64,000 nucleotides of DNA from Terrabacter tumescens (lineage in GTDB: Bacteria > Actinomycetota > Actinomycetes > Actinomycetales > Dermatophilaceae): assembly GCF_014646815.1 (NCBI RefSeq), contig NZ_BMNZ01000004.1:150437-214436 (forward strand), given 5' to 3'. A program made the translations under genes and the position numbers. The notes under the pieces were generated by a model. The model did not search any database. It saw nothing but the letters and a program-made list of their open reading frames with translations, and had not been told where the DNA came from. Shown piece by piece: positions 1-64,000 of this stretch. How positions within the stretch are numbered: position 1 is the stretch's first letter; each line of letters opens with the position of its first letter.

Positions 1-192
1 GTCGTCTCGAGCCACGTCATGGACGAGGCCACCCGCTGCGACCGGCTCGTGCTCCTGCGCGAGGGACGCGTCCTCGCCGACCTCACCCCGGCCGAGCTGC
101 TCCAGCGCACCGGCGCGGTGGACGCCGACGCCGCCTTCCTCGCCCTCATCGACGCCGAGACCGCCAGGTCCGGGGGAAGGAGCACCTCGTGA
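1..192 (+). CDS. ABC transporter ATP-binding protein, C-terminal fragment
   Basis: Only the last 63 residues are in the window; the gene starts upstream. The fragment opens with VVSSHVMDEATRCDRLVLLREG, matching the H-loop (switch His) and the end of the nucleotide-binding domain of drug/ABC-2 exporters, where SSHVMDEA follows the Walker B and D-loops. It then has the usual short C-terminal tail (EGRVLADLTPAELL). The stop overlaps the start of the next gene by four bases (GTGA), so the two are translationally coupled and form one exporter: this ATPase drives the membrane subunit encoded next. The substrate cannot be told. Walker A and the signature motif lie outside the window. Confidence 0.9.
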   Translation, partial: VVSSHVMDEATRCDRLVLLREGRVLADLTPAELLQRTGAVDADAAFLALIDAETARSGGRSTS

Positions 193-923
193 ACGGCGCA
201 CTGACCGTCGCCACCTCGGGCCGCGTGCTGCGCCAGGTCCGCACCGACCGCCGCACCATCGCCCTGATCATCGTCGTGCCCTGCGTGCTGCTCGGGCTGC
301 TCGCCTGGATCTACGACGGCACGCCCGTCTTCGACGCCATCGGGCCGGCCCTGCTCGGCGTCTTCCCGATGGTCGTCATGTTCATCGTGACCTCCGTCTC
401 GACCTTGCGCGAACGCCAGTCCGGCACCCTCGAGCGTCTCCTGACAACGCCGATGGGCAAGGGCGACTTCATGATGGGGTATGCCGCGGCGTTCGGTGCG
501 CTCTCCACCGTGCAGGCCCTGATCGCAACGGGATTCGCAGTCTGGGTCTGTGGTCTCGACGTCGCCGGACCGCTGTGGCTGCTCGTCGTCGTCGCCGTCT
601 TCGACGCCGTGCTCGGCACGGCTCTCGGGCTGCTCGCGAGCGGCTTCGCGCGCACCGAGTTCCAGGCGGTGCAGTTCATGCCGGCGTTCCTGCTGCCGCA
701 GTTCCTGCTGTGCGGGCTGCTCGTCCCTCGCGACCAGATGCCCACCGTGCTCGAGTGGGTGAGCAACGTGCTGCCCCTGTCCTACGCCGTCGACGCGATG
801 AAGGAGATCGCCGGCAATCCCGACCCCGTCACCGCGGTCCTGGGCGACCTCGGGATCGTCGCGGCCTTCATCGCCGGTGCCCTCGCCCTCGCCTCGCTCA
901 CGTTGAGCCGCCGCTCCGCCTGA
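189..923 (+). CDS. ABC-2 type transporter permease
   Basis: 244-residue integral membrane protein, partner of the ATPase fragment upstream. About six hydrophobic segments are visible: IIVVPCVLLGLLAWIY near residue 30, then segments near 55-70, 98-120, 125-150, 165-180 and 215-237. The ABC-2 family pattern is present, with TLRERQSGTLERLLTTPM after the second segment and LLPQFLLCGLLVPRDQMPTVL before the last. The GTG start overlaps the ATPase stop by 4 nt, and GGGGAAGGAG just upstream serves as the ribosome binding site. Family members export drugs, lipids or polysaccharides; nothing here fixes the substrate. Length is normal for the family. Confidence 0.92.
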   Translation: MNGALTVATSGRVLRQVRTDRRTIALIIVVPCVLLGLLAWIYDGTPVFDAIGPALLGVFPMVVMFIVTSVSTLRERQSGTLERLLTTPMGKGDFMMGYAAAFGALSTVQALIATGFAVWVCGLDVAGPLWLLVVVAVFDAVLGTALGLLASGFARTEFQAVQFMPAFLLPQFLLCGLLVPRDQMPTVLEWVSNVLPLSYAVDAMKEIAGNPDPVTAVLGDLGIVAAFIAGALALASLTLSRRSA

Positions 924-988
924 CGGCATACGGCCCCTCGGCCCCGCTCCACCCGACCGAACGCCGCGTTCGGGGAGGGAGCCGTGAC

Positions 989-994
989 TAGGGT
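989..994 (+). promoter_or_regulatory. -10 element of a leaderless ppx promoter
   Basis: TAGGGT lies 7 nt before the ATG at 1002, the spacing expected when transcription starts at the initiator codon itself. A GGAGGGA at 974-980 is too far from this ATG to be its ribosome site. The same arrangement recurs at many genes in this window. Confidence 0.6.
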
Positions 995-1001
995 TGGGGG
1001 C

Positions 1002-1931
1002 ATGCGCCTGGGCGTCATCGACATCGGGTCCAACACGGTCCACCTCCTCGTCGTCGACGCACACCCCGGCGCGCAGCCGTTGCCTGCCTTCTCGCACAAG
1101 ACCGAGCTGCGCCTGTCCGAGAGCCTCGAGGTGGACGGCCGGGTCAGCGACGAGACGGCCGACCGGCTCGTCGCCTTCATCCGCGAGTGCCTCGAGGTGG
1201 CCGAGGACCACGGCGTCGGCGACCTCTTCGCCTTCGCGACGTCGGCGCTGCGCGAGTCGCCCAACGGGGACGCCGTCATCGAGCGGGTGCGCGCCGAGAC
1301 GGGCGTCGAGCTCGAGGCGCTGAGCGGCCCTGACGAGGCCAGGATGACCTTCCTCGCGGTGCGCCGCTGGTTCGGCTGGTCGAGCGGACGGCTGCTCGTC
1401 GTCGACATCGGCGGCGGCTCGCTCGAGCTCGCGACCGGCCTCGACGAGGAGCCCGACGTCGCCCTCAGCCTCCCGCTCGGCGCGGGGCGGCTGACCCGCG
1501 AGCACCTGCATGACGACCCGCCGACCGAGGCCGCCGCGCGCGAGCTGCGCTCGCTGGTGCGCTCGACCCTGGCCAGGCACGTGCGACCGCTGCTGACCTC
1601 CGGGCCGCCCGACCGCGCCGTCGGCACCTCCAAGACGATGCGCTCGCTCGCCCGGATCGCCGGAGCGGCGCCCCGCGCCGACGGGCCGTTCGTGCCGCGC
1701 ACCCTGACCCGCGACGACCTCCGCGAGATCGTCGCGCGCGTCGGACCCCTCGACAGCGCTGCCCGCTCCGAGCTGCCCGGCGTCTCCGAGGGCCGGGCCC
1801 GCCAGCTGTATGCCGGCGCGCTCGTGGCCGAGGCCGCCCTCGACCTGCTGCAGGTCGAGCAGCTCGACATCTGCCCCTGGGCGCTGCGCGAGGGCCTCAT
1901 TCTCCGGCGCCTCGACCACCTCACCTCATGA
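1002..1931 (+). CDS. ppx: Ppx/GppA family phosphatase (exopolyphosphatase / pppGpp phosphatase)
   Basis: 309 residues of the actin-like ASKHA fold. The N-terminus [19 protein letters not shown] is the phosphate-1 motif, and [16 protein letters not shown] near residue 140 is the second phosphate-binding motif. Family members hydrolyse inorganic polyphosphate or pppGpp. This is the short actinobacterial form without the C-terminal HD domain, like the mycobacterial protein encoded before the TIM-barrel gene upstream of proC. The ATG fits the family start and the -10 hexamer at 989-994; an in-frame GTG at 984 is a less likely alternative. It probably takes part in polyphosphate and stringent-response control, but which substrate it uses cannot be read from sequence. 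Confidence 0.92.
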
Positions 1932-2001
1932 CCCGAGAGACATCGGACCACGGCGTGGCCCGGCCCGCGGCAGGCGCCTGGCGGTGGCGCACAATGGCCG
2001 C

Positions 2002-2799
2002 ATGACCATCCGGGTCGGGCTCTCGACCGCCTCGCTCTACCCCGACAACGCCGCGACCGCCTTCGCGACCGCGGCGCGGCTCGGCTACGACGCCATCGAG
2101 GTCATGGTCTGGACCGACCCCGTCACGCAGGAGGCCGGAGCGCTGCGCGCCCTGTCCGAGCTGCACGAGCTGCCGATCGTCTCGGTGCACGCGCCGACGC
2201 TGCTGCTGACGCAGCGCGTCTGGGGCACCGACCCCTGGGGCAAGGTCGACCGCTCCATCGACCTCGCCCTCGAGGTCGGCGCGCGCACCGTCGTGCTGCA
2301 CCCGCCCTTCCGCTGGCAGCGGGAGTATGCCGCGGGCTTCGTCGACGGGGTCGCGCTGCGTGAGCACGAGTCGGGCATCAGGCTGGCCGTCGAGAACATG
2401 TACCCCTGGCGCACGGCGCGCCGCGACGTCATGGCCTACCTGCCGCACTGGGACCCGGTGGGCCAGGCGTACGACAACGTGACGCTCGACCTGTCGCACA
2501 CGGCGACGGCCGGCTCGGACGCCCTCGAGATGGCCCAGGGGCTCGGTGACCGGCTCGCACACCTGCACCTCGCGGACGGGCTCGGCTCGTTCCTCGACGA
2601 GCACCTCGTCCCGGGCCGCGGCGGGCAGCCGTGCGCGGCCGTGCTCGAGCACCTGGCGGACTCGGGCTGGGACGGCGAGGTCGTCGTCGAGGTCTCGACC
2701 CGCAAGGTCGGGCGTGAGCAGCGTGAGGTCGACCTCGCCGAGGCGCTGGCCTTCGCCCGGCTCGCCCTCGTGCCGACCCGCGGGGCCAGCCGCATCTGA
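2002..2799 (+). CDS. Sugar phosphate isomerase/epimerase family protein (TIM barrel)
   Basis: 265 residues of the xylose isomerase-like / AP endonuclease 2 TIM-barrel family. Strand-end metal ligands are recognisable: E at VIEVMVW near residue 34, HAPTLL near 63, HPPF near 100, VENMY near 130, LDLSHT near 160, HLHLAD near 185 and VVVEVS near 235. Such proteins isomerise sugars or cleave abasic DNA; this one is an uncharacterised core gene found between ppx and proC in many actinobacteria. The ATG is preceded by CACAAT (1990-1995) with 6 nt between, suggesting a leaderless transcript separate from ppx. A long hairpin follows the stop. Confidence 0.85.
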
Positions 2800-2825
2800 T
2801 CCGCCCCGAGTCGCCCGGCTCTCCT

Positions 2826-2897
2826 CGCAACACACCGAGAACCAGCCAACGGCGCCGGCTGCAACCGCAGGACCCGGCAGCTGCTCGGTGTGTTGCG
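2826..2897. terminator. Bidirectional terminator between convergent genes
   Basis: A perfect 14-bp inverted repeat (CGCAACACACCGAG at 2826-2839 and its complement at 2884-2897) encloses a 44-nt loop. It sits between two converging genes and ends just before the SDR stop codon. It has no strong T-tract, as usual in GC-rich actinobacteria. Confidence 0.75.
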
Positions 2898-2898
2898 G

Positions 2899-3630
2899 TC
2901 AGGTGGTGGCGGGGCGCCAGCCGCGGGGACGCACCGAGACCATGTCGACGCTCGCGTCCGGGCCCGCGTCGATGGCCAGACGGGCGGCGCGGACGACCGA
3001 GGCCACGTCGAGGTAGGCGCCCGCGTCGTAGTCGGCGCCCTCGAACGCGACGAGCTCGTGCTGCATGTCGGTGTCGACCCGACCCGGGTGCAGCGAGGTG
3101 ACGCGGACGCCGTGCTCGCGCTCCTCCTGGCGCAGCGAGTCGCTGAACGCTCGGAGCGCGAACTTCGACGCGCAGTAGGCGCCTGAGGCCGGCGTCGCCG
3201 TCAGGCCCGATCCGGAGTTGACGGTGATGACGAGGCCGTGGGCGGCGCGCAGCGCCGGCAGCAGGGCCCGGGTGACGGCCGCGACGGCGACGACGTTGAC
3301 CGTCATCGAGTCGGCCCAGTCCTGCACGGGCGAGTCGGCCACGGTCCCGGTGCGGAGGATCCCGGCCGAGTGGACGAGCACATCGGCCCGGGGGAGACGG
3401 GGCACGAGCGCGTCGAGGGCGGTCTCGAGCGACCCGCCGGGTGAGCAGTCCGCGAGGTCGGCCACCAGCCCCTCGGCGGAGGGGAGCGACGCGACGACCT
3501 CGGCCACGGTGTCCGCGCTGCGCCCGCCGATGACGAGGTGATGGGTGTCTGCGAGGTCGCGGGCGACGGCCAGCCCGATCCCACGGGTTCCACCGGTCAC
3601 CACGGCCACGGGGCGCGTCTGCTCACTCAT
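2899..3630 (-). CDS. SDR family oxidoreductase
   Basis: 243-residue classical short-chain dehydrogenase. The NAD(P)-binding TGGTRGIG motif is at residues 12-19, HSAGI corresponds to the NAG motif near 87, a catalytic Ser lies in VNSGSG near 138, and YCASK gives the YxxxK pair near 152. The basic residue in the glycine motif hints at NADP(H). Substrate unknown. It is transcribed alone, converging on the TIM-barrel gene. Downstream it ends on the shared terminator; upstream lies a stretch of palindromic repeats. Confidence 0.92.
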   Translation of the reverse strand: MSEQTRPVAVVTGGTRGIGLAVARDLADTHHLVIGGRSADTVAEVVASLPSAEGLVADLADCSPGGSLETALDALVPRLPRADVLVHSAGILRTGTVADSPVQDWADSMTVNVVAVAAVTRALLPALRAAHGLVITVNSGSGLTATPASGAYCASKFALRAFSDSLRQEEREHGVRVTSLHPGRVDTDMQHELVAFEGADYDAGAYLDVASVVRAARLAIDAGPDASVDMVSVRPRGWRPATT

Positions 3631-3661
3631 GACGCCACCCTACGAGCCCCCGCCCGACGGA

Positions 3662-3830
3662 CCCTCGAGTGGCCTCCCCGCCCCACGCGTCACACGCTCG
3701 AGCCGCCGCCAAGACCCTCGAGTGGCCTCCCCGCCCCACGCGTCACAGGCTCGAGCCACCGAGGCGTGTGACGACGGGGCCACTCGACGGGGTGGTGGGG
3801 GTCGGCGGTGTGACGACGGGGCCGCTCGAC
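3662..3830. repeat. Intergenic GTCGAGTGGCC-type palindromic repeats
   Basis: Two near-identical direct copies start at 3662 and 3715 (period 53) with CCCTCGAGTGGCCTCC, followed by CGCCCCACGCGTCACA and a GCTCGAGCC end. Facing them is the complementary arm GGGGCCACTCGAC near 3776-3788, and a second GTGTGACGACGGGGCC half is at about 3809-3824. The arms match the arrays near 15.5 kb and 62.9 kb. The stretch lies between the SDR start and the CoA-transferase end and has no coding sense. Confidence 0.8.
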
Positions 3831-3869
3831 GAGGGGGAGGCGGACGGCATACGCGATCGGTGGTGCTTC

Positions 3870-5096
3870 TCAGGCGAGGCCGAGGGCCTGCGCCTCCTCC
3901 CAGAGGTCGTCACGGACGCGCGGGTGCGCGCACTGCTCGATGATGTCGCGGCACTGGTCCTTCTCGCTGCGTCCCCAGAGCGGCGCCACACCGTGCTCGG
4001 TGACGATGGCGCTCTGCTGGAAGCTCGTCACCGGCTCGTCGAGCAGCGGCACGATCGTCGACACGTCGGCCTTGGGGTGCCACGAGCGCAGCGCGATGAA
4101 CGACTGGCCGCCGGGGGAGTGCAGCGCGCCGACGATGAAGTCGGTCTGGCCGCCGAAGCCGGAGTGGATGCGGGCGTTGATGCGCGAGGCGTTCGCCTGC
4201 CCGAAGAGGTCGACCTCGAGGGCCGTGTTGACCGACGTCATCTGTCGCTGCGAGGCGATGAGACCGGGGTCGTTCGTCTTCTCGGTGCGCATCATCCGCA
4301 CGCGCGGGTTGCCGTCGAGCCACTGGTAGAGCTCGGCCGATCCGAAGCAGAACGAGGTGACCAACGGCTGGTCGGGGTCGAGCGCCCCGGCCGCGTCGAG
4401 CGCGAGCACGCCGTCGGAGAACATCTCGGTCCACATCCGGATGCCGCGCCGCGACGTCAGTCCGGCGAGGGTGGCGTCGGGCACCGCGCCGATGCCGAGC
4501 TGCATCGTCGCGCCGTCCTTGACCATGGCCGCGACGCGCTCGCCGATGAGGCGGCTCTCGGGGTCGGGCGGGACGGCGGCGTGCGAGGCCATGGGCGAGT
4601 CGACCTCGACCATGAGGTCGATGTGGTCGAGCGGCACCTCGGCGTCGCCGAACGTGTAGGGCATCTGCGGGTTGACGACCGCGACGACGAGCCCGCCGCG
4701 GGCGCGGCACGCCTCGAGCGCCGCAGGCAGCACGTTGACCTCGAGGCCCATGCTCACCTGGCCGTGGCGCGGCGGCGCGCAGTGCAGCAGCACGGCGTCG
4801 GGCGGCAGGGCACGGCCGAAGAGCAGTGGGACGAGGGAGAGTCGTGAGGGCACGTAGCGCATGCGCGGGTGACGACGCATCCCCGGACCGACGAAGCACG
4901 TCTCGACCGTCACGCCCTCACGCGTCGGCAGCCCTGCGGGCGCGTTGAGCGCGTGGAGCACGTAGGTCGGCTGCGCGGCGTCGAGCGCCCGGACCGCCTC
5001 CCACGGGACCGCCATGTTGCCGCTGACGACGACACGGGGGTTCTCGGGCAGGGTCCGCAGCCGCTGGGTGAGCTCGTCGATCGTCGCCGTCCGCAC
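3870..5096 (-). CDS. Acetyl-CoA hydrolase/transferase family protein
   Basis: About 408 residues of the CoA-transferase family I (acetyl-CoA hydrolase, 4-hydroxybutyrate or succinyl-CoA:acetate CoA-transferase type). The region MWTEMFSDGVLAL holds the glutamate that forms the acyl-CoA thioester, with GIGAVPDATL before it and SGFGGQTDFIVGA after it for CoA binding. It moves CoA between short acids in the cytoplasm; the acid pair is not predictable. I prefer the GTG at 5096 because AAGGA lies 7 nt upstream on the minus strand and family members start near RTATIDEL. An in-frame ATG at 5141 would add 15 residues. Repeats follow the stop. Confidence 0.88.
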   Translation of the reverse strand: MRTATIDELTQRLRTLPENPRVVVSGNMAVPWEAVRALDAAQPTYVLHALNAPAGLPTREGVTVETCFVGPGMRRHPRMRYVPSRLSLVPLLFGRALPPDAVLLHCAPPRHGQVSMGLEVNVLPAALEACRARGGLVVAVVNPQMPYTFGDAEVPLDHIDLMVEVDSPMASHAAVPPDPESRLIGERVAAMVKDGATMQLGIGAVPDATLAGLTSRRGIRMWTEMFSDGVLALDAAGALDPDQPLVTSFCFGSAELYQWLDGNPRVRMMRTEKTNDPGLIASQRQMTSVNTALEVDLFGQANASRINARIHSGFGGQTDFIVGALHSPGGQSFIALRSWHPKADVSTIVPLLDEPVTSFQQSAIVTEHGVAPLWGRSEKDQCRDIIEQCAHPRVRDDLWEEAQALGLA

Positions 5097-5181
5097 GCTC
5101 TCATCCTTGCGCAGCAGGTGCCCCAAAGAGAGCGTATGCACGTCGACGTGACGAACGTCGCCGCCCGCGGGGGCGCTGGGG

Positions 5182-6147
5182 TCAGCTCGCCTTCTTGGTC
5201 GCCGCCTTCTTCGTCGTCGACTTCTTGGCCGTGGTCTTCTTCGCGGTCGCCTTCTTCGCGGCGGTCTTCGTCGTCGCCTTCTTGGCCGTGGTCTTGGGCG
5301 CGGGCTTGGACGCCGTCTTCTTCGCCGCGCCCTCGTCCGACGATCCGGAGTCGCTGGGCGAGCCGCCCGTCCTGGCGGCCTTGGCCTTGTCGACGCTGCG
5401 CTGCAGGGCCGCGAGCAGGTCGACGACCTCGGTCTCCTCGCCCTTGGCCTCGGGCGTCTCGGTGAGCTCGCCGCCCTCGATCTTCGTCGCGACGAGCTGG
5501 GTCACGGCCTCGGCGTAGTCGTCCTCGAACTCGTCCGGCTCGTAGTCGCCCGACAGCGAGTCGACGAGCGAGGAGGCCATCGCGAGCTCCTTGGCCGTCG
5601 CGTGCGTCTCCTCCGAGAGCGACTCGAACTCCGGCGTGCGCACCTCGTCGGCCCAGAGCAGCGTCTGGAGCACGATGACGCCGTCCCGCACCCGGAGCAC
5701 GGCGAGGGTCATCCGCGTGCGCACCGACACGGTGACGAGCGCCATCCGGTCGGCCTTCTCGAGCGCGTCGCGGAGCAACACATAGGGCTTGAGCCCGGTC
5801 TTGTCGGGCTCGAGGTAGTAGCTCTTGTCGAAGAGCAACGGGTCGATCTGTTCGGACGGCACGAACTTCTCGATCGAGATCTCCTTGGTCGACCGCGTCG
5901 GGAGACTCTTGAGATCCTCGTCGGTCAGCACGACCATCTGGCCGTCGGGCGCCTCATATCCCTTGGCGATGTCGGAGTAGGGCACCTCCTCGCCGTCGAT
6001 CGAGCAGACGCGTTGGTACTTGATGCGGCCGCCGTCCTTCTCGTGAACCTGCCGGAACTGCACGTCGTGGTTCTCCGTCGCCGAGAAGAGTCGAACCGGC
6101 ACATTGACGAGGCCGAACGACACGGCGCCTTTCCAGATGGCTCGCAT
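5182..6147 (-). CDS. ku: Non-homologous end joining protein Ku
   Basis: 321 residues. MRAIWKGAVSFGLVNVPVRL is the standard bacterial Ku N-terminus, followed by the DNA-encircling beta-barrel core to about residue 255 (YSDIAKGYE, YYLEPDK and LILWADEVR-like segments). Ku binds double-strand break ends as a homodimer and recruits the LigD activities, here encoded divergently. The last 55 residues are a Lys/Ala/Thr-rich histone H1-like tail (AKKTTAKK, TTKKAATKK units), known from some actinobacterial Ku proteins to bind DNA nonspecifically. The start is 18 bp from the ligase start on the other strand. The lysine tail resembles that of the acyltransferase near 43.5 kb. Confidence 0.96.
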   Translation of the reverse strand: MRAIWKGAVSFGLVNVPVRLFSATENHDVQFRQVHEKDGGRIKYQRVCSIDGEEVPYSDIAKGYEAPDGQMVVLTDEDLKSLPTRSTKEISIEKFVPSEQIDPLLFDKSYYLEPDKTGLKPYVLLRDALEKADRMALVTVSVRTRMTLAVLRVRDGVIVLQTLLWADEVRTPEFESLSEETHATAKELAMASSLVDSLSGDYEPDEFEDDYAEAVTQLVATKIEGGELTETPEAKGEETEVVDLLAALQRSVDKAKAARTGGSPSDSGSSDEGAAKKTASKPAPKTTAKKATTKTAAKKATAKKTTAKKSTTKKAATKKAS

Positions 6148-6165
6148 GGGAACAAGAATGCACCC
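6148..6165. promoter_or_regulatory. 18-bp divergent ku/ligase start region with back-to-back -10 elements
   Basis: Only 18 bp separate the two start codons. On the plus strand AAGAAT (6154-6159) lies 6 nt before the ligase ATG. On the minus strand CATTCT (6160-6155) lies 7 nt before the ku ATG. The same AT-rich core thus supplies both leaderless -10 boxes, and each -35 region must lie inside the other gene. Confidence 0.6.
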
Positions 6166-7113
6166 ATGCGCCCCATGCTCGCGACGGCTACGACGACCAT
6201 TCCGGTCGGCGACCGCTGGCAGCACGAGGTGAAGTGGGACGGTATGCGTGTCCTGGCCGACGTGACGGACGGCGGGATGCGCCTCTTCACCCGCACCGAA
6301 CGCGACGTCACGGTCGCCTTCCCGGAGCTGCGCGGGCTGGCCGACGAGTACGCGGACATGCTCCTCGACGGCGAGATCGTCTCGATGCGCGACGGCGTGC
6401 CGTCCTTCGCGGCGATGGCCGAGCGCTTCCACGTCACCGACGCGCGCCGGGCGGCGATGCTCGCCGAGGCCGCGCCCGTCACCCTCATGACCTTCGACCT
6501 GCTGCGCCTCTACGGCGTCGAGCTGCTGCCCCGCGCCTGGAGCGACCGGCGCGCGACCCTCGAGCGGCTCGAGCTCGCCGGGCCCCGCTGGCAGACACCG
6601 CCGACGTTCTCCGACGGCGTGACGCTGCACGCCGCGACCAAGGAGCAGGGCCTCGAGGGGATCGTGTCCAAGCGCGTCGACTCGGTCTACGTCCCCGGGC
6701 TGCGCTCGCCCCACTGGCTCAAGTCACCGCACCGCGGCACCGTCTCGGTCGTCATCGGCGGCTGGCGCCCCGAATCCACCGGCACCGTGTCGCGTCGTCT
6801 CGGAGCCGTGCTCGTGGGCGTGCCGGGGCCGGGCGGCCTGCGTTACCTCGGGCGGGTGGGGTCCGGCCTCGCCGGCAAGACCGGACAGGCCCTCCTGCAG
6901 GACCTCGAGTCGCTGACGTCCGCCGAATCCCCTTTTGCCACAGACGTGCCCGCCGAGGACTCGGCCGGTGCCACCTGGGTCCACCCGGTCCTCGTGGCCG
7001 ACGTGCAGTCGCTGGGACTGAGCGGGCAGGGGAGACTGCGCCAGCCGGCATACAAGGGCCTGCGCGGTGACCTCACCCCCGGCGACGTCGACGACCACGC
7101 GGACGGTGAGTGA
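6166..7113 (+). CDS. ATP-dependent DNA ligase (LigD ligase-domain type)
   Basis: 315 residues. The adenylation motif is EVKWDGMR with the nucleotidyl-accepting Lys23. LLDGEIV is motif III, MTFDLLRL is motif IIIa, GLEGIVSKR is motif IV and HWLKSPHR is motif V. The C-terminal OB-fold (IGGWRPESTGTVSRRLGAVLVG onward) completes the enzyme. It seals nicks in Ku-dependent end joining. In mycobacteria this domain is part of a single three-domain LigD; here it is a free-standing protein, overlapped at its end by the polymerase gene. The start is the ATG 18 bp from ku, with a leaderless-type -10 box. Confidence 0.93.
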   Translation: MRPMLATATTTIPVGDRWQHEVKWDGMRVLADVTDGGMRLFTRTERDVTVAFPELRGLADEYADMLLDGEIVSMRDGVPSFAAMAERFHVTDARRAAMLAEAAPVTLMTFDLLRLYGVELLPRAWSDRRATLERLELAGPRWQTPPTFSDGVTLHAATKEQGLEGIVSKRVDSVYVPGLRSPHWLKSPHRGTVSVVIGGWRPESTGTVSRRLGAVLVGVPGPGGLRYLGRVGSGLAGKTGQALLQDLESLTSAESPFATDVPAEDSAGATWVHPVLVADVQSLGLSGQGRLRQPAYKGLRGDLTPGDVDDHADGE

Positions 7114-7997
7114 TGGCATACCAGCCCACGAAGGTCACCGTCGAGGTCGACGGCCGACGGATGAAGCTGTCCAGCCTCGAGAAGGTGATGTACCCGCGGA
7201 CCGGCACGACCAAGGCGCAGGTGCTCGACTACTACGCCCGCATCGCGCCGGTCATCCTGCCGCACCTACGCGACCGTGCCGTGACGCGGATCCGCTTCCC
7301 GCACGGGGTCGGTGACATGCAGTTCTTCGAGAAGAACATCCCCGCAGGCACGCCCGCATGGATCCGCCGCGCCGGCCGCGACCCGGTCTTCCCGCTCATC
7401 GACGACCTCGCGGGGCTGACGTACTTCGCCAACCTCAACTCCCTCGAGCTGCACGTGCACCAGTGGCGCTACGCGGGGGAGGGGCGCGACGCGGAGCCTC
7501 TCAACCCCGACCGGCTCGTCATCGATCTCGACCCCGGTCCAGGGACGGGACTGCACGAGTGCGCGCGCGTCGCGCTCATCGTGCGCGAGCGGCTCAGTGG
7601 CATCGGCCTCGACCCGACCCCGGTGACCAGTGGCAGCAAGGGACTCCAGCTGTATGCCGTCCTGCCCGGCGCGCACACGAGCGACGAGATCCGCGACACC
7701 GTCCAGCAGCTCGCGCAGGAGCAGACCAAGGCCCACCCCGACCTGGTCGTGTGGAAGATGGCGAAGGAGCTGCGTCCCGGCAAGATCTTCCTCGACTGGA
7801 GCCAGAACGTCGCCGCCAAGACGACGGTGTGCCCCTACTCGCTGCGCGGGCGCGAGCGGCCGACCGTCGCGGCGCCCCGGTCGTGGGAGGAGATCGAGGC
7901 GGGGGCCGACGGAGATGTGCTCGAGCAGCTGACGGCCGACGAGGTGCTCGAGCGGGTGGCGCGCGACGGCGACCTCGCCGCGGCGATCGCTGTTTGA
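7113..7997 (+). CDS. ligD: Non-homologous end-joining DNA polymerase (LigD polymerase domain)
   Basis: 294 residues of the archaeo-eukaryotic primase fold found in LigD. Catalytic acidic residues are in VIDLDPGPG near residue 133, SGSKGLQLYAVL near 175 carries the conserved His-equivalent/Lys region, and KIFLDWSQN near 225 holds the third Asp. It adds ribo- or deoxynucleotides at Ku-held ends before ligation. The ATG shares one base with the ligase stop (TGATG), so the two are coupled; a GTG one codon earlier is possible. No phosphoesterase domain is encoded nearby, so that LigD function is absent here or elsewhere. A strong hairpin follows. Confidence 0.93.
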   Translation: MAYQPTKVTVEVDGRRMKLSSLEKVMYPRTGTTKAQVLDYYARIAPVILPHLRDRAVTRIRFPHGVGDMQFFEKNIPAGTPAWIRRAGRDPVFPLIDDLAGLTYFANLNSLELHVHQWRYAGEGRDAEPLNPDRLVIDLDPGPGTGLHECARVALIVRERLSGIGLDPTPVTSGSKGLQLYAVLPGAHTSDEIRDTVQQLAQEQTKAHPDLVVWKMAKELRPGKIFLDWSQNVAAKTTVCPYSLRGRERPTVAAPRSWEEIEAGADGDVLEQLTADEVLERVARDGDLAAAIAV

Positions 7998-8023
7998 CCC
8001 GGAGTCGACGGGGTAGGGGACGC

Positions 8024-8060
8024 GGGAGGGCCCGGCACCTGTGATGTGCCGGGCCCTCCC
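8024..8060. terminator. Bidirectional terminator between polymerase gene and lsr2
   Basis: A perfect 15-bp stem (GGGAGGGCCCGGCAC at 8024-8038, complement at 8046-8060) with a 7-nt loop lies between convergent genes, 27 nt after the polymerase stop and 46 nt before the lsr2 stop. Confidence 0.9.
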
Positions 8061-8106
8061 TGTCGTGCTGAGCGCCTCGTGCTGCGCGCTCGTGCTGACC
8101 GCTCGG

Positions 8107-8436
8107 TCAGTGCGCCCTGTCGTAGGCCGCCTGGACGTCGGCCGAGATGCGGCCGCGGTCGGAGACCTCGTGGCCGTTGGCACGGGCCCACTCGCGGACG
8201 GCGCCCAGGTCGGTGCGCTTGGCCGCACCCGAGGCGCGACGGCGGGAGCCGGCCTTGGCCGTGCCTGCGCGACGGGCGTGACCGGTCCACGTCGCGAAGT
8301 CGTCACGGAGCTTGCGGGCATTCTTGTCGTTCAGGTCGATTTCGTAGGTGACGCCGTCCAGGGCGAAAGTCACCGTCTCGGCGGCATTACCGCCGTCGAT
8401 GTCATCGATCAACACCACTTCGACACGCTGAGCCAT
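8107..8436 (-). CDS. lsr2: Lsr2 family nucleoid-associated protein
   Basis: 109 residues. The N-terminal half (MAQRVEVVLIDDIDGGNAAE, then TVTFALDGVTYEIDL) is the dimerisation/oligomerisation domain. A basic linker (GSRRRASGAAKR) leads to the DNA-binding domain, DLGAVREWARANGHEVSDRGRI, whose RGRI contains the RGR AT-hook-like residues that enter the minor groove. Lsr2 is the actinobacterial H-NS analogue that silences AT-rich, often horizontally acquired DNA. The gene is monocistronic, ends on a shared terminator and is preceded by an unusually AT-rich stretch that may be its own binding site. Confidence 0.96.
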   Translation of the reverse strand: MAQRVEVVLIDDIDGGNAAETVTFALDGVTYEIDLNDKNARKLRDDFATWTGHARRAGTAKAGSRRRASGAAKRTDLGAVREWARANGHEVSDRGRISADVQAAYDRAH

Positions 8437-8635
8437 GTCTCTCCATCTGAGAATTGGGTTTCGGGAGGGGTTATCGCGAATGTGGGACTCGCGGGCGAGA
8501 TCAATTTAGCGCCATCAGCCCGAGAATGCATTTCCATCCAAAACAATGGCGTCGATCGGTATTGGATTGTGTCCGACCGGGGCGTCTCGGGTTTTTGTCC
8601 GAATGGGCGTCGGCGCCGGATGAAGGCGCCCGCGG
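8437..8635. promoter_or_regulatory. AT-rich upstream region of lsr2
   Basis: This 199-bp stretch stands out from its surroundings, with AATTTAGC, CCAAAACAATGG, GGTATTGGATTG and GGTTTTTGTCC segments in a window that otherwise lacks A/T runs. It lies directly upstream of lsr2 and downstream of the small membrane protein gene, both on the minus strand. A purine-rich GGAGAG a few bases before the lsr2 ATG is the likely ribosome site. Lsr2 prefers AT-rich DNA, so autoregulation here is plausible but is an inference. Confidence 0.5.
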
Positions 8636-8857
8636 TCAGTGCTCTTTCGTCGGCGCGGGAGAGGCCGGGTCGGTGCCTCGGCCCTCTTGCGCCGTGTCCT
8701 CCGCGGCAGCGCGGCGGTCGTGCTCTGCCTCCCACTGCGCCTGGGCGAGGCGCTCGCGACGGTCTCCCTCGAGGATGCTCTTGATGACGAAGTAGAAGAG
8801 CGTGCCCACGCCGACCGTCGGGACGATGGCGAGCACATAGGGCAGAACCGATTCCAT
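8636..8857 (-). CDS. Small single-span membrane protein
   Basis: 73 residues, not assigned to a named family. Residues 4-26 (VLPYVLAIVPTVGVGTLFYFVI) form one transmembrane helix. A charged cytoplasmic part follows (EGDRRERLAQAQWEAEHDRRAAAE), predicted helical, and then a Pro/Thr-rich tail. Small proteins of this form are often encoded beside lsr2 or radA in Micrococcales. The same strand continues into lsr2 about 200 bp later, so the two could be co-transcribed. Codon use matches its neighbours. Confidence 0.75.
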   Translation of the reverse strand: MESVLPYVLAIVPTVGVGTLFYFVIKSILEGDRRERLAQAQWEAEHDRRAAAEDTAQEGRGTDPASPAPTKEH

Positions 8858-8929
8858 GGCGCCATTTTCTCACGGACGCACGGCCCGCCCCGCCGAGCGC
8901 TGTCGCACCCGCGCCGTACGGTCGTGCCC

Positions 8930-10345
8930 ATGGCTACGAGGACGACGACGCGACGCACCCCCGGCTTCCGCTGCGCCGAGTGCGGGTGGACCACCGCCAA
9001 GTGGGTGGGTCGCTGCGGTGAGTGCCAGGCGTGGGGCACCGTCGCCGAGACTGGCGCGCCCACGGCTGCGCGCACGACCGCCGCCACGGTCGTCACGCCC
9101 GCCCAGCGCATCGCCGACGTCGACCTGACCAGGGCCGCCGCCCGCCCGACCGGCGTCGCCGAGTTCGACCGGGTCCTGGGCGGCGGGCTCGTGCCCGGAG
9201 GCGTGGTGCTCGTCGCCGGTGAGCCCGGGGTCGGCAAGTCGACGCTGCTGCTCGACGTCGCGGCGCGCGCGGCCCGGTCCGGCTCCGAGGTGCTCTACAT
9301 CAGCGGCGAGGAGTCCGCCGCCCAGGTACGCACGCGCGCCGAGCGCATCTCAGCGATGGCCGACACCCTCTACCTCGCCGCCGAGACCGACCTCGCGACC
9401 GTGCTCGGCCACGTCGAGGCGCGGTCTCCCGGGCTGCTCGTCGTCGACTCCGTGCAGACGATCGCCAGCGCCGACGTCGAGGGACAGGCCGGCAACGTCA
9501 CGCAGGTGCGGGAGGTCACCGGCAGTCTCATCGCGGCGGCCAAGGCCCGGGGCGTGGCGGTGCTGCTCGTCGGGCACGTCACCAAGGACGGCTCGATCGC
9601 CGGCCCCCGGCTGCTCGAGCACCTCGTCGACGTCGTCATCCAGTTCGAGGGCGACCGCCACTCGGGGCTGCGACTCGTGCGCGCCGTCAAGAACCGCTTC
9701 GGTCCCACCGACGAGGTCGGCTGCTTCGAGCTGTCCGACTCCGGCATCACCGGCCTCACCGACCCCAGCGGGCTGTTCCTCTCCACCCGTGACCACGCGG
9801 TCCCCGGCACGTGCGTCACTGTCACCCTCGAAGGACGGCGCCCCCTCGTCGCCGAGGTGCAGGCCCTCGTCGCTCCCTCGACCCTGCCGTCACCGCGCCG
9901 CACCTCGAGCGGCCTCGACGCCTCGCGCCTGGCCATGATCATCGCGGTCCTCGACAAGCGGGCCGGGGCCCCGGTCGGCTCGCGCGACATCTTCGCGGCC
10001 ACGGTCGGCGGGGTGCGCATCACCGAGCCGGCGGCCGACCTCGCCATCGTCTGCGCCGTCACGTCGTCCGTCGTCGACCGGCCCCTCGCCACCGACGTCG
10101 TCGCCTTCGGCGAGGTCGGGCTGGCCGGCGAGGTGCGCCGGGTGACCGGCCTGGACCGCCGTCTCGCAGAGGCGGCCCGCCTCGGTTTCCGGCACGCGCT
10201 CGTGCCTGCCGGGAGCCTGTCCGGCTCCCAGGTGCCCGACGGCATCCGCGCCGTCGAGGTCGCCGACGTGCCGCGCGCCATCGAGGCCATGGGTCGCCTC
10301 GCCGGTGGCCGGTCAACGAGCGCGGCTGCCGTCGGCACCGTCTAG
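8930..10345 (+). CDS. radA: DNA repair protein RadA
   Basis: 471 residues. An N-terminal zinc finger has Cys15, Cys18, Cys29 and Cys32. The RecA-like ATPase follows with Walker A GEPGVGKST near residue 97 and Walker B LLVVDSVQT, then the RadA-specific KNRFG motif (AVKNRFGPTDEVG). The C-terminal third is the Lon protease-like domain. RadA/Sms is a helicase-like branch-migration factor in recombination. The ATG is supported by TACGGT at 8917-8922, 7 nt upstream (leaderless). disA follows by 55 nt, the usual radA-disA pairing in which RadA restrains DisA in other bacteria. Confidence 0.97.
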   Translation: MATRTTTRRTPGFRCAECGWTTAKWVGRCGECQAWGTVAETGAPTAARTTAATVVTPAQRIADVDLTRAAARPTGVAEFDRVLGGGLVPGGVVLVAGEPGVGKSTLLLDVAARAARSGSEVLYISGEESAAQVRTRAERISAMADTLYLAAETDLATVLGHVEARSPGLLVVDSVQTIASADVEGQAGNVTQVREVTGSLIAAAKARGVAVLLVGHVTKDGSIAGPRLLEHLVDVVIQFEGDRHSGLRLVRAVKNRFGPTDEVGCFELSDSGITGLTDPSGLFLSTRDHAVPGTCVTVTLEGRRPLVAEVQALVAPSTLPSPRRTSSGLDASRLAMIIAVLDKRAGAPVGSRDIFAATVGGVRITEPAADLAIVCAVTSSVVDRPLATDVVAFGEVGLAGEVRRVTGLDRRLAEAARLGFRHALVPAGSLSGSQVPDGIRAVEVADVPRAIEAMGRLAGGRSTSAAAVGTV

Positions 10346-10400
10346 ACTGCGAGCGACCGGGCTGGACGCGCTCGGCGCCCCCATTGCGAACAGGGAAGTG

Positions 10401-11477
10401 ATGGACCGGAACGACGAGCTGCTGCTCCGCGCGGCCCTCGCCGCTGTAGCCCCCGGCACGGAGCTGCGCGACAGCCTCGAACGGATCCTGCGCGGACGCA
10501 CCGGTGCCCTCATCGTGCTCGGCTTCGACCGGGTCGTGGACTCCATCTGCACGGGCGGCTTCGTGCTCGACATGGAGTTCTCGGCGACCCGCGTGCGCGA
10601 GCTGTGCAAGATGGACGGCGCCGTCGTCCTCGACCGTGAGGGCACCCGCATCCTGCGCGCAGCCACGCAGCTCGTGCCCGACTCGCGCATCGAGACCACC
10701 GAGTCCGGCACCCGGCACCGCACCGCCGAGCGCGTGGCCAAGCAGACCGGCTTCCCCGTCATCTCCGTGAGCCAGTCCATGGGCGTCGTCGCGCTCTACG
10801 TCGGCGACCTCCGGCACGTCATCGAGGGCTCGCCGACCACCCTGTCCCGGGCCGACCAGGCGCTGCAGACCCTCGAGCGCTACAAGGCCCGCCTCGACGA
10901 GGTGACCGGCACGCTGTCCGCGCTCGAGATCGAGGACCTCGTCACGGTGCGCGACGTCACCGCGGTCCTCCAGCGCCTCGAGATGGTCCGGCGCATCTCG
11001 GCCGAGATCCAGGACTACGTCGTCGAGCTCGGCACCGACGGCCGCCTGCTCAGCCTCCAGCTCGAGGAGCTCGTGGGCGGGCTCGGCAACGACCGTGAGC
11101 TCGTCATCCGCGACTACCTCCCCGCGACGAAGTCGGGGCTCGACGTCGACGACGCGCTCGAGAACCTCCAGTCGCTCAACTCCGTCGAGCTGCTCGACCT
11201 CGCCGCCGGGGCCCGGGCGGTCGGTTTCTCCGTCGTCGGCGACAGTCTCGACGTCCCGGTCTCGCCGCAGGGCTACCGGCTGCTGACCAAGGTGCCGCGC
11301 CTGCCCACGGCGATCGTCGACCGTCTCGTCAACCACTTCGAGTCGCTCCAGCGCCTGCTCGCGGCCGGCATCGAGGACCTCATGCTCGTCGAGGGCGTCG
11401 GCGAGGGGCGGGCCCGCGCCGTGCGCGAGGGCCTCTCGCGACTGGCCGAGTCGAGCATCCTCGAGCGCTACGTCTGA
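10401..11477 (+). CDS. disA: DNA integrity scanning diadenylate cyclase DisA
   Basis: 358 residues, full length. The DAC domain spans about residues 10-145, with the MDGAVVLDREG (DGA) and GTRHRTAERVA (RHR) motifs that bind ATP and make c-di-AMP from two ATP. A helical spine leads to the C-terminal helix-hairpin-helix DNA-binding domain near residues 300-345 (GIEDLMLVEGVGEGRARAVREGL), which senses branched DNA. The GGGAAG before the ATG serves as ribosome site. It lies downstream of radA in the same direction and before a mutY-type gene, forming a DNA-repair run. Confidence 0.97.
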   Translation: MDRNDELLLRAALAAVAPGTELRDSLERILRGRTGALIVLGFDRVVDSICTGGFVLDMEFSATRVRELCKMDGAVVLDREGTRILRAATQLVPDSRIETTESGTRHRTAERVAKQTGFPVISVSQSMGVVALYVGDLRHVIEGSPTTLSRADQALQTLERYKARLDEVTGTLSALEIEDLVTVRDVTAVLQRLEMVRRISAEIQDYVVELGTDGRLLSLQLEELVGGLGNDRELVIRDYLPATKSGLDVDDALENLQSLNSVELLDLAAGARAVGFSVVGDSLDVPVSPQGYRLLTKVPRLPTAIVDRLVNHFESLQRLLAAGIEDLMLVEGVGEGRARAVREGLSRLAESSILERYV

Positions 11478-11502
11478 GCGACGTCACGCACCTCTCTGTC
11501 GT

Positions 11503-12396
11503 ATGCCGTCCCGCGAGGTCCCGCTGTCGCTGCTCCACGAGCGCGTCAACGACTGGTACGCCGAGGCAGGGCGCAAGCAGCTGCCGTGGCGCGCGCCCGA
11601 TGCCAGCGCCTGGGGCGTCTTCCTCTCCGAGGTGATGTCGCAGCAGACCCCGCTCGCCCGGGTCGAGCCGATCTGGCGCGAGTGGATGGACCGCTGGCCC
11701 ACGCCGGGTCACCTGGCGGCGGCCGCACCGGGCGAGGCCGTGCGCGCGTGGGGCAGGCTCGGCTACCCCCGTCGCGCGCTGCGCCTGCACGAGGCGGCGA
11801 CGGCGATGGTCGAGCGCCACGGCGGTGAGGTGCCCGGGACCCCGCAGGAGCTGCTGGCCCTTCCCGGGGTGGGCGCCTACACGGCGGCGGCCGTCTCGTG
11901 CTTCGCCTTCGGCATCCCCGAGGTCGTCGTCGACACGAACGTCCGGCGGGTCCTGGCCCGGACGCGCGAGGCCAAGGCCTACCCCAACATCACCCTCAAC
12001 CGCGCCGAGGCGCGGCTCGCCGCCGACTCGATGCCGACCGACCGCGAGACCGCCAACACCTGGAACGTCGCCGTCATGGAGCTTGGCGCCCTCGTCTGCG
12101 TGGCTCGTGGCCCCCGGTGCGACGAGTGCCCCGTCGCGGACCTGTGCGCCTGGAACGTCGCGGGTCGGCCGGCCTACGACGGACCGCCGAGGCGCGGCCA
12201 GAGCTGGCACGGGACCGACCGGCAGGTGCGGGGCGAGCTGCTGCGCCGGCTGCGCGACGCCCACGCGGACCTACCGCTGACGCGCCTCGAGGACTCGGCC
12301 GACGACCGGGGCCAGGTCATGCGCTGTCTCGACTCGCTCGTCGCGGACGGTCTCGTCGAGCCGCTCGAGGACGACCGCTTCCGACTGCCCGCCTGA
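11503..12396 (+). CDS. mutY: A/G-specific adenine glycosylase (MutY family)
   Basis: 297 residues. The helix-hairpin-helix is LPGVGAYTAAAV near residue 120, the catalytic Asp is in VVVDTNVRRVL near 145, and the iron-sulfur cluster ligands occur as Cys-x6-Cys-x2-Cys-x5-Cys (CVARGPRCDECPVADLC) near residues 205-221. MutY removes adenine mispaired with 8-oxoguanine. The C-terminal NUDIX-like oxoG-recognition domain of E. coli MutY is replaced by a short winged-helix-like tail, the common actinobacterial form. The ATG lies 25 nt after disA within a GTATGCC heptamer. Confidence 0.92.
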   Translation: MPSREVPLSLLHERVNDWYAEAGRKQLPWRAPDASAWGVFLSEVMSQQTPLARVEPIWREWMDRWPTPGHLAAAAPGEAVRAWGRLGYPRRALRLHEAATAMVERHGGEVPGTPQELLALPGVGAYTAAAVSCFAFGIPEVVVDTNVRRVLARTREAKAYPNITLNRAEARLAADSMPTDRETANTWNVAVMELGALVCVARGPRCDECPVADLCAWNVAGRPAYDGPPRRGQSWHGTDRQVRGELLRRLRDAHADLPLTRLEDSADDRGQVMRCLDSLVADGLVEPLEDDRFRLPA

Positions 12397-12432
12397 CGCT
12401 GCCGTTCAGGGTTGCGGCTCAGACGTTGCCGC

Positions 12433-12822
12433 TCAGACGTTGCCGAGGACGGAGCGCACGTCGATCGCGATCACCACGCGCTCGGGGTTGGGGCGCGGCT
12501 CGCGGTAGCGGGCGGCATACCGCCGCTCGGCGTCGGAGACGGACGCTGCGTCGTCGAGGATCCGGGCGGTGCCCTGGAGCGACAGCCAGAAGCGGCCGTC
12601 GACCTGGCACAGCACGGCCTCGCAGCCGGCGAGGGCGTTGCGGGCCTTGCGGCTCTCGCGGCTCGTGATGACCCGGGCGATGGAGGTCTCGGGGTCCCAC
12701 GTGAAGCCGACCGGCACGACGTGCGGCGACCCGTCGGGGCGCAGCGTGGTCAGCGTCGCGAGGTGGCGCACGGCCATGAACTCGAGCGCCTCGGGGGACA
12801 GGTCGCGGGGGGATCGGGCCAC
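12433..12822 (-). CDS. PPOX class F420-dependent oxidoreductase-type protein
   Basis: 129-residue split beta-barrel protein of the pyridoxamine 5'-phosphate oxidase-like superfamily. ATLTTLRPDGSPHVVPVGF (residues 22-40) and ESRKARNALAGCEAVLCQVDG match the actinobacterial F420-binding Rv1155-like group. Such proteins bind F420 or FMN and reduce small molecules, but the substrate here is unknown. It converges on the mutY gene, and the 36-bp gap contains a direct repeat (CAGACGTTGCCGCT-like, twice). It is transcribed alone, divergent from the next exporter operon. Confidence 0.82.
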   Translation of the reverse strand: MARSPRDLSPEALEFMAVRHLATLTTLRPDGSPHVVPVGFTWDPETSIARVITSRESRKARNALAGCEAVLCQVDGRFWLSLQGTARILDDAASVSDAERRYAARYREPRPNPERVVIAIDVRSVLGNV

Positions 12823-12873
12823 GGCCCCACGGTAGAGGACGGCCGGCGGTCCACGAGACCGGCGCGTCGAGGG

Positions 12874-12902
12874 TTGCCGCGAGGGCCGACGACTTGTAGC
12901 GT
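12874..12902 (+). promoter_or_regulatory. Housekeeping-type promoter of the ABC-2 exporter operon
   Basis: TTGCCG (-35, 12874-12879) and TAGCGT (-10, 12897-12902) are separated by exactly 17 bp. Transcription would start near 12910, about 47 nt before the GTG of the first permease gene. Confidence 0.6.
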
Positions 12903-12956
12903 CGCCCCTCGTGCCATTTGCCGGGCACGCCGGTCCGAAGGGGGTCTCGACGCACC

Positions 12957-13751
12957 GTGAAGACCTTCTGGCTACTCGTCCGGGCCGGCTTCCGCCGCCA
13001 CTCGACCTACCGGCTGGCGCTGCTGGCCGGCACGACGACGAACTCGGTCTTCGGCTTCATCCGTGCCTCGATCCTGCTCGCGGCGCTCGCCTCGGCCGGC
13101 ACCGCCATCGGCGGCTACGACGCGCCCACGGCGATCGCGTTCGTCTGGTGGGGCCAGGCGCTGCTCGGCACGGTCAACCTGTGGGGCTTTGCCGAGGTCA
13201 AGGACCGGGTGCGCACGGGCGACATCGCCGTCGACTTCCTGAGGCCGATCAACCCCCAGCTCGCTTACCTCGCAGGCGATCTCGGCCGCGCCGGCATCAA
13301 CCTCCTCGGTCGTGGTCTGCCCGCCATCCTGCTCGGGGCGCTGCTCTTCGACATGGCGCCGCCGCCGTCGGCGCTGAGCTGGGTGTCGGGCGCCGTCTCG
13401 GTGGTGCTGGCGGTCGTCGTCGCGTTCGCCGGCAACTTCGTCATCAACCTGCTCGCGTTCTGGCTCGTCGAGATCCGGGGCATCACGCTGCTGTGGATGA
13501 TCACCGGCGGGCTGCTGTGCGGGCTCTACCTGCCCGTGCCATGGTTCCCGGAGTGGCTGCGGACCATCGCCCACTGGTCGCCGTTCCCGTCGATGCTGCA
13601 GAACCCCATCGACATCCTCGCCGGCCGCGTCGTCGGGGCGGACATCGCGTCCGCCGTCGCCGTGCAGGTCTTCTGGGCCGTCGCGCTGCTGGGGCTCGGT
13701 CAGCTCGTGCTTCGGGCCGGCCGCCGTCGTCTGGAGGTGCAGGGTGGCTGA
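12957..13751 (+). CDS. ABC-2 family transporter permease (first subunit)
   Basis: 264 residues with six predicted membrane spans and the family features RAGFRRHSTYRLALLAG at the N-terminus, VKDRVRTGDIAVDFLRPINPQ in the first cytoplasmic loop and the PFPSMLQNPIDILAGR segment before the last span. It belongs to the COG4587/COG3694-type pairs of uncharacterised ABC-2 exporters. The GTG at 12957 begins VKTFWLLVRAG; an upstream in-frame TTG at 12918 is a weaker option. The next permease gene overlaps it by 8 nt and the ATPase follows, so this is a three-gene exporter operon with two different membrane subunits. Confidence 0.88.
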   Translation: MKTFWLLVRAGFRRHSTYRLALLAGTTTNSVFGFIRASILLAALASAGTAIGGYDAPTAIAFVWWGQALLGTVNLWGFAEVKDRVRTGDIAVDFLRPINPQLAYLAGDLGRAGINLLGRGLPAILLGALLFDMAPPPSALSWVSGAVSVVLAVVVAFAGNFVINLLAFWLVEIRGITLLWMITGGLLCGLYLPVPWFPEWLRTIAHWSPFPSMLQNPIDILAGRVVGADIASAVAVQVFWAVALLGLGQLVLRAGRRRLEVQGG

Positions 13752-14562
13752 GGTGACCATGTCCGAGCGGCTGCGCCCCTACCGCGTGCTGCTCGCCTCG
13801 CGCGCCCGCGCCCAGATGCAGTACCGCGCGTCGTTCGTCACCGACATCCTCGGGACCGTCGGCGTCGGTCTCGCGGAGTTCGCCGAGGTGTGGGTGATCT
13901 TCCACAACGTCGACGTGCTCGGCGGGCTCGACTTCACCGCAGCGCTGCTCGTCTTCGCCCTGTCCAACCTCGCCTTCTCCCTGGCGGACATGTTCGTCGG
14001 TCACCTCGACCAGCTGCCGCGCTACATCCGGGCAGGTCAGGTCGACGCGTTCTACGTGCGCCCCCTGCCGCTGCTCGCCCAGCTCATGACGAGCGACCTG
14101 TCGCTGCGCCGGGTGGGTCGCCTGACGGTCGCCCTGGTCGCGCTCACCGTCGCGCTGACGACGGCCGACATCGCGTGGTCCGTCGGGACCGTGGTCCTCA
14201 TCGTGCTGACGGTCGTCAGCGGCACCGCGATCTTCTCCGCGCTCTTCACAGCCGCCGGCGGCCTGCAGTTCTTCCTCGTGGACGGCGCGGAGTTCACCAA
14301 CGCCTTCACCTACGGCGGGTCGTATGCCGCCCAGCAGAGCCAGCAGGTCTTCCCCGACCCGCTGCGCATCTTCTGGACGTTCGTCATCCCGACCGCCTTC
14401 GTCGCCTACATCCCGGCCGTGGCCATCCTCGGCCTGCCGGGTGACCACCTCGCGCCGCCCTGGCTGGCCTGGTGCACGCCCCTCGCGGCCCTGCTCGCGT
14501 GGGCCATCGCCGGCCTCTGCTGGAGGCTCGGGACCCGTCACTACCAAGGAGCCGGCGGATGA
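13744..14562 (+). CDS. ABC-2 family transporter permease (second subunit)
   Basis: 272 residues, six predicted spans, homologous in layout to the preceding permease: RVLLASRARAQMQYRASFVTD near the start, LPRYIRAGQVDAFYVRPLP in the loop, then hydrophobic segments to the end. A GGAGG at 13733-13737, 6 nt before the GTG, decides the start; the overlap with the previous gene implies coupled translation. The ATPase gene overlaps its stop by 4 nt (ATGA). Together the two permeases form a heterodimeric pore. The substrate is unknown; homologous systems have been linked to drug or lipid export. Confidence 0.88.
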   Translation: MAEVTMSERLRPYRVLLASRARAQMQYRASFVTDILGTVGVGLAEFAEVWVIFHNVDVLGGLDFTAALLVFALSNLAFSLADMFVGHLDQLPRYIRAGQVDAFYVRPLPLLAQLMTSDLSLRRVGRLTVALVALTVALTTADIAWSVGTVVLIVLTVVSGTAIFSALFTAAGGLQFFLVDGAEFTNAFTYGGSYAAQQSQQVFPDPLRIFWTFVIPTAFVAYIPAVAILGLPGDHLAPPWLAWCTPLAALLAWAIAGLCWRLGTRHYQGAGG

Positions 14563-15500
14563 GCATCCCCACCGTCATCGAGACGCGCGAGCTCGTGCGT
14601 GACTTCAAGAAGACCCGCGCCGTCGACCGCATGACCTTCTCGATCGAGCCGGGCGAGGCCGTCGGATACATCGGTGCCAACGGCGCCGGCAAGTCGACGA
14701 CGATCAAGATGCTGACCGGCATCCTCAAGCCGACGTCGGGTCACGTGCGCACCTGCGGGCTGGACCCCATGCGCCAGCGGGTGGAGGTCGCCCGGCGCGT
14801 CGGCGTCGTCTTCGGACAGCGCTCGCAGCTGTGGTGGGACCTGCCGCTGCGCGACTCGTTCGCCATCCTCGGTGCCATCCACCGCATGGACGAGCCGACC
14901 ACCCGGGCCCGCACCGACCTGCTCGTCGACCAGCTCGAGATGGGACCCCAGCTCGGCATCCCGGTGCGCTCCCTCTCGCTGGGCCAGCGGATGCGCGCCG
15001 AGATCGCCGCCGCCCTGCTCCACTCGCCGGAGCTGCTCATCCTCGACGAGCCGACCATCGGCCTGGACGTGCTCTCCAAGCAGCGGCTGCGCGAGTTCCT
15101 CGTGGCCGAGCGTCGGGAGCGGGGCACGACGCTGCTGCTCACGACGCACGACATGGGCGACATCGAGCGGCTCTGCGACCGCGTGCTCGTCGTCGACCGC
15201 GGACGCCTAGCCTTCGACGGCACCCTGCCAGGTCTCGCCAGCACCGTCGGGGCGCAGCGCATGCTCGTCATCGACCTCGCCACGCCGACCCCCGACCTGC
15301 ACGACGTGCCCGGCGCGACCCTCGTCGAGAGTGAGTCGGGCGGCCTGCGTCAGCGCCTCGCGTTCGACGCCGAGACGACGACGGTCGCGGCCGTGCTCGC
15401 CCACGTCTCGTCGCGCCACGAGGTGCGCGACCTGACGATCGAGGAGCCCGACATCGAGGACGTCGTCCGACGCATCTACGCCGCCTCCGGCCGAGGCTGA
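14559..15500 (+). CDS. ABC transporter ATP-binding protein
   Basis: 313 residues. Walker A is GANGAGKST near residue 43, the signature is LSLGQRMRAEIAAALL near 145, Walker B LLILDEPTIGLD follows, and TTHDMGDIERLCDR supplies the switch His. GQRSQLWWDLPLRDSF just after the Q-loop is characteristic of the COG4586 ATPases that work with paired ABC-2 permeases. A C-terminal regulatory extension of about 90 residues follows the nucleotide-binding domain. It is the last gene of the operon; a four-copy palindromic array begins 30 nt after the stop and may act as a transcription barrier. Confidence 0.92.
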   Translation: MSIPTVIETRELVRDFKKTRAVDRMTFSIEPGEAVGYIGANGAGKSTTIKMLTGILKPTSGHVRTCGLDPMRQRVEVARRVGVVFGQRSQLWWDLPLRDSFAILGAIHRMDEPTTRARTDLLVDQLEMGPQLGIPVRSLSLGQRMRAEIAAALLHSPELLILDEPTIGLDVLSKQRLREFLVAERRERGTTLLLTTHDMGDIERLCDRVLVVDRGRLAFDGTLPGLASTVGAQRMLVIDLATPTPDLHDVPGATLVESESGGLRQRLAFDAETTTVAAVLAHVSSRHEVRDLTIEEPDIEDVVRRIYAASGRG

Positions 15501-15529
15501 CCCGCCGACCCCCTCCACCCCCTGCACCC

Positions 15530-15924
15530 GTCGAGTGGCCTCCTGACCTCACCCGCCCCACGGCGTAGGCCGTCCGCCGTGTGACTCGTGGGACGGGGCG
15601 GCCACTCGAGTGACGGCGTCGGCCCGTTGGCACAGTCGAGTGGCCCCGCGGCCACAGCTGCCCCACGCGTATGCCGTCCGCAGTGTGGCTGGTGGGACGG
15701 GGCGGCCACTCGAGTGATGGGGTCGGCCCGTTGGCTCAGTCGAGTGGCCGCGTGACCTCATCTGCTCCACCTGCAGGCGGTCCCGCGTGTGACGGGTGGG
15801 GCGGGGCGGCCACTCGAGTGACGGCGTCGGCCCGTTGGCTCAGTCGAGTGGCCTCTCGGCCACACCTGCCCCACGCGTAGGCCGTCCGCCGTGTGGCTGG
15901 TGGGGCGGGGCGGCCACTCGAGTG
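15530..15924. repeat. Four tandem ~104-bp palindromic units (GTCGAGTGGCC ... GGCCACTCGAG)
   Basis: GTCGAGTGGCC begins at 15530, 15635, 15739 and 15843 (spacings 105, 104, 104). Each unit runs about 80 bp to a complementary GGCCACTCGAG. A linker of about 23 bp (GACGGCGTCGGCCCGTTGGC type) then leads to the next. Inside each unit a second inverted pair, CCCCAC...GTGGGG-like, surrounds variable bases. The array fills the gap between the converging exporter ATPase and GNAT genes. Its arms match those near 3.7 kb and 62.9 kb. No coding sequence is supported here. Confidence 0.88.
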
Positions 15925-15933
15925 AGGGAGGGG

Positions 15934-16440
15934 TCAGAGGGTGCGGAGCATCCGGGTGTTGCCGAGGGTGTTGGGCTTGACCCGCTCGAGGTCGAGGAAC
16001 TCGGCGACACCCTCGTCGTAGGAGCGGAGCAGCTCGGCGTAGACGTCCATCGGGACGGCCTGCCCCTCGATGACCTCGAACCCGTGCCGGACGAAGAAGT
16101 CGGTCTCGAAGGTCAGGCAGAAGAGTCGCTCGACGCCGATCTCGCGCGCGTCCTCCACGAGCGCCTCGAGCAGGCGGCCACCGAGGCCGGTGCCGAGCTG
16201 GTCGGGGGCGACGGCGAGGGTGCGGATCTCGGCGAGGTCCTCCCACATGACGTGCAGGGCGCCGCAGCCGACGACGCGACCGTCGAGGTCGGCGACCCGG
16301 AACTCCTGGAGGCTCTCGAAGTAGGTCACCGCCTCCTTGCTGACGAGCACCCGTCGCTCGGCCAGCGGTGCCACGAGGGCGCGGATCGCGCGGACGTCGG
16401 CGGTGCGCGCCCGCCGGATGACCGGCTGCCCGTCGCTCAC
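15934..16440 (-). CDS. argA: Amino-acid N-acetyltransferase (GNAT; N-acetylglutamate synthase-like)
   Basis: 168-residue single GNAT domain. VIRRARTADVRAIRALV is the first strand-helix, AEIRTLAVAPDQLGTGLGGRLLEALVEDA carries the acetyl-CoA pyrophosphate loop near residues 78-106, and FETDFFVRHGFEVIEG is the C-terminal core. It resembles the short actinobacterial N-acetylglutamate synthases (Rv2747-like), which acetylate glutamate or glutamine at the first step of arginine synthesis. The GTG overlaps the stop of the LCP gene by 3 nt, so it is the last gene of a four-gene minus-strand run. The symbol rests on similarity only. Confidence 0.8.
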   Translation of the reverse strand: MSDGQPVIRRARTADVRAIRALVAPLAERRVLVSKEAVTYFESLQEFRVADLDGRVVGCGALHVMWEDLAEIRTLAVAPDQLGTGLGGRLLEALVEDAREIGVERLFCLTFETDFFVRHGFEVIEGQAVPMDVYAELLRSYDEGVAEFLDLERVKPNTLGNTRMLRTL

Positions 16441-17696
16441 GAGAGGTTCCCGTCGCGGAACTCGGCGAAGAGGCTGCGGGCCTCGGCGCCGAGGATGACG
16501 ATCGACTGTTTGCCGGCCCACCCGAACGCGCCCTTGGCGACGCCGCGCCCGACCTTGAGCGGGCTCAGCTGGTGCAGGCCGGCGGTGAAGGTGAGGATCT
16601 GCTCGGCCGTGAGGTTGCTCTTGCCCACCTTGCTGAAGCTGGTGAGCGCGGCCGGGATGGCGATCGGCCCGGCCAGCTTGGCCTTGACCGCGGCGGCGAG
16701 GATGACCTCGCCCTGGTGGCGGGAGCGCCCGAAGTCCCCGTCGGGCAACGTCTTCCGCTCACGCGCGTAGGCCAGCGCCTGGGCGCCCGACAGGGTCTGC
16801 GCGCCGGCCTTGATGACCATGTTCTTGGCGTGCGACGCGACCACGGTCTTGGGGATGACGATGGGGATGCCGCCCTGCTCGTCGACGATCTTCTTGAACC
16901 CGGTGAAACCGAGGACGACGTAGCCCTTGACCGGGAGACCGGTGACCTGCTTGACGGTGCTGACCTGCGCCTTGGGCCCCCCGGCGACCATGGCCGAGTT
17001 GATCTTGCCCTTGCCCCCGGTCGACAGCGGCACCCACAGGTCGCGGGCCATGCCCATGACGCCGCCGCCACCCTTGCCGTCGATGCCGATGACCTGGAGC
17101 ACGTCGGCGCGGGTGCGCTCGAGCGGCTGGCCCTTGCGGGCGTCGGAGCCGATGGCGAGCACCCAGCGGGGGCCGCCCCCGAGGCTGGGCTTCGTGACAC
17201 CGAGCGAGGGCCACCAGCCGCCGACGACCTTCCACGTCGGCCCGACGGCGAGGGTCACGTCGTCGCCCGCGGTGACGACGGCCACCGGCGTGCCCATCCA
17301 CGAGCCGATCTTGGCCGTGGCCGTCACCGGGCCGCTCACGCTCTTGCGTGCCTTGAGCGCGGCCGCTGCGGAGGGAGAGGACGTATGCGTGAGGTCGCCC
17401 CCGGCATACACCTTCGAGACGAGCGTGGCGAGGGGCGCAGGCGCTCCTGTGACCCGGACACCCGAGGTCGACGTCGCCGACCCGGGGGCGCTCCCGTCGG
17501 AGGTGGAACCCGACGACCCGGACGACCCCGACGGGCTCGGGGCGTCCGTCGAGCACCCGGCGAGGGCGACGCCGACAGCCGCGACCACGCACAGGGAGCG
17601 CGCTGCCGTCGACCTGCGGGTCCGGCGCGCGGGGCGCCTGCCGGACGGGCGCCTGCGCTGCTGCACGGGGTCGGTGGGGCGGTGCTGGGAGGTCAC
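16437..17696 (-). CDS. LytR-CpsA-Psr (LCP) family lipoprotein
   Basis: 419 residues. A basic N-terminus and hydrophobic stretch end in VALAGC, a lipobox with Cys48, so the protein is probably lipid-anchored rather than membrane-spanning as is usual for LCP proteins. A Ser/Gly/Thr-rich linker and a variable region follow, then the LCP catalytic domain (about residues 180-390): IGSDAR, RTRADVLQVIGID, GMARDLWVPL, and ALAYARERKTLPDGDFGRSRHQ with the Arg residues that bind polyprenyl pyrophosphate. LCP enzymes ligate wall polymers to peptidoglycan. It lies 22 nt after the FtsX-like permease and overlaps the GNAT gene. Confidence 0.88.
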   Translation of the reverse strand: MTSQHRPTDPVQQRRRPSGRRPARRTRRSTAARSLCVVAAVGVALAGCSTDAPSPSGSSGSSGSTSDGSAPGSATSTSGVRVTGAPAPLATLVSKVYAGGDLTHTSSPSAAAALKARKSVSGPVTATAKIGSWMGTPVAVVTAGDDVTLAVGPTWKVVGGWWPSLGVTKPSLGGGPRWVLAIGSDARKGQPLERTRADVLQVIGIDGKGGGGVMGMARDLWVPLSTGGKGKINSAMVAGGPKAQVSTVKQVTGLPVKGYVVLGFTGFKKIVDEQGGIPIVIPKTVVASHAKNMVIKAGAQTLSGAQALAYARERKTLPDGDFGRSRHQGEVILAAAVKAKLAGPIAIPAALTSFSKVGKSNLTAEQILTFTAGLHQLSPLKVGRGVAKGAFGWAGKQSIVILGAEARSLFAEFRDGNLS

Positions 17697-17718
17697 CGCC
17701 CCACCGTAGACGACCGGT

Positions 17719-19050
17719 TCACGCGACGCGGGAGGCCGCCCGCACGAGGGAGCGCGACGCCAGCACGGAGGCCAGCACGACCGCTCCGGCGACCACCGAC
17801 GTGACGACGAAGCGCACGACGAGCGCGGTGTCGATGGCGTTGGTGAAGGGCAGCATGAGCACGAGGACGAACCCCGCGGACAGCACGACCGTCATGGCGA
17901 GCGGCAGGGCGACCTCGAGGGCGCGGGCCCGGTGCAACGAGCCCTCGCTCGTGCCGGCGAGCGCGAGGGCGCGGTACTGCTCGCGCTGGTCGAGCACGCG
18001 GGCAGCCTGCACGACCCCCGTCGACGTGGCCCCGACGATCGTGATGATGACGAGGGTGACGAGCGCGCCCGTGCCGAGGTCGTCCGCGAGGTAGGCCTCG
18101 AGCGGGGTCCGCGGCTCGTCGACCTGCGCCAGGCTCGTGAAGCCGACCACGGCGACCGCAAGGCCCAGCGCCCCGACCGCGCGCCACGTGCTCTTCGGGT
18201 CGTCGGCGATGCGTCGGGCGGCGAGCAGCGTGGCCGCGGTCGGCGCGAGGCGGGCGGCGATGCGACCGGCCACCATGACGACCCAGGGGCCGACCGCGTT
18301 GACCGCGAGGATCACCGCGCCGAGCACGACGACGATGGTCATCCGCTGCGGCTCCTTCATCGGGGTGATGACGAGCACCCACGCCGCACCGGCGGCCACG
18401 GCGACGAGCAGGCGCAGGACGCTGAGCCGCTTCGGGCTCGTGCGGGCCGCGACGCCGAGCGGGCTTATGGCCACGCGCGCCAGGCTGGACGCGCCCGACA
18501 GGACCGAGACCACGACGACGGCCGCGACGACGGCGAGGACCTGCCCCAAGGGGAGCACGAGCTCACGCAGCTCGAACGGCCGCCCCTGGAAGCTCAGACG
18601 CGCCACGAGCGGCAGGACGGCGAGGTAGAGCACGAGACCGCACAGCGCGCCGACGAGGGCCTGCGCCGCGGCCTCGGCGAGCGTCATGAGCGTCACCTGG
18701 CCCGACGTGGCGCCGGCCAGGCGCAGCGCCGCGAGACGCTGGTCGCGACGCGCGATGGCTAGGCGGGCGGCGACCCCGCCGAGGGTGAGGATCGGGATGA
18801 CCATGCACGTCGTCGCGACCCAGGCAAGGGTCACGTAGAGGTTGCCGAGCGCTGCCTCATCGGTCAGGGGCCCGTCGAGGCCACCGGGCGGCGTCGGGTT
18901 GCGGGCCTCGAAGGCAGCCAGTCCGGCGACGCAGACGAGCAGCGCCGCCGTCGCGACGGCGAAAGAGACGACGGCCAGGACGCCCGGCACGCGGTTGTCA
19001 GCGGCCCCGGCCCGTCGCAGGCGCCACCACAGAACGGTCGCGGCCCTCAT
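17719..19050 (-). CDS. FtsX-like permease family protein
   Basis: 443 residues with about eight to ten hydrophobic segments and the FtsX domain signature TLGGVAARLAIARRDQRLAALRLAGAT near residue 95, repeated in simpler form in the C-terminal half (VLDQREQYRALALAGTSEG), so the protein is internally duplicated. It is the membrane subunit of a MacB/LolCDE-type (type VII) ABC system, which use mechanical force rather than substrate passage through the membrane. It overlaps its ATPase gene by 4 nt. The following LCP and GNAT genes are probably co-transcribed. Function not known. Confidence 0.85.
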   Translation of the reverse strand: MRAATVLWWRLRRAGAADNRVPGVLAVVSFAVATAALLVCVAGLAAFEARNPTPPGGLDGPLTDEAALGNLYVTLAWVATTCMVIPILTLGGVAARLAIARRDQRLAALRLAGATSGQVTLMTLAEAAAQALVGALCGLVLYLAVLPLVARLSFQGRPFELRELVLPLGQVLAVVAAVVVVSVLSGASSLARVAISPLGVAARTSPKRLSVLRLLVAVAAGAAWVLVITPMKEPQRMTIVVVLGAVILAVNAVGPWVVMVAGRIAARLAPTAATLLAARRIADDPKSTWRAVGALGLAVAVVGFTSLAQVDEPRTPLEAYLADDLGTGALVTLVIITIVGATSTGVVQAARVLDQREQYRALALAGTSEGSLHRARALEVALPLAMTVVLSAGFVLVLMLPFTNAIDTALVVRFVVTSVVAGAVVLASVLASRSLVRAASRVA

Positions 19051-19841
19051 CGCGCGCTGCCTGGGCTCGCCTGTGCCGCAACGGTTCCGGTCGCGATCCT
19101 GCCGTCACGCACCCGGAGCACCCCGTGGCACCACCGGGCGACGTTCTCGTCGTGCGTGACGACGACGAGTGAGGCGCCGGTGTGGGCCGCGAGCCGGGTC
19201 AGGTGCTGCATGACCTCGGCGCTCGTCGTCTGGTCGAGGGCGCCGGTCGGCTCGTCCGCGAAGACGACGCCGGGCCGCGCGACGAGGGCCCGGGCGATGG
19301 CAACGCGCTGCGCCTGGCCGCCCGAGAGCTCACCGGGACGTCGCTTCTCCAGGCCCGCGAGACCGAGCGGGGCGAAGAGGGCAGCGGCCCGGCCCGAGGC
19401 CTCCGAGCGGGAGACGCCGTCGAGCATGAGCGGTAGCGCGACGTTCTCGATCGCCGGCAGCTCTGGCAGGAGCATGCCCTGCTGGAAGACGAAGCCGAAG
19501 TCCCGGCGGCGCAGCACGGTGCGCTCGCGGTCCGACATCCGCGCGATGTCCCGGCCGCGCCACAGCACCTGGCCACCCGTCGGGCGCAGGATGCCGGCGA
19601 GCACGTGCAGCAGGGTCGTCTTGCCGGAGCCCGACGGGCCCATGACGGCCACGCTCTCCCCGGCGCGCACCGTCACGTCGACGCCGCCCAGGGCCGGGGG
19701 ACCGGCCGCGCTCGAGCGGCCCGAGCGGCCGTAGGTCATGACGAGGTCGCGGGCGACGAGGTCGCGGGCGGGATCCTGAGCGGGATCGCGGGTGGGGTCA
19801 GGGGCGGGGGCGGCTGTCGCCGTGGGGTCGTGGTGGCTCAT
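19047..19841 (-). CDS. ABC transporter ATP-binding protein (MacB/LolD type)
   Basis: 264 residues. Walker A GPSGSGKTT near residue 72, the Q-loop in FGFVFQQGMLLPELPAIENVALPL, signature LSGGQAQRVAIARALVARP near 170, Walker B VVFADEPTGALD and switch His in VVVTHDENVARW. The ENVALPLML segment is typical of ATPases that partner FtsX-like permeases. The first 35 residues are a Pro/Asp-rich extension of low complexity. On the minus strand GACGCT sits 7 nt before the ATG, consistent with a leaderless start of the four-gene operon running to the GNAT gene. Confidence 0.9.
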   Translation of the reverse strand: MSHHDPTATAAPAPDPTRDPAQDPARDLVARDLVMTYGRSGRSSAAGPPALGGVDVTVRAGESVAVMGPSGSGKTTLLHVLAGILRPTGGQVLWRGRDIARMSDRERTVLRRRDFGFVFQQGMLLPELPAIENVALPLMLDGVSRSEASGRAAALFAPLGLAGLEKRRPGELSGGQAQRVAIARALVARPGVVFADEPTGALDQTTSAEVMQHLTRLAAHTGASLVVVTHDENVARWCHGVLRVRDGRIATGTVAAQASPGSAR

Positions 19842-19970
19842 GGCACCCAGCGTCGCCGGGAAGGGTGCGGCCCCACATCGGGCCGTGGTCCCCCTCCGGG
19901 GCGGACGGCATACGACCTCGGTATGACGGCGCCATGAGGTCGCTACGACGGCGGGGGCCAGCCACGTACG

Positions 19971-20008
19971 CCGAAGGGGCCGGGGACGTGTGTCCCCGAC
20001 CCCTTCGG
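19971..20008. terminator. clpC terminator hairpin
   Basis: A 17-bp stem with one mismatch (CCGAAGGGGCCGGGGAC at 19971-19987 against 19992-20008) and a GTGT loop lies 20 nt after the clpC stop on the minus strand. Confidence 0.85.
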
Positions 20009-20027
20009 TCGATCAGCCTCGCGGCGC

Positions 20028-22646
<2,619 letters not shown>

Positions 22647-22678
22647 GTTCTTCTCCTGACTGATCGAGAGACATCTCG

Positions 22679-22684
22679 ATGCTA
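22679..22684 (-). promoter_or_regulatory. clpC -10 element
   Basis: Read on the minus strand this is TAGCAT, 32 bp before the clpC ATG. A weak TGCTCG lies 17 bp further upstream as a possible -35. A poor -35 fits a promoter that needs an activator. Confidence 0.5.
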
Positions 22685-22779
22685 TCCGTGCCCGCTGTGG
22701 ACGAGCACACCCCGACCAACGCGAGGCGTGCGCGTCCTGTTCCCCATCCTGAGCGTGATCGGCTCAGGTTCCGCCTCTG

Positions 22780-22793
22780 TTCGCCGTGAGCGG
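22780..22793. promoter_or_regulatory. ClgR-type operator upstream of clpC
   Basis: GTTCGC, five bases (CGTGA), then GCG matches exactly the GTTCGC-N5-GCG motif described for ClgR, the activator of clp genes in Streptomyces and relatives. It lies about 134 bp before the clpC start codon. clgR itself is not in the window. Confidence 0.6.
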
Positions 22794-22909
22794 ACATCGT
22801 GCCCGGTCCCGAGGGGACGGCGGCGGCGCGGGGCTCATGGAGGGCATACCCGGAGCGACGGCGCGGACTCACGAGCAGCGATGCGCCGCCTGCTCGCGCC
22901 TGGACGCTC

Positions 22910-23140
22910 TTCCTCCGCCGGGCCGGAGTTGTCGTGGTGACTCCGCCTCCCCTGCCTCGGTTTCTCCGCCCGGGTGAGGTTGTTGGTGGCAGATCGCACG
23001 GCAGGGCCCACTTTCTCCGCCGGGGCGGAGTTGTTGCGGCGCCTGGCCTCCGGAGGCCGCGGTTTCTCCGCCGAGGCGGAGTTGCTGTGGTGCGGCCGCG
23101 TCCTGAGGCACCGGTTTCTTCGTCGGGGCGGAGTTGTCGA
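22910..23140. repeat. 51-bp-period palindrome array, five copies
   Basis: Cores of the form TTTCTCCGCC-NN-GGCGGAGTTG start at about 22910 (degenerate) and at 22961, 23012, 23063 and 23114, exactly 51 bp apart. The best copy has CTCCGCC (23015-23021) and GGCGGAG (23024-23030) around GG. Intervening stretches of about 28 bp differ from each other. The array fills most of the 523-bp gap between the clpC promoter and the end of the DUF559-type gene. Its reading frames give only a 17-residue periodic Arg/Gly-rich peptide, judged non-coding. Confidence 0.85.
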
Positions 23141-23169
23141 GGTGGCGGCTGAACCGCGAAGGCGCATCG

Positions 23170-24108
23170 TCACGCAGGCAGCGCGAGGTCGCCTGCTCGG
23201 CCGGCGAAATGACGGCGCCACTCGTCCTTGAGAGGAGGCACGGTCATGCCCCGTTGCCGCATGGCGCGGGTGATGCGTCCGAGCGTTCGCGCCGGCGTGC
23301 TGTGGATGTCCTTGGACACGATCACCAGACGCCGCACCCCACCGTCGTCGAGCTCCTCGTCGCGGTCGATGTCGTGGTGCCACTGCTCCTCTGACTCTGC
23401 GTGGTGGCGTCCGTCGTACTCGATGATCAGTCGGTGAGCGAGGTAGGCGAGGTCGTAACGCCGGAGCAGTGTCCCGTCGCTGTCGTGCACCCGGTGGTCG
23501 ACCTCCGGTTCCGGCAGCCCTGCCAGGACGATCAGGAGGCGCAGCTTCGTCTCCATCGCCGAGTCGACGCCGGCGCGAACGAGCTGCGCCGCGCGCCGAG
23601 CCAGCCTCGAGTGCGGACCGCTGTGCTTCTCGGCCATCGTGACCAGGTGGTCGGGCGTGAAGCGTTTCCGCCGGACCAAGGAGTCACCGAGGATGACGAG
23701 GTCGACGAGTCCGAGCAGGTGGCTCATGTCGAGGAAGGTCTGGATCGGGCCGGTGATGGGCAGCCCCCTCCACCGCACGACCTGCTGTCGCGCCTTGGGC
23801 CGATGGGCAGCGATGCCGGAACATTGGGCTCGCATGCGCGGATAGGTCACGTGGACGTCGGGGTGATCCGGCACTACGCCGCCCCACAGGCGCGCCGCCG
23901 TGTGGTGCGAGAGATAGCTGCCCGGTTCGGCCAGCAGCAGCGCTCCCTCCGCGAGTAGTCGGTGGGTCACCGGGGTCTGGGCCGCGACGTAGACCCCGCG
24001 GAAGAGTGCCCGATGCGCCCGGCGGAAGCGCCAGTCGCTCAGATGGTCCCCGGCCTCGTCCGCGCGCAGGAATGGGCTGTCGCTCGGCTTGGTGGCGTCG
24101 AACTCCAT
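23170..24108 (-). CDS. DUF559/AbiEi-like protein with PD-(D/E)xK nuclease-type domain
   Basis: 312 residues, not functionally assigned. The N-terminal half resembles the AbiEi-type winged-helix region common in actinobacteria (FRRAHRALFRGVYVA, then YLSHHTAARLWGG). The C-terminal part (residues about 195-295) has the DUF559 / very-short-patch-repair endonuclease-like pattern: AMETKLRLLIVLAGLPEPE, RYDLAYLAHRLIIEYDGRHH and LVIVSKDI, with the Glu, Asp and E-x-D residues expected of PD-(D/E)xK folds. DNA binding or cleavage is possible but unproven. The ATG is supported by CACAGT 6 nt upstream on the minus strand; an in-frame GTG six codons earlier exists. Repeat arrays flank the gene on both sides. 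Confidence 0.78.
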   Translation of the reverse strand: MEFDATKPSDSPFLRADEAGDHLSDWRFRRAHRALFRGVYVAAQTPVTHRLLAEGALLLAEPGSYLSHHTAARLWGGVVPDHPDVHVTYPRMRAQCSGIAAHRPKARQQVVRWRGLPITGPIQTFLDMSHLLGLVDLVILGDSLVRRKRFTPDHLVTMAEKHSGPHSRLARRAAQLVRAGVDSAMETKLRLLIVLAGLPEPEVDHRVHDSDGTLLRRYDLAYLAHRLIIEYDGRHHAESEEQWHHDIDRDEELDDGGVRRLVIVSKDIHSTPARTLGRITRAMRQRGMTVPPLKDEWRRHFAGRAGDLALPA

Positions 24109-24178
24109 TGGGCCACTGTGGAACACGCGGACCTCTCCGCGTCGCGGTCATCCACAGTGCGCCGTCCTGGCGCCTGCC

Positions 24179-24358
24179 TTTCTACGCCAGGGCGGACTTC
24201 TCGTGGTGGTTCGGGGTGCTCACGCCTCAATTACTCCGCCGCGGCGGAGAAGCCGGGGTGTGGCGAAGTGCAGGGGGCGGATTTGTCCGCCCGGGCGTAG
24301 AAGCCGAGGTGGCTGGGGGTGCCCGGGCCTCGATCTGTCCGCCCGGGCGAAGAAGCGC
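24179..24358. repeat. 51/52-bp-period palindrome array, four copies
   Basis: Cores start at 24179, 24231, 24282 and 24334. The second is a perfect CTCCGCC-GC-GGCGGAG (24234-24249); the others carry CCGCCCGGGCG-type centres followed by (A)GAAG. The period shifts between 51 and 52, so the repeat is kept at DNA level and not as codons. Two opposed GTATGCC-type heptamers follow at 24401 and 24415. Downstream, GTATCG-type steps occur at 24440, 24450 and 24474, a possible weak operator for the subtilase gene. Nothing coding is supported in 24109-24571. Confidence 0.82.
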
Positions 24359-24571
24359 GGGGTCGCGAGCGGGAGGCCGTCGAGCCTGCGCACGCCGTGC
24401 GGCATACGGCGTGCGTATGCCGTGTGGCCCGGTTCGCCCGTATCGACCCGTATCGGCCCACCGCGCCCCCGCCGTATCAGGCGCGCCGCGATCGGCCTCC
24501 GAAAGGCATCGGCCGTCAGGGTCCGGTGGCACGGGCGGGGGCCGCCCGGAACTTCAACGAAGGAGGCAGTG

Positions 24572-26734
24572 ATGCCAGCCAAGCGTCGTTCGACGGGTCG
24601 AGGCAAGCCGACGCAGCCGAGCTCCCAGTGGGAGCCGGTCTTCACCAGCGAGGCCGACACCGTCATCCCGGGTGAGCTCCTGCTCACCCTCGTCCCGTCC
24701 GCAGCCGACTCGATGACCGCGTCGGTGCCGGTCCACCCGTCCGGGCCGGTCGAGTCCGGCGCCCGGTCGCTCGGCGTCGACGACCTCGACACCGTCCTGG
24801 CGCGCCTCGGCGCCCACGACGTCACGCGACTCGCCCTGCCCGGTCCCACCGGCGCCGCCGAGGCGGACGCCGCCACCCGGGGGCTCGAGGTGACCGAGGA
24901 GCAGGTGCTCGCGCGGTCGTTCAGGGTGCGCGTCGACCTCCGAACCGACATCGCCGACGCGGTGGCGGAGCTCGAGGCGCTCGACAGCGTCGAGGCCGCC
25001 GAGCCGAACCGCTACCGCGAGACGTCGGTCGTGCCCAACGACCCGAGCTACGGCTCCGAGTGGGGGCTGGCCAAGATCAACGCCCCCGCCGCGTGGGACC
25101 GCACCACGGGCTCGGCGAGCGTCGTCGTCGGCGTCATCGACACCGGCATCGACCTGGACCACCCGGACCTCGTCGGCAACATCGTCCCGGGCTACGACAT
25201 GGTCGACCTCGGGACGAGCCCCACCGCGCCGGCCGGCTTCCGGTTCGAGGGCGACTTCTCCGGTCGCGACTCCGTGCCCGAGGACGAGGTGGGCCACGGC
25301 TCCCACGTCGCGGGCACCATCGCAGCGATGTCCAACAACGCGCTCGGGGTCGCCGGCGTGACGTGGCAGTGCAAGATCATGCCCGTCAAGGCGCTGACCC
25401 GGATGGTCCGGATCTCCGACGGCCAGGTCCGTGGCGTCGGCTCGTCCGCCGACATCGCCGCCGCGGTGCGCTACGCCGCCGACAACGGGGCCTCGGTCAT
25501 CAACATGAGCCTCGGCTCGTCGGGCACGACCACCGTCGAGAGCAGCGCCATCGCGTATGCCATCAGCCGCGGCGTCGTCGTGGTGGCCGCGATGGGCAAC
25601 GACGGCACGTCGAACCCGTCGTACCCCGCGGCCTACCCGGACGTCGTGTCGGTCGGCGCGATCGACAGCGCCGACCACCGCGCGTCCTTCTCGCAGACCG
25701 GACCGCACATCGACGTCGTCGCACCCGGAGTCGGCGTCCTGTCGACCTACCTCGCAGCCGGTTACGGCACCCTGTCGGGAACGTCGATGGCGACGCCGCA
25801 CGTCGCCGGCGTCGCGGCCCTCATCCGGTCGGTCAAGCCGAGCGCGACGGTCGCCGAGGTGACGGACATCCTTCGTACGACGGCTCGCCCGCTCCGTGAC
25901 GCCCCCGGCGACCCGGTCCCCAACGATTCGTACGGCTGGGGCTGCGTCGACGCGGCCGCGGCCGTGAACCGGGCCGCGCCCATCTTCACGAGGCTGCGGA
26001 CGCCGGTCCTGCCGTGCCGGCCGCCGCTCACGCTCCCGCCGATCTGTGGGCCGATCCGGACGCCGATCCAGTTCTGCCCGCCGCCGCGGACGATGATCTG
26101 CCCGGTCGTCTCCCCGGCGTGCCCGCCGACGATCACGCCGGTCACGACGACCCCCATCACCAGGACTCCCGTGACGCCGACGATCGGCCGGCCCGGGCTG
26201 GGCGGCGGCGCCGGAGCAGCGGGGCCCGCGGGCTACGACCCGTACGGCTACCTCGGAGGCGCGGGCCAGGTGCCCGAGGAGCAGGGCGCATCCGAGGGGC
26301 AGGGCGGCAGCTACGAGGAGGGCTACGCCGACGGGTATGCCGCGGCGCTGGCGCAGGTGCAGCAGGAGCTCGGTTCCGAGCAGGGAGTCGACGGCGGGGA
26401 GACCGCCGGAGGCGGTGGGAACGACGAGATCGGCTACCAGCCCGGGCCGTTCGTCCGGCTGCGCACCCCGGTGCTCGCCTGCATCCCCATCACGACGATG
26501 ACGCCTCCGAGGTCGCCGTACTGGTGGCGGTGCCCGCAGCCGCCTCGCACCGTGATCGAGCCGCAGTGCTACCAGGTCACGCCCACGCCGTGGACGATCA
26601 CCCCGACGATCACGACGACGTTCCCGCCGACCGGGCCGACGACGCCCGTCCAGGGTGGTCCCGGCGGCTTCGAGGGTGGCCTCGGCGGCTACGGCGGCTA
26701 CGACCCCTACGGGCAGTCTCCCTTCCAGGGCTGA
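24572..26734 (+). CDS. S8 family serine peptidase with duplicated Thr/Cys/Pro-rich C-terminal tails
   Basis: 720 residues. AAGGAGG 5 nt before the ATG fixes the start. There is no signal peptide: the N-terminus is basic and polar. Residues about 30-150 look like an inhibitory propeptide ending EAAEPNRY. The subtilisin domain (about 155-470) has catalytic Asp190 (GVIDTGID), His242 (GHGSHVAGT), oxyanion Asn343 (AMGNDG) and Ser405 (LSGTSMATPH). After the domain come two related segments, at residues 472-540 and 627-693. Each begins with RLRTPVL plus Pro or Ala and a Cys, and is rich in Thr, Pro and Cys (Cys482, 492, 502, 510, 517; Cys637, 654, 666). Each is followed by a Gly-rich linker with YDPYG. 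The three genes downstream encode a lanthionine-forming set, so these tails are candidate modification substrates (inference). Confidence 0.93.
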   Translation: MPAKRRSTGRGKPTQPSSQWEPVFTSEADTVIPGELLLTLVPSAADSMTASVPVHPSGPVESGARSLGVDDLDTVLARLGAHDVTRLALPGPTGAAEADAATRGLEVTEEQVLARSFRVRVDLRTDIADAVAELEALDSVEAAEPNRYRETSVVPNDPSYGSEWGLAKINAPAAWDRTTGSASVVVGVIDTGIDLDHPDLVGNIVPGYDMVDLGTSPTAPAGFRFEGDFSGRDSVPEDEVGHGSHVAGTIAAMSNNALGVAGVTWQCKIMPVKALTRMVRISDGQVRGVGSSADIAAAVRYAADNGASVINMSLGSSGTTTVESSAIAYAISRGVVVVAAMGNDGTSNPSYPAAYPDVVSVGAIDSADHRASFSQTGPHIDVVAPGVGVLSTYLAAGYGTLSGTSMATPHVAGVAALIRSVKPSATVAEVTDILRTTARPLRDAPGDPVPNDSYGWGCVDAAAAVNRAAPIFTRLRTPVLPCRPPLTLPPICGPIRTPIQFCPPPRTMICPVVSPACPPTITPVTTTPITRTPVTPTIGRPGLGGGAGAAGPAGYDPYGYLGGAGQVPEEQGASEGQGGSYEEGYADGYAAALAQVQQELGSEQGVDGGETAGGGGNDEIGYQPGPFVRLRTPVLACIPITTMTPPRSPYWWRCPQPPRTVIEPQCYQVTPTPWTITPTITTTFPPTGPTTPVQGGPGGFEGGLGGYGGYDPYGQSPFQG

Positions 26735-26737
26735 GTC

Positions 26738-27934
26738 GTGACCCTCGTCGACACGATGCCGGGCGGGCCGTTCGCGACCCGCCCGGTCCCGGGGCGTCCC
26801 GTCCCGGCTCACGCCCCGGCGCTCGCCCCCGCCCCGGCGCGCGCCGCGGGCCCGAGGGGCACGGCCGGGTCCCCGGACGCCCGCCATCCGGCCGTCCGCG
26901 CCCTGTGCGACCTCGGCCTGCTCGACCCCGAAGCCGGCGCGTCGGTGCAGGTGGAGAACCTCTCCCGCGCCCACCCGGTCTGGTCGGTCCTGATGCCCGA
27001 CGGTCGCCGGCTCGTCGTGAAGTCCAGCGCCGCCGAGCGCGGGCTGGACCTCGGGATCGAGTTCCTCGTCTACCGGCTCGGGGTGTGGTGCGACCCCGTG
27101 CGCCACGTCCTGCCGGACGCCCTCGTCGTCGACGAGGACCGGCACCTGCTCGTGCTCGCGGACGTCCGGGCGCCGTCCACGGCCGGCCCGCTCACCGGCC
27201 GGTCCACCGGAACGGGCGCGCCGACGGGGTCGCTCGCCGAGCAGGCGGGCTGGCCCGTCCTTGTCCATCCGACGTCCGTGGTCGGCCTGTCGACCTCGGC
27301 GCTCGCCGCCGCGACGCGGGCCCTCGGCGCGACCCTGGGCGCACTGCACCGGGGGACCATGGGCCTGCCGCTCCCGCCGGCGCGTCCACCGGTGGTCCTT
27401 GCGGCGCTGACGGCCGACTACCCGGCCACCGGGGCGGTCGCCGACCACATCGCCGTCCTCAAGGCAGACCCGCTGCTCAACGAGGCTGCCGGCACCGTCG
27501 CCGGCCCGGTCACCGGGTGCCTCGTCAACCACGACATGAAGTGGGACAACGTCGTGTCCTCCGGTGGTCGCACGGTCCTGCTCGACTGGGAGATGGCCGG
27601 ACTCGGCGACCCGGCGTGGGACCTCGGCTGCCTGCTCGCCGAGCACCTCGTACGACAGCCGGGAGAGACGCTGACCGTCGCGTCCGACGAGGCTGCGGTC
27701 GCGCTCCTGCGCGGCTACGCGCAGGGTGCCCGCCCCCGCGCGGAGATCGTCCCCGTCCTCGCGCGTCGGGCCGTGACCGTGGCCGGGCTGCGCATCGCCC
27801 AGCTCGGTCTCGAGGTCGTCGACTCCCTCGGCCCGCACCGGCCGACCGCCCCCGGCCGGCTCACCGAACGAGCCCGCTCCGTCCTCCTGTCGCTCGACTC
27901 CCTCACCGAGGAGGTGGCCCAGTGCCTGCACTGA
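26738..27934 (+). CDS. APH-like kinase of a class V-type lanthipeptide synthetase
   Basis: 398 residues, aminoglycoside phosphotransferase fold. RRLVVKSSAAE holds the ATP-anchoring Lys95, CLVNHDMKWDNVV is the Brenner loop (His265, Asp266, Asn271), and LLDWEMAGLGDPAWDLG carries the metal-binding Asp283. In class V lanthipeptide clusters such as lexapeptide, a stand-alone kinase of this family works with a HopA1-like protein to dehydrate Ser/Thr. Both that lyase and a LanC-like cyclase are encoded directly downstream. The GTG is 3 nt after the subtilase stop with AGGG upstream; an ATG at 26756 is an alternative. The first 45 residues are Pro/Ala-rich. An unrelated small-molecule kinase role is less likely given the context. 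Confidence 0.88.
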   Translation: MTLVDTMPGGPFATRPVPGRPVPAHAPALAPAPARAAGPRGTAGSPDARHPAVRALCDLGLLDPEAGASVQVENLSRAHPVWSVLMPDGRRLVVKSSAAERGLDLGIEFLVYRLGVWCDPVRHVLPDALVVDEDRHLLVLADVRAPSTAGPLTGRSTGTGAPTGSLAEQAGWPVLVHPTSVVGLSTSALAAATRALGATLGALHRGTMGLPLPPARPPVVLAALTADYPATGAVADHIAVLKADPLLNEAAGTVAGPVTGCLVNHDMKWDNVVSSGGRTVLLDWEMAGLGDPAWDLGCLLAEHLVRQPGETLTVASDEAAVALLRGYAQGARPRAEIVPVLARRAVTVAGLRIAQLGLEVVDSLGPHRPTAPGRLTERARSVLLSLDSLTEEVAQCLH

Positions 27935-28923
27935 CCCGCACCCGCCCACCCGTGACGCCCGCCCCGGCCGCGGCCGACGACCCCACCACGCGGTCCCTGG
28001 CCGCGCTCGGTCACGCCGTGCGACTCGTCGGGTCCGACCCGTGGGCGGCCGCGCAGGCCGCGGCGTCGTCGGGCGACGTGCGCATCGACCACCCGGTGGC
28101 CGAGTGGCTCTACCCCCGCTGGTGGTGCGGGTCGGACGAGGTCTCCGTCTCCCTCGGCAGCGACCCGCTCATCGGCGCGCTCCTCGAGGCGTCCCGCCGT
28201 TCGGTGGCGCCGGTCGAGACCGCGCACCTCGTCCTGGCCAGCGACGCGGCCCACGTCGTCGCGGCCTGCACGCAGGGGCCGTCGCGAGGCTCGGTCGTGC
28301 GCCGCGCCGCCGACGCCGTCGTCGGCTCCTCGAGGCCGGGTATGCCGGCTCGCCCGGGTGATCTCGTCGACGTCCTCGCCGGGGTGGGTGAGGTCGACCC
28401 CGAGGGCGCGTGGTGGTGGGCCCACACGGGCGAGCAGCCGATCTCCTCGGTCGAGCTCGACCGCTGGTACGTCAATGTGGACGCCGGTGCTGCACCCCGG
28501 GTGGTGGCCGCCACGGTGCGTCTGGCCGTCTCGACGCGGGTCCCGCTCTCGCTCAAGTGCCCGGCCCGGGCGGGCGGGTTCGCGCGGCGCGACGCGCTCG
28601 TCGTCTACGTCCCGAGGCCGGACTCCGCGCGTCTTGCCGCTGCGCTTCCCGGCTGGATCGAGGAGATCTCGGGTGCCCTGACGGCGGACGAACCCCCGCT
28701 GACGCGACGCCTGCACCCGGGGGTGGGGCTGGCGCAGGACCCGGGCGGCGGGATCAGCTACGGCCAGCTGCGGTGCGCCCAGGTGGCGTCGGCCGTGGCT
28801 CGCGTCCTCGGCGAGGCACGCGGGGACGTGACCGAGGCCGAACGCCTCGCTGCCGGCGACGGTGTGGCCGTGCTCGCAGGCGTCGGCATCCACGCCCACC
28901 GGCCCGAGGAGGTGGCGGCATGA
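27922..28923 (+). CDS. T3SS effector HopA1-like protein (putative phospho-Ser/Thr lyase)
   Basis: 333 residues. Family landmarks are HPVAEWLYPRWWCG (residues 57-70), DRWYVNVDAGAAPRVVAATVRL (180-201), VPLSLKCP (207-214), RRDALVVYVPRPDS (222-235) and RRLHPGVGLAQDPGGGISYGQLRC (262-285). These match the HopA1 domain, whose relatives in OspF/class III-V lanthipeptide systems eliminate phosphate from pSer/pThr to give dehydroamino acids. GAGGAGG 7 nt before the GTG fixes the start, which overlaps the kinase gene by 13 nt. The next gene overlaps its stop by 4 nt. In this setting it should act on substrate phosphorylated by the upstream kinase (inference). Confidence 0.87.
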   Translation: MPALTRTRPPVTPAPAAADDPTTRSLAALGHAVRLVGSDPWAAAQAAASSGDVRIDHPVAEWLYPRWWCGSDEVSVSLGSDPLIGALLEASRRSVAPVETAHLVLASDAAHVVAACTQGPSRGSVVRRAADAVVGSSRPGMPARPGDLVDVLAGVGEVDPEGAWWWAHTGEQPISSVELDRWYVNVDAGAAPRVVAATVRLAVSTRVPLSLKCPARAGGFARRDALVVYVPRPDSARLAAALPGWIEEISGALTADEPPLTRRLHPGVGLAQDPGGGISYGQLRCAQVASAVARVLGEARGDVTEAERLAAGDGVAVLAGVGIHAHRPEEVAA

Positions 28924-30308
28924 CGACCACGTCCGCCCTGTCCAGGACCGGGGCTGCGAGGAGCGGGGAGGACTCCGAGTTCGCAAGCGCGGCAAAGTCG
29001 CTCGTGACCCGCCTCGTCTCGCTCGCCCGCCTCGACGCGTGGGGTGCGCCGGTGTGGAGCGGCGACGACATCGACCCGCGCTCGGCGCCCGACCTCAGCT
29101 CCCCGCCGATGCTCGTCCACGGACCGCTCGACGACGGGCTCCTCACCGGCAGGGCCGGCATCGCCCTGGTCCTCTCGGCGGCCTCGCGCCTGCCGGGGGC
29201 CTCGGCGGAGTGGGCGCCTCTCGCGGTGCGCACGGCTGAGGCAGCGGTGCGGCGTGCCGCGTCCGACCTCGGTCCGCACGGGCAGCCGGGTGGCGAGATC
29301 GGCTGGGACAGTGGAGCCCTCGGGATCTCGCGCGCAGCGACGGTCGTTGCCGCCGCACACGGATCGGCTGAGCTGGCCGAGAGGTCGCGTCACCTCGGAG
29401 GGCTCGCGGTGCGGCGGGTCGTCGACCACCCCGAGGGGCTGCCCCCGTACGCCGACCTGATGGGCGGCCTCGCCGGCATCCTCGCCGGTGTCATCTCCGT
29501 CTCCCTCTCGCCGTCGGACGAGAGCGCCCGGGCAGATTCCATCGCTCTGCTCGTCGACCGGATCGGTGCGCTCTCCCTGGCCGGGCCCATCGGTCGGCTG
29601 TGGCCCATGGCCGGCTCCGACCACGGGGTCGTCGGGCTCGCCCACGGCGGCAGCGGCATCGCCCTCGCACTGACCGCAGCCGCCCAGCGCCTCGGCGGGT
29701 CCGAGTGGCCGCCGAGTGGGCCGGGCACGCCGGCGCAGGCCGCGTCGCTCGCCTCCGCCGCCGTGCTCTGGGAGGACTCCCTCCACGACGCGGGGGCCGG
29801 GGGCTGGCCGGACCTCCGACTGCCCGAACCCGTCCCCGGGCTCGCCTGGTGCCACGGTGCGCCCGGTGTCGGGGTGTCCGCCGCCCTGCGTCACCCGCTC
29901 GTGGCGGGTTCCGGTGCGGGGGCCCGGGACGCGGCGGCCGCGCACGTGGCCTTCGTGCGGGCGCGGGCCGCCAGCGCCGCCCACCGACCTGTGGGCCTGC
30001 GCCCCTTCGACGGGTCGCTCTGCCACGGCCTGGCCGGCGTCGTCGAGATGCACCTGCTGGCGGCCGGGGCCTGGCCGGCGGCTGCGCGCGAGCACGTGGC
30101 CGAGGCCCGGGCGGTCGCAACCCGCCTCACGCGGGCGGGACGGCCCGGGCGCCCGACGTGGCAGTGCGGCATACGCAGCGGTGGGCGCAGCCCCAACGTC
30201 CTCGTCGGCATCGGCGGCGTCGCCCTGACGCTCGCCCGGTGCCACGACCTGTCGGTCGCGCCGTCGGCCGCCGACCCCTTTCTCGGGGCCCTCGCGCCGA
30301 GGGGCTAG
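28920..30308 (+). CDS. LanC-like lanthionine cyclase
   Basis: 462 residues of the LanC alpha,alpha-barrel. The zinc ligands are all present: Cys311 in AWCHGAPGVG and Cys368-His369 in SLCHGLAG, matching NisC Cys284/Cys330/His331. GLAHGGSGIA (His242) corresponds to the catalytic His region, and SPNVLVGIGGVALTLAR is the last barrel repeat. LanC enzymes add Cys thiols to dehydrated Ser/Thr to form (methyl)lanthionine rings. The ATG overlaps the HopA1-like gene by 4 nt. Its TAG stop shares the palindrome CTAG with the stop of the convergent small gene. With intact ligands it should be active. Confidence 0.92.
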   Translation: MTTTSALSRTGAARSGEDSEFASAAKSLVTRLVSLARLDAWGAPVWSGDDIDPRSAPDLSSPPMLVHGPLDDGLLTGRAGIALVLSAASRLPGASAEWAPLAVRTAEAAVRRAASDLGPHGQPGGEIGWDSGALGISRAATVVAAAHGSAELAERSRHLGGLAVRRVVDHPEGLPPYADLMGGLAGILAGVISVSLSPSDESARADSIALLVDRIGALSLAGPIGRLWPMAGSDHGVVGLAHGGSGIALALTAAAQRLGGSEWPPSGPGTPAQAASLASAAVLWEDSLHDAGAGGWPDLRLPEPVPGLAWCHGAPGVGVSAALRHPLVAGSGAGARDAAAAHVAFVRARAASAAHRPVGLRPFDGSLCHGLAGVVEMHLLAAGAWPAAAREHVAEARAVATRLTRAGRPGRPTWQCGIRSGGRSPNVLVGIGGVALTLARCHDLSVAPSAADPFLGALAPRG

Positions 30309-30628
30309 GAGGTCGAGCTCCAGCCCGCGGAGGGCGCGGTTGAGTCGCCCGGGCCCCGGTCCGCGGGCTCTGACTCGGACTGGGACTGGGACTGGGGCTC
30401 GGACTGGGTGTAGCGCAACGCGTCCACCTCGGCGACCGACACCCCGTCGACCGACTGGGCGTCGCGCACGAAGGACTCGACCGCGTCGTCGTCGACCTCG
30501 GCGACCGCGACGTCGGGCAGCTCCGGCGCGGGCGCGTGCACCGTGGAAGGCCCGAGGGCACGCAGGGCGCGGACGACCTCCTCGGGGTCGGACTCGCCGG
30601 ACAGGGTCACGAGCACACGGGTCGCCAT
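30305..30628 (-). CDS. Small subtilase-propeptide (I9)-like protein with Ser-rich tail
   Basis: 107 residues, no signal peptide and no Cys. Residues 4-74 fit the beta-alpha-beta-beta-alpha-beta pattern of peptidase inhibitor I9 / subtilisin propeptides: RVLVTLSG, DPEEVVRALRALG, VAVAEVDDDAVESFVRDAQS and GVSVAEVDALRY. The rest is a hydrophilic tail (QSQSQSESEPADRG, then APSAGWSSTS). It converges on the LanC-like gene, and the two stop codons overlap in CTAG. The upstream minus-strand sequence GACAAT lies 6 nt before the ATG (leaderless). I infer a trans-acting inhibitor or chaperone for the cluster's subtilase. The Ser-rich tail could also be modified, but without Cys no ring could form within it. 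Confidence 0.72.
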   Translation of the reverse strand: MATRVLVTLSGESDPEEVVRALRALGPSTVHAPAPELPDVAVAEVDDDAVESFVRDAQSVDGVSVAEVDALRYTQSEPQSQSQSESEPADRGPGDSTAPSAGWSSTS

Positions 30629-30706
30629 CTCGTCATTGTCGGCCCCTCGCGCACGGCGTCACAACGCCTCGAGCGACGCGGCGTCCAGCTCCCTGCCCCG
30701 GCTCGA

Positions 30707-30890
30707 CTTCTTCGCCCGGGCGGACGTCGTGAATCGCGAGGCTGGTTCCGACCACCATTTCTCCGCCGGGGCGGGTTGTCGGGGTGTGGGTGCTGGTTCC
30801 GACCACCATTTCTCCGCCGGGGCGGGTTGTCGGGGTGCGGGTGCTGGTTCCGACCACCATTTCTCCGCCGGGGCGGAGCTGCCGCGGTCA
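30707..30890. repeat. 51-bp-period palindrome array, four copies with nearly identical spacers
   Basis: TTTCTCCGCC-type cores start at 30707 (diverged), 30758, 30809 and 30860, spaced exactly 51 bp. The last three units, from 30741, share almost all 51 bases including GGTTCCGACCACCA, so they arose by recent tandem duplication. The core is the same as in the arrays at 22.9 and 24.2 kb on the far side of the subtilase cluster. The array runs into the end of the deaminase gene. Confidence 0.85.
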
Positions 30891-31385
30891 GGCCGGGGAG
30901 GTGGGGTGCAGGTGGGCGAAGCGGCGGTGGAGGTCGCGGACCTCCTCCTCGAGCTGGGGCGCCGGTCCGTCGACGACGGCCCCGGGGACCACGTCGAGGA
31001 TCGAGAGCGGTGCCACCGGTGACGGCGGCGCACCCCACGCGGACCGCCACGCGCCCAGCTGGGCCGAGCTCACGGCATACACGATCCGTCCGAGGCCGAC
31101 CCAGGCGTGCGCGGCCGAGCACATCGGACAGTGCTCGCCCGAGGTGTAGACCGTCGCGGCCGCGCGCTCGTCCGGGCCGAGGTGGGCGCCGGCCCAGCGG
31201 GCGATCGCGAACTCCGGGTGCTGAGTCGCCTCGAGCGCGACGACGTGGTTGTGGTCCTCGAAGAGCACCTCGCCGTCGCTCGACACGAGCACCGAACCGA
31301 AGGGCTCGTCGCCGCGCTCGAGCGCGAGCCGGGCGAGCTCCACGGCGTGGCGGAGGTGGCCGAGGTCGGTGCCGTCGATGCTCAC
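30888..31385 (-). CDS. Nucleoside/cytosine deaminase family protein
   Basis: 165 residues of the cytidine deaminase-like fold. Zinc and catalytic residues are in EATQHPEFAIARW (His and the proton-shuttling Glu near residue 58) and SGEHCPMCSAA (two Cys near 87-90). The layout resembles guanine deaminase and tRNA-adenosine deaminase relatives, but tRNA-specific features are absent, so a free base or nucleoside is the likely substrate. The GTG overlaps the stop of the methyltransferase gene by 4 nt. The C-terminal end abuts a repeat array. Confidence 0.88.
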   Translation of the reverse strand: MSIDGTDLGHLRHAVELARLALERGDEPFGSVLVSSDGEVLFEDHNHVVALEATQHPEFAIARWAGAHLGPDERAAATVYTSGEHCPMCSAAHAWVGLGRIVYAVSSAQLGAWRSAWGAPPSPVAPLSILDVVPGAVVDGPAPQLEEEVRDLHRRFAHLHPTSPA

Positions 31386-32134
31386 GCCACCCTCCCGGTG
31401 ACGAGGGCGAAGGTGACGAACGCGCCACCGTCGGCCTCGAGCATGCCCTGGACGGGCGAGGTCGGCTGGCCCTTGAGCTCCATGACGGCGCGCTCCCAGA
31501 GCAGCCAGTTCGCGCACGCGTCCCCCTGGGTGCGGGCCGTCACCACCTGGAACGCCCGGCTGAACTCCCACTGGCTGCGCAGCCACTCGGCCGTGTGCCA
31601 CGCCGCCGACTCCGCGCCGACGACGCGGTCGATGTGCTCCGGGATCTCGCCGAGCTCGCGCACCTCGGTGGTCAGGGCGGGGGTGGCCACGCCCAGCTGG
31701 CCGCCGGGCTTGAGGAACGTGGCGAGGTAGGGCGGGTAGTGGTCGCCGGTACCGAAGTACTCCCAGGCGTCGATGCTGACGATCGCGTCGAATGACCCTC
31801 GGCCGAAGGGGAGCGCGTGTGCGTCGACCCGCATCGGCAGGACTCGGTCGTCGACGCCCTCCTTGCGGAAGACGCCTGCCGCGGCGGTCGGGTCGACCCA
31901 CAGGTCGGCGGCGATGACGTGCACGCCGTACTCCTTGGCGAGGAAGACCGACGTCGCGCCGAGGCCGGAGCCCAGGTCGAGCACGCGCATGCCGGGCTGC
32001 AGGTCGAGGTCGGCGGCGAGGTCCTCGAGCAGCCACAGCGGGTGCGGTCCCATGTCGAGGTCGACTAGCCACCGGGCGTCGTACTTCGAGGACCGGGGGA
32101 AGGCGTCGCGGGTCAGATGGTCGAGGGCGGGCAT
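31382..32134 (-). CDS. Class I SAM-dependent methyltransferase
   Basis: 250 residues. Motif I is RVLDLGSGLGATSVFLAKEYG near residue 50, motif II acid in VIAADLW, motif IV FDAIVSIDAWEYFG near 115 and LKPGGQLGVATPAL near 143. It resembles sarcosine/dimethylglycine or phosphoethanolamine methyltransferases in the WEYFGTGD segment, but the substrate is not predictable. It is co-transcribed with the deaminase gene (4-nt overlap) and follows the hydroxy-acid oxidase gene by 70 nt on the same strand. Confidence 0.86.
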   Translation of the reverse strand: MPALDHLTRDAFPRSSKYDARWLVDLDMGPHPLWLLEDLAADLDLQPGMRVLDLGSGLGATSVFLAKEYGVHVIAADLWVDPTAAAGVFRKEGVDDRVLPMRVDAHALPFGRGSFDAIVSIDAWEYFGTGDHYPPYLATFLKPGGQLGVATPALTTEVRELGEIPEHIDRVVGAESAAWHTAEWLRSQWEFSRAFQVVTARTQGDACANWLLWERAVMELKGQPTSPVQGMLEADGGAFVTFALVTGRVA

Positions 32135-32204
32135 GTGACGATCCTCCGGGACGCACCCCCCGCGCGTCGACCCGGTTCCACGCGACGAGAAGCGCCCCCG
32201 ACGG

Positions 32205-33521
32205 TCAGGGGGCGGGGGAGTCGAGGGCCGGTCGCCGGACGAGCCGGTCGGGCGTGAGGTCGGCCAGCGACGTGCACCCGGTCAGGGCGAGGAGCAGGTC
32301 GAGCTCGGCACGGAGGTTGCGCAGCACCTCGGACACCCCGTCGGCGCCGGCGAGGGCGAGCCCGTAGACGTGCGGACGACCGACCCCGACGGCGCTCGCA
32401 CCCAGGGCGAGGGCGACGAAAACGTCTGCGCCGCAACGGATCCCGCTGTCGAAGATGATCGGCGCCGCCGACCCGGCGCCGCGGACGGCCGCGACGACGC
32501 CGGGCAGGGCGTCCAGCGCGGCGACCGACCGGTCGACCTGGCGACCACCGTGGTTCGAGACGTAGACGCCGTCGACGCCGGCATCGACGGCTCGCCGTGC
32601 GTCGTCGGGGTGCAGGATGCCCTTGAGCACGATGGGCAGGCTCGTCATCTCCCGCAGCCTCGGCAGGTCGTCCCAGGTGAGCGACGGTCGGCTGAAGACG
32701 TCGAGGAACGTCTCGACGGCCGCCCTCGGCTCGGGCGCCGGGAGGTTGCGCCGGGTGTCGCCGGGGTGGTTGCGGCTCATCGACAGCAGCGTCGCCACGG
32801 CGGCCGGCGTCGGCCGCGGACGCGCAGCGGCAGGTCCGGCTGCCGCCCGCGCCACCCGCTCGCGAACGAGCCGCTGGAACACGGGGTCGGAGGTGTACTG
32901 GGCGATCCCCTCGCCGCGCGCGAACGGCAGGTGCCCGAGGTCGAGGTCGCGCGGACGCCAGCCGAGGTATGCCGTGTCGAGGGTGACGACGAGGGCCTCG
33001 CTCGCGCACGCCTCGGCTCTCGAGACGAGGCTCTCGACGAGGTCGTCGTCAATGCTCCAGTAGAGCTGGTACCAGTGGCCCGAGCCGCCCAGCTCGCGCG
33101 CGACGTCCTCCATCGGCACGGAGGCTTGGGTGCTGATGATCTGGGTGACCCGCTGCTCGCGGGCGCCGCGCGCGACGGCGAGGTCGGCGCCGTCGTCGGC
33201 CATCGACAGCACCCCGATCGGTGCGACGAGCAGGGGACTGTCGTGCCGGCGCCCGAACAGCTCGACGGACGTGTCGCGCTCGGTCGTGTCGACGAGCATC
33301 CGTGGCACGACCTGCCACCGGTCGAAGGCCGCGACGTTGGCGCCGGCGCTCACCTCGGAGCCGGCCGAGCCTGCGACATAGGCGAATCCGCGCCTCGACA
33401 TGACCTTGCGCGCTGCGGCCTCGAGCTGGGTCGCGTCGGTGGGCACCTCAGGCCGGTGGCCGAACGCGCCGGCCCGGTAGATGGCGGACTGGACGGTCCT
33501 GCCGAACGACTCCAGCGGCAT
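32205..33521 (-). CDS. FMN-dependent alpha-hydroxy acid oxidase (lactate 2-monooxygenase-like)
   Basis: 438 residues. The TIM barrel has RGFAYVAGSAGSE at the start, APIGVLSM, and the catalytic site VSNHGGRQVD with the active-site His and Arg; SLPIVLKGI supplies the FMN-stabilising Lys. A long loop 4 insertion (RNHPGDTRRNLPAPEPR region) is like that of lactate 2-monooxygenase. It oxidises an L-2-hydroxy acid such as lactate; the product depends on how long pyruvate is held, which sequence does not reveal. AGGAG lies about 5 nt before the ATG. The start codon lies in a GTATGCC heptamer. Confidence 0.88.
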   Translation of the reverse strand: MPLESFGRTVQSAIYRAGAFGHRPEVPTDATQLEAAARKVMSRRGFAYVAGSAGSEVSAGANVAAFDRWQVVPRMLVDTTERDTSVELFGRRHDSPLLVAPIGVLSMADDGADLAVARGAREQRVTQIISTQASVPMEDVARELGGSGHWYQLYWSIDDDLVESLVSRAEACASEALVVTLDTAYLGWRPRDLDLGHLPFARGEGIAQYTSDPVFQRLVRERVARAAAGPAAARPRPTPAAVATLLSMSRNHPGDTRRNLPAPEPRAAVETFLDVFSRPSLTWDDLPRLREMTSLPIVLKGILHPDDARRAVDAGVDGVYVSNHGGRQVDRSVAALDALPGVVAAVRGAGSAAPIIFDSGIRCGADVFVALALGASAVGVGRPHVYGLALAGADGVSEVLRNLRAELDLLLALTGCTSLADLTPDRLVRRPALDSPAP

Positions 33522-33598
33522 ACGTGCTCCTTGTGGCCGGCCCGGGCGCGCCGTCGCGGACCGGGTGCCGCCCATCCTGCTACGGACGGCCCCGCCGA

Positions 33599-34423
33599 TC
33601 ACCACCGGACCGAGATGGTCTCGCGCCACCAGCGCTCGAGCTCGTCCACCGGACCGTCGACGCCCTCGACGCCCTCGACGCCCTCGGCGCCGCGGCTCCA
33701 CAGCCGGAGGTAGAGGTCGACGGGTGAGCCGGTCAGGGTGTGGTCGGCGCCGGCCGCCTCGGGGGAGTCCGGCCGCACGCGTGTCGTCGTGATCGGGCGC
33801 CCGGTCGCGAGGTCGACGAGCCACGCCACGTCCGCGCCGTCCGGACGCACGAGCATCCGGGTCGGCGCGCCGGGCGAGCCACCATGTCGCCGGCGCGTGA
33901 CGAAGCCGACGAGCAGCTCGTCGATCCCGTCCAGCGCGACTGCGGGCCTGATCCAGGTCTCGTCGGCGCGGGCCGGGCGGCCGAGACGGGCGCCCAGCGT
34001 GTCGACGGCGTGGATCGTCGTCTCGTGGCACTGGCGTCGGGTCCAGAAGAGCTTGGGCGCCGGAGCCTCCTTCAGGAAGACGAACGCGTCGAGGTCGTCG
34101 GGGGCGTCGACGACGGCCTGGAGCAGCGCCGTCGCCCCGTCGTCGAACCAGCCCAACGGGTCGGCCGACTCTCGGCCCTCGAGCTCGAGCGGCTCGGGCG
34201 GGTCGATCGGCTCGCCGCGCAGGTGGCTGGTCGCCCACCGGTGGACCATGCCCATGTGGGCGACGAGGTCGAGCACCGTCCAGTCCGGACACGTCGGGAC
34301 GGGCGCGTCGAGCCCGGCCGCCACGGCGTTGGCGCGCAGCACCGTCGCCGCGGCGCCGAGCGCCTCGCCGAGCTCGTCGAGCGTGAGGCCGAGCGGGGCC
34401 GGGGCCGGCGTGGGTGGGTGCAT
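33599..34423 (-). CDS. Maleylpyruvate isomerase family (mycothiol-dependent-type) protein
   Basis: 274 residues. The N-terminal DinB-like four-helix bundle has the TIGR03083 pattern: VPTCPDWTVLDLVAHMGMVHRWA near residues 42-64, with the first metal His, and RRQCHETTIHAVDT near 128-141 with the remaining His/Glu ligands. A C-terminal MDMPI-type domain follows. The family includes mycothiol-dependent isomerases and S-transferases, fitting an actinobacterium. The last residues contain a short tandem EGV repeat (GAEGVEGVEGVDG). CACACT lies 7 nt before the ATG on the minus strand, suggesting a leaderless start. Confidence 0.86.
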   Translation of the reverse strand: MHPPTPAPAPLGLTLDELGEALGAAATVLRANAVAAGLDAPVPTCPDWTVLDLVAHMGMVHRWATSHLRGEPIDPPEPLELEGRESADPLGWFDDGATALLQAVVDAPDDLDAFVFLKEAPAPKLFWTRRQCHETTIHAVDTLGARLGRPARADETWIRPAVALDGIDELLVGFVTRRRHGGSPGAPTRMLVRPDGADVAWLVDLATGRPITTTRVRPDSPEAAGADHTLTGSPVDLYLRLWSRGAEGVEGVEGVDGPVDELERWWRETISVRW

Positions 34424-34559
34424 GGCTCCGAGTGTGCCGCCTGTCCCGCCCCGAGGAGCGGCCGGCCGGCACCGCGGCGGTAGATTTGCCGGGCGGGACG
34501 GTGACCACCGTCCGCCGCCGTCACCCGAGCGACATCCCCCGCACCACCCGGAGGCACCC

Positions 34560-35510
34560 GTGGACGCCAGCGACCTGCTGCGCAACTCGCTCCTGCAGCT
34601 GTCCAAGCAGGAGAAGATCCGAGACGTCATCGAGAAGGCACCCGTGTCGCGCTCGGTCGTGAAGCGCTTCGTACCCGGTGCCGAGCGCGCCGACGTCGTC
34701 GGGGCGGCAGCCGAGATCGCGGCGTCGGGTCGTCGCGCGACCATCGACTACCTCGGCGAGGACACGACCGACCTCGCGCAGGCGCAGCACACGCGCGACG
34801 CGTACGTCTCCCTGCTGACCGCGCTACGCGACGAGGGCCTGACCGAGGGGGGCACCGTCGAGGTGTCGCTCAAGCTCAGCGCGCTCGGCCAGGCGCTGCC
34901 CGGCGACGGCAACACCATCGCCCTCGACCACGCGCGCGAGATCTGCGAGGTCGCGAAGCAGGCCGGCACGACGGTGACCCTCGACATGGAGGACCACACC
35001 ACGACCGACCTCACGCTCGACGCGCTGCGCGAGCTGCGGGCGGACTTCCCGACGGTGGGGGCCGTGCTCCAGGCCTACCTCTACCGCACCGAGGCCGACT
35101 GCCGTGACCTCGCGCACGCGGGCTCGCGCGTGCGGCTGTGCAAGGGCGCCTACAAGGAGCCCGAGTCGGTCGCCTTCCAGGCCGGCGCCGAGGTCGACAA
35201 GTCCTACGTGCGCTGCCTCAAGATCCTCATGCAGGGCGAGGGCTACCCGATGGTCGCCTCTCACGACCCGCGCCTCATCGAGATCGCGGGCGCTCTCGCG
35301 GGCCAGGCCGGCCGCGACCCGAGGTCCTTCGAGTACCAGATGCTCTACGGCATCCGCCCCGAGGAGCAGAAGCGGATCGCCGACCGCGGCGACCAGATGC
35401 GCGTCTACATCCCGTACGGCCAGGAGTGGTACGGCTACCTCATGCGCCGCATGGCCGAGAAGCCGGCCAACGTCATGTTCTTCCTCCGCGGCGTCGCGAC
35501 GAAGAGCTGA
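34560..35510 (+). CDS. Proline dehydrogenase (monofunctional, FAD-dependent)
   Basis: 316 residues. The barrel motifs are VEVSLKLSALGQ near residue 98, TVTLDMEDHTTTDLT near 139, VRLCKGAYKEP near 195, VASHDPRLI near 238, FEYQMLYGIR near 262 and RVYIPYGQEWYGYLMRR near 283, which bind FAD and proline. It oxidises proline to pyrroline-5-carboxylate. The GTG is set by GGAGG 5 nt upstream. proC follows after 13 nt, so one transcript would carry both the oxidising enzyme and the reverse-direction reductase, an odd but recurring actinobacterial pairing. Confidence 0.94.
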   Translation: MDASDLLRNSLLQLSKQEKIRDVIEKAPVSRSVVKRFVPGAERADVVGAAAEIAASGRRATIDYLGEDTTDLAQAQHTRDAYVSLLTALRDEGLTEGGTVEVSLKLSALGQALPGDGNTIALDHAREICEVAKQAGTTVTLDMEDHTTTDLTLDALRELRADFPTVGAVLQAYLYRTEADCRDLAHAGSRVRLCKGAYKEPESVAFQAGAEVDKSYVRCLKILMQGEGYPMVASHDPRLIEIAGALAGQAGRDPRSFEYQMLYGIRPEEQKRIADRGDQMRVYIPYGQEWYGYLMRRMAEKPANVMFFLRGVATKS

Positions 35511-35523
35511 GCGAGGAGCCACG

Positions 35524-36330
35524 ATGACGACGACGGCGATCTTCGGTGCCGGGGTCATGGGCGAGACGCTCGTCTCGGGCCTCATCCGCTCGGGCCGCAC
35601 CCCGGGCGACCTCGTCGTCACCGGGCGCACGCCTGACAAGGTCAACGCGCTGGCCGAGCGCTACGGCGTGCGCGTCATGGCCAACGCCGACGCCGCCGAC
35701 GTGGCCGACACCCTCGTGCTGTGCGTCAAGCCGCAGGACATGACCGCGCTGCTCGAGGAGATCCACGACCACGTGGCCCCCGGCAACACGGTCGTCTCGC
35801 TCGCGGCCGGCATCACGACCGAGTACCTCGAGTCCCGTCTCCCCGAGGGCACGTCGGTCATCAGGGTCATGCCCAACACTCCGGCCCTCGTCGACCAGGG
35901 CATGGCGGGCATCTCGCCCGGGCGCCACTGCACCGACGACCACCTCGCCGAGGCCGAGGCCCTGCTCAGCTCGTGCGGCAAGGTGGTGCGCCTGCCCGAG
36001 AAGCACCTCGACGCCGTCACCGCGATCTCTGGCAGCGGCCCCGCCTACATCTTCTACGTCGTCGAGGCGATGATCGAGGCAGGCGTCGTGCTCGGTCTGC
36101 CGCGCGCCACTGCCACGGAGCTCGTCGTCCAGACCCTCTACGGCGCTGCGACGATGCTCAAGGAGACCCAGGAGCACCCCACCGTGCTGCGCGAGCAGGT
36201 CAGCTCGCCCGGCGGCACCACCGTCGCCGCACTGCGCCAGCTCGACGACCACAAGGTGCGGGCGGCCTTCGTCACGGCCATCGAGGCGGCCGCCGCGCGG
36301 TCCAAAGAGCTGGCATCGGGGCAGGTCTAG
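35524..36330 (+). CDS. proC: Pyrroline-5-carboxylate reductase
   Basis: 268 residues. The Rossmann motif is TAIFGAGVMGETLVSGL at the N-terminus, VLCVKPQDM and VIRVMPNTPALVDQGMAGI mark the NADPH domain, and the signature AISGSGPAYIFYVVEAM near residue 160 and SSPGGTTVAALRQLDDHKVR near 225 are the substrate and dimerisation region. It catalyses the last step of proline synthesis. AGGAG precedes the ATG. Gene order relative to ppx, bldC and bS22 matches mycobacteria, though here many genes are inserted between them. Confidence 0.97.
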   Translation: MTTTAIFGAGVMGETLVSGLIRSGRTPGDLVVTGRTPDKVNALAERYGVRVMANADAADVADTLVLCVKPQDMTALLEEIHDHVAPGNTVVSLAAGITTEYLESRLPEGTSVIRVMPNTPALVDQGMAGISPGRHCTDDHLAEAEALLSSCGKVVRLPEKHLDAVTAISGSGPAYIFYVVEAMIEAGVVLGLPRATATELVVQTLYGAATMLKETQEHPTVLREQVSSPGGTTVAALRQLDDHKVRAAFVTAIEAAAARSKELASGQV

Positions 36331-36345
36331 CGGCACTGTGGGGTG

Positions 36346-36849
36346 ATGGCAGAACCGCACCCCGCAATGCACCTGCACCCGGTCACGGCCGACGACTGGG
36401 AGACGCACCGCGACGTGCGCCTCGAGATGCTCCGCGAGGCGCCCGAGGCCTTCTGGTTCACCTATGCCGACGAGGCCGTCTACGACGAGGCCGACTGGCG
36501 CGAACGCATCGAGGGCGCCTGGCTCGTCCAGGCCCGTGACGCCGACGGCGTGCTCGGCAGTGCGGGGCTCGGCTCGCACTGGGAGCCCGAACGTGCCACG
36601 ACCGCAACGCTGTTCGGAATGTACGTCGCTCCACGGGCGCGCGGTGGGGGAGTGGGCGAGGCGCTCGTGCGCGCTGTCCTCGACGAGGCGCGCCGGCTCG
36701 GCAAGTCCGAGGTCGTCCTCGAGGTGACGAGCTCGAACACCGCCGCCGAGGGGTTGTACGCGCGGTGCGGGTTCGTGCGCACCGGTGCCGTCCACGAGCA
36801 CCCCCGTCGTCCCGACCTCTGCGAGATCGAGATGGTCCACCGCTTCTGA
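36346..36849 (+). CDS. GNAT family N-acetyltransferase
   Basis: 167 residues. The acetyl-CoA loop is YVAPRARGGGVGEALVRAVLDEA near residue 88. The N-terminal segment LHPVTADDWETHRDVRLEMLREAPEAFWFTYADE and WRERIEG are shared with the next gene, so the pair arose by duplication. Substrate unknown. CACTGT at 36334-36339 lies 6 nt before the ATG (leaderless); the GTG directly before it is less likely. It follows proC by 15 nt but has its own -10-like element. Confidence 0.87.
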   Translation: MAEPHPAMHLHPVTADDWETHRDVRLEMLREAPEAFWFTYADEAVYDEADWRERIEGAWLVQARDADGVLGSAGLGSHWEPERATTATLFGMYVAPRARGGGVGEALVRAVLDEARRLGKSEVVLEVTSSNTAAEGLYARCGFVRTGAVHEHPRRPDLCEIEMVHRF

Positions 36850-36940
36850 GTCGCGCTGGTGCGCAGCAGGACCCACGCTGCACCGAACGTTCACCCCCTC
36901 GCTGGTGCGGTCCGAACGCCTGTCGTGCGAAAGTGGACCC

Positions 36941-37468
36941 ATGAACGACATCACCGTGCGTCCCCTCGGCGAGGACGACTGGCAGGACTACCGTTCCGTC
37001 CGCCTCGCCGCACTGCGTGAGTCTCCCGAGGCGTTCGTGGCCACGGTCGAGCAGGAAGAGTCCTACGACGAGGACTTCTGGCGCGAACGCATGCAGCGGT
37101 CCGCGCGGCTCGTCGCCGAGCGCGAGGGACAGGCCGTCGGTGTCGTCAGCATCGGCACCGCCAAGGACGGCGAGGACGCCGCCGGAGAGCTGTTCGGTCT
37201 CTGGGTGCGCCCCGAGGCGCGCGGCTCGGGTGTCGCGACCCGGCTCGTCAAGGACGGCGCCTCCCTCGCGGCCCACCGCGGCCACTCCCACCTCGTCTAC
37301 TGGGTCGGCACCGAGAACGGGCGGGCCGTCGCCTTCGCCAGCGGCATGGGCTTCCGCCCGACCGACTACCGCCGCCCGATGGGGGTCGTCAGCGAGGAGG
37401 ACGGCGAGGAGGAGATCGCCATGGTCCTGCCGCTCGGCTCCGACAACGGACCCCGGCTGCGCCTCTGA
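36941..37468 (+). CDS. GNAT family N-acetyltransferase, paralogue of the preceding gene
   Basis: 175 residues. The acetyl-CoA loop is WVRPEARGSGVATRLVKDGASLA near residue 90. The N-terminus VRPLGEDDWQDYRSVRLAALRESPEAFVATVEQEESYDEDFWRERM aligns clearly with that of the upstream GNAT, while the C-terminal substrate regions have diverged. GAAAGT 6 nt before the ATG suggests independent leaderless expression. A strong hairpin follows 52 nt after the stop. Confidence 0.87.
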   Translation: MNDITVRPLGEDDWQDYRSVRLAALRESPEAFVATVEQEESYDEDFWRERMQRSARLVAEREGQAVGVVSIGTAKDGEDAAGELFGLWVRPEARGSGVATRLVKDGASLAAHRGHSHLVYWVGTENGRAVAFASGMGFRPTDYRRPMGVVSEEDGEEEIAMVLPLGSDNGPRLRL

Positions 37469-37519
37469 CGCAGCAGACCCGGGCCTGCTCGGCCCGACCC
37501 GGTCACGCCCCACAACCGA

Positions 37520-37558
37520 CGAACCCACCGCCCCGAGTCACCGGGGACGGTGGGTTCG
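37520..37558. terminator. Bidirectional terminator between GNAT and KtrA-type genes
   Basis: CGAACCCACCG (37520-37530) pairs with 37548-37558, extended inward by CCCCG/CGGGG with a one-base bulge and a 6-nt loop. The genes converge here. Confidence 0.88.
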
Positions 37559-37581
37559 CTTGTCCGGCAGCTGAATCCGGG

Positions 37582-38250
37582 TCAGGGGCGCGCCGCGAAT
37601 CGCTCGATGAGCTCGACGGGACCGCTGACGATGAGCATGTGGTGCGCCGAGATCTTCGTCTGCGGCACGGCATACGTGAAGTCCTCGCCCGGCGCCTTGA
37701 CCCCGACGACCGTGACACCGTACTTGCGGCGGATCGAGCTCTGCTCGAGGGTGAACCCGACCGTCTCCGACGGCGGCTTGAGCTTGACGATGGCGAAGCC
37801 GTCGTCGAACTCGATGTAGTCGAGCAGCTTGCCGTTGACGAGGTGGGCCACCCGGCGTCCCGAGTCGGCCTCGGGGGAGATGACGTGGTGGACGCCGATG
37901 CGGTCGAGGATGCGCTTGTGCTCCGGCGAGAGCGCCTTGGCCCAGATCGAGGGCACGCCGGCGTCGACGAGGTTCGCGGCCGCCAGCACCGAGGACTCCA
38001 CGGACGAGCCGATGCCGACGATCGCGATCTTCGGCTGCGCGGCGCGGATCATCTCGAGCGCCGACGACTGGGCCATGTCGGCATGCACCACCTTGGCCAC
38101 CTTGTTGACGTAGCTCTCGGCGATGGCGTTGTCGCGCTCCACGGCGATGACGCGGTGGCCCAGCCTCGTGAGCTCGAGAGCGACGGCCGAGCCGAAGCGT
38201 CCCAGCCCGATGACGATCACGTCGTCCTCGAAGAGCCGGTTGCGGCCCAT
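37582..38250 (-). CDS. TrkA/KtrA-type potassium channel regulatory (RCK) protein
   Basis: 222 residues. The RCK N-domain has DVIVIGLGRFGSAVALELTRLGHRVIAVERD, a Rossmann nucleotide site, followed by the smaller RCK C-domain (about residues 140-222). Such subunits gate a KtrB/TrkH potassium translocase in response to ATP/ADP or c-di-AMP. GGAGGT 7 nt before the ATG favours this start; an in-frame ATG six codons earlier exists. No KtrB/TrkH gene is adjacent, so the membrane partner must lie elsewhere. Because disA is in the same window, c-di-AMP control through the C-domain is a reasonable guess only. Confidence 0.9.
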   Translation of the reverse strand: MGRNRLFEDDVIVIGLGRFGSAVALELTRLGHRVIAVERDNAIAESYVNKVAKVVHADMAQSSALEMIRAAQPKIAIVGIGSSVESSVLAAANLVDAGVPSIWAKALSPEHKRILDRIGVHHVISPEADSGRRVAHLVNGKLLDYIEFDDGFAIVKLKPPSETVGFTLEQSSIRRKYGVTVVGVKAPGEDFTYAVPQTKISAHHMLIVSGPVELIERFAARP

Positions 38251-38300
38251 GCGTGTTACCTCCGTCATCCGGTGCGCGTTTCCGCGATAGCGTCTCAATC

Positions 38301-39497
38301 ATGCCAACTCAGGCCCGGGTCGTCTGGGACACCTCCTTCACGAGGTACAACTTCGGCCCCACCCACCCGATGGCGCCGGTGCGCCTGGACCTCACGGCGC
38401 GGCTGTGCGAGGCCCTCGGGGTCTTCGACGCCGATGGTGTCGAGGTGGTCGGCGCCGAGGTGGCGCCCGACGAGCTGCTCGCGACGGTCCACGACGACGC
38501 GTACGTCGCCGCCGTCAAGGCCGCCTCGCTCGACCCGTCCACGGCCGAGGGCACCTACGGCCTCGGCACCGAGGACGACCCCGCCTTCGAGGGCATGCAC
38601 GACGCGAGCGCGCGGGTGGTGTCGGGCACGGTCGACAGCGCCCGCGCGGTCTGGGAGGGCGACGCCGAGCACGCCGTGAACTTCACCGGTGGGCTGCACC
38701 ACGCGATGCGCGACAAGGCCAGCGGCTTCTGCGTCTACAACGACATCGCGGTCGGCATCCAGTGGCTCCTGGACCACGGGGCCGAGCGCGTGGCCTACGT
38801 CGACGTCGACGTGCACCACGGTGACGGCGTCGAGCGGATCTTCTGGGACGACCCCCGGGTGCTGACGATCTCCGTCCACGAGACCGGCCGGGCGCTCTTC
38901 CCCGGCACCGGGTGGCCCACCGACACCGGAGGCGCCGACGCCGAGGGCAGCGCGGTCAACGTCGCCCTGCCGCCCGGCCTCAGCGACGCGGGATGGCTGC
39001 GGGCGATCCACGCCGTCGTCATGCCTCTCGTGCGGTCGTTCCGCCCCGACGTGCTCGTGACCCAGCACGGCTGCGACACCCATGCGGAGGACCCCCTCGC
39101 CCACTTCGCCGTCACTGTCGACGCCCAGCGTGCGGCCGCCGACGCCCTCCACCGGCTCTCGCACGAGGTGTGCGAAGGACGCTGGGTGGCGCTCGGGGGT
39201 GGAGGCTACGAGGTCGTCGACGTCGTGCCCCGCACGTGGACCCACCTCACCGCGATCGCCGCCCACGCCCCGATCAAGACCAGCGTGCCGGTCCCCGAGG
39301 ACTGGCGGGCCCACGTCGAGCAGGTCTTCGGCCGCCCCGGCCCACGCCGGATGGGCGACCTCACCACCGAGGACGGCCCCCTCTGGTGGCGCTCCTGGGA
39401 GATGGGCTACGACCCCGCCAGCGAGGTCGACCGCGCCATCATGGCCACCCGCACGGCCGTCTTCCCTCTCCACGGGCTCGACATCCACTTCGACTGA
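38301..39497 (+). CDS. Acetoin utilization AcuC-like / histone deacetylase family protein
   Basis: 398 residues of the arginase-deacetylase fold. FTGGLHHAMRDKASGFCVYNDIAV (His pair near residue 134), AYVDVDVHHGDGVERIFW (zinc-binding Asp and His with charge-relay His near 172) and LVTQHGCDTHAEDPLAHF (second zinc Asp near 258) are all present, so a metal-dependent deacetylase activity is expected. Substrates could be acetylated proteins such as Acs or small amides. TAGCGT at 38288-38293 sits 7 nt before the ATG. Divergent from the KtrA-type gene. A tandem repeat array starts 5 nt after the stop. Confidence 0.9.
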   Translation: MPTQARVVWDTSFTRYNFGPTHPMAPVRLDLTARLCEALGVFDADGVEVVGAEVAPDELLATVHDDAYVAAVKAASLDPSTAEGTYGLGTEDDPAFEGMHDASARVVSGTVDSARAVWEGDAEHAVNFTGGLHHAMRDKASGFCVYNDIAVGIQWLLDHGAERVAYVDVDVHHGDGVERIFWDDPRVLTISVHETGRALFPGTGWPTDTGGADAEGSAVNVALPPGLSDAGWLRAIHAVVMPLVRSFRPDVLVTQHGCDTHAEDPLAHFAVTVDAQRAAADALHRLSHEVCEGRWVALGGGGYEVVDVVPRTWTHLTAIAAHAPIKTSVPVPEDWRAHVEQVFGRPGPRRMGDLTTEDGPLWWRSWEMGYDPASEVDRAIMATRTAVFPLHGLDIHFD

Positions 39498-39501
39498 GTC
39501 T

Positions 39502-39750
39502 TTGGCGCCTCCCTCCGCTGCGGCGCGTGCCTCGGCGCCCTGAAGCCGTCGCCTTCCTCCGCTTCGCTCGCTCGTTCCCTGTCCTTGGCGCCTCGCTTCG
39601 CTGCGGCGCGTGCCTCGGCGCCCTGAAGCCGTCGCCTTCCTCCGCTTCGCTCGCTCGTTCCCTGTCCTTGGCGCCTCGCTTCGCTGCGGCGCGTGCCTCG
39701 GCGCCCTGAAGGCGTCGCCTTCCTCCGCTTCGCTCGCTCGTTCCTCGCTC
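39502..39750. repeat. 83-bp tandem repeat, three copies
   Basis: TTGGCGCCT starts at 39502, 39585 and 39668 (period exactly 83). Each copy runs through CTTCGCTGCGGCGCGTGCC, GGCGCCCTGAAG and TCCGCTTCGCTCGCTCGTTCC. The first copy differs at its start (CCCTCCGC for CGCTTCGC). All six frames give low-complexity Ser/Arg/Ala peptides, so it is not a gene. It fills the first half of the 502-bp gap before aspS. Confidence 0.88.
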
Positions 39751-39846
39751 GCTGCGCTTCGTCCAGGCGACGCCGGCGCCTCCGCCTTGTGGCTGGGGCC
39801 TTGATCGCCGCGCTGAAAATCAGGCGGAGTGTCCTTCGATCGGGGG

Positions 39847-39999
39847 TAGGGTTGCCGGCACGGCGACGACGGGCCTGACGATCCTGAGCCGAGCACGACC
39901 AGAGGCCGTCCGCGATCCGCGGCGGCGAAGGTGTGGTGGCACAGCGACATTCCCCATCGCCCACACCTCCGGGGCACCAACCCTCTGGAGGTGAACGGA
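39847..39999 (+). promoter_or_regulatory. aspS leader with T-box-like, SD-sequestering structures
   Basis: TAGGGT (39847-39852) is a likely -10, giving a leader of about 140 nt. A stem (39868-39875 with 39904-39910) has a GAC triplet (39897-39899) on its 3' side. GGTGGCACAGCGA (39935-39947) resembles the T-box bulge consensus GGTGGNACCGCG. GGTGTGG (39930-39936) can pair with CCACACC (39961-39967). CACCTCC (39964-39970) can instead pair with the Shine-Dalgarno GGAGGTG (39987-39993). These two helices share bases and exclude each other. This fits a translational T-box with an Asp specifier, but the leader is short and the assignment is an inference. Confidence 0.42.
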
Positions 40000-41364
40000 A
40001 TGCAACCAACCCAAACCACGACCCTTGCTCCGCGCGTGCTCGCGCGGGACCTGGCCGCCGTCCCGCACGGCGAGCCGGCCACCCTGGCCGGATGGATCCA
40101 CCGGCGGCGCGTCCTCGCGAGCGTCACGTTCCTCGTGCTGCGCGACCGCTCGGGCCTGGCCCAGGTCGTCGTCAAGGACCGCGAGACCGTCGAGCAGCTG
40201 GCCGGGCTGCCCGAGGAGACCGTCGTCGAGGTGACCGGGATCGTCTCGACCAACGAGTCCGCGCCCGGCGGCGCCGAGCTCGTCGAGCCCACCGTCACGC
40301 CGCTCACGGAGCCCGCGGCGGCCCCGCCCACCGAGCTGTGGCGACCGACGTTCGGCGCCGGCCTGCCGACGCACCTCGACCACGCCGCGGTGACGCTGCG
40401 CCACCCGCGGCACCGGGCCGCGTGGCAGATCGCGAGCGCGTCGATGCGCGGGTTCCGTTCGGCCCTCGGGGCGCTCGAGTTCACCGAGATCGCGACGCCG
40501 AAGCTCGTCGGCACCGCCACCGAGTCGGGCGCCAACGTCTTCACTGTCGACTACTTCGGCCGGACCGCCTACCTCGCGCAGAGCCCGCAGCTCTACAAGC
40601 AGATGCTCGTCGGGGTCTTCGAGCGCGTCTTCGAGGTCGGGCCCGTCTTCCGCGCCGAGCCGCACGACACCGTGCGCCACCTCGCGCAGTACACCTCGCT
40701 CGACGCCGAGCTCGGCTTCGTCCGCGACCACCGTGACGTCCTCGCCGTGCTGCGCCTGGCCATCGCCGGGATGGTCGAGGCCATCGGGGAGTATGCCGCC
40801 GACGCCGCTGCGCTCCTGGGTGTCGAGCTGCCGCGGGTGCCCGACGAGTTCCCCGTCATCCACTTCAGCGACGCCCTCGCCAAGGTCGGGGCCGACCCGG
40901 ACGAGCCCGACCTCAGCCCCGCGCACGAGCGGGCGCTCAGCGAGTGGGCCAAGACGGCATACGACTCGGACTTCCTTGCGGTGGAGGGCTACCCGATGGG
41001 CAAGCGGCCCTTCTACACCGCGCCGGAGGGCTACGGACCAAACGGGCCACGCGGGTCGTCGGGGGGAGCACGGGGGGCGGAGCCCCCCGTGGGTAGCAAC
41101 AGCTTCGACCTGCTCTTCCGGGGGCTCGAGCTGACGACCGGCGGCCAGCGCCTGCACCGGCCGTCCGACTACGCCGCGGCGATGGCGCGGACCGGCACGG
41201 ACCCCGCGGTGCTCGCCGGCTACCTCGACGCGTTCGCCCACGGCATGCCTCCGCATGGCGGCTTCGCCATCGGTCTGGAAAGGTGGGTCGGGAGGCTGAC
41301 GGGTGCCGAGAACATCCGCGAGGTGACGCTGTTCCCGCGCGACCTGCACCGTCTGGAGCCGTGA
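40000..41364 (+). CDS. aspS: Aspartate--tRNA(Asp/Asn) ligase, archaeal-type class II
   Basis: 454 residues, the short form without the bacterial GAD insertion. The N-terminal OB-fold binds the anticodon (TLAGWIHRRRVLASVTFLVLRDRSG). The class II core has motif 2 VFEVGPVFRAEPHDTVRHLAQYTSLDAELGFV near residues 210-240 and motif 3 HGGFAIGLERWVGRLTGAENIREVTLFPRD at the end. GGAGGTGA 5 nt upstream decides the ATG. A roughly 20-residue Gly/Arg/Pro-rich insert (NGPRGSSGGARGAEPPVG) lies between GPTAPEGYG-like and SNSFDLLF segments where relatives have a short loop; it coincides with a DNA hairpin. Discriminating or Asp/Asn-nondiscriminating specificity cannot be decided. Confidence 0.92.
   Translation: MQPTQTTTLAPRVLARDLAAVPHGEPATLAGWIHRRRVLASVTFLVLRDRSGLAQVVVKDRETVEQLAGLPEETVVEVTGIVSTNESAPGGAELVEPTVTPLTEPAAAPPTELWRPTFGAGLPTHLDHAAVTLRHPRHRAAWQIASASMRGFRSALGALEFTEIATPKLVGTATESGANVFTVDYFGRTAYLAQSPQLYKQMLVGVFERVFEVGPVFRAEPHDTVRHLAQYTSLDAELGFVRDHRDVLAVLRLAIAGMVEAIGEYAADAAALLGVELPRVPDEFPVIHFSDALAKVGADPDEPDLSPAHERALSEWAKTAYDSDFLAVEGYPMGKRPFYTAPEGYGPNGPRGSSGGARGAEPPVGSNSFDLLFRGLELTTGGQRLHRPSDYAAAMARTGTDPAVLAGYLDAFAHGMPPHGGFAIGLERWVGRLTGAENIREVTLFPRDLHRLEP
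41069..41091. repeat. Hairpin inside aspS
   Basis: CACGGGGGGC (41069-41078) and its complement (41082-41091) form a 10-bp stem with a 3-nt loop inside the coding region. It encodes part of the Gly/Pro-rich insert of the synthetase and looks like a small palindromic element inserted in frame. Confidence 0.6.
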
Positions 41365-41548
41365 CGAGCCGGGAGATCCACAGGGGCCCCACCGGCGTGT
41401 CGAGTTGCGCGTGACCGATTCTTATCGTCGATCGCTTCCCCTCCAGTCACATCTGCCCCTAATGTTGCTTCTTGCACCTGCGTGAAGTTTCGTCGGAGGG
41501 GAAGCCGTCGGCGCGCGGGTGCAGCCCACCTGAAGATCGGGGTAACAC

Positions 41549-41749
41549 ATGTCGAATGAGCGCCAGCTCGCCGAGGTGCGGTTTCTGACCGTCGCCGAGG
41601 TCGCCTCGATCATGCGAGTGTCGAAGATGACCGTCTACCGACTCGTCCACGGCGGAGACCTTCCGGCCGTACGCGTCGGCCGCTCCTTCCGGGTTCCGGA
41701 GGATGCGGTCCACAAGTACCTGGAGACGTCCTTCATCGACACCGCGTGA
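41549..41749 (+). CDS. bldC: BldC-like MerR-type HTH DNA-binding protein
   Basis: 66 residues, a single winged helix: RFLTVAEVASIMRVSKMTVYRLVHGGDLPAVRVGRSFRVPEDAVHKYLE. This is the excisionase/MerR-like domain of BldC in Streptomyces and the Rv0500A type in mycobacteria, which bind direct repeats as head-to-tail oligomers to control development genes. Same order as in mycobacteria: followed by bS22, epimerase and acyltransferase. The 184-bp upstream gap holds TAATGT (41459-41464) as a likely -10, and a 10-bp inverted pair CTTCCCCTCC (41434-41443)/GGAGGGGAAG (41494-41503) across the predicted start of transcription. A terminator follows. Confidence 0.92.
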   Translation: MSNERQLAEVRFLTVAEVASIMRVSKMTVYRLVHGGDLPAVRVGRSFRVPEDAVHKYLETSFIDTA

Positions 41750-41769
41750 CTGCAGCGTCACGACGCATT

Positions 41770-41810
41770 CGAAGGGGCGGCCACGACCACCCGGTCCGGC
41801 CGCCCCTTCG
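41770..41810 (+). terminator. bldC terminator
   Basis: A 13-bp perfect stem (CGAAGGGGCGGCC at 41770-41782 with 41798-41810) and 15-nt loop, 20 nt after the bldC stop, separates bldC from the bS22 gene. Confidence 0.88.
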
Positions 41811-41877
41811 GCATTCGCAGCTGGACGGGGCCGGTGAGCAGGGGCCCGCGCTTTTGGGATAGAGGCGGGGCACGCGC

Positions 41878-41883
41878 TAGTCT
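41878..41883 (+). promoter_or_regulatory. -10 element for the bS22 gene
   Basis: TAGTCT with TTGGGA 18 bp upstream (41854-41859) as a possible -35 gives a start near 41890 and a leader of about 105 nt. A leaderless-type GTG nearby (41884) opens a frame with no family signal. Confidence 0.45.
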
Positions 41884-41995
41884 GTGAACCCTGTTCGGCT
41901 CGTGAAGTTCGACCTACCCTTCTCCGGGGGTGTCGACGCAGGTCGGCACCAGCTCAGTTCAAGGACACGTCTCAAGACTCACGACAAGGACAAAC

Positions 41996-42094
41996 ATGGG
42001 TTCTGTCATCAAGAAGCGCCGCAAGCGGATGGCCAAGAAGAAGCACCGCAAGCTGCTGCGCAAGACGCGCCATCAGCGCCGCAACAAGAAGTGA
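41996..42094 (+). CDS. 30S ribosomal protein bS22-type (AURKAIP1/COX24 domain) miniprotein
   Basis: 32 residues, almost all basic: it begins MGSVIKKRRKRMAKKKHRK and ends in RRNKK. It is nearly identical in pattern to mycobacterial Rv0500B, the small subunit protein bS22 that sits near the decoding centre. AAGGA 5 nt before the ATG is a good ribosome site. Its place between bldC and the epimerase gene is conserved across actinobacteria. The gene is easily missed because of its size. Confidence 0.93.
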   Translation: MGSVIKKRRKRMAKKKHRKLLRKTRHQRRNKK

Positions 42095-42248
42095 CCTGAC
42101 CAGCTCAGGTTCCGCGGCTCCGTCCGCACGCTCTCGACCCTCACCCTCGGTGGGGGTCGTTCGCGTCTCCGGGGGAGTGTGCGGCCGGCCGCCAGCACGG
42201 GTCCCGCGCCGAGAGGCTCGACACATCCGTCCTCGGCCGTGCCCGCCC

Positions 42249-42279
42249 GGGTACGTACCCGACACGGTCTAGGTAGGCT
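42249..42279 (+). promoter_or_regulatory. Epimerase promoter with 12-bp palindrome over the -35 region
   Basis: TAGGCT (42274-42279) is a likely -10, 115 bp before the epimerase ATG. The perfect palindrome GGGTACGTACCC (42249-42260) covers the -35 position, as an operator would. The rest of 42095-42394 shows no gene. Confidence 0.4.
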
Positions 42280-42394
42280 GCGAGGGCGGGGGAACGAGGT
42301 CTCCTCCGCAGGCGAGTGCCGCTCGAACGCCTCAGCGCGTCAGGGCCGGTCACGAGCACGATGTGTCCGCACCGACCGACGACAGGAGGAGCCG

Positions 42395-43441
42395 ATGGCC
42401 AAGGTCGTCCTGGTCACGGGGGTGTCTCGCTACCTCGGTGGTCTCTACGCCCGACGGTTGTCGACCGACCCGTCCATCGAGCGGATCCTCGGGGTCGACG
42501 TCGTGCCCCCCAAGCACTCGATCGGCCGCGCCGAGTTCGTACGGGCCGACATCCGCAACCCGATGATCGGCCGGATCATGGCGCAGGCCGAGGTCGACAC
42601 GGTCGTGCACATGAACGTCATCGCGACCCCCAAGGACACGGGCGGGCGGGTGACGCAGAAGGAGATCAACGTCATCGGCACGATGCAGCTGCTCGCTGCG
42701 TGCCAGAAGTCCGAGTCGGTGCGGCGCCTCGTCGTGAAGTCCTCCGCGGCCGTCTACGGCTCGTCCCCGCGCGACCCCGCGATGTTCACCGAGGACATGA
42801 ACCCCAAGACCCTGCCGCGCACCGGCTTCGGCAAGGACTCGGTCGAGGTCGAGGGCTATGTCCGCGGCTTCTCCCGGCGCCGTCCCGACGTGGAGATCAC
42901 GATGCTGCGCCTGGCCAACGTCGTCGGGCCGAGCATCCACACCGCCATCACCGACTACTTCGCGCTGCCGCTCGTGCCCATCCCGCTCGGCTACGACGCC
43001 CGCTTCCAGTTCGTCCACGAGGACGACGCGACGGCCGCCATGATCCTCGCGACCACCGGGCCGCCCGCCGGCATCGTCAACGTCGCGGGCGACGGCTTCC
43101 TCACCGTCACCCAGTGCACGGCGATCGCCCGACGCCCCGTGGTGCCGGTGCCGCTGCAGGCCGCAGGCGTCATCGGCAACATCGTCCGGCGCAGCGGCTT
43201 CGCGGACTTCTCCTCCGACCAGCTGACCTTCCTCGCCTTCGGTCGAGGCCTCGACACGGCCCGGATGCGCTCGGTGCTCGAGTTCGAGCCGCACTTCACG
43301 ACCCGGGAGGCGTTCGAGGACTACGCCCGCCACCTGCGTCCCGCCGTGCCGGGGGTCGAGGGTGTCGGCGAGGTCGTCAGCGACGCCGCGGGCGGCACCG
43401 CCGCAGCGCTCTCCCGAGTCTTCGACAGGATCCAGCCGTGA
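42395..43441 (+). CDS. NAD-dependent epimerase/dehydratase family protein (galE2-like)
   Basis: 348 residues, extended SDR. The N-terminus VVLVTGVSRYLGGLYARRL is a variant of GxxGxxG. VKSSAAVYGSSPRDPAMF near residue 115 and TMLRLANVVGPSIHTAITDYF near 170 are conserved in the group next to the acyltransferase (Rv0501-like). The canonical YxxxK catalytic pair is not evident: the matching region reads TGFGKDSVEVEGYVRGF, so it may bind NAD without normal epimerase chemistry. AGGAGGA precedes the ATG. Its last 4 nt overlap the acyltransferase gene, so the two form an operon, probably for envelope lipid or glycan metabolism. Confidence 0.88.
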   Translation: MAKVVLVTGVSRYLGGLYARRLSTDPSIERILGVDVVPPKHSIGRAEFVRADIRNPMIGRIMAQAEVDTVVHMNVIATPKDTGGRVTQKEINVIGTMQLLAACQKSESVRRLVVKSSAAVYGSSPRDPAMFTEDMNPKTLPRTGFGKDSVEVEGYVRGFSRRRPDVEITMLRLANVVGPSIHTAITDYFALPLVPIPLGYDARFQFVHEDDATAAMILATTGPPAGIVNVAGDGFLTVTQCTAIARRPVVPVPLQAAGVIGNIVRRSGFADFSSDQLTFLAFGRGLDTARMRSVLEFEPHFTTREAFEDYARHLRPAVPGVEGVGEVVSDAAGGTAAALSRVFDRIQP

Positions 43442-45378
43442 CCGCCGACCCTAGCAAGGCCGCCGCGCAGCAGACCCCCGCCGACGGGACGCCGGAGACC
43501 GGGACGACCGCCGCTGCCGCGCAGAAGCCGGCTGCCCGCGAGGCCGCGACGTCCAAGAAGTCCACCGCCAAGAAGTCCACCGCGAAGAAGTCCACCGCGA
43601 AGAAGTCCACCGCGAAGAAGCCCACCGCGAAGAAGGCGACCGCCACGAAGGCCGCTGCGAAGAAGGCGACCGCCACGAAGGCCGCTGCGAAGACGCCGAA
43701 GAAGCAGGCGACGACGAAGCCCTCGTCAGCCAGGAAGAAGAAGCCGCGGACGGGCACGAGCGCGACGACGAAGCCGGCCGCGCAGGAGGCCGCGACCGCA
43801 GCGACCTCGGCGACTCCAGCGACCCCAGCGAACTCGGCGACGACGACGGCCGTCCGACCCGCGCGAGGCGCGTTCGCCGCGGGGGCGGCCCGGGCCTCGG
43901 GCGAGCGCCGGCGCCGCAGCGGCACGCCCCTCATCCCGACGGCGCCGGTCGAGCTCAGCGCGGCCCGACGGACGGCCGTCGGTGCGCCCCCGTCCGCCGA
44001 CGAGGTCGTCGTGGCTGCCGTGACCGAGGGCCCGACGGAGCCCGAGACCGCCGAGCGCCGTGCGCCGGCCACGCCCGGACGTGAGTCGGCCGGACCCGAG
44101 TCCCGAGAGCCGGGCAAGCCCGTAGAGACCCTAGAGACCGTCGAGACCGTCGGGCTCACCGACTCGGACGAGCCCTCGGACGCCCTGCCGGCCGAGCCCA
44201 CCCCGCCCCGCCGGCCCAGCCGGGCCTCGATGCGCTCGACGCGCCGCACGGCCAACGGTGAGCCGACCCGCCTGCGCGCGGTCCCTACGGTCGAGACGTC
44301 CGCGCCGGCCGACGACAGCCACGTCGCAGACGTGGGCACACGGCATACGCAGGCCTCGGAGGCGAGGGGGCGTGAGCACGCGCTCACGTCCGGACTGCAG
44401 TCGCGCGCGGAGAAGCTCGTCGGCGCCGTGCTCGAGGGCGCCGAGTTCTCCTCGGAGTCGCGGCCCGGCCCGACCGAGCTCGTCGAGCTGGCCGTCAACG
44501 TCCTGCGCGCCGCCGCGACATCGGCCGGGGTGCCCGCCGAGGAGGCCGAGCGCCAGGTCGCCGAGACGCTCGCCTACCTGCGCCGCCGGCTGACCGGCGA
44601 CTACGTCGTCGACGAGTTCGGCTTCGACGAGGACTACACCGTCAACGTGCACCTGCCGCTCCTGCGGCCCTTCTACAAGAAGTGGTTCCGCGTCGAGGTG
44701 CGTGGCATCGAGAACATCCCCGACGAGGGCGGCGCGCTCGTCGTGGGCAACCACTCGGGCACCATCGCGATGGACTCGCTCATGACCCAGGTCGCCGTCT
44801 ACGACGAGCACCCGCGCCACCGCCACCTGCGGATGCTCGGCGCCGACCTCGTCTTCCAGATGCCGTTCGTCGGCACCATGGCGCGGCGCTCGGGCACGAC
44901 CCTCGCGGCGAACTCCGACGCGGAGCGCCTGCTCGGCAGCGGCGCGCTCGTCGGCGTCTGGCCCGAGGGCTTCAAGGGCGTCGGCAAGCCGTTCAGCGAG
45001 CGCTACAAGCTGCAGCGCTTCGGTCGCGGCGGCTTCGTCTCCGCGGCCCTGCGCGCCGGCGTGCCGATCGTGCCGGTGTCGATCGTCGGCGCCGAGGAGA
45101 TCTACCCGATCCTCGGCAACATGCCGGCGGTCGCGCGCCTGCTCGGGCTGCCGTACGCCCCGATCACGCCGACGTTCCCGCTGCTCGGACCGCTCGGGAT
45201 GGTGCCGCTGCCGAGCAAGTGGCTCATCGAGTTCGGGCCGCCCATCGAGACCACGAGCTTCGGCCCCGACGCGGCCGACGACCCGATGCTCGTCTTCGAC
45301 CTCACCGACCAGGTGCGCGAGACGATCCAGCAGACGCTCTACAGCCTGCTCATGCAGCGCAAGTCCGTCTTCCTCTGA
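43438..45378 (+). CDS. Lysophospholipid acyltransferase family protein with histone H1-like N-terminal region
   Basis: 646 residues. Residues about 35-110 are Lys/Ala/Thr repeats (KKSTA five-residue units at 43552-43630, then AKKATATKA units), followed by an Ala/Thr/Pro-rich disordered stretch to about 330. The C-terminal third is a PlsC-type acyltransferase: VVGNHSGTIAMD (HxxxxD catalytic motif) near residue 440, VWPEGFKGVGKPFSERYKLQRFGRGGF near 505 and VPIVPVSIVGAEE. It esterifies lysophosphatidate or a related lipid. The GTG overlaps the epimerase stop. The lysine-rich half is far longer than in Rv0502-type relatives and could tether the enzyme to DNA or anionic membrane. Confidence 0.88.
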   Translation: MTADPSKAAAQQTPADGTPETGTTAAAAQKPAAREAATSKKSTAKKSTAKKSTAKKSTAKKPTAKKATATKAAAKKATATKAAAKTPKKQATTKPSSARKKKPRTGTSATTKPAAQEAATAATSATPATPANSATTTAVRPARGAFAAGAARASGERRRRSGTPLIPTAPVELSAARRTAVGAPPSADEVVVAAVTEGPTEPETAERRAPATPGRESAGPESREPGKPVETLETVETVGLTDSDEPSDALPAEPTPPRRPSRASMRSTRRTANGEPTRLRAVPTVETSAPADDSHVADVGTRHTQASEARGREHALTSGLQSRAEKLVGAVLEGAEFSSESRPGPTELVELAVNVLRAAATSAGVPAEEAERQVAETLAYLRRRLTGDYVVDEFGFDEDYTVNVHLPLLRPFYKKWFRVEVRGIENIPDEGGALVVGNHSGTIAMDSLMTQVAVYDEHPRHRHLRMLGADLVFQMPFVGTMARRSGTTLAANSDAERLLGSGALVGVWPEGFKGVGKPFSERYKLQRFGRGGFVSAALRAGVPIVPVSIVGAEEIYPILGNMPAVARLLGLPYAPITPTFPLLGPLGMVPLPSKWLIEFGPPIETTSFGPDAADDPMLVFDLTDQVRETIQQTLYSLLMQRKSVFL

Positions 45379-45401
45379 CGGGGCCGGCCCGCTCCGGCCG
45401 G

Positions 45402-46652
45402 TCAGGGCAGCAGCGTCGGCAGGATCGTGGTGGGCGCGAGCTTCGTCGGCAGGGTGGGGACCCCGAGCGTCACCGACGGCAGCGGGATCGTCGCGCCGGG
45501 CAGGGTGATCCCGCCACCGCCGACCCCGATGGTCGACGACGTGACTCCCACGCCGGGCAGGCTCACCGTCGCGCCGGGCAGCGTGACACCGCCCCCACCG
45601 ACGCCGACGGACGAGGACGTCACCCCGACACCGGGCAGGTTGATCGTGCCCCCGGGCAGCGTGACGCCGCCGGTGACCGAGACGCCCGGCAGCCCACCAC
45701 CGGCGGGCGTCGACGTCGCGGGCGGGCGCGGGGCGGTCGTGGTGGGGCGCAGGGTCGCGCCACGGGACGGCTGTGTGCCCGGGGCGGACGTGCCGCTACC
45801 CGGGCTCGTGGGCGTGACCGTCCCGGTCAGCCCGGCGAGCAGCTGCCTCGCCGCCGTCGCGCGCTCACCGCAGGCGCCGCACTCGGCCAGGCCCCGCAGG
45901 GTGGCGACCTCGCCGGCCCCCAAGAGGTCTCGCAGGCGTTGCCAGGCCGGCAGCGACGGCGCCGGCACTCGTGGCCGCATCGCGTCGACCTGCGGGATGG
46001 CCCGCGTGTAGAAGTCGGACAGCTCGGTCAGGGCATCGGCGCGCTGCTCCGTGCGGTAGACCTCCATGAGGATCGTCTGCGCGCGGCCGGCAGCGTCGGT
46101 CGCCGCGTCGTATGCCGTGTCGAGGTCGTGCGTGGACGGGGAACCCCCGTCGAGCAGCTCGCGCGCCTCGGTGATGTGCTCCTGCGCCTGCGCGAGGTAG
46201 GTCAGACCCTCGTCGTAGCGGGAGCCCGCGAGCTGGATCGCCGCCCGGTCGAGCAGCTGCTTGACGCCGTAGAGGGCGTCGCCCGGCACCGCCGACCGGG
46301 ACGCGAACCCGAGGGCGCCGCCGATGACGAGGATGCTGGCGGCGGCCGCGGCGACGAGCTTGAGCGGCCGGGCCGCAACGCGCAGCACCGACACCGACGC
46401 GCCGCTGGAGCCGTCGTCACCCGACGGGACGGGCGCGATCGGCGGGACGGGGGCTGCCGCGCTCCCGTCGTCGTCGAGCAGACGGGCGCGAAGGTCGGAG
46501 ACGAACTCGGCGCGCGGTGCGAGGCCCGCCTGGTCGACGGCCTGGACGGCGTGGAGCACGGCGACGAGCTCGAGGATGCCCGGCTCGGACACGGGCTCGC
46601 CGTCGAGGGCGCGCTGGAGCAGCTCGCCGTCGGCGTTCGCACCGAGGTCCAT
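45402..46652 (-). CDS. DUF5667 membrane protein, RsbN-like anti-sigma factor
   Basis: 416 residues. Residues 1-90 are a cytoplasmic helical region (LLQRALDGEPVSEPGILELV, FVSDLRARLL). A single transmembrane helix lies near 95-117 (KLVAAAAASILVIGGALGF). The DUF5667 domain follows outside (AVPGDALYGVKQLLDRAAIQLA to about residue 260), then a Pro/Thr/Gly low-complexity tail with repeated LPGVGVTSS-VGVGGGG units. Placed directly downstream of a BldN-type sigma gene, it matches RsbN, which binds BldN in Streptomyces. GGAGG precedes the ATG by 4 nt. It converges on the acyltransferase gene with a 23-bp gap. The 370-bp gap upstream (46653-47022) shows no gene. Confidence 0.85.
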   Translation of the reverse strand: MDLGANADGELLQRALDGEPVSEPGILELVAVLHAVQAVDQAGLAPRAEFVSDLRARLLDDDGSAAAPVPPIAPVPSGDDGSSGASVSVLRVAARPLKLVAAAAASILVIGGALGFASRSAVPGDALYGVKQLLDRAAIQLAGSRYDEGLTYLAQAQEHITEARELLDGGSPSTHDLDTAYDAATDAAGRAQTILMEVYRTEQRADALTELSDFYTRAIPQVDAMRPRVPAPSLPAWQRLRDLLGAGEVATLRGLAECGACGERATAARQLLAGLTGTVTPTSPGSGTSAPGTQPSRGATLRPTTTAPRPPATSTPAGGGLPGVSVTGGVTLPGGTINLPGVGVTSSSVGVGGGGVTLPGATVSLPGVGVTSSTIGVGGGGITLPGATIPLPSVTLGVPTLPTKLAPTTILPTLLP

Positions 46653-47022
46653 GGCGCCTCCTTCCTCTCTCGCGTCCATCGTCTCTGTCTTGCGTCTGTC
46701 GGGTCGTGCGTCGTGCCACCAGGGGCCGGTCAGCGCGGGAAGGGTCTCCCCACCTGGCCGGGCGGCCGAGGGGTGCCCGCCACACGGCATACGCCCTCGG
46801 GCACGACACGGCCGACGAGCCGGAGAGCGGCCCGGTCCACAGCGAGGGGTGGGTGGTGCAGGTCGTCGCGCAGGGGCCGGAGCACCGTCGTCGCTGCCAC
46901 CCCGCCACCTGCGTTCACGCGTTCCACGGAGGCACCGGTCGGCGCTCCGAGCGTCGGGGCGGGCCCACACGCGCCGTCCCTACGTCGTGAGAACGACGCG
47001 GGTGCCGGCTGGGTTACGCGGA

Positions 47023-47901
47023 TCACAGCTCGACTCCGTCCAGGGCCTTGCGCAGGGCGCGCGTCGCCCGCAGCTGCAGCTGCTTGACCGCGCCCTCGGA
47101 CTTGCCGAGCACCCGCGCCGTGTCGGCGAGGCTGAGTCCCTGCAGGAAGCGCAGGGTGATGCACTCGGCCTGGTCGGAGCCGAGCTCGCGGATCGCCGAG
47201 ACGAGCCGCTCGTCGCGCAGCCGCGTCAGCACCTCCGTGTCGGGGGCGTCGACGCGCTCGTCGGCGTCGCGCATGTCGGCGGTCGCCACCTCGAAGCGGA
47301 ACTTCGCCGACTTCACGTGGTCCGCGATGAGGTTGCGCGCGATGGTGACGAACCAGGCCGCGATGTCCTTGCCCTGCCAGGTGAACGAGTCGATCCGGCG
47401 CATCGCCCGCAGGAAGGTCTCGGACGTGAGGTCCTCGGCCAGGGCGCGGTTGGCGACGCGGACGAGGACGTAGCGGAAGACCGTGTCGACGTAGACGTCG
47501 TAGAGCTGCGCGAACGCCTCCTTGTCGCCGCCCTGGGCGAGCTCGACGAGGGCGGCGATGCGGGCTTGCTCGTCGGCGTCGCGCTCGGGGTGGCGCCGCG
47601 GTCCGGCGCCGGGGGAGGACGGCCCGGCCCGAGTGAGCTCGGCGCCCTCGGCGCCCTCGTTGGCCAAGGCCGCCCAGACGGCATCGAACGCCGAGCGCCA
47701 CGTGGGCAGCACAGGCCGGTGGGCGAGTCCGGGGGCACCGGCGAGGCCGGGGAGAACGAGGGCCGGCAGAGCGAGCGGGAGGGCGCCGGGCACGACGTGC
47801 GTGACACCTGTGCGGGCAGCGCCGAACGGCACTCGCGCCGGGCTCGTTCCCGGTGCGGTGACAGGTCGGTGCCGGTGGCCCGGCGTCCTGTTCGCGCGCA
47901 T
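47023..47901 (-). CDS. RNA polymerase sigma factor, BldN-like ECF type with N-terminal extension
   Basis: 292 residues. Region 2 is FAQLYDVYVDTVFRYVLVRVANRALAEDLTSETFLRAMRRI near residues 135-175 and region 4 is LRFLQGLSLADTARVLGKSEGAVKQLQLRATRALRKAL at the end. About 115 residues precede region 2, much longer than usual for ECF sigmas. Streptomyces BldN is likewise made with an N-terminal pro-sequence removed by proteolysis. The next gene encodes an RsbN-like anti-sigma factor, and glutaredoxin, rex and hem genes lie divergently, the same neighbourhood as bldN. CAGACT 7 nt before the ATG suggests a leaderless start. Confidence 0.88.
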   Translation of the reverse strand: MRANRTPGHRHRPVTAPGTSPARVPFGAARTGVTHVVPGALPLALPALVLPGLAGAPGLAHRPVLPTWRSAFDAVWAALANEGAEGAELTRAGPSSPGAGPRRHPERDADEQARIAALVELAQGGDKEAFAQLYDVYVDTVFRYVLVRVANRALAEDLTSETFLRAMRRIDSFTWQGKDIAAWFVTIARNLIADHVKSAKFRFEVATADMRDADERVDAPDTEVLTRLRDERLVSAIRELGSDQAECITLRFLQGLSLADTARVLGKSEGAVKQLQLRATRALRKALDGVEL

Positions 47902-48044
47902 CGGGGACAGTCTGTCTGAATGCGCGACGACATGGGACCTCCACGACCTTTTGTGGCCCACCCGACGCCTACGACTGGTGGCCCACCCGACGCATGCGGC
48001 CGGAGGAGGGGGTCGGGACGCGGGGCGCTGCCTACAGTGGAGTC

Positions 48045-48353
48045 ATGAGCAGTGACCAGCCCACGGGTCCTTCCAGCGAGCCGCCCTCAGGGGTCCCAGG
48101 CGGTGCCGATCCGTCGTCGCCCCCTCGCGTGGTCCTGCTGGGCCGTCCCGGCTGCCACCTGTGCGACGAGGCGCGCGCTGTCGTCGCCCGGGTGGCCGGT
48201 GAGCTGGGTGTCGGCTGGCAGGAGCAGTCCGTCGACGACGACCCCGAGCTGCTGCGCCGCTACGCCGAGCAGATCCCCGTGACCTTCGTCGACGGTCGGC
48301 GCCACGACTTCTGGCGGGTCGACGAGGCCCGCCTCCGCGCCGCCCTGAGCTGA
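48045..48353 (+). CDS. Glutaredoxin family protein
   Basis: 102 residues, thioredoxin-like fold: VVLLGRPGCHLCDEARAVVARVA carries the CxxC pair (CHLC) near residues 39-42, and IPVTFVDGRRHDFWRVDEARLRAAL has the cis-Pro. The first 30 residues are a Ser/Pro/Gly-rich extension. The same gene lies before rex in Streptomyces. TACAGT at 48033-48038 is 6 nt before the ATG (leaderless). Confidence 0.88.
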   Translation: MSSDQPTGPSSEPPSGVPGGADPSSPPRVVLLGRPGCHLCDEARAVVARVAGELGVGWQEQSVDDDPELLRRYAEQIPVTFVDGRRHDFWRVDEARLRAALS

Positions 48354-48414
48354 GCCTTCGGGTGACCTGCCTCCGGGGCGCGTCCCATGCCGTGGTAGGC
48401 CGCCGAAGTCAACT

Positions 48415-48443
48415 TTGTGCATGGGTTCACAAACGTCTAGCCT
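48415..48443 (+). promoter_or_regulatory. Rex operator overlapping the rex-hem promoter
   Basis: 48415-48432 reads TTGTGCATGGGTTCACAA, one base from the Rex consensus TTGTGAA-N4-TTCACAA. Its first six bases are also the -35 element (TTGTGC). The -10 TAGCCT (48438-48443) follows after 17 bp. Rex bound here would block polymerase directly and release at high NADH/NAD+, giving autoregulation of rex-hemACD as in Streptomyces. Confidence 0.88.
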
Positions 48444-48510
48444 GAACTGGTCCCCACGTGCTCCGCGTCCGGGGAGAAACGCCTCTTTTGAGAGGAGCCG
48501 GTGAGCAAGA

Positions 48511-49194
48511 GTGTCCGCCGACCCTGCACTGCGTCGCGAGATCCCCGACGCAACCGTCGCGCGGCTCCCCGAGTACCTCCGAACGCTCTCCCGCCTCGCT
48601 GAGGACGGCGTCCTGTCGGTCTCGTCCGAGGAGCTGGCCGCCGAGGTCGGGGTGCGCTCCGCGCAGCTGCGCAAGGACCTCAGCCACCTCGGCTCCTACG
48701 GCGTCCGCGGCGTCGGCTACGACGTCGAGACGCTCGCCCTCGAGATCTCCCGGGCCCTCGGCCTGACCGAGGACTGGCCGGTCGCCATCGTCGGCATGGG
48801 CAACCTCGGCCACGCGCTCGCCTCCTACTCCGGCTTCGTCACCAAGGGATTCCGCATCGTCGGGCTCTACGACGACGACCCGGCGCTCGCCGACGAACGC
48901 GTCGTCGGGGTGGCGATCCGTCCGCTCGCCGAGCTGAGCGCCCACCACGCCGTCGACCCGATCGCCATCGGCGTCATCGCGACGCCGGCCCCGGCCGCCC
49001 AGGCCGTCTGCGACGCCCTCGTCGGCGCCGGCATCAGCTCGATCCTCAACTTCGCACCGGCCGTGCTGTCCGTGCCCAGCGGCGTGGACGTACGCCGTGT
49101 CGACCTCTCGACGGAGCTGCAGATCCTCGCCTTCCACGCCCAGCGCAAGTCGCTCGCGGCGGGCGCCCTCCGTTCGGCGGTGGTGGTCCCGTGA
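48511..49194 (+). CDS. rex: Redox-sensing transcriptional repressor Rex
   Basis: 227 residues. The N-terminal winged helix (IPDATVARLPEYLRTLSRLAEDG, LAAEVGVRSAQLRKDLSHLGSYGVRGVGYDV) recognises the ROP operator. The Rossmann domain starts VAIVGMGNLGHALASY near residue 91 and binds NADH; the C-terminal helix (AFHAQRKSLAAGALR) swaps between subunits. The GTG start at 48511 is the only one giving the full N-terminus, but AGGAG is 14 nt away, so initiation is poorly defined. A GTG at 48501 is better placed but out of frame. The stop overlaps hemA by 4 nt. Confidence 0.95.
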   Translation: MSADPALRREIPDATVARLPEYLRTLSRLAEDGVLSVSSEELAAEVGVRSAQLRKDLSHLGSYGVRGVGYDVETLALEISRALGLTEDWPVAIVGMGNLGHALASYSGFVTKGFRIVGLYDDDPALADERVVGVAIRPLAELSAHHAVDPIAIGVIATPAPAAQAVCDALVGAGISSILNFAPAVLSVPSGVDVRRVDLSTELQILAFHAQRKSLAAGALRSAVVVP

Positions 49195-50573
49195 GCCTGC
49201 TCGTCATCGGCCTGTCCCACCACACCGCACCGCTCTCGGTGCTGGAGGCGCTCTCCGAGCGTCCCGACCGGGCCGAGGCCATCGCCGCCTCGGTGCTGAG
49301 CTCGGCCACCGCCACCGAGGCCGTCGTGCTCTCGACGTGCAACCGCCTCGAGGTCTACGCCTCGGTCCCGGCCTTCCACCCCGCCGTCGCGGCCATCGGC
49401 GAGGCGCTCGCGATCGCCGCCGGCATCGAGGAGCCCGAGGGCGCGCGTCCGGTCGCCGAGCTACCGCCGGGCGACCCGGCCGACGCGCTGGCCGCCCGCG
49501 CCGAGGCGCTCGCCGACCACCTCTACGTCCGCTACGACGACGCCGCCGTGGCCCACGCGTTCACCGTGGCCTGCGGGCTCGACTCGATGGCTGTCGGCGA
49601 GGCCCAGATCCTCGGCCAGATGCGCGACTCCCTCGCCGGAGCGCAGGGGCGCGGCCAGGTCGGCGAGTCGCTCAACGCGCTCTTCCAGGGCGCGCTGCGC
49701 GTCGGCAAGCGGGCGCACGCCGAGACCGACATCGACCAGCACAGCGTCTCGCTCGTGCAGATCGCGCTCGAGGAGGCCACCGCCGTTCTCGGCCCGCTCG
49801 TCGGTGCCTCCACGGCCGTCGTCGGCGCCGGCGGGATGAGCGGCCTGGCCGCCGCCACGGCGCGCCGTCAGGGAGTCGAGTCGCTGACCATCGTCAACCG
49901 CACGCCCGAGCGCGCCGAGCGCCTCGCCGTGACGACAAGCGGCACGGCCCGCCCGTGGGGCGAGCTGCCCGACGTCCTCGCCGAGAGCGACCTCGTCATC
50001 ACCTGCACCGGCGCCGTCGGGCACGTCATCACCGCCGAGATGCTCGCCGAGAGCGCAGCCCGCCGCGACGGTCGCCCGCAGGTCGTCGTCGACCTCGCCC
50101 TCCCGCGCGACGTCGAGCCCGTCGACTCCTGGTCCGAGCCCGTGCCCGGTGTCACCCTCGTCGACCTCCAGGCGCTCGGGCTGCTCCTCGAGGGCCGCGC
50201 CGACACGACCCAGGTCGTCCGGGTCCGCGAGCTCGTCACCGGTGAGGTCGCCGACTACCTGACGCGCCGGATGGAGAAGTCCGTCGCCCCGACGGTGGCC
50301 GCGCTGCGCGCCCGGGCCGCCGACCTCGTCGCCACCGAGATGGACCGCCTCGACCAGCGCCTGCCGGGTCTCGACGAGACCACCCGCGCCGAGGTGGGTC
50401 TCGCCGTGCACCGCATCGTCGAGAAGCTGCTCCACACGCCGACGATGCGCGTCAAGGAGTTCGCCATGGAGGGCAGCGGCGACGACTACGCCGCGGCCCT
50501 GCGCGAGCTGTTCGACCTCGAGCCCAAGGACGTCGCCAACGTGTCCACGCCCCCGAAGCGGGCCCAGCCATGA
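49191..50573 (+). CDS. hemA: Glutamyl-tRNA reductase
   Basis: 460 residues. The catalytic Cys50 is in [13 protein letters not shown]. The substrate-binding segment [21 protein letters not shown] follows near residue 140, the NADPH-binding Rossmann motif [17 protein letters not shown] near 205, and a C-terminal dimerisation helix completes the enzyme. It reduces glutamyl-tRNA(Glu) to glutamate-1-semialdehyde, the committed step of C5 tetrapyrrole synthesis. It is coupled to rex by GTGA and to hemC by ATGA, so heme entry is under redox control. Confidence 0.97.
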
Positions 50574-51538
50574 CCGCCCTGCGCCTCGGCACGCGCCGCT
50601 CGGCCCTCGCCACCACCCAGTCCGGCTGGGTGGCCGACCGCCTGCGCGAGGCCGGCCACGAGGTCGAGATCGTCGAGATCACGACCGAGGGTGACGTGTC
50701 GGGCGAGCTCCTCACCGCCATCGGCGGCACGGGCGTCTTCGCCGCGGCCATCCGCCGGGCGCTGCTCGACGGCCGCATCGACGTCGCCGTCCACTCGCTG
50801 AAGGACCTCCCGACGGCTCCCGAGCCGGGCCTCGTCGTCGCTGCCGTCCCGGTGCGCGAGGACAGCCGCGACGTGCTCGTGGCCCGCGACGGCCTGACGC
50901 TCGGCGAGCTGCCCGCCGGCTCGGTCATCGGCACCGGCTCGCCCCGCCGCACGGCCCAGATCGCCGCGCTCGGGCTCGGTGTCGACATCCGGCCGATCCG
51001 CGGAAACGTCGACACGAGAATCGGATTCGTCTCCTCGGGCGTGCTCGACGCCGTCGTCCTGGCCCGGGCGGGTCTCGCTCGCCTAGGCCGCCTCGGCGAG
51101 GCCACCGAGATCATCGACCCCATCCAGGTGCTGCCCGCCCCCGGGCAGGGGGCCCTGGCCGTCGAGTGCCGCTCCGACCGCGACGACGTCGTGTCCGCGG
51201 TCTCGGTGCTCGACGACCCCGACACCCGGACCTGCGTCATCGCCGAGCGGTCGCTCCTCTCGACGCTCGAAGCCGGGTGCACCGCTCCCGTCGGGGCGCT
51301 CGCCGAGGTCGTCGAAGGCGACGACGGCCTCGAGCTGTCGCTGCGTGCCTTCGCCGGCACGGAGGACGGCAGCGTCGAGCTGCGCCGCTCGCTCGTCGGG
51401 CCCTACGACGAGCCGGAGGACCTCGGCTCGCGGCTCGCCCGGATCCTGCTGGAGGACGGCGCCGCCGACCTCCAGGTCGCCACGTCAGCTGGACCTGTCC
51501 CAGACCACGCCCCACACCAACCGGAGCAAGTTTCGTGA
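50570..51538 (+). CDS. hemC: Porphobilinogen deaminase (hydroxymethylbilane synthase)
   Basis: 322 residues. [18 protein letters not shown] at the start, catalytic Asp79 in HSLKDLPT, the Arg-rich [10 protein letters not shown] near residue 121, and Cys237 in [11 protein letters not shown], which carries the dipyrromethane cofactor. It condenses four porphobilinogens to hydroxymethylbilane. ATGA overlap with hemA and GTGA overlap with hemD show tight coupling. Length is normal. Confidence 0.97.
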
Positions 51539-53184
51539 CTCCTTCCCGCCAGCCGTCAGAGCAGACGGACTCGACTCCCACCCACGCCACGACGCCGGCG
51601 CGGGTCGCCTTCGTCGGCTCCGGCCCGGGCGACCCCGGCCTGATGACGCTGCGCGGTCGTGACCTGCTCGCGGCCGCAGACGTCGTGGTGCTCGACCGCA
51701 TCGCCCGCGACGACGTCGTGCTCGAGCACACCCGTCCCGACGTCGAGATCATCGACGCCGGCCACGGCGAGCAGGGTCAGGAGCTCACGCACGCCGTCCG
51801 GGCCAAGCTCGTCGTCAAGGCGGCCAAGTCCGTGGCGCCGGGCGGTCTCGTCGTGCGCCTCATGGACGGCGACCCCGCGACCTTCAACGGCCTCGTCGAG
51901 GAGGTGCGCGCCTGCCGCAAGGCCGGCATCACCTACGACGTGGTCCCGGGCGTCTCCGCCCTGACCGCCGGGCCGACGTATGCCGGTGTGCCCCTGACGT
52001 CGAAGTCGACCGGCGCCGTCCACGTCGTCGGTGTCGACCGCTCGGGCATCGACTGGTCGGCCTACGCCGCCGATACCGACACCCTCGTGCTCCTCGGTGG
52101 CACCGACGGCATCCGCACCGCCCTCGCCGCGCTGCGCGCCGCCGGTCGACCGGCCGACTCGCTCGTCGCCCTGTCGGCCCACGGCACCACGGTGCGCCAG
52201 TCCTCCGTCGCGACGAGCCTCGGCGAGGCCGACGCGGTCTTCGCCGGCAAGGAGCCGCTCGAGGTCTCGCTCGCCGTCGTCTCGCCCAACGTCGCCCTGC
52301 GCGACGAGTTCTCGTGGTTCGAGTCCAAGCCGCTCTTCGGCTGGAAGGTCCTCGTGCCCCGCACCCAGGCCCAGGCCGGCTCGATGGTCGAGCGGCTCGC
52401 CGGCTACGGCGCCACTGCGGACGTCGTGCCGACCATCTCGGTCGAGCCGCCCCGCACCCCGCAGCAGATGGAGAAGGCCGTCAAGGGCCTCGTCACCGGC
52501 CGCTACGAGTGGATCGGCTTCACGTCGGTCAACGCCGTGCGTGCCGTGCGCGAGCGCTTCGAGGAGTTCGGGCTCGACGCACGCGCCTTCGCCGGCCTCA
52601 AGGTCGCCGCGGTCGGTGGTGTCACCGCCGCCGCCCTGCGCGAGTGGGGCATCAACCCCGACCTCGTGCCCGCGGGTGAGCAGTCGGCGGCCGGTCTGCT
52701 CGAGTCGTGGCCCGAGTTCGACGAGATGCTCGACCCGATCAACCGCGTCCTGCTGCCGCGCGCCGACATCGCCACCGAGACGCTCGTCGCCGGGCTGCGC
52801 GACATGGGCTGGGAGGTCGACGACGTGACCGCCTACCGCACCGTGCGCGCCGCGCCGCCGGCCGCGTCGATCCGCGACGCCATCAAGGGCGGCGACTACG
52901 ACGCCGTGCTCTTCACGTCGAGCTCGACGGTGCGCAACCTCGTCGGCATCGCCGGGAAGCCGCACGCCGCAACGGTGGTCGCCTGCATCGGTCCGGCCAC
53001 GGCCAAGACCGCGCAGGAGCACGGGCTCCGTGTCGACGTCCTCGCGCCGGAGGCCTCTGCCCTCAGCCTCGTCGACGCCCTCGCCGGCCACGGCGTCGGA
53101 CTCGCCGTCGCCGCTGCCGAGGCGGAACAGCCCGTCCAGCGTCCCAGCGACAAGCGTCCGGCCTCGCGCCGCCGCGCCCGCTGA
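51535..53184 (+). CDS. hemD: Fused uroporphyrin-III C-methyltransferase-like / uroporphyrinogen-III synthase
   Basis: 549 residues. Residues about 20-255 are a tetrapyrrole methylase fold ([44 protein letters not shown]). The remainder is HemD, the cyclising synthase ([58 protein letters not shown]). The methylase loop, normally GGDPxxFGRG, reads [12 protein letters not shown], so the methyltransferase half may be weakened or serve as scaffold. GGAG is 9 nt before the GTG, which overlaps hemC by 4 nt. This fusion is usual in actinobacteria. Confidence 0.95.
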
Positions 53185-53194
53185 GGAGCGTCCG

Positions 53195-54160
53195 ATGATC
53201 GAGCGTCCTCGTCGCCTGCGCCAGAACCCCGTCCTGCGCTCACTCGTCGCCGAGACCCGGCTGCACCCGCGTGACCTCGTGCTGCCGGTCTTCGTCGCCG
53301 AGGGCATCACCGAGCCGCGCCCGATCACGAGCATGCCCGGCGTCGACCAGCACACGCTCGAGAGCGTCGTCGAGGTCGCGCACCGCTGCGTCGCGGCCGG
53401 CGTCGGCGGGATCATGCTCTTCGGCGTGCCCCAGCACAAGGACGCCACGGGCAGCGGCGCCGTCGACCCCGACGGCATCCTCAACGTCGCGCTCCGCGCC
53501 GTGCGCGACGCCGTCGGCGACGACCTCGTCGTCATGGCCGACACGTGCCTCGACGAGTTCACCGACCATGGCCACTGCGGCGTGCTCGACGAGCGCGGCC
53601 GGGTCGACAACGACGCGACCAACCTCCTCTACGCCGAGATGGCCGTGGCCCAGGCCCGCGCCGGCGCCCACGTCGTCGCGCCCTCGGGGATGATGGACGG
53701 CCAGGTCGCCGTCATCCGTGAGGCGCTCGACGCCGAGGGCTTCACCGACACCGTGATCCTCGCGTATGCCGCCAAGTACGCCTCGGCGTTCTTCGGCCCG
53801 TTCCGCGAGGCCGTCCAGTCGAGCCTGCAGGGTGACCGCCGCACCTACCAGCAGGACCCGGCCAACGTCGTCGAGTCGCTGCGCGAGATCGACCTCGACA
53901 TCGCCGAGGGCGCCGACATGGTGATGGTCAAGCCCGCGATGTCCTACCTCGACGTCGTCGCGGCAGCCGCCGAGCGCGCCTCGGTGCCGGTCGCGGCCTA
54001 CCAGGTGTCGGGGGAGTACTCCATGATCCACGCGGCCGCGGCCAACGGCTGGATCGACCTGCAGGCGGCGGCGATCGAGTCGCTCGTCTCGATCCGCCGC
54101 GCCGGTGCGCAGGTCGTGCTGACCTACTTCGCACTCGACGTGACCGAATGGACCGCCTGA
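53195..54160 (+). CDS. hemB: Delta-aminolevulinic acid dehydratase (porphobilinogen synthase)
   Basis: 321 residues. The two Schiff-base lysines are in [19 protein letters not shown] near residue 195 and [12 protein letters not shown] near 248. The metal site reads [16 protein letters not shown]: of the three Cys of a zinc-type enzyme, the first and third remain and the middle one is Asp, an intermediate between zinc and magnesium types. AGGAG lies 6-7 nt before the ATG. It completes the rex-hemACDB run; hemL is further on. Confidence 0.96.
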
Positions 54161-54195
54161 CGGCACTACCATCTGGGCAACCGCAGGAGGTTGAC

Positions 54196-54681
54196 ATGTC
54201 AGGTACAGGGGACGACGGCGTGCGGTGGCTCAGTGATGCCGAGCAGGCGTCGTGGCGGGCCATCCTGCGCGGCACGAGGCTGCTCGAGCGTGCGCTCGAC
54301 GACGCGCTCGGCGACGCAGGGCTGCAGCTCAGCGAGTACGAGATCATCTCGATGCTCTCCGAGAGCGCGAACCACCGCCTGCGGATGAGCGAGCTCGCGG
54401 CGATGGTCGTCCAGTCGCGCAGCCGCCTCACGCACACGGCCAAGCGGCTCGAGGACCGTGGCTGGGTCACCCGCGAGCAGTGCGCCGACGACAAGCGCGG
54501 CGTCGAGCTCGTGCTGACCTCGGGCGGGCTCGCGGCCGTCGACGACATCGCGCGCGTCCACGTCGAGAGCGTGCGCGACAACCTCGTCGACATCATGAGC
54601 CCGGCCCAGTTCACCGCGATCGGTGACGCCATGGCCATCGTGCGCGACCACCTCGACCCGACGAGTCTCAGCGGCCGCTGA
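54196..54681 (+). CDS. MarR family transcriptional regulator
   Basis: 161 residues, winged helix with dimerisation helices: ALGDAGLQLSEYEIISMLSESANHRLRMSELAAMVVQSRSRLTHTAKRLEDRGWVTREQC, with the wing ADDKRGVELVLTSGG. AGGAGG 5 nt before the ATG. It lies between hemB and hemL on the same strand and starts 35 nt after hemB, so it may be part of the heme operon. Ligand and targets unknown. Confidence 0.92.
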   Translation: MSGTGDDGVRWLSDAEQASWRAILRGTRLLERALDDALGDAGLQLSEYEIISMLSESANHRLRMSELAAMVVQSRSRLTHTAKRLEDRGWVTREQCADDKRGVELVLTSGGLAAVDDIARVHVESVRDNLVDIMSPAQFTAIGDAMAIVRDHLDPTSLSGR

Positions 54682-54810
54682 GAAGCGTCCCCGACCGATG
54701 GCGTATGCCGTGTGGTTGCGGCCCGGACGTGCGGACGCGTCGCGCGTCCGCGACGGCAACCGCACGGGGTGGCGTCGGGCGGGTCGCCGCGGGCAGCGAC
54801 AATGGTGCCC

Positions 54811-56148
54811 ATGAGCTCGCAGCCGCCTCCCGTCCAGACCGCCTCCGACGCACCCGCGTCCGCAGCGCTCCTCGCGCGCGCCAGCGAGGTGATCCCCGGC
54901 GGCGTGAACTCCCCGGTGCGCGCCTTCCGTGCCGTCGGTGGCACGCCGCGCTTCATGGCGAGCGGGTCCGGGCCCTGGCTCACCGACGCCGACGGCAAGC
55001 GCTACGTCGACCTCATCTGCTCGTGGGGCCCGATGATCCTCGGGCACGCGCACCCGGACGTCCTCGCGGCCGTGACCGAGGCCGCGGCCAAGGGCTTCTC
55101 GTTCGGCACGCCCAGCGAGAACGAGGTGCGCCTCGCCGAGGAGATCGTCGCCCGCGTCGAGCCCGTCGAGCAGGTGCGCCTCGTCAACTCGGGCACCGAG
55201 GCGACGATGTCGGCGATCCGCCTCGCCCGTGGCTTCACCGGGCGTGACGTCGTCGTGAAGTTCGCCGGCTGCTACCACGGCCACGTCGACGCGCTGCTGG
55301 CCTCGGCCGGCTCGGGCGTCGCCACCTTCGCCCTGCCCGACTCGGCCGGCGTCCCGCGCTCGAGCGCCGGCGAGACGATCGTCCTGCCCTACAACGACCT
55401 GCCTGCCCTCGAGGCGGCGTTCGCGGAGCGCGGGCATGAGATCGCGGCCGTCATCACCGAGGCCGCGGCCGGCAACATGGGCGTCGTCCCGCCGGCGCCC
55501 GGCTTCACCGAGGGCCTGCTGCGCATCACCAAGGCCCACGGCGCGCTGCTCGTCTCCGACGAGGTGATGACCGGCTTCCGTTGCAGCCCGTCCGGCTTCT
55601 ACGGCCTGGAGGGGCCGTATGCCGCGGGCGCACCTGACCTCTTCACCTTCGGCAAGGTCATGGGTGGCGGTTTCCCGACCGCGGCCTTCGGCGGTCGCGC
55701 CGACGTCATGGCGCTGCTCGCGCCGCAGGGCCCCGTCTACCAGGCCGGCACCTTGTCCGGTAACCCCGTCGCCTCGGCCGCCGGCCTCGCGACCCTGCAG
55801 GGCTGCACCCCGGCCGTCTACGAGCGGCTCGACGTCGTCTCGCACGCCATCGCCGACGCCGTCGCCGCCGAGCTGTCCGCGGCGTCCGTGCCGCACACGA
55901 TCCAGTGGGCCGGCTCGATGTTCTCCGTCTTCTTCCGCGACGGCGCGGTGAGCAGCTACGACGACGCCAAGGACCAGGACACCAGCGCCTTCCGCCGGTT
56001 CTTCCACTCGATGCTGAGCCAGGGCGTGCACCTGCCGCCGAGCGCCTTCGAGTCGTGGTTCGTCTCGGCCTCGCACGACGACGAGGCCGTCGACCACGTC
56101 ATCGCCGCACTGCCGGCCGCAGCCCGTGCCGCCGCCACCCCCGACTGA
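54811..56148 (+). CDS. hemL: Glutamate-1-semialdehyde 2,1-aminomutase
   Basis: 445 residues, class III aminotransferase fold. [10 protein letters not shown] at residues 30-39, [15 protein letters not shown] near 99, [16 protein letters not shown] near 126 and the PLP-binding Lys282 in [11 protein letters not shown] are all typical. It converts glutamate-1-semialdehyde to 5-aminolevulinate, completing the route begun by HemA. GACAAT at 54798-54803 is 7 nt before the ATG, so it probably has its own leaderless promoter. A perfect hairpin follows the stop. Confidence 0.97.
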
Positions 56149-56158
56149 GACCAAGCCG

Positions 56159-56206
56159 GTTCGAGGTGATCGCGTGGCCTGTGTGCCCACCGCGATCACC
56201 TCGAAC
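56159..56206 (+). terminator. hemL terminator
   Basis: A 16-bp perfect stem (GTTCGAGGTGATCGCG at 56159-56174 with 56191-56206) and 16-nt loop begins 11 nt after the hemL stop. Confidence 0.9.
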
Positions 56207-56330
56207 GGGGCGCGCGGAGGCGGCCACACGGCATACCTGCTCGGGCATTGCCGCCCACGCGCGCGGGGAGGAGGCTGGTCGGTGACGGCGGCGCCGTCGG
56301 GGTGCCGCCCCGAACCGAGGAGGTGGGGTC

Positions 56331-56951
56331 GTGCACGCACGCTCCACGACGGTCATGGGCCGTCCCGGCATGATCGAGACGGGCATCGCGCACATCCAGG
56401 ACGTGGTGATGCCGCAGGTCAGGGCGATGGACGGCTGCGTCGGCCTCTCGATGGTCGCCGACCGCGTCACCGGCCGGTGCATCGTCACGACGGCCTGGCG
56501 TGACGAGTCCGCGATGCGTGCCACCGCCGGGAGCGTCATGCCGATGCGCCAGCAGGCGGCGGACCTCCTCGGCGGGGAGGCAACGGTCGACGCGTGGGAG
56601 ATCGCCTACCTCCACCGCGACCACCGGGTCGCCGACGGCTGCTGCGCCCGGATCACGTGGTCCGAGGCCGACCCCGCGATGGTCGACAGCGTCATCGACG
56701 CCTTCCGCGACGGCATCATGCCGAAGGTCGAGCAGCTCGAGGGCTTCTGCAGCGCAAGCCTTTTCGTCGACCGAGCTGCCGGGCGGTCCTGCCTCACGGT
56801 GACCTACGACTCGCCCGAGGCGATGATGGCGACGCGCAACGCGGCGATGGGACTGCGGGCCGATCTCGTGCAGCAGACCGGCATGAAGGTCACCGAGATC
56901 GGCGAGTTCTCCCTCGCCATCGCGCACCTCGACGTGCCCGAGCTCGTCTGA
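56331..56951 (+). CDS. Protein with two antibiotic-biosynthesis-monooxygenase-like (ABM) halves
   Basis: 206 residues, no firm family name. Two halves each resemble a ferredoxin-like dimeric alpha-beta barrel unit: residues about 14-100 (MIETGIAHIQDVVMPQVRAMDGCVGLSMVADRVTGRCIVTTAWRDESAMRA) and about 105-206 (ITWSEADPAMVDSVIDAFRDGIMPKVEQLEGFCSASLFVDRAAGRSCLTVTYDSPEAMMA). The internal duplication would give a one-chain barrel. AGGAGG lies 7 nt before the GTG. It comes after the hemL terminator, so it is expressed separately, and converges on the LysE gene. Heme-degrading relatives exist, but no catalytic residues can be assigned. Confidence 0.78.
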   Translation: MHARSTTVMGRPGMIETGIAHIQDVVMPQVRAMDGCVGLSMVADRVTGRCIVTTAWRDESAMRATAGSVMPMRQQAADLLGGEATVDAWEIAYLHRDHRVADGCCARITWSEADPAMVDSVIDAFRDGIMPKVEQLEGFCSASLFVDRAAGRSCLTVTYDSPEAMMATRNAAMGLRADLVQQTGMKVTEIGEFSLAIAHLDVPELV

Positions 56952-56981
56952 GCTTCTGAGTCTTTCCAGTCCGTCGCGCTG

Positions 56982-57599
56982 CTAGTGGACGGCGGCGAGC
57001 AGCACGCCGACGCCGACGAACAGTCCGCCGAAGACGCGGTTCAGGGTGCGCTGGCCCGACTCTCGCTGGGTCAGCCGCCCGAGCCCGCGTGCCGCCGCGG
57101 CGAAGAAGAACCACATGACGATGACGTCGATGGCGACGATCGTCGCGGCGAGCACGGCGTACTGCGGCAGCAGCGGCTGATCCGGCCGGATGAACTGCGG
57201 GGTGAAGGCGAGGAAGAAGACGACGGCCTTGGGGTTGGTGAGGTTGACGAGCAGGCCCCGGCGGAACATCGACCACGCCGGCTCGCGCTGGAGCTCGTTG
57301 ACCCGAGTCGCGGCGGCCCTCGAACGGAACTGGCGCACGCCGAGGTAGACGAGGTAGGCGGCACCGGCATACCGGATGACGTTGAAGAGCACGGGGGAGC
57401 CGGCGACGAGCACCCCGACCCCGGCGGCGACGACGACCAGGTGGGTGAGCAGCGCGACCTGCTGGCCGAGGATGCCCCAGATCGAGCGGGACCACCCGGA
57501 GCCGAGCGAGGTGGCCATCGTGTTGACCGCCCCGGCGCCGGGCGTGAGGGAGATGAGCGCGCCCGTCGCGACGAGCGTCAGCCACAGGGACCATGACAC
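56982..57599 (-). CDS. LysE family translocator
   Basis: 205 residues, six membrane spans. The N-terminal ATGALISLTPGAGAVNTMATSLGSG is the LysE/RhtB signature, and MFRRGLLVNLTNPKAVVFFLAFTPQF near residue 113 is the second conserved block. Members export amino acids such as lysine or homoserine lactone. TACACT 7 nt before the GTG on the minus strand suggests a leaderless start. It converges on the ABM-like gene with 30 nt between. Confidence 0.92.
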   Translation of the reverse strand: MSWSLWLTLVATGALISLTPGAGAVNTMATSLGSGWSRSIWGILGQQVALLTHLVVVAAGVGVLVAGSPVLFNVIRYAGAAYLVYLGVRQFRSRAAATRVNELQREPAWSMFRRGLLVNLTNPKAVVFFLAFTPQFIRPDQPLLPQYAVLAATIVAIDVIVMWFFFAAAARGLGRLTQRESGQRTLNRVFGGLFVGVGVLLAAVH

Positions 57600-57728
57600 G
57601 TCCCGGAGTGTAGGTCGGGCCGGCCGGGAGGTGCCGGCCGTTCCACCGACGTCGTCGCACGTCACAGGGGGTGCACAGGCTCGGGTGCGGATTCGGTCCT
57701 GAGCACGACGTTTGAGAGACTGTCGACC

Positions 57729-58397
57729 ATGGGTGAGAGCACGAGCGGGGCGGCGCCGGGCGCCGACGACCTCACGGTCGTGCACCTCTTGCGGCACGGC
57801 GAGGTCCACAACCCCGGGGGCGTGCTCTACGGCCGCCTCGACGGCTTCCACCTCTCGGAGCTCGGGAACGAGATGGCGCACCTCGTCGCGGCCCACCTCG
57901 AGACCAACGACATCACCCACGTCGTCGCGTCCCCGCTCGACCGGGCTCAGGAGACGGCGGCCCCGATCGCCGCCGACCACGAGGTCTCGATCACCACCGA
58001 CGTGCGCGTCATCGAGTCCGAGAACCAGTTCGAGGGTCGCACGGTCAGCAAGCTCGACCTGCTCCACCCGCGCAACTGGCATCTGTTCACCGACATCACC
58101 AAGCCCTCGTGGGGAGAGCCCTACGAGCAGATCGCGGTGCGCATGCTCGCGGCCATCGCCGACGCCCGCGACGCGGCGCGCGGTCACGAGGCCGTCGTCG
58201 TGAGCCACCAGCTGCCCGTGTGGACCGTCCGCAACAAGCTCGAGGGCCGGCGCCTGTGGCACGACCCCCGCAAGCGTGAGTGCACCCTCGCGTCGCTGAC
58301 CTCCCTGACCTACCACGGTGACGAGCTCGCCTCCATCACGTACTCCGAGCCGGCCGCCGAGCTGCTCGCCCGGGCGAGCAGGAGCGTGGGCGCCTGA
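57729..58397 (+). CDS. Histidine phosphatase family protein
   Basis: 222 residues, phosphoglycerate mutase-like. VVHLLRHGEVHNPGGVLYGRLDGFHLSELG holds the catalytic RHG at about residues 24-26, VVASPLDRAQETAAPIA the second Arg, and AVVVSHQLPVWTVRN the second His. Substrate unknown. In actinobacteria this gene regularly begins the resA-ccdA-resBC cluster, as here: its stop overlaps the next start (TGATG). GAGACT 7 nt before the ATG suggests the operon's leaderless promoter. Confidence 0.92.
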   Translation: MGESTSGAAPGADDLTVVHLLRHGEVHNPGGVLYGRLDGFHLSELGNEMAHLVAAHLETNDITHVVASPLDRAQETAAPIAADHEVSITTDVRVIESENQFEGRTVSKLDLLHPRNWHLFTDITKPSWGEPYEQIAVRMLAAIADARDAARGHEAVVVSHQLPVWTVRNKLEGRRLWHDPRKRECTLASLTSLTYHGDELASITYSEPAAELLARASRSVGA

Positions 58398-59011
58398 TGG
58401 ACCACCTCGACCGACGCGCCGTGCTGCGCTGGGGCGCTGTCGCCATGGCCGGAGGGCTCGTGACGTTCGCGGCGGCTTGCTCGTCAGACCCGAACTCCGT
58501 TGCAGACCAGGCACGCTCGGGTGACCGCAAGGGCTACGTCGCCGGTGACGGCTCGATCGAGCAGCTGCCCGTGACCGACCGCGGCGAGCCCGTGAAGCTC
58601 GAGGGCACGACCCTCGAGGGCAAGCCCTGGAGCAGCGCCGACCGCGCCGGCACGGTCCTCGTCGTCAACGTCTGGGGCTCCTGGTGCCCGCCGTGCATCA
58701 AGGAGACGCCCGACCTGCAGAAGGCGTGGGAGTCGGTCCAGGCCAAGGGCAAGAAGGTCGAGTTCATCGGCCTCGACAAGCTCGAGGGCCCCGAGACCGG
58801 CCTCGCGTTCCAGACCGCCAACAAGGTGACCTACCCCTCGCTCGCCTACGACGGGGGCGTCCCGATCCTCGCGCTGCAGGGCAAGGCGTCCGCCACACCC
58901 ACGACCCTCGTCCTCGACCGCGAGGCCCGCATCGCGGCCCGCGTCTCCGGTCCGGTGTCGACCACGACGCTGCTCGGGCTCATCGACGACGTCCTCGCCG
59001 AGAAGGCCTGA
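58397..59011 (+). CDS. resA: TlpA/ResA-type thiol-disulfide oxidoreductase (lipoprotein)
   Basis: 204 residues. The N-terminus has DRRAVLRWG followed by a hydrophobic stretch and TFAAACSS, a lipobox-like end; the twin Arg suggests Tat export. The thioredoxin domain has [19 protein letters not shown] with the CPPC pair near residue 98 and a cis-Pro in [10 protein letters not shown]. It reduces apocytochrome c thiols outside the membrane using electrons passed by CcdA, encoded next. One-base overlap with the phosphatase gene. Confidence 0.92.
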
Positions 59012-59018
59012 GGCCGGC

Positions 59019-59762
59019 ATGGGTACCGAGCTCGCCACCGGGTCGCTCCTCGCGGCGGCGCTCGTCGCGCTCGTCGCCGGCTTCGTCTCGTTCGCCTCGC
59101 CGTGCGTGCTGCCCCTCGTGCCGGGCTTCCTCGGCTACGTCACCGGCCTGTCCGACGTCTCGCTCGAGAAGCGGTCGCGGGGCCGGCTCGTCGTCGGGGC
59201 GCTGCTCTTCGTCCTCGGCTTCACGGTCGTCTTCCTCGTCGCCGCTGCGGCCGTCTCGGCCGTCGGCCTGGCCTTCCGGGAGCACCAGAGCGCGCTGCTG
59301 CGCATCGGTGGGGCGGTCGTCCTCGTCATGGGCCTGCTCTTCCTCGGCGTCGGCCGGTCGTATGCCGTGCCGGTCAGCTGGCGACCGCGTGCCGGTCTCG
59401 CCGGGGCTCCGTTGCTCGGAGCGGCCTTCGCCGTCGGCTGGTCGCCGTGCATGGGCCCGACCCTCGGGGCGATCCAGGCCATGGCTGCGCCGATCTCGGC
59501 GGAGTCCGGCTCGATCGTCCGTGGCCTGGCGCTCGCCGGGGTCTACTCGATCGGCCTCGGGCTGCCCTTCGTCCTCATGGCCGCCCTCTGGGAGCGCGCC
59601 GGCAGGGCGAGCGACTGGCTGCGCCGGCACCGCCGCGCCCTGCAGAACGTCGGCGGCCTGCTCCTCGTCGCGGTGGGCCTGCTCATGCTGACCGGTGTCT
59701 GGGAGGACGTCATCGTCTGGATCCAGGTGCGCCTCGTCAACGGCTTCCAGGTGGCGATCTGA
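59019..59762 (+). CDS. ccdA: Cytochrome c biogenesis protein CcdA
   Basis: 247 residues, six membrane helices. The paired Cys motifs [20 protein letters not shown] near residue 28 and [16 protein letters not shown] near 148 relay reducing power from thioredoxin across the membrane to ResA. It starts 7 nt after resA and is followed by resB after 1 nt, consistent with one operon for system II cytochrome c maturation. Confidence 0.94.
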
Positions 59763-59763
59763 C

Positions 59764-61524
59764 ATGAGCACCGACACCGGCCCCACGACCGACAGGGCTC
59801 CCGACGGCTCGGTTCCCGGCGGCAAGGCCACGGCGGGCACCACGGACGCCCGCGGCATACGCAAGGGGATGCGACCCGAGCGGCAGGAGCCGACCCTGCC
59901 GACCCTCGGGGCCCTCGGCATGCTCCGGTGGGGCTGGCGCCAGCTGACGAGCATGCGCACCGCGCTCTTCCTGCTGCTGCTCCTGTCGATCGCGGCCGTG
60001 CCGGGCTCGATCTTCCCGCAGCGCAACATCGACGCCGGCCGGGTCGCCGACTACATCGCCCAGAACCCGACGAGCTCGCCGTGGCTCGACCGGCTCGGCT
60101 TCTTCGACGTCTACGCCTCGCCGTGGTTCTCGGCGATCTACCTGCTGCTCTTCGTCTCGCTCGTCGGCTGCATCGTGCCGCGCACCAAGGTGCACCTGCA
60201 GGCACTGCGCTCCACCCCGCCGCGGGCACCCGCACGGCTCAAGCGGCTCGACGAGCACACCGAGCTCACGACGACCCTCCCGCCCGAGGAGGCCCTCGAG
60301 GCGGCGCGAGCGGTCCTGAAGCGCAAGCGTTTCCGGCTGCACTCGCACGACGGCACGAGCGTGTCGGCCGAGTCCGGCTACCTCCGCGAGACCGGCAACC
60401 TGCTCTTCCACCTGGCCCTGACCGGCATCATCATCGGCATGGCCGTCGGGCACCTGTTCGGCTGGCGCGGTGACATCATCCTCGCCGAGGGCGACAAGTT
60501 CGCCTCGTCGGCCGGCACCTACAACACCATCTCGCCCGGCCCGTGGGTCGACACCGAGACGCTGCCGCCCTTCGTCCTGTCGCTCGACAAGCTCCACGTC
60601 GAGTTCAACGAGACGCCCGGCCGCGACTTCGGCAAGCCGCGCCTCTTCGACGCGCAGACGACGCTCCAGAGCTCGCCCGGCGCGCCCAAGACCGACGAGA
60701 ACGTCTCGGTCAACCACCCGATCACCGTCGACGGCGCCGACATCTTCCTGCTCGGCAACGGCTACACGCCCGTCATCACGGTGCGGGACGCCAAGGGCAA
60801 CGTGCTCTACCGCGAGGCCACCCCGTTCCTCCCGCAGGACCCGAACTACCGGTCCGTCGGCGTCATCAAGGTGCCGTCGGCCTCGCCGAAGCAGCTGGGC
60901 TTCACCGGCTTCTTCCTGCCCACGGCCGAGCCGACCTTCACCAACGGCCCGGTGTCGCTCTTCCCGGATGCGAACAACCCGGAGATCGCGATGTCGCTGT
61001 GGGAGGGCAACCTCTTCCCGGGCGGCGCCCCGCAGTCGGTCTACACGCTCAACACCGAGCAGATGAAGCAGGTGCTGCAGTCCAACGGCTCGCCGGCCCT
61101 CTTCCGGCTCAAGCCCGGCCAGACCAAGGAGCTGCCCGGCGGCCGCGGCTCGATCACCTTCGACAGCGTCAAGCGCTTCGCCGGCCTGTCGGTGCGCACC
61201 GACCCCGGCGCCCCGATCAGCCTCGTCAGCGCGATCCTCGCCACGCTCGGCCTCATCCTCGGCCTCACCATCAAGCGCCGCCGCGTCTTCGTGCGGGTGC
61301 GCCCCGCGACCGCAGCCGACGGCCCGCCGGGTGACACCGGTCACGGCGCCGGCAGCACCCTGGACAGCACCCTTGACAGCCCTCCCGGCGCCGACGGGCG
61401 ACCGGCTACCGTGGTCACCATCGGTGGCCTCTCGAAGGACTCCGACCCCGGCCTCGCCGCGATCGTCACCGCGATCACGACCGGCGTGACCGACCGCCTT
61501 GCAGAACGGACCGACCGCTCGTGA
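59764..61524 (+). CDS. resB: Cytochrome c biogenesis protein ResB
   Basis: 586 residues. Membrane helices near residues 65-82 (TALFLLLLLSIAAVPGS), 120-135 (FSAIYLLLFVSLVGCIVP) and 218-235 (LLFHLALTGIIIGMAVG), a large extracytoplasmic domain, and a fourth helix near 485-505 (LVSAILATLGLILGLTI). The N-terminal 50 residues and C-terminal 80 residues are hydrophilic and variable. With CcsB it forms the heme export and cytochrome c synthetase complex. It overlaps ccsB by 4 nt (GTGA). Confidence 0.95.
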   Translation: MSTDTGPTTDRAPDGSVPGGKATAGTTDARGIRKGMRPERQEPTLPTLGALGMLRWGWRQLTSMRTALFLLLLLSIAAVPGSIFPQRNIDAGRVADYIAQNPTSSPWLDRLGFFDVYASPWFSAIYLLLFVSLVGCIVPRTKVHLQALRSTPPRAPARLKRLDEHTELTTTLPPEEALEAARAVLKRKRFRLHSHDGTSVSAESGYLRETGNLLFHLALTGIIIGMAVGHLFGWRGDIILAEGDKFASSAGTYNTISPGPWVDTETLPPFVLSLDKLHVEFNETPGRDFGKPRLFDAQTTLQSSPGAPKTDENVSVNHPITVDGADIFLLGNGYTPVITVRDAKGNVLYREATPFLPQDPNYRSVGVIKVPSASPKQLGFTGFFLPTAEPTFTNGPVSLFPDANNPEIAMSLWEGNLFPGGAPQSVYTLNTEQMKQVLQSNGSPALFRLKPGQTKELPGGRGSITFDSVKRFAGLSVRTDPGAPISLVSAILATLGLILGLTIKRRRVFVRVRPATAADGPPGDTGHGAGSTLDSTLDSPPGADGRPATVVTIGGLSKDSDPGLAAIVTAITTGVTDRLAERTDRS

Positions 61525-62519
61525 ACCTCGCAGCCAACGCCAACGCCGCGCTCTACGCGTCGATGATCGTCTACACGCTCGCCATGCTCGCCTTCACGTG
61601 GCACCTGGCGGCGCGCGCCCCCAAGGTGGCCGACTCCAAGCAGGTGGCCGACGTCGCCGCGACCGAGCGCGAGAGCGTCCTCGTCGGCGCCGGCGCGCCC
61701 TCGACGACCGAGCGCCGCCCGTCCATGCCGTACGCCGCCGGGCCCGGGTTCGAGGAGAGCCTCAAGAGCCGCCAGCGCGGCAGCATCGCGCTGATGCTGA
61801 CCTACCTCGCGTCCGCGCTCCTCGTGGCGTCGGTCCTCATGCGAGGCCTCGCCGTCGGCCGGCCGCCGTGGGGCAACATGTTCGAGTTCGCGACCGCAGC
61901 GGCGGCTGCGGTGGGCGCTGCCTACAGCGTGCTCGCCAAGCGCAACAACTGGCAGTGGCTCGGCGTCTTCATCGTCACGCCGATCCTGCTCGTGCTCGGC
62001 CTCGCGCTCACCGTCCTCTACACCGAGGCCGGAGAGCTCATGCCGGCCCTGAAGTCCTACTGGCTGGGCATCCACGTCTCGGTCGCCTTCCTCGCGGTCG
62101 CCTTCTTCACCCTGGCGTTCGCGGTGGGTCTGCTCTATCTCGTGCGGCTGCGCCGCGAGGAGAAGCCGCCGGCCAAGCCCAGCTTCATCGAGTCGCTGCC
62201 GACGTCCGCCTCGCTCGAGCGCACCGCCTACAGCCTCAACATGGTCGCCTTCATCCTCTGGACGTTCACGCTCATCGCCGGAGCCATCTGGGCCAAGCAG
62301 GCCTGGGGCGCCTACTGGCAGTGGGACCCCAAGGAGGTCTGGACCTTCGTCATCTGGACGGTCTACGCCGCCTACATGCACAGCCGCGCCACGGCGGGCG
62401 TCGACCACCGCCGGTCGATGTACATCGCGCTGGCCGGCTACGTCGCCGTCATCATCAACTTCACGCTGGTCAACCTCGTCTCGACCTTCGTGGGCATGCA
62501 CAACTACTCGGGGATGTGA
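61521..62519 (+). CDS. ccsB: Cytochrome c biogenesis protein CcsB (ResC)
   Basis: 332 residues, about eight membrane helices. The heme-handling WWD motif AKQAWGAYWQWDPKEVWTFVIW is near residues 255-277, with conserved His in ESYWLGIHVSVAF-like and in the last loop VDHRRSMYIAL and VGMHNYSG. It carries heme out and attaches it to apocytochrome c with ResB. The GTG overlaps resB, and its stop overlaps the DUF4229 gene. Confidence 0.95.
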   Translation: MNLAANANAALYASMIVYTLAMLAFTWHLAARAPKVADSKQVADVAATERESVLVGAGAPSTTERRPSMPYAAGPGFEESLKSRQRGSIALMLTYLASALLVASVLMRGLAVGRPPWGNMFEFATAAAAAVGAAYSVLAKRNNWQWLGVFIVTPILLVLGLALTVLYTEAGELMPALKSYWLGIHVSVAFLAVAFFTLAFAVGLLYLVRLRREEKPPAKPSFIESLPTSASLERTAYSLNMVAFILWTFTLIAGAIWAKQAWGAYWQWDPKEVWTFVIWTVYAAYMHSRATAGVDHRRSMYIALAGYVAVIINFTLVNLVSTFVGMHNYSGM

Positions 62520-62845
62520 CCGTGGTCCGCTACTCGCTCCTGCGGATCCTGATCTTCTTCGGGTTCCTCTTCCTCTTCTGGCTCATCGGGCTGCGCGACA
62601 ACCCGGTGCTCCTGCTCGGCGCGTCGGCCATCGCGTCGGCCGCGGCCTCCTACATCCTGCTGCGCGGCATGCGCGACGAGATCACGGCCAAGCTCGTCGA
62701 CCGCCACGAGGCCAAGCTCGAGGCCAAGCAGCAGGTCGACCCGACGAGCGACGAGTTCGCCGAGGACGCCGAGGACGAGCGCCCCGTGCATGACGCCGAC
62801 GCCACGGGTGCCGCGGCCGAGGACCCCCGCAACGCCGACCGCTGA
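62516..62845 (+). CDS. DUF4229 domain-containing small membrane protein
   Basis: 109 residues, two membrane helices near residues 6-25 (LLRILIFFGFLFLFWLIGL) and 30-50, then a charged tail (AKLVDRHEAKLEAKQQVDP and an acidic end). DUF4229 proteins usually follow the cytochrome c maturation genes in actinobacteria; role unknown. GTG at 62516 overlaps the ccsB stop; GTG at 62522 is the alternative start. Confidence 0.85.
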   Translation: MTVVRYSLLRILIFFGFLFLFWLIGLRDNPVLLLGASAIASAAASYILLRGMRDEITAKLVDRHEAKLEAKQQVDPTSDEFAEDAEDERPVHDADATGAAAEDPRNADR

Positions 62846-62854
62846 GCTTCCACG

Positions 62855-63186
62855 TCGAGTGGCCTCGTCGTCACTCCAGCCCCACCCTGGGGTGGTACGC
62901 ATGTGGCCGGGTTAGTCGAGTGAGCGCTGCGTCCCTGGTGTCCCACGCGCGGGTGGTACGCGTGGGGCTGGGCGCTCACTCGATCGTCCGACGAGGGCTG
63001 CTCGTGTCTTCGTCGAGTGAGCGCTGCGTCCCTGGTGTCCCACGCGCGGGTGGTGCCCGTGGGGCTGGGCGCTCACTCGACTGTTTTTGGTCGGCGGCCG
63101 GTCCGCGCCCCACGCCGTCGAGTGAGCGCTGCGTGTCTCGTGTCCCACGAGTGGGTAGTGCGCGTGGGGCTGGGCGCTCACTCGAC
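62855..63186. repeat. Three ~70-bp palindromic units (GTCGAGTGAGCGC ... GCGCTCACTCGAC) plus one partial GTCGAGTGGCC unit
   Basis: A partial unit with GTCGAGTGGCC begins near 62855. Three units follow at 62915-62983, 63012-63081 and 63117-63186. Each is bounded by GTCGAGTGAGCGC and its complement, with a conserved interior (CTGGTGTCCCACG, GTGGGGCTGG) and unrelated linkers of 28-35 bp. They share the GTCGAGTG end with the arrays at 3.7 and 15.5 kb. The remainder of 62846-63306 holds one GGCATAC heptamer and no gene. Confidence 0.88.
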
Positions 63187-63306
63187 GGGAGGGGAGTGGG
63201 TGCGGATGGGTCTGGGTGAGGCCCGGGGAGCGGGCGGGACGGCATACGTCCACCCGGCCTGAGGGATTCGGCTGACGGGGCCGGGCAGGGGTGCCACCGT
63301 GGACGG

Positions 63307-64000
63307 GTGGCCGAGGAGATCGACGTCGTCGTCGTCGGGGCCGGCCAGGCCGGTCTCGCGACGAGCCACGAGCTCGAGCAGCGCGGCGTCGAGCACGTCG
63401 TCCTCGAGGCCGACGTGCCGGGATCGGCGTGGCTTCGCCGGTGGGACAGCTTCACCCTCGTCGGGCAGAACCACACCGTGCGACTTCCGGGAGCGCCGTA
63501 TGCCGGGGGCGACCCGCAGGGCTTCATGGGGCGCACCGAGATCGCAGGGCACCTCGACGCCTGGGCCGGCCGGCTGCGCGCCCCGGTGCGTTCCGGCTGC
63601 CCCGTGCGCCGGCTGCAGGCGCGTGACGGCGGCGGGTTCACGCTCGAGACCGACTCGGGCACCGTCGTCAGCCGTGTCGTCGTCCTCTCGACCGGGGCCT
63701 ACCAGCGCCCACACCGGCCACCCGCGGCCGCGAGCCTGCCCGCGGGGCTCCCGGTCGTCGACCTCACCGGCTACCGCAACCCCGGCTCCCTGCCGGACGG
63801 GCCGGTCCTCGTCGTCGGCAGCGGCCAGAGCGCCTGCCAGGTCGCCGAGGAGCTCGTGCTCGCCGGGCGTGAGGTCGTCATGGCGTGCGGGCGTGCGCCG
63901 TGGTTCCCGCGACGTGCTGGTGACCGTGACGTCTTCGAGTGGCTGCTCGACTCGCCGTTCTTCGACCAGCGCGTCGAGGACCTGCCGACGGAGGCCGCGC
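63307..64000 (+). CDS. Flavin-containing monooxygenase-type oxidoreductase, N-terminal part
   Basis: The first 231 residues are in the window; the gene continues beyond it. VVVVGAGQAGLATSHELEQRGVEHVVLEAD is the FAD Rossmann motif, WDSFTLVGQNHTVRLPGAPY the substrate-side segment, VVVLSTGAYQRPHRP the ATG-like motif and VLVVGSGQSACQVAEEL near residue 168 the NADPH motif. It belongs to the FMO/Baeyer-Villiger-like superfamily; the substrate is unknown. CACCGT 6 nt before the GTG suggests a leaderless start. It follows a palindromic repeat array. Confidence 0.88.
   Translation, partial: MAEEIDVVVVGAGQAGLATSHELEQRGVEHVVLEADVPGSAWLRRWDSFTLVGQNHTVRLPGAPYAGGDPQGFMGRTEIAGHLDAWAGRLRAPVRSGCPVRRLQARDGGGFTLETDSGTVVSRVVVLSTGAYQRPHRPPAAASLPAGLPVVDLTGYRNPGSLPDGPVLVVGSGQSACQVAEELVLAGREVVMACGRAPWFPRRAGDRDVFEWLLDSPFFDQRVEDLPTEAA

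What the first reader, a model, noticed from the sequence alone, without database searches (positions are those of the whole stretch)
24572..30628. Subtilase operon with a complete class V-type lanthionine-forming enzyme set and no separate precursor peptide
Seen: four genes with 3-nt, -13-nt and -4-nt junctions encode an S8 protease, an APH-like kinase (Lys95, HxDxxxxN, Asp283), a HopA1-like protein and a LanC-like cyclase with all zinc ligands (Cys311, Cys368, His369). A propeptide-like gene converges on the operon. Known: stand-alone kinase, HopA1-like lyase and LanC-like cyclase together form class V lanthipeptide synthetases, for example in lexapeptide biosynthesis. Unusual: no short leader-core peptide gene and no transporter are visible, and the only Thr/Cys-rich sequence in the unit is the protease C-terminus. 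Inference: the enzymes install (methyl)lanthionine rings in the protease itself, giving a thioether-stapled subtilase.
Basis: partly seen in the sequence, partly recalled or inferred. Interest (0 to 1): 0.95.

Follow-up and report, generated by a model that had tools for sequence, protein, structure and literature searches.

The report
Proteases with predicted thioether-ring tails
An actinobacterium carries a protease gene in one operon with three enzymes that normally tie small antibiotic-like peptides into sulfur rings, and relatives in other bacteria suggest that the rings are put into the protease's own tail.

Summary
In detail: S8 protease, APH-like kinase (LanK type), HopA1-like lyase (LanY type) and LanC cyclase form one operon at 24572-30308, with a convergent I9-like small ORF (30305-30628). 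All catalytic positions checked are present bar one kinase His; the lyase model matches LxmY best in the PDB.

I assembled 27 distinct operons (window included) with a tail-bearing protease directly before the same three enzymes: 6 with S8, 21 with an unrelated NAL1/trypsin-like protease. All 238 tail Cys have their own Ser/Thr between them and the preceding Cys (0 of 2000 shuffles), mostly five or six residues upstream. An element GYxAALxxV recurs in 24 of 27 tails, in both protease types. In 149 same-family genomes, 16 of 16 with this lyase have such a protease. NAL1-like homologues without the enzymes lack the tail, including a close orthologue that has neither. No plausible separate precursor was found in window 14001-42000.

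Most likely this is a class Vb lanthionine machine whose substrate is the protease tail: strongly supported by comparison, not shown chemically. Whether the ringed tail stays on or is cut off is open. My ten paper searches found no such system.

The parts
24572..26734 (+). S8 (subtilisin-like) protease, 720 aa, no signal peptide recognised by eye; Asp190, His242, Ser405 in canonical motifs; GAAGGAGG ribosome-binding site upstream
25118..25942 (+). Peptidase_S8 domain, residues 183-457
26000..26122 (+). ring segment 1 of the tail, residues 477-517: T477-C482, T487-C492, T497-C502, T507-C510, S514-C517 are the candidate pairs
   Evidence: pairing inferred from spacing, not shown
26321..26371 (+). 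element GYADGYAAALAQVQQEL, residues 584-600, shared with the tails of NAL1-type proteases; candidate recognition element for the enzymes
   Evidence: 14.2 bits, 0 of 5000 shuffles reach it
26465..26569 (+). ring segment 2 of the tail, residues 632-666: T632-C637, S648-C654, T660-C666 are the candidate pairs
   Evidence: pairing inferred
26738..27934 (+). APH-like kinase, LanK type (predicted Ser/Thr phosphorylation of the tail)
27922..28923 (+). HopA1-like phospho-Ser/Thr lyase, LanY type; Arg181, Lys212, Arg222, Tyr229 match four active-site residues named for CaoY
28920..30308 (+). LanC cyclase with zinc ligands Cys311, Cys368, His369 and His242
30305..30628 (-). convergent 107-aa ORF, I9/subtilase-propeptide-like by eye; an ORF of this look adjoins LanC in 5 of the 6 S8-type operons
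   Evidence: clear homology only to L033

Best explanation
The operon encodes a protease that is its own lanthionine substrate. Shown from sequence: a complete class Vb enzyme set (stand-alone kinase, phospho-Ser/Thr lyase, zinc cyclase) sits in one tight operon with a protease whose C-terminal tail is built of Ser/Thr...Cys units. Inferred: the enzymes bind the tail through the GYxAALxxV element, the kinase phosphorylates the Thr/Ser that precedes each Cys, the HopA1-like enzyme eliminates phosphate to give Dhb/Dha, and LanC adds the Cys thiol, giving up to eight (methyl)lanthionine rings in two blocks in the window protein. Inferred and less sure (about 60:40): the ringed tail stays on the protease as a stiff, reduction-proof appendage of a cytoplasmic enzyme. 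The small convergent ORF is probably a stand-alone subtilase propeptide/inhibitor.
For: LanY relatives occur in 16 of 149 same-family genomes, and all 16 carry a tail protease in front of the enzymes. The 27 assembled operons comprise 6 S8 and 21 NAL1-like proteases. 238 of 238 tail Cys have their own Ser/Thr upstream (65 of 65 in S8 tails, shuffled mean 45.4, maximum 54; 173 of 173 in NAL1 tails, shuffled mean 139.0, maximum 152; 0 of 2000 shuffles each); Ser/Thr is enriched at C-5 and C-6 and depleted at C-7. GYxAALxxV element in 24 of 27 tails of both folds. The enzymes of the 27 form one clade apart from 6 outgroup loci, with the NAL1 type nested among S8 types. NAL1-like homologues in 30 of 394 class genomes (31 matches, 30 fetched): none of the 30 loci has a Cys-rich tail or hits to these enzymes in the flanks held, about 1.5 kb or less. 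One close orthologue (G139) has neither tail nor enzymes in 16 kb. Lyase model (pLDDT 89) hits LxmY first. LanY Arg/Lys/Arg/Tyr conserved 27 of 27; kinase residues 27 of 27; LanC ligands 26 of 27, the other most likely L037, whose LanC is cut by a contig end.
Against: No mass or structure data. The 27 operons were assembled by a tail protease standing before the enzymes, so 27 of 27 with tail is partly by construction, and they are related, so not independent. Of the 40 loci, 21 do not show this arrangement: 4 have a 95-aa precursor, 4 alphaproteobacterial ones (L035, L036, L043, L046) have an S8 gene behind LanC without Cys-rich tail, the rest are mostly unresolved. Four genomes of one genus (L134-L137) have LanY and a LanC-like gene but no kinase hit and no tail protease, with GHG where CHG is expected in L135 and L137; L140 has LanY only, on a short contig. 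The kinase scores 35 bits against the 315 cut-off of the LxmK equivalog. Three S8-type tails (L132, L133, L139) lack the GYxAALxxV element. Cys-fixed shuffles do not keep repeat structure, so units copied whole inflate the count.
Confidence: 0.85

Rival explanations
1. The tail is modified but then released: the protease domain is an oversized leader that carries its own maturation peptidase, cuts itself, and sets free one or more ordinary class Vb lanthipeptides.
For: Class V precursors have N-terminal leaders before the core (PMC9486802, section 7); the substrate here is fused to a protease with intact triad motifs; ring blocks in the window protein are separated by Gly-rich linkers.
Against: No transporter in the operon; in the NAL1-type tails the rings begin within about 20 residues of the catalytic domain, and the shared element lies C-terminal to the rings; the number of Cys varies from 4 to 17 per tail, which suits a structural repeat better than a fixed bioactive peptide.
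Confidence: 0.33
2. The enzymes act on an unlinked precursor elsewhere in the genome, the protease is the leader peptidase, and the Thr/Cys tail is an unrelated disulfide or metal-binding region.
For: Relatives of these enzymes outside the clade do sit with ordinary precursor-like ORFs: 95 aa with 6 Cys in L038, L040, L041, L042 and two of 69 aa in L141. The precursor scan covered only window 14001-42000 and ORFs with at least 3 Cys near the end.
Against: Every one of 238 tail Cys has its own Ser/Thr, which disulfides or metals do not call for; tail and enzymes are absent together in NAL1-like homologues; one 8-residue ring unit is missing whole in L058.
Confidence: 0.06
3. The tail is only phosphorylated or dehydrated, or the LanC-like protein does not cyclise, so the tail ends with dehydro residues or reversible phosphates instead of rings.
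For: In class Va systems LanC is absent and one ring was reported to close non-enzymatically (PMC12291118, passages), so these steps can be uncoupled.
Against: All LanC zinc ligands kept in 26 of 27; Thr-Cys spacing kept as a pair.
Confidence: 0.06

Closest known systems
Class Vb lanthipeptides (LanK+LanY+LanC; mSmoA)
   Same: Same three stand-alone enzymes; (methyl)lanthionine chemistry expected (PMC12291118, passages; the primary paper on mSmoA is not held)
   Different: No short precursor; the substrate would be the C-terminus of a protease of about 440-720 aa, with the candidate recognition element behind, or between, the ring blocks
Class Va lanthipeptides (lexapeptide LxmKYXD, cacaoidin CaoKY)
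   Same: LanK and LanY; the lyase fold and its Arg/Lys/Arg/Tyr residues
   Different: Class Va has no LanC; precursors are short with an N-terminal leader; the published survey took ORFs under 110 residues only (PMC9486802, section 7), so it could not have seen this
NHLP/Nif11 precursor families (long, enzyme-derived leaders; PMC2887384, search listing and start of abstract only)
   Same: A RiPP-type substrate attached to a protein-like N-terminal part
   Different: There the enzyme-like part is a leader (recalled); here it keeps its protease triad motifs
Craspase (TPR-CHAT with an ECF-sigma circuit; recalled, not searched out)
   Same: Most NAL1-type operons sit beside a TPR-CHAT protein and an ECF sigma factor
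   Different: I looked for no CRISPR part; in the window genome this module is on another contig without lanthionine genes

Membership tests
Class Vb lanthionine machinery | stand-alone LanK kinase of PF01636 | tested here: met
   APH 8.7e-11 over cut-off; Lys95, Asp266, Asn271, Asp283 27 of 27
Class Vb lanthionine machinery | stand-alone LanY lyase of PF17914 with Arg/Lys/Arg/Tyr active site | tested here: met
   HopA1 6.7e-17; residues 27 of 27; LxmY best structural and profile hit
Class Vb lanthionine machinery | stand-alone LanC with zinc ligands | tested here: met
   LANC_like 6.8e-27; ligands 26 of 27
Class Vb lanthipeptide (as a natural product) | short precursor peptide with N-terminal leader and C-terminal core | tested here: not met
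   4 candidate ORFs by composition in window 14001-42000, all overlapping called genes and none judged plausible; ORFs with fewer than 3 Cys near the end would be missed
Class Vb lanthipeptide (as a natural product) | (methyl)lanthionine cross-links in the product | not testable with these tools
   needs mass spectrometry
NCBIfam LxmK equivalog (NF038156) | score over curated cut-off | tested here: not met
   35 bits against 315
S8 subtilase | Peptidase_S8 domain with Asp/His/Ser motifs | tested here: met
   200.8 bits, residues 183-457; motifs at 190, 242, 402
T7SS mycosin (TIGR03921) | score over curated cut-off | tested here: not met
   208 bits against 278.75
Inhibitor I9 / subtilase propeptide (ORF 30305-30628) | match to a Pfam family | tested here: not met
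   0 Pfam families at E 0.1; resemblance by eye only

The most novel reading that the evidence does not exclude
Lanthionine-modified enzymes as a natural kind: active cytoplasmic proteases of two unrelated folds carry permanent C-terminal thioether-ring rods, made by a dedicated LanK-LanY-LanC set that reads a C-terminal recognition element; a use of lanthionine chemistry to build enzymes, with rings in place of disulfides in a reducing cell, rather than to make secreted peptides.
Probability: 0.5. Interest if true: 0.92.

Novelty: new variant of a known kind. Interest (0 to 1): 0.86.

Why it matters
Lanthionine enzymes are known from short peptides with cleavable leaders. A system that rings the tail of a full-size protease, and that appears with two unrelated proteases while keeping tail pattern and, mostly, recognition element, would extend this chemistry to enzyme maturation, explain operons that precursor-based genome mining overlooks, and supply enzymes that might staple protein C-termini at will. 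It turns the question whether lanthionines are ever used structurally in proteins into a co-expression experiment.

Tried and rejected
A separate precursor near the operon: 4 ORFs passed a loose composition filter (25-150 aa, at least 3 Cys in the last 50 residues, each with its own Ser/Thr, GC3 at least 0.70), all overlapping called genes; none was judged plausible.

Similarity of the GYxAALxxV element to ordinary class V leaders: not significant in the 3 precursors tried (348, 486 and 2807 of 5000 shuffles reach the score); dropped.

AlphaFold model of the whole S8 protein (3-row alignment): mean pLDDT 30, useless; only the lyase model was used.

A defence-system reading: PADLOC gave only subtilase and IetS hits for the window S8 and a subtilase hit for the S8-like protein of L051; not pursued.

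Control for Cys-rich proteins in general: of 35 distinct called proteins with at least 7 Cys in 110 aa, 18 tail proteases score 100%; L139 scores 11 of 12 because a Cys before the tail is included; of the other 16, two score 100% and 14 score 22-86%. The two at 100% (L142 7816-12204, L132 163-4815) are Ser-rich and look like wrong-frame calls; I did not check them. The window S8 tail is too spread out to enter this list.

Rows left out before counts: loci fetched twice (the same genome, e.g. L018/L033, L071/L138) were counted once in the set of 27. Of the 40 loci, 19 belong to the set (2 S8, 17 NAL1); the other 21 were not used in the tail statistics. Of the 19 genomes matched, 8 are in the window's own family and already in the set, 3 gave new S8 tails, 1 repeats L071 (NAL1), 5 lack a tail protease (L134-L137, L140), 1 has ordinary precursors (L141) and 1 is unresolved (L142). 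Of 31 matches, one (second match of G318) was not fetched.
Full report
Pfam places them as Peptidase_S8, APH, HopA1 and LANC_like, each over its curated cut-off. The window genome has a single LanC-like match, this one. One detail needs correcting: the kinase loop reads N-H-D instead of H-x-D, so the canonical His is Asn.

The lyase is a LanY. Its residues Arg181, Lys212, Arg222 and Tyr229 keep nearly the spacing of CaoY Arg187, Lys219, Arg229 and Tyr236 (the first three tested by mutation, the fourth assigned by alignment to SpvC; PMC9486802, section 6): the steps are 31, 10 and 7 residues here and 32, 10 and 7 in CaoY. They are present in 27 of 27 operons. An AlphaFold model (mean pLDDT 89) has the three lexapeptide dehydratase (LxmKY) chain-B entries as its best PDB matches (E 5.5e-13 to 3.7e-12, TM about 0.5), then two Pseudomonas syringae effector structures; class III synthetase chains follow at E above 0.001. 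A profile search of PDB sequences finds only the LxmKY lyase chain at E 0.01. Kinase Lys95, Asp266, Asn271 and Asp283 are kept in 27 of 27, LanC ligands in 26 of 27; the 27th is most likely L037, whose LanC is cut by a contig end. LanK+LanY+LanC is the class Vb set; lexapeptide is class Va and has no LanC (PMC12291118, passages).

The decisive evidence is comparative. A search of 149 same-family genomes with the LanY found it in 16. Their neighbourhoods show the same kinase-LanY-LanC row. Two have the S8 protease (the window and G021, Intrasporangium oryzae). The other fourteen have a different protease in the same first position, about 440-500 aa. Three of these scanned with Pfam gave no hit over cut-off, two of them weak matches to NAL1 and trypsin models; the profile matches NARROW LEAF 1 and streptogrisin chains in the PDB. 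Its tail reads like TRPIVSCLNTRLVVCNITRPVACLFTRSAGC. A scan of genome contigs gave 40 loci, 19 of them with a tail protease. A search of 396 genomes of the order gave three more S8-type operons, L132, L133 and L139. After merging duplicates the set has 27 operons: 6 S8, 21 NAL1-type. Named members include Knoellia, Janibacter, Serinicoccus, Arthrobacter, Cellulomonas, Nocardioides and Intrasporangium (titles). Since the set was assembled by a tail protease standing before the enzymes, '27 of 27 with tail' is partly by construction; the fair counts are 16 of 16 in the family, 19 of 40, and 4 of the 11 genomes outside the family.

The tails follow a register. Of 65 Cys in the 6 S8 tails and 173 in the 21 NAL1-type tails, all 238 have at least one Ser/Thr between themselves and the previous Cys, with at least one residue between and within eight positions. 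Shuffles that hold Cys fixed gave means of 45.4 and 139.0 and maxima of 54 and 152; none of 2000 reached the observed count. Ser/Thr is enriched at C-5 and C-6 (z 4.9 and 2.8; 7.7 and 5.0) and depleted at C-7 (z -3.6 and -5.6). Between the window and I. oryzae the tail has drifted to 74% identity, against 95% for the first 470 residues, yet 8 of 8 tail Cys are kept. In the Knoellia-group alignment one 8-residue ring unit is missing whole from L058. Repeats that spread as units, and kinship among the operons, mean the shuffle result overstates independent evidence.

A second shared part is the element GYxAALxxV. It is in all 21 NAL1-type tails, near the C-terminus, and in 3 of 6 S8 tails. A matrix built from the NAL1-type elements alone scores 14.2 bits on the window S8 tail, which none of 5000 shuffles of that tail reaches, and the next best of 61 called window proteins scores 5.5; the three S8 tails without it score no better than shuffles. 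Since the two proteases are unrelated, a common element beside the rings suggests recognition by the common enzymes. That is inference. Comparison with three ordinary precursors gave nothing significant.

Tail and enzymes go together in the NAL1-like family. In 394 class genomes, 30 have a NAL1-like homologue; none of the 30 fetched loci (of 31 matches) shows a Cys-rich tail or hits to the enzymes in the flanks held, about 1.5 kb or less on each side. In the 149 family genomes there are 15 close NAL1-type orthologues (E below 1e-100): 14 have tail and enzymes, and one, G139, ends 21 residues after the catalytic domain and has no enzyme hits in 16 kb; five more distant matches there also lack a Cys-rich tail. 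Seven further S8 homologues of the family show no Cys after their matched region, though some are cut by the locus end. A FastTree of the three enzymes joined puts the 27 in one clade (support 1.0) apart from six outgroup loci, with the NAL1 type (0.99) nested among S8 types because L139 branches first. So S8 is probably the older partner and the protease was exchanged once; this rests on one tree.

Results against the reading. Of the 40 loci, 21 do not show the arrangement: L038, L040, L041 and L042 have a 95-aa precursor-like ORF, L035, L036, L043 and L046 have an S8 gene behind LanC without Cys-rich tail, and most others were not resolved. Five genomes with a LanY (L134-L137, L140) show no tail protease and no kinase hit beside it; in L134-L137 a LanC-like gene is present, and its C-terminal part, as printed for L135 and L137, has GHG at the CHG position. 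They may be decayed or different systems. Three S8-type tails lack the GYxAALxxV element. The kinase is far below the LxmK equivalog cut-off.

Surroundings. The convergent ORF has a clear homologue only in I. oryzae (3e-40), but an ORF of similar look adjoins LanC in L132, L133 and L139 too. It fits a subtilase propeptide or inhibitor; I did not look for it in the NAL1-type loci. By my reading, 17 of 21 NAL1-type operons (L058 with only a fragment before its contig ends) face a divergent module of TPR-CHAT protein, a protein of about 165 aa, an ECF sigma factor and an S8-like protein; in the members printed this S8-like protein has Gly-rich repeats. L057, L065, L071 and L072 do not show it. 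The window genome holds this module on another contig, without lanthionine genes. Neighbours of the window operon are housekeeping-like: ClpC, a deaminase, a methyltransferase, an FMN dehydrogenase and proline metabolism.

Mechanism. The most likely course is phosphorylation of tail Thr/Ser, elimination and LanC-catalysed ring closure. No chemistry has been shown. I lean to a tail that stays attached: no signal peptide was recognised by eye, there is no transporter in the operon, NAL1-type rings begin within about 20 residues of the catalytic domain, and the ring number varies widely. Release by self-cleavage remains a serious rival.

Novelty. Ten paper searches in an open-access library listed no paper that I recognised, from titles and abstract starts, as describing a protease as lanthionine substrate; subscription papers are mostly not held, so print may contain it. 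I read passages of PMC7794033 and PMC12291118, and passages plus sections 6 and 7 of PMC9486802. The published class V survey took only ORFs shorter than 110 residues as precursors (PMC9486802, section 7), which would have passed these over. The enzymes are a known kind; the substrate is, as far as I can see, new.

Noticed in passing
L035 2730-3317, L036 6702-7379 (Azospirillum and an alphaproteobacterium): A kinase-LanY fusion, LanC and S8 genes follow a protein of many QTISFAQP/PGTISFAQ-type repeats with few Cys: possibly another large repeat substrate. L046 shows repeated DNA at the same place in another frame; in L043 the repeat gene was not looked for.
   Followed up: no
L134, L135, L136, L137 (one genus), L140: LanY, with a LanC-like gene in L134-L137, next to the CHAT/sigma/S8-like module, without kinase hit or tail protease; the cyclase motif reads GHG instead of CHG in L135 and L137.
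   Followed up: partly
L051 717-6080; L149 4119-9572 (window genome, contig C8): Conserved module of TPR-CHAT protein, about 165-aa protein, ECF sigma factor and S8-like protein, with Gly-rich repeats (GYGQGV, GLYWGGQGG) in the relatives printed, divergent from most NAL1-type operons.
   Followed up: partly
L170 7748-8836 (G139): Close NAL1-type orthologue without tail and without lanthionine genes in 16 kb.
   Followed up: yes
[quoted passage not shown]
   Followed up: no
L132 10675-12546, L133 5401-7275: S8 tails with 17 Cys in CPSxxxxC-like repeats, the most of the set.
   Followed up: partly
window about 30730-30870: Short tandem repeats in the intergenic region behind the operon, visible as repeated peptides in several frames.
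   Followed up: no
window 18001-19841: FtsX-like permease and ABC ATPase beyond clpC on the minus strand; no evidence that they belong to the operon.
   Followed up: no
L139 3416-4771: A further S8 gene diverges from the tail-bearing S8 gene of this operon.
   Followed up: no
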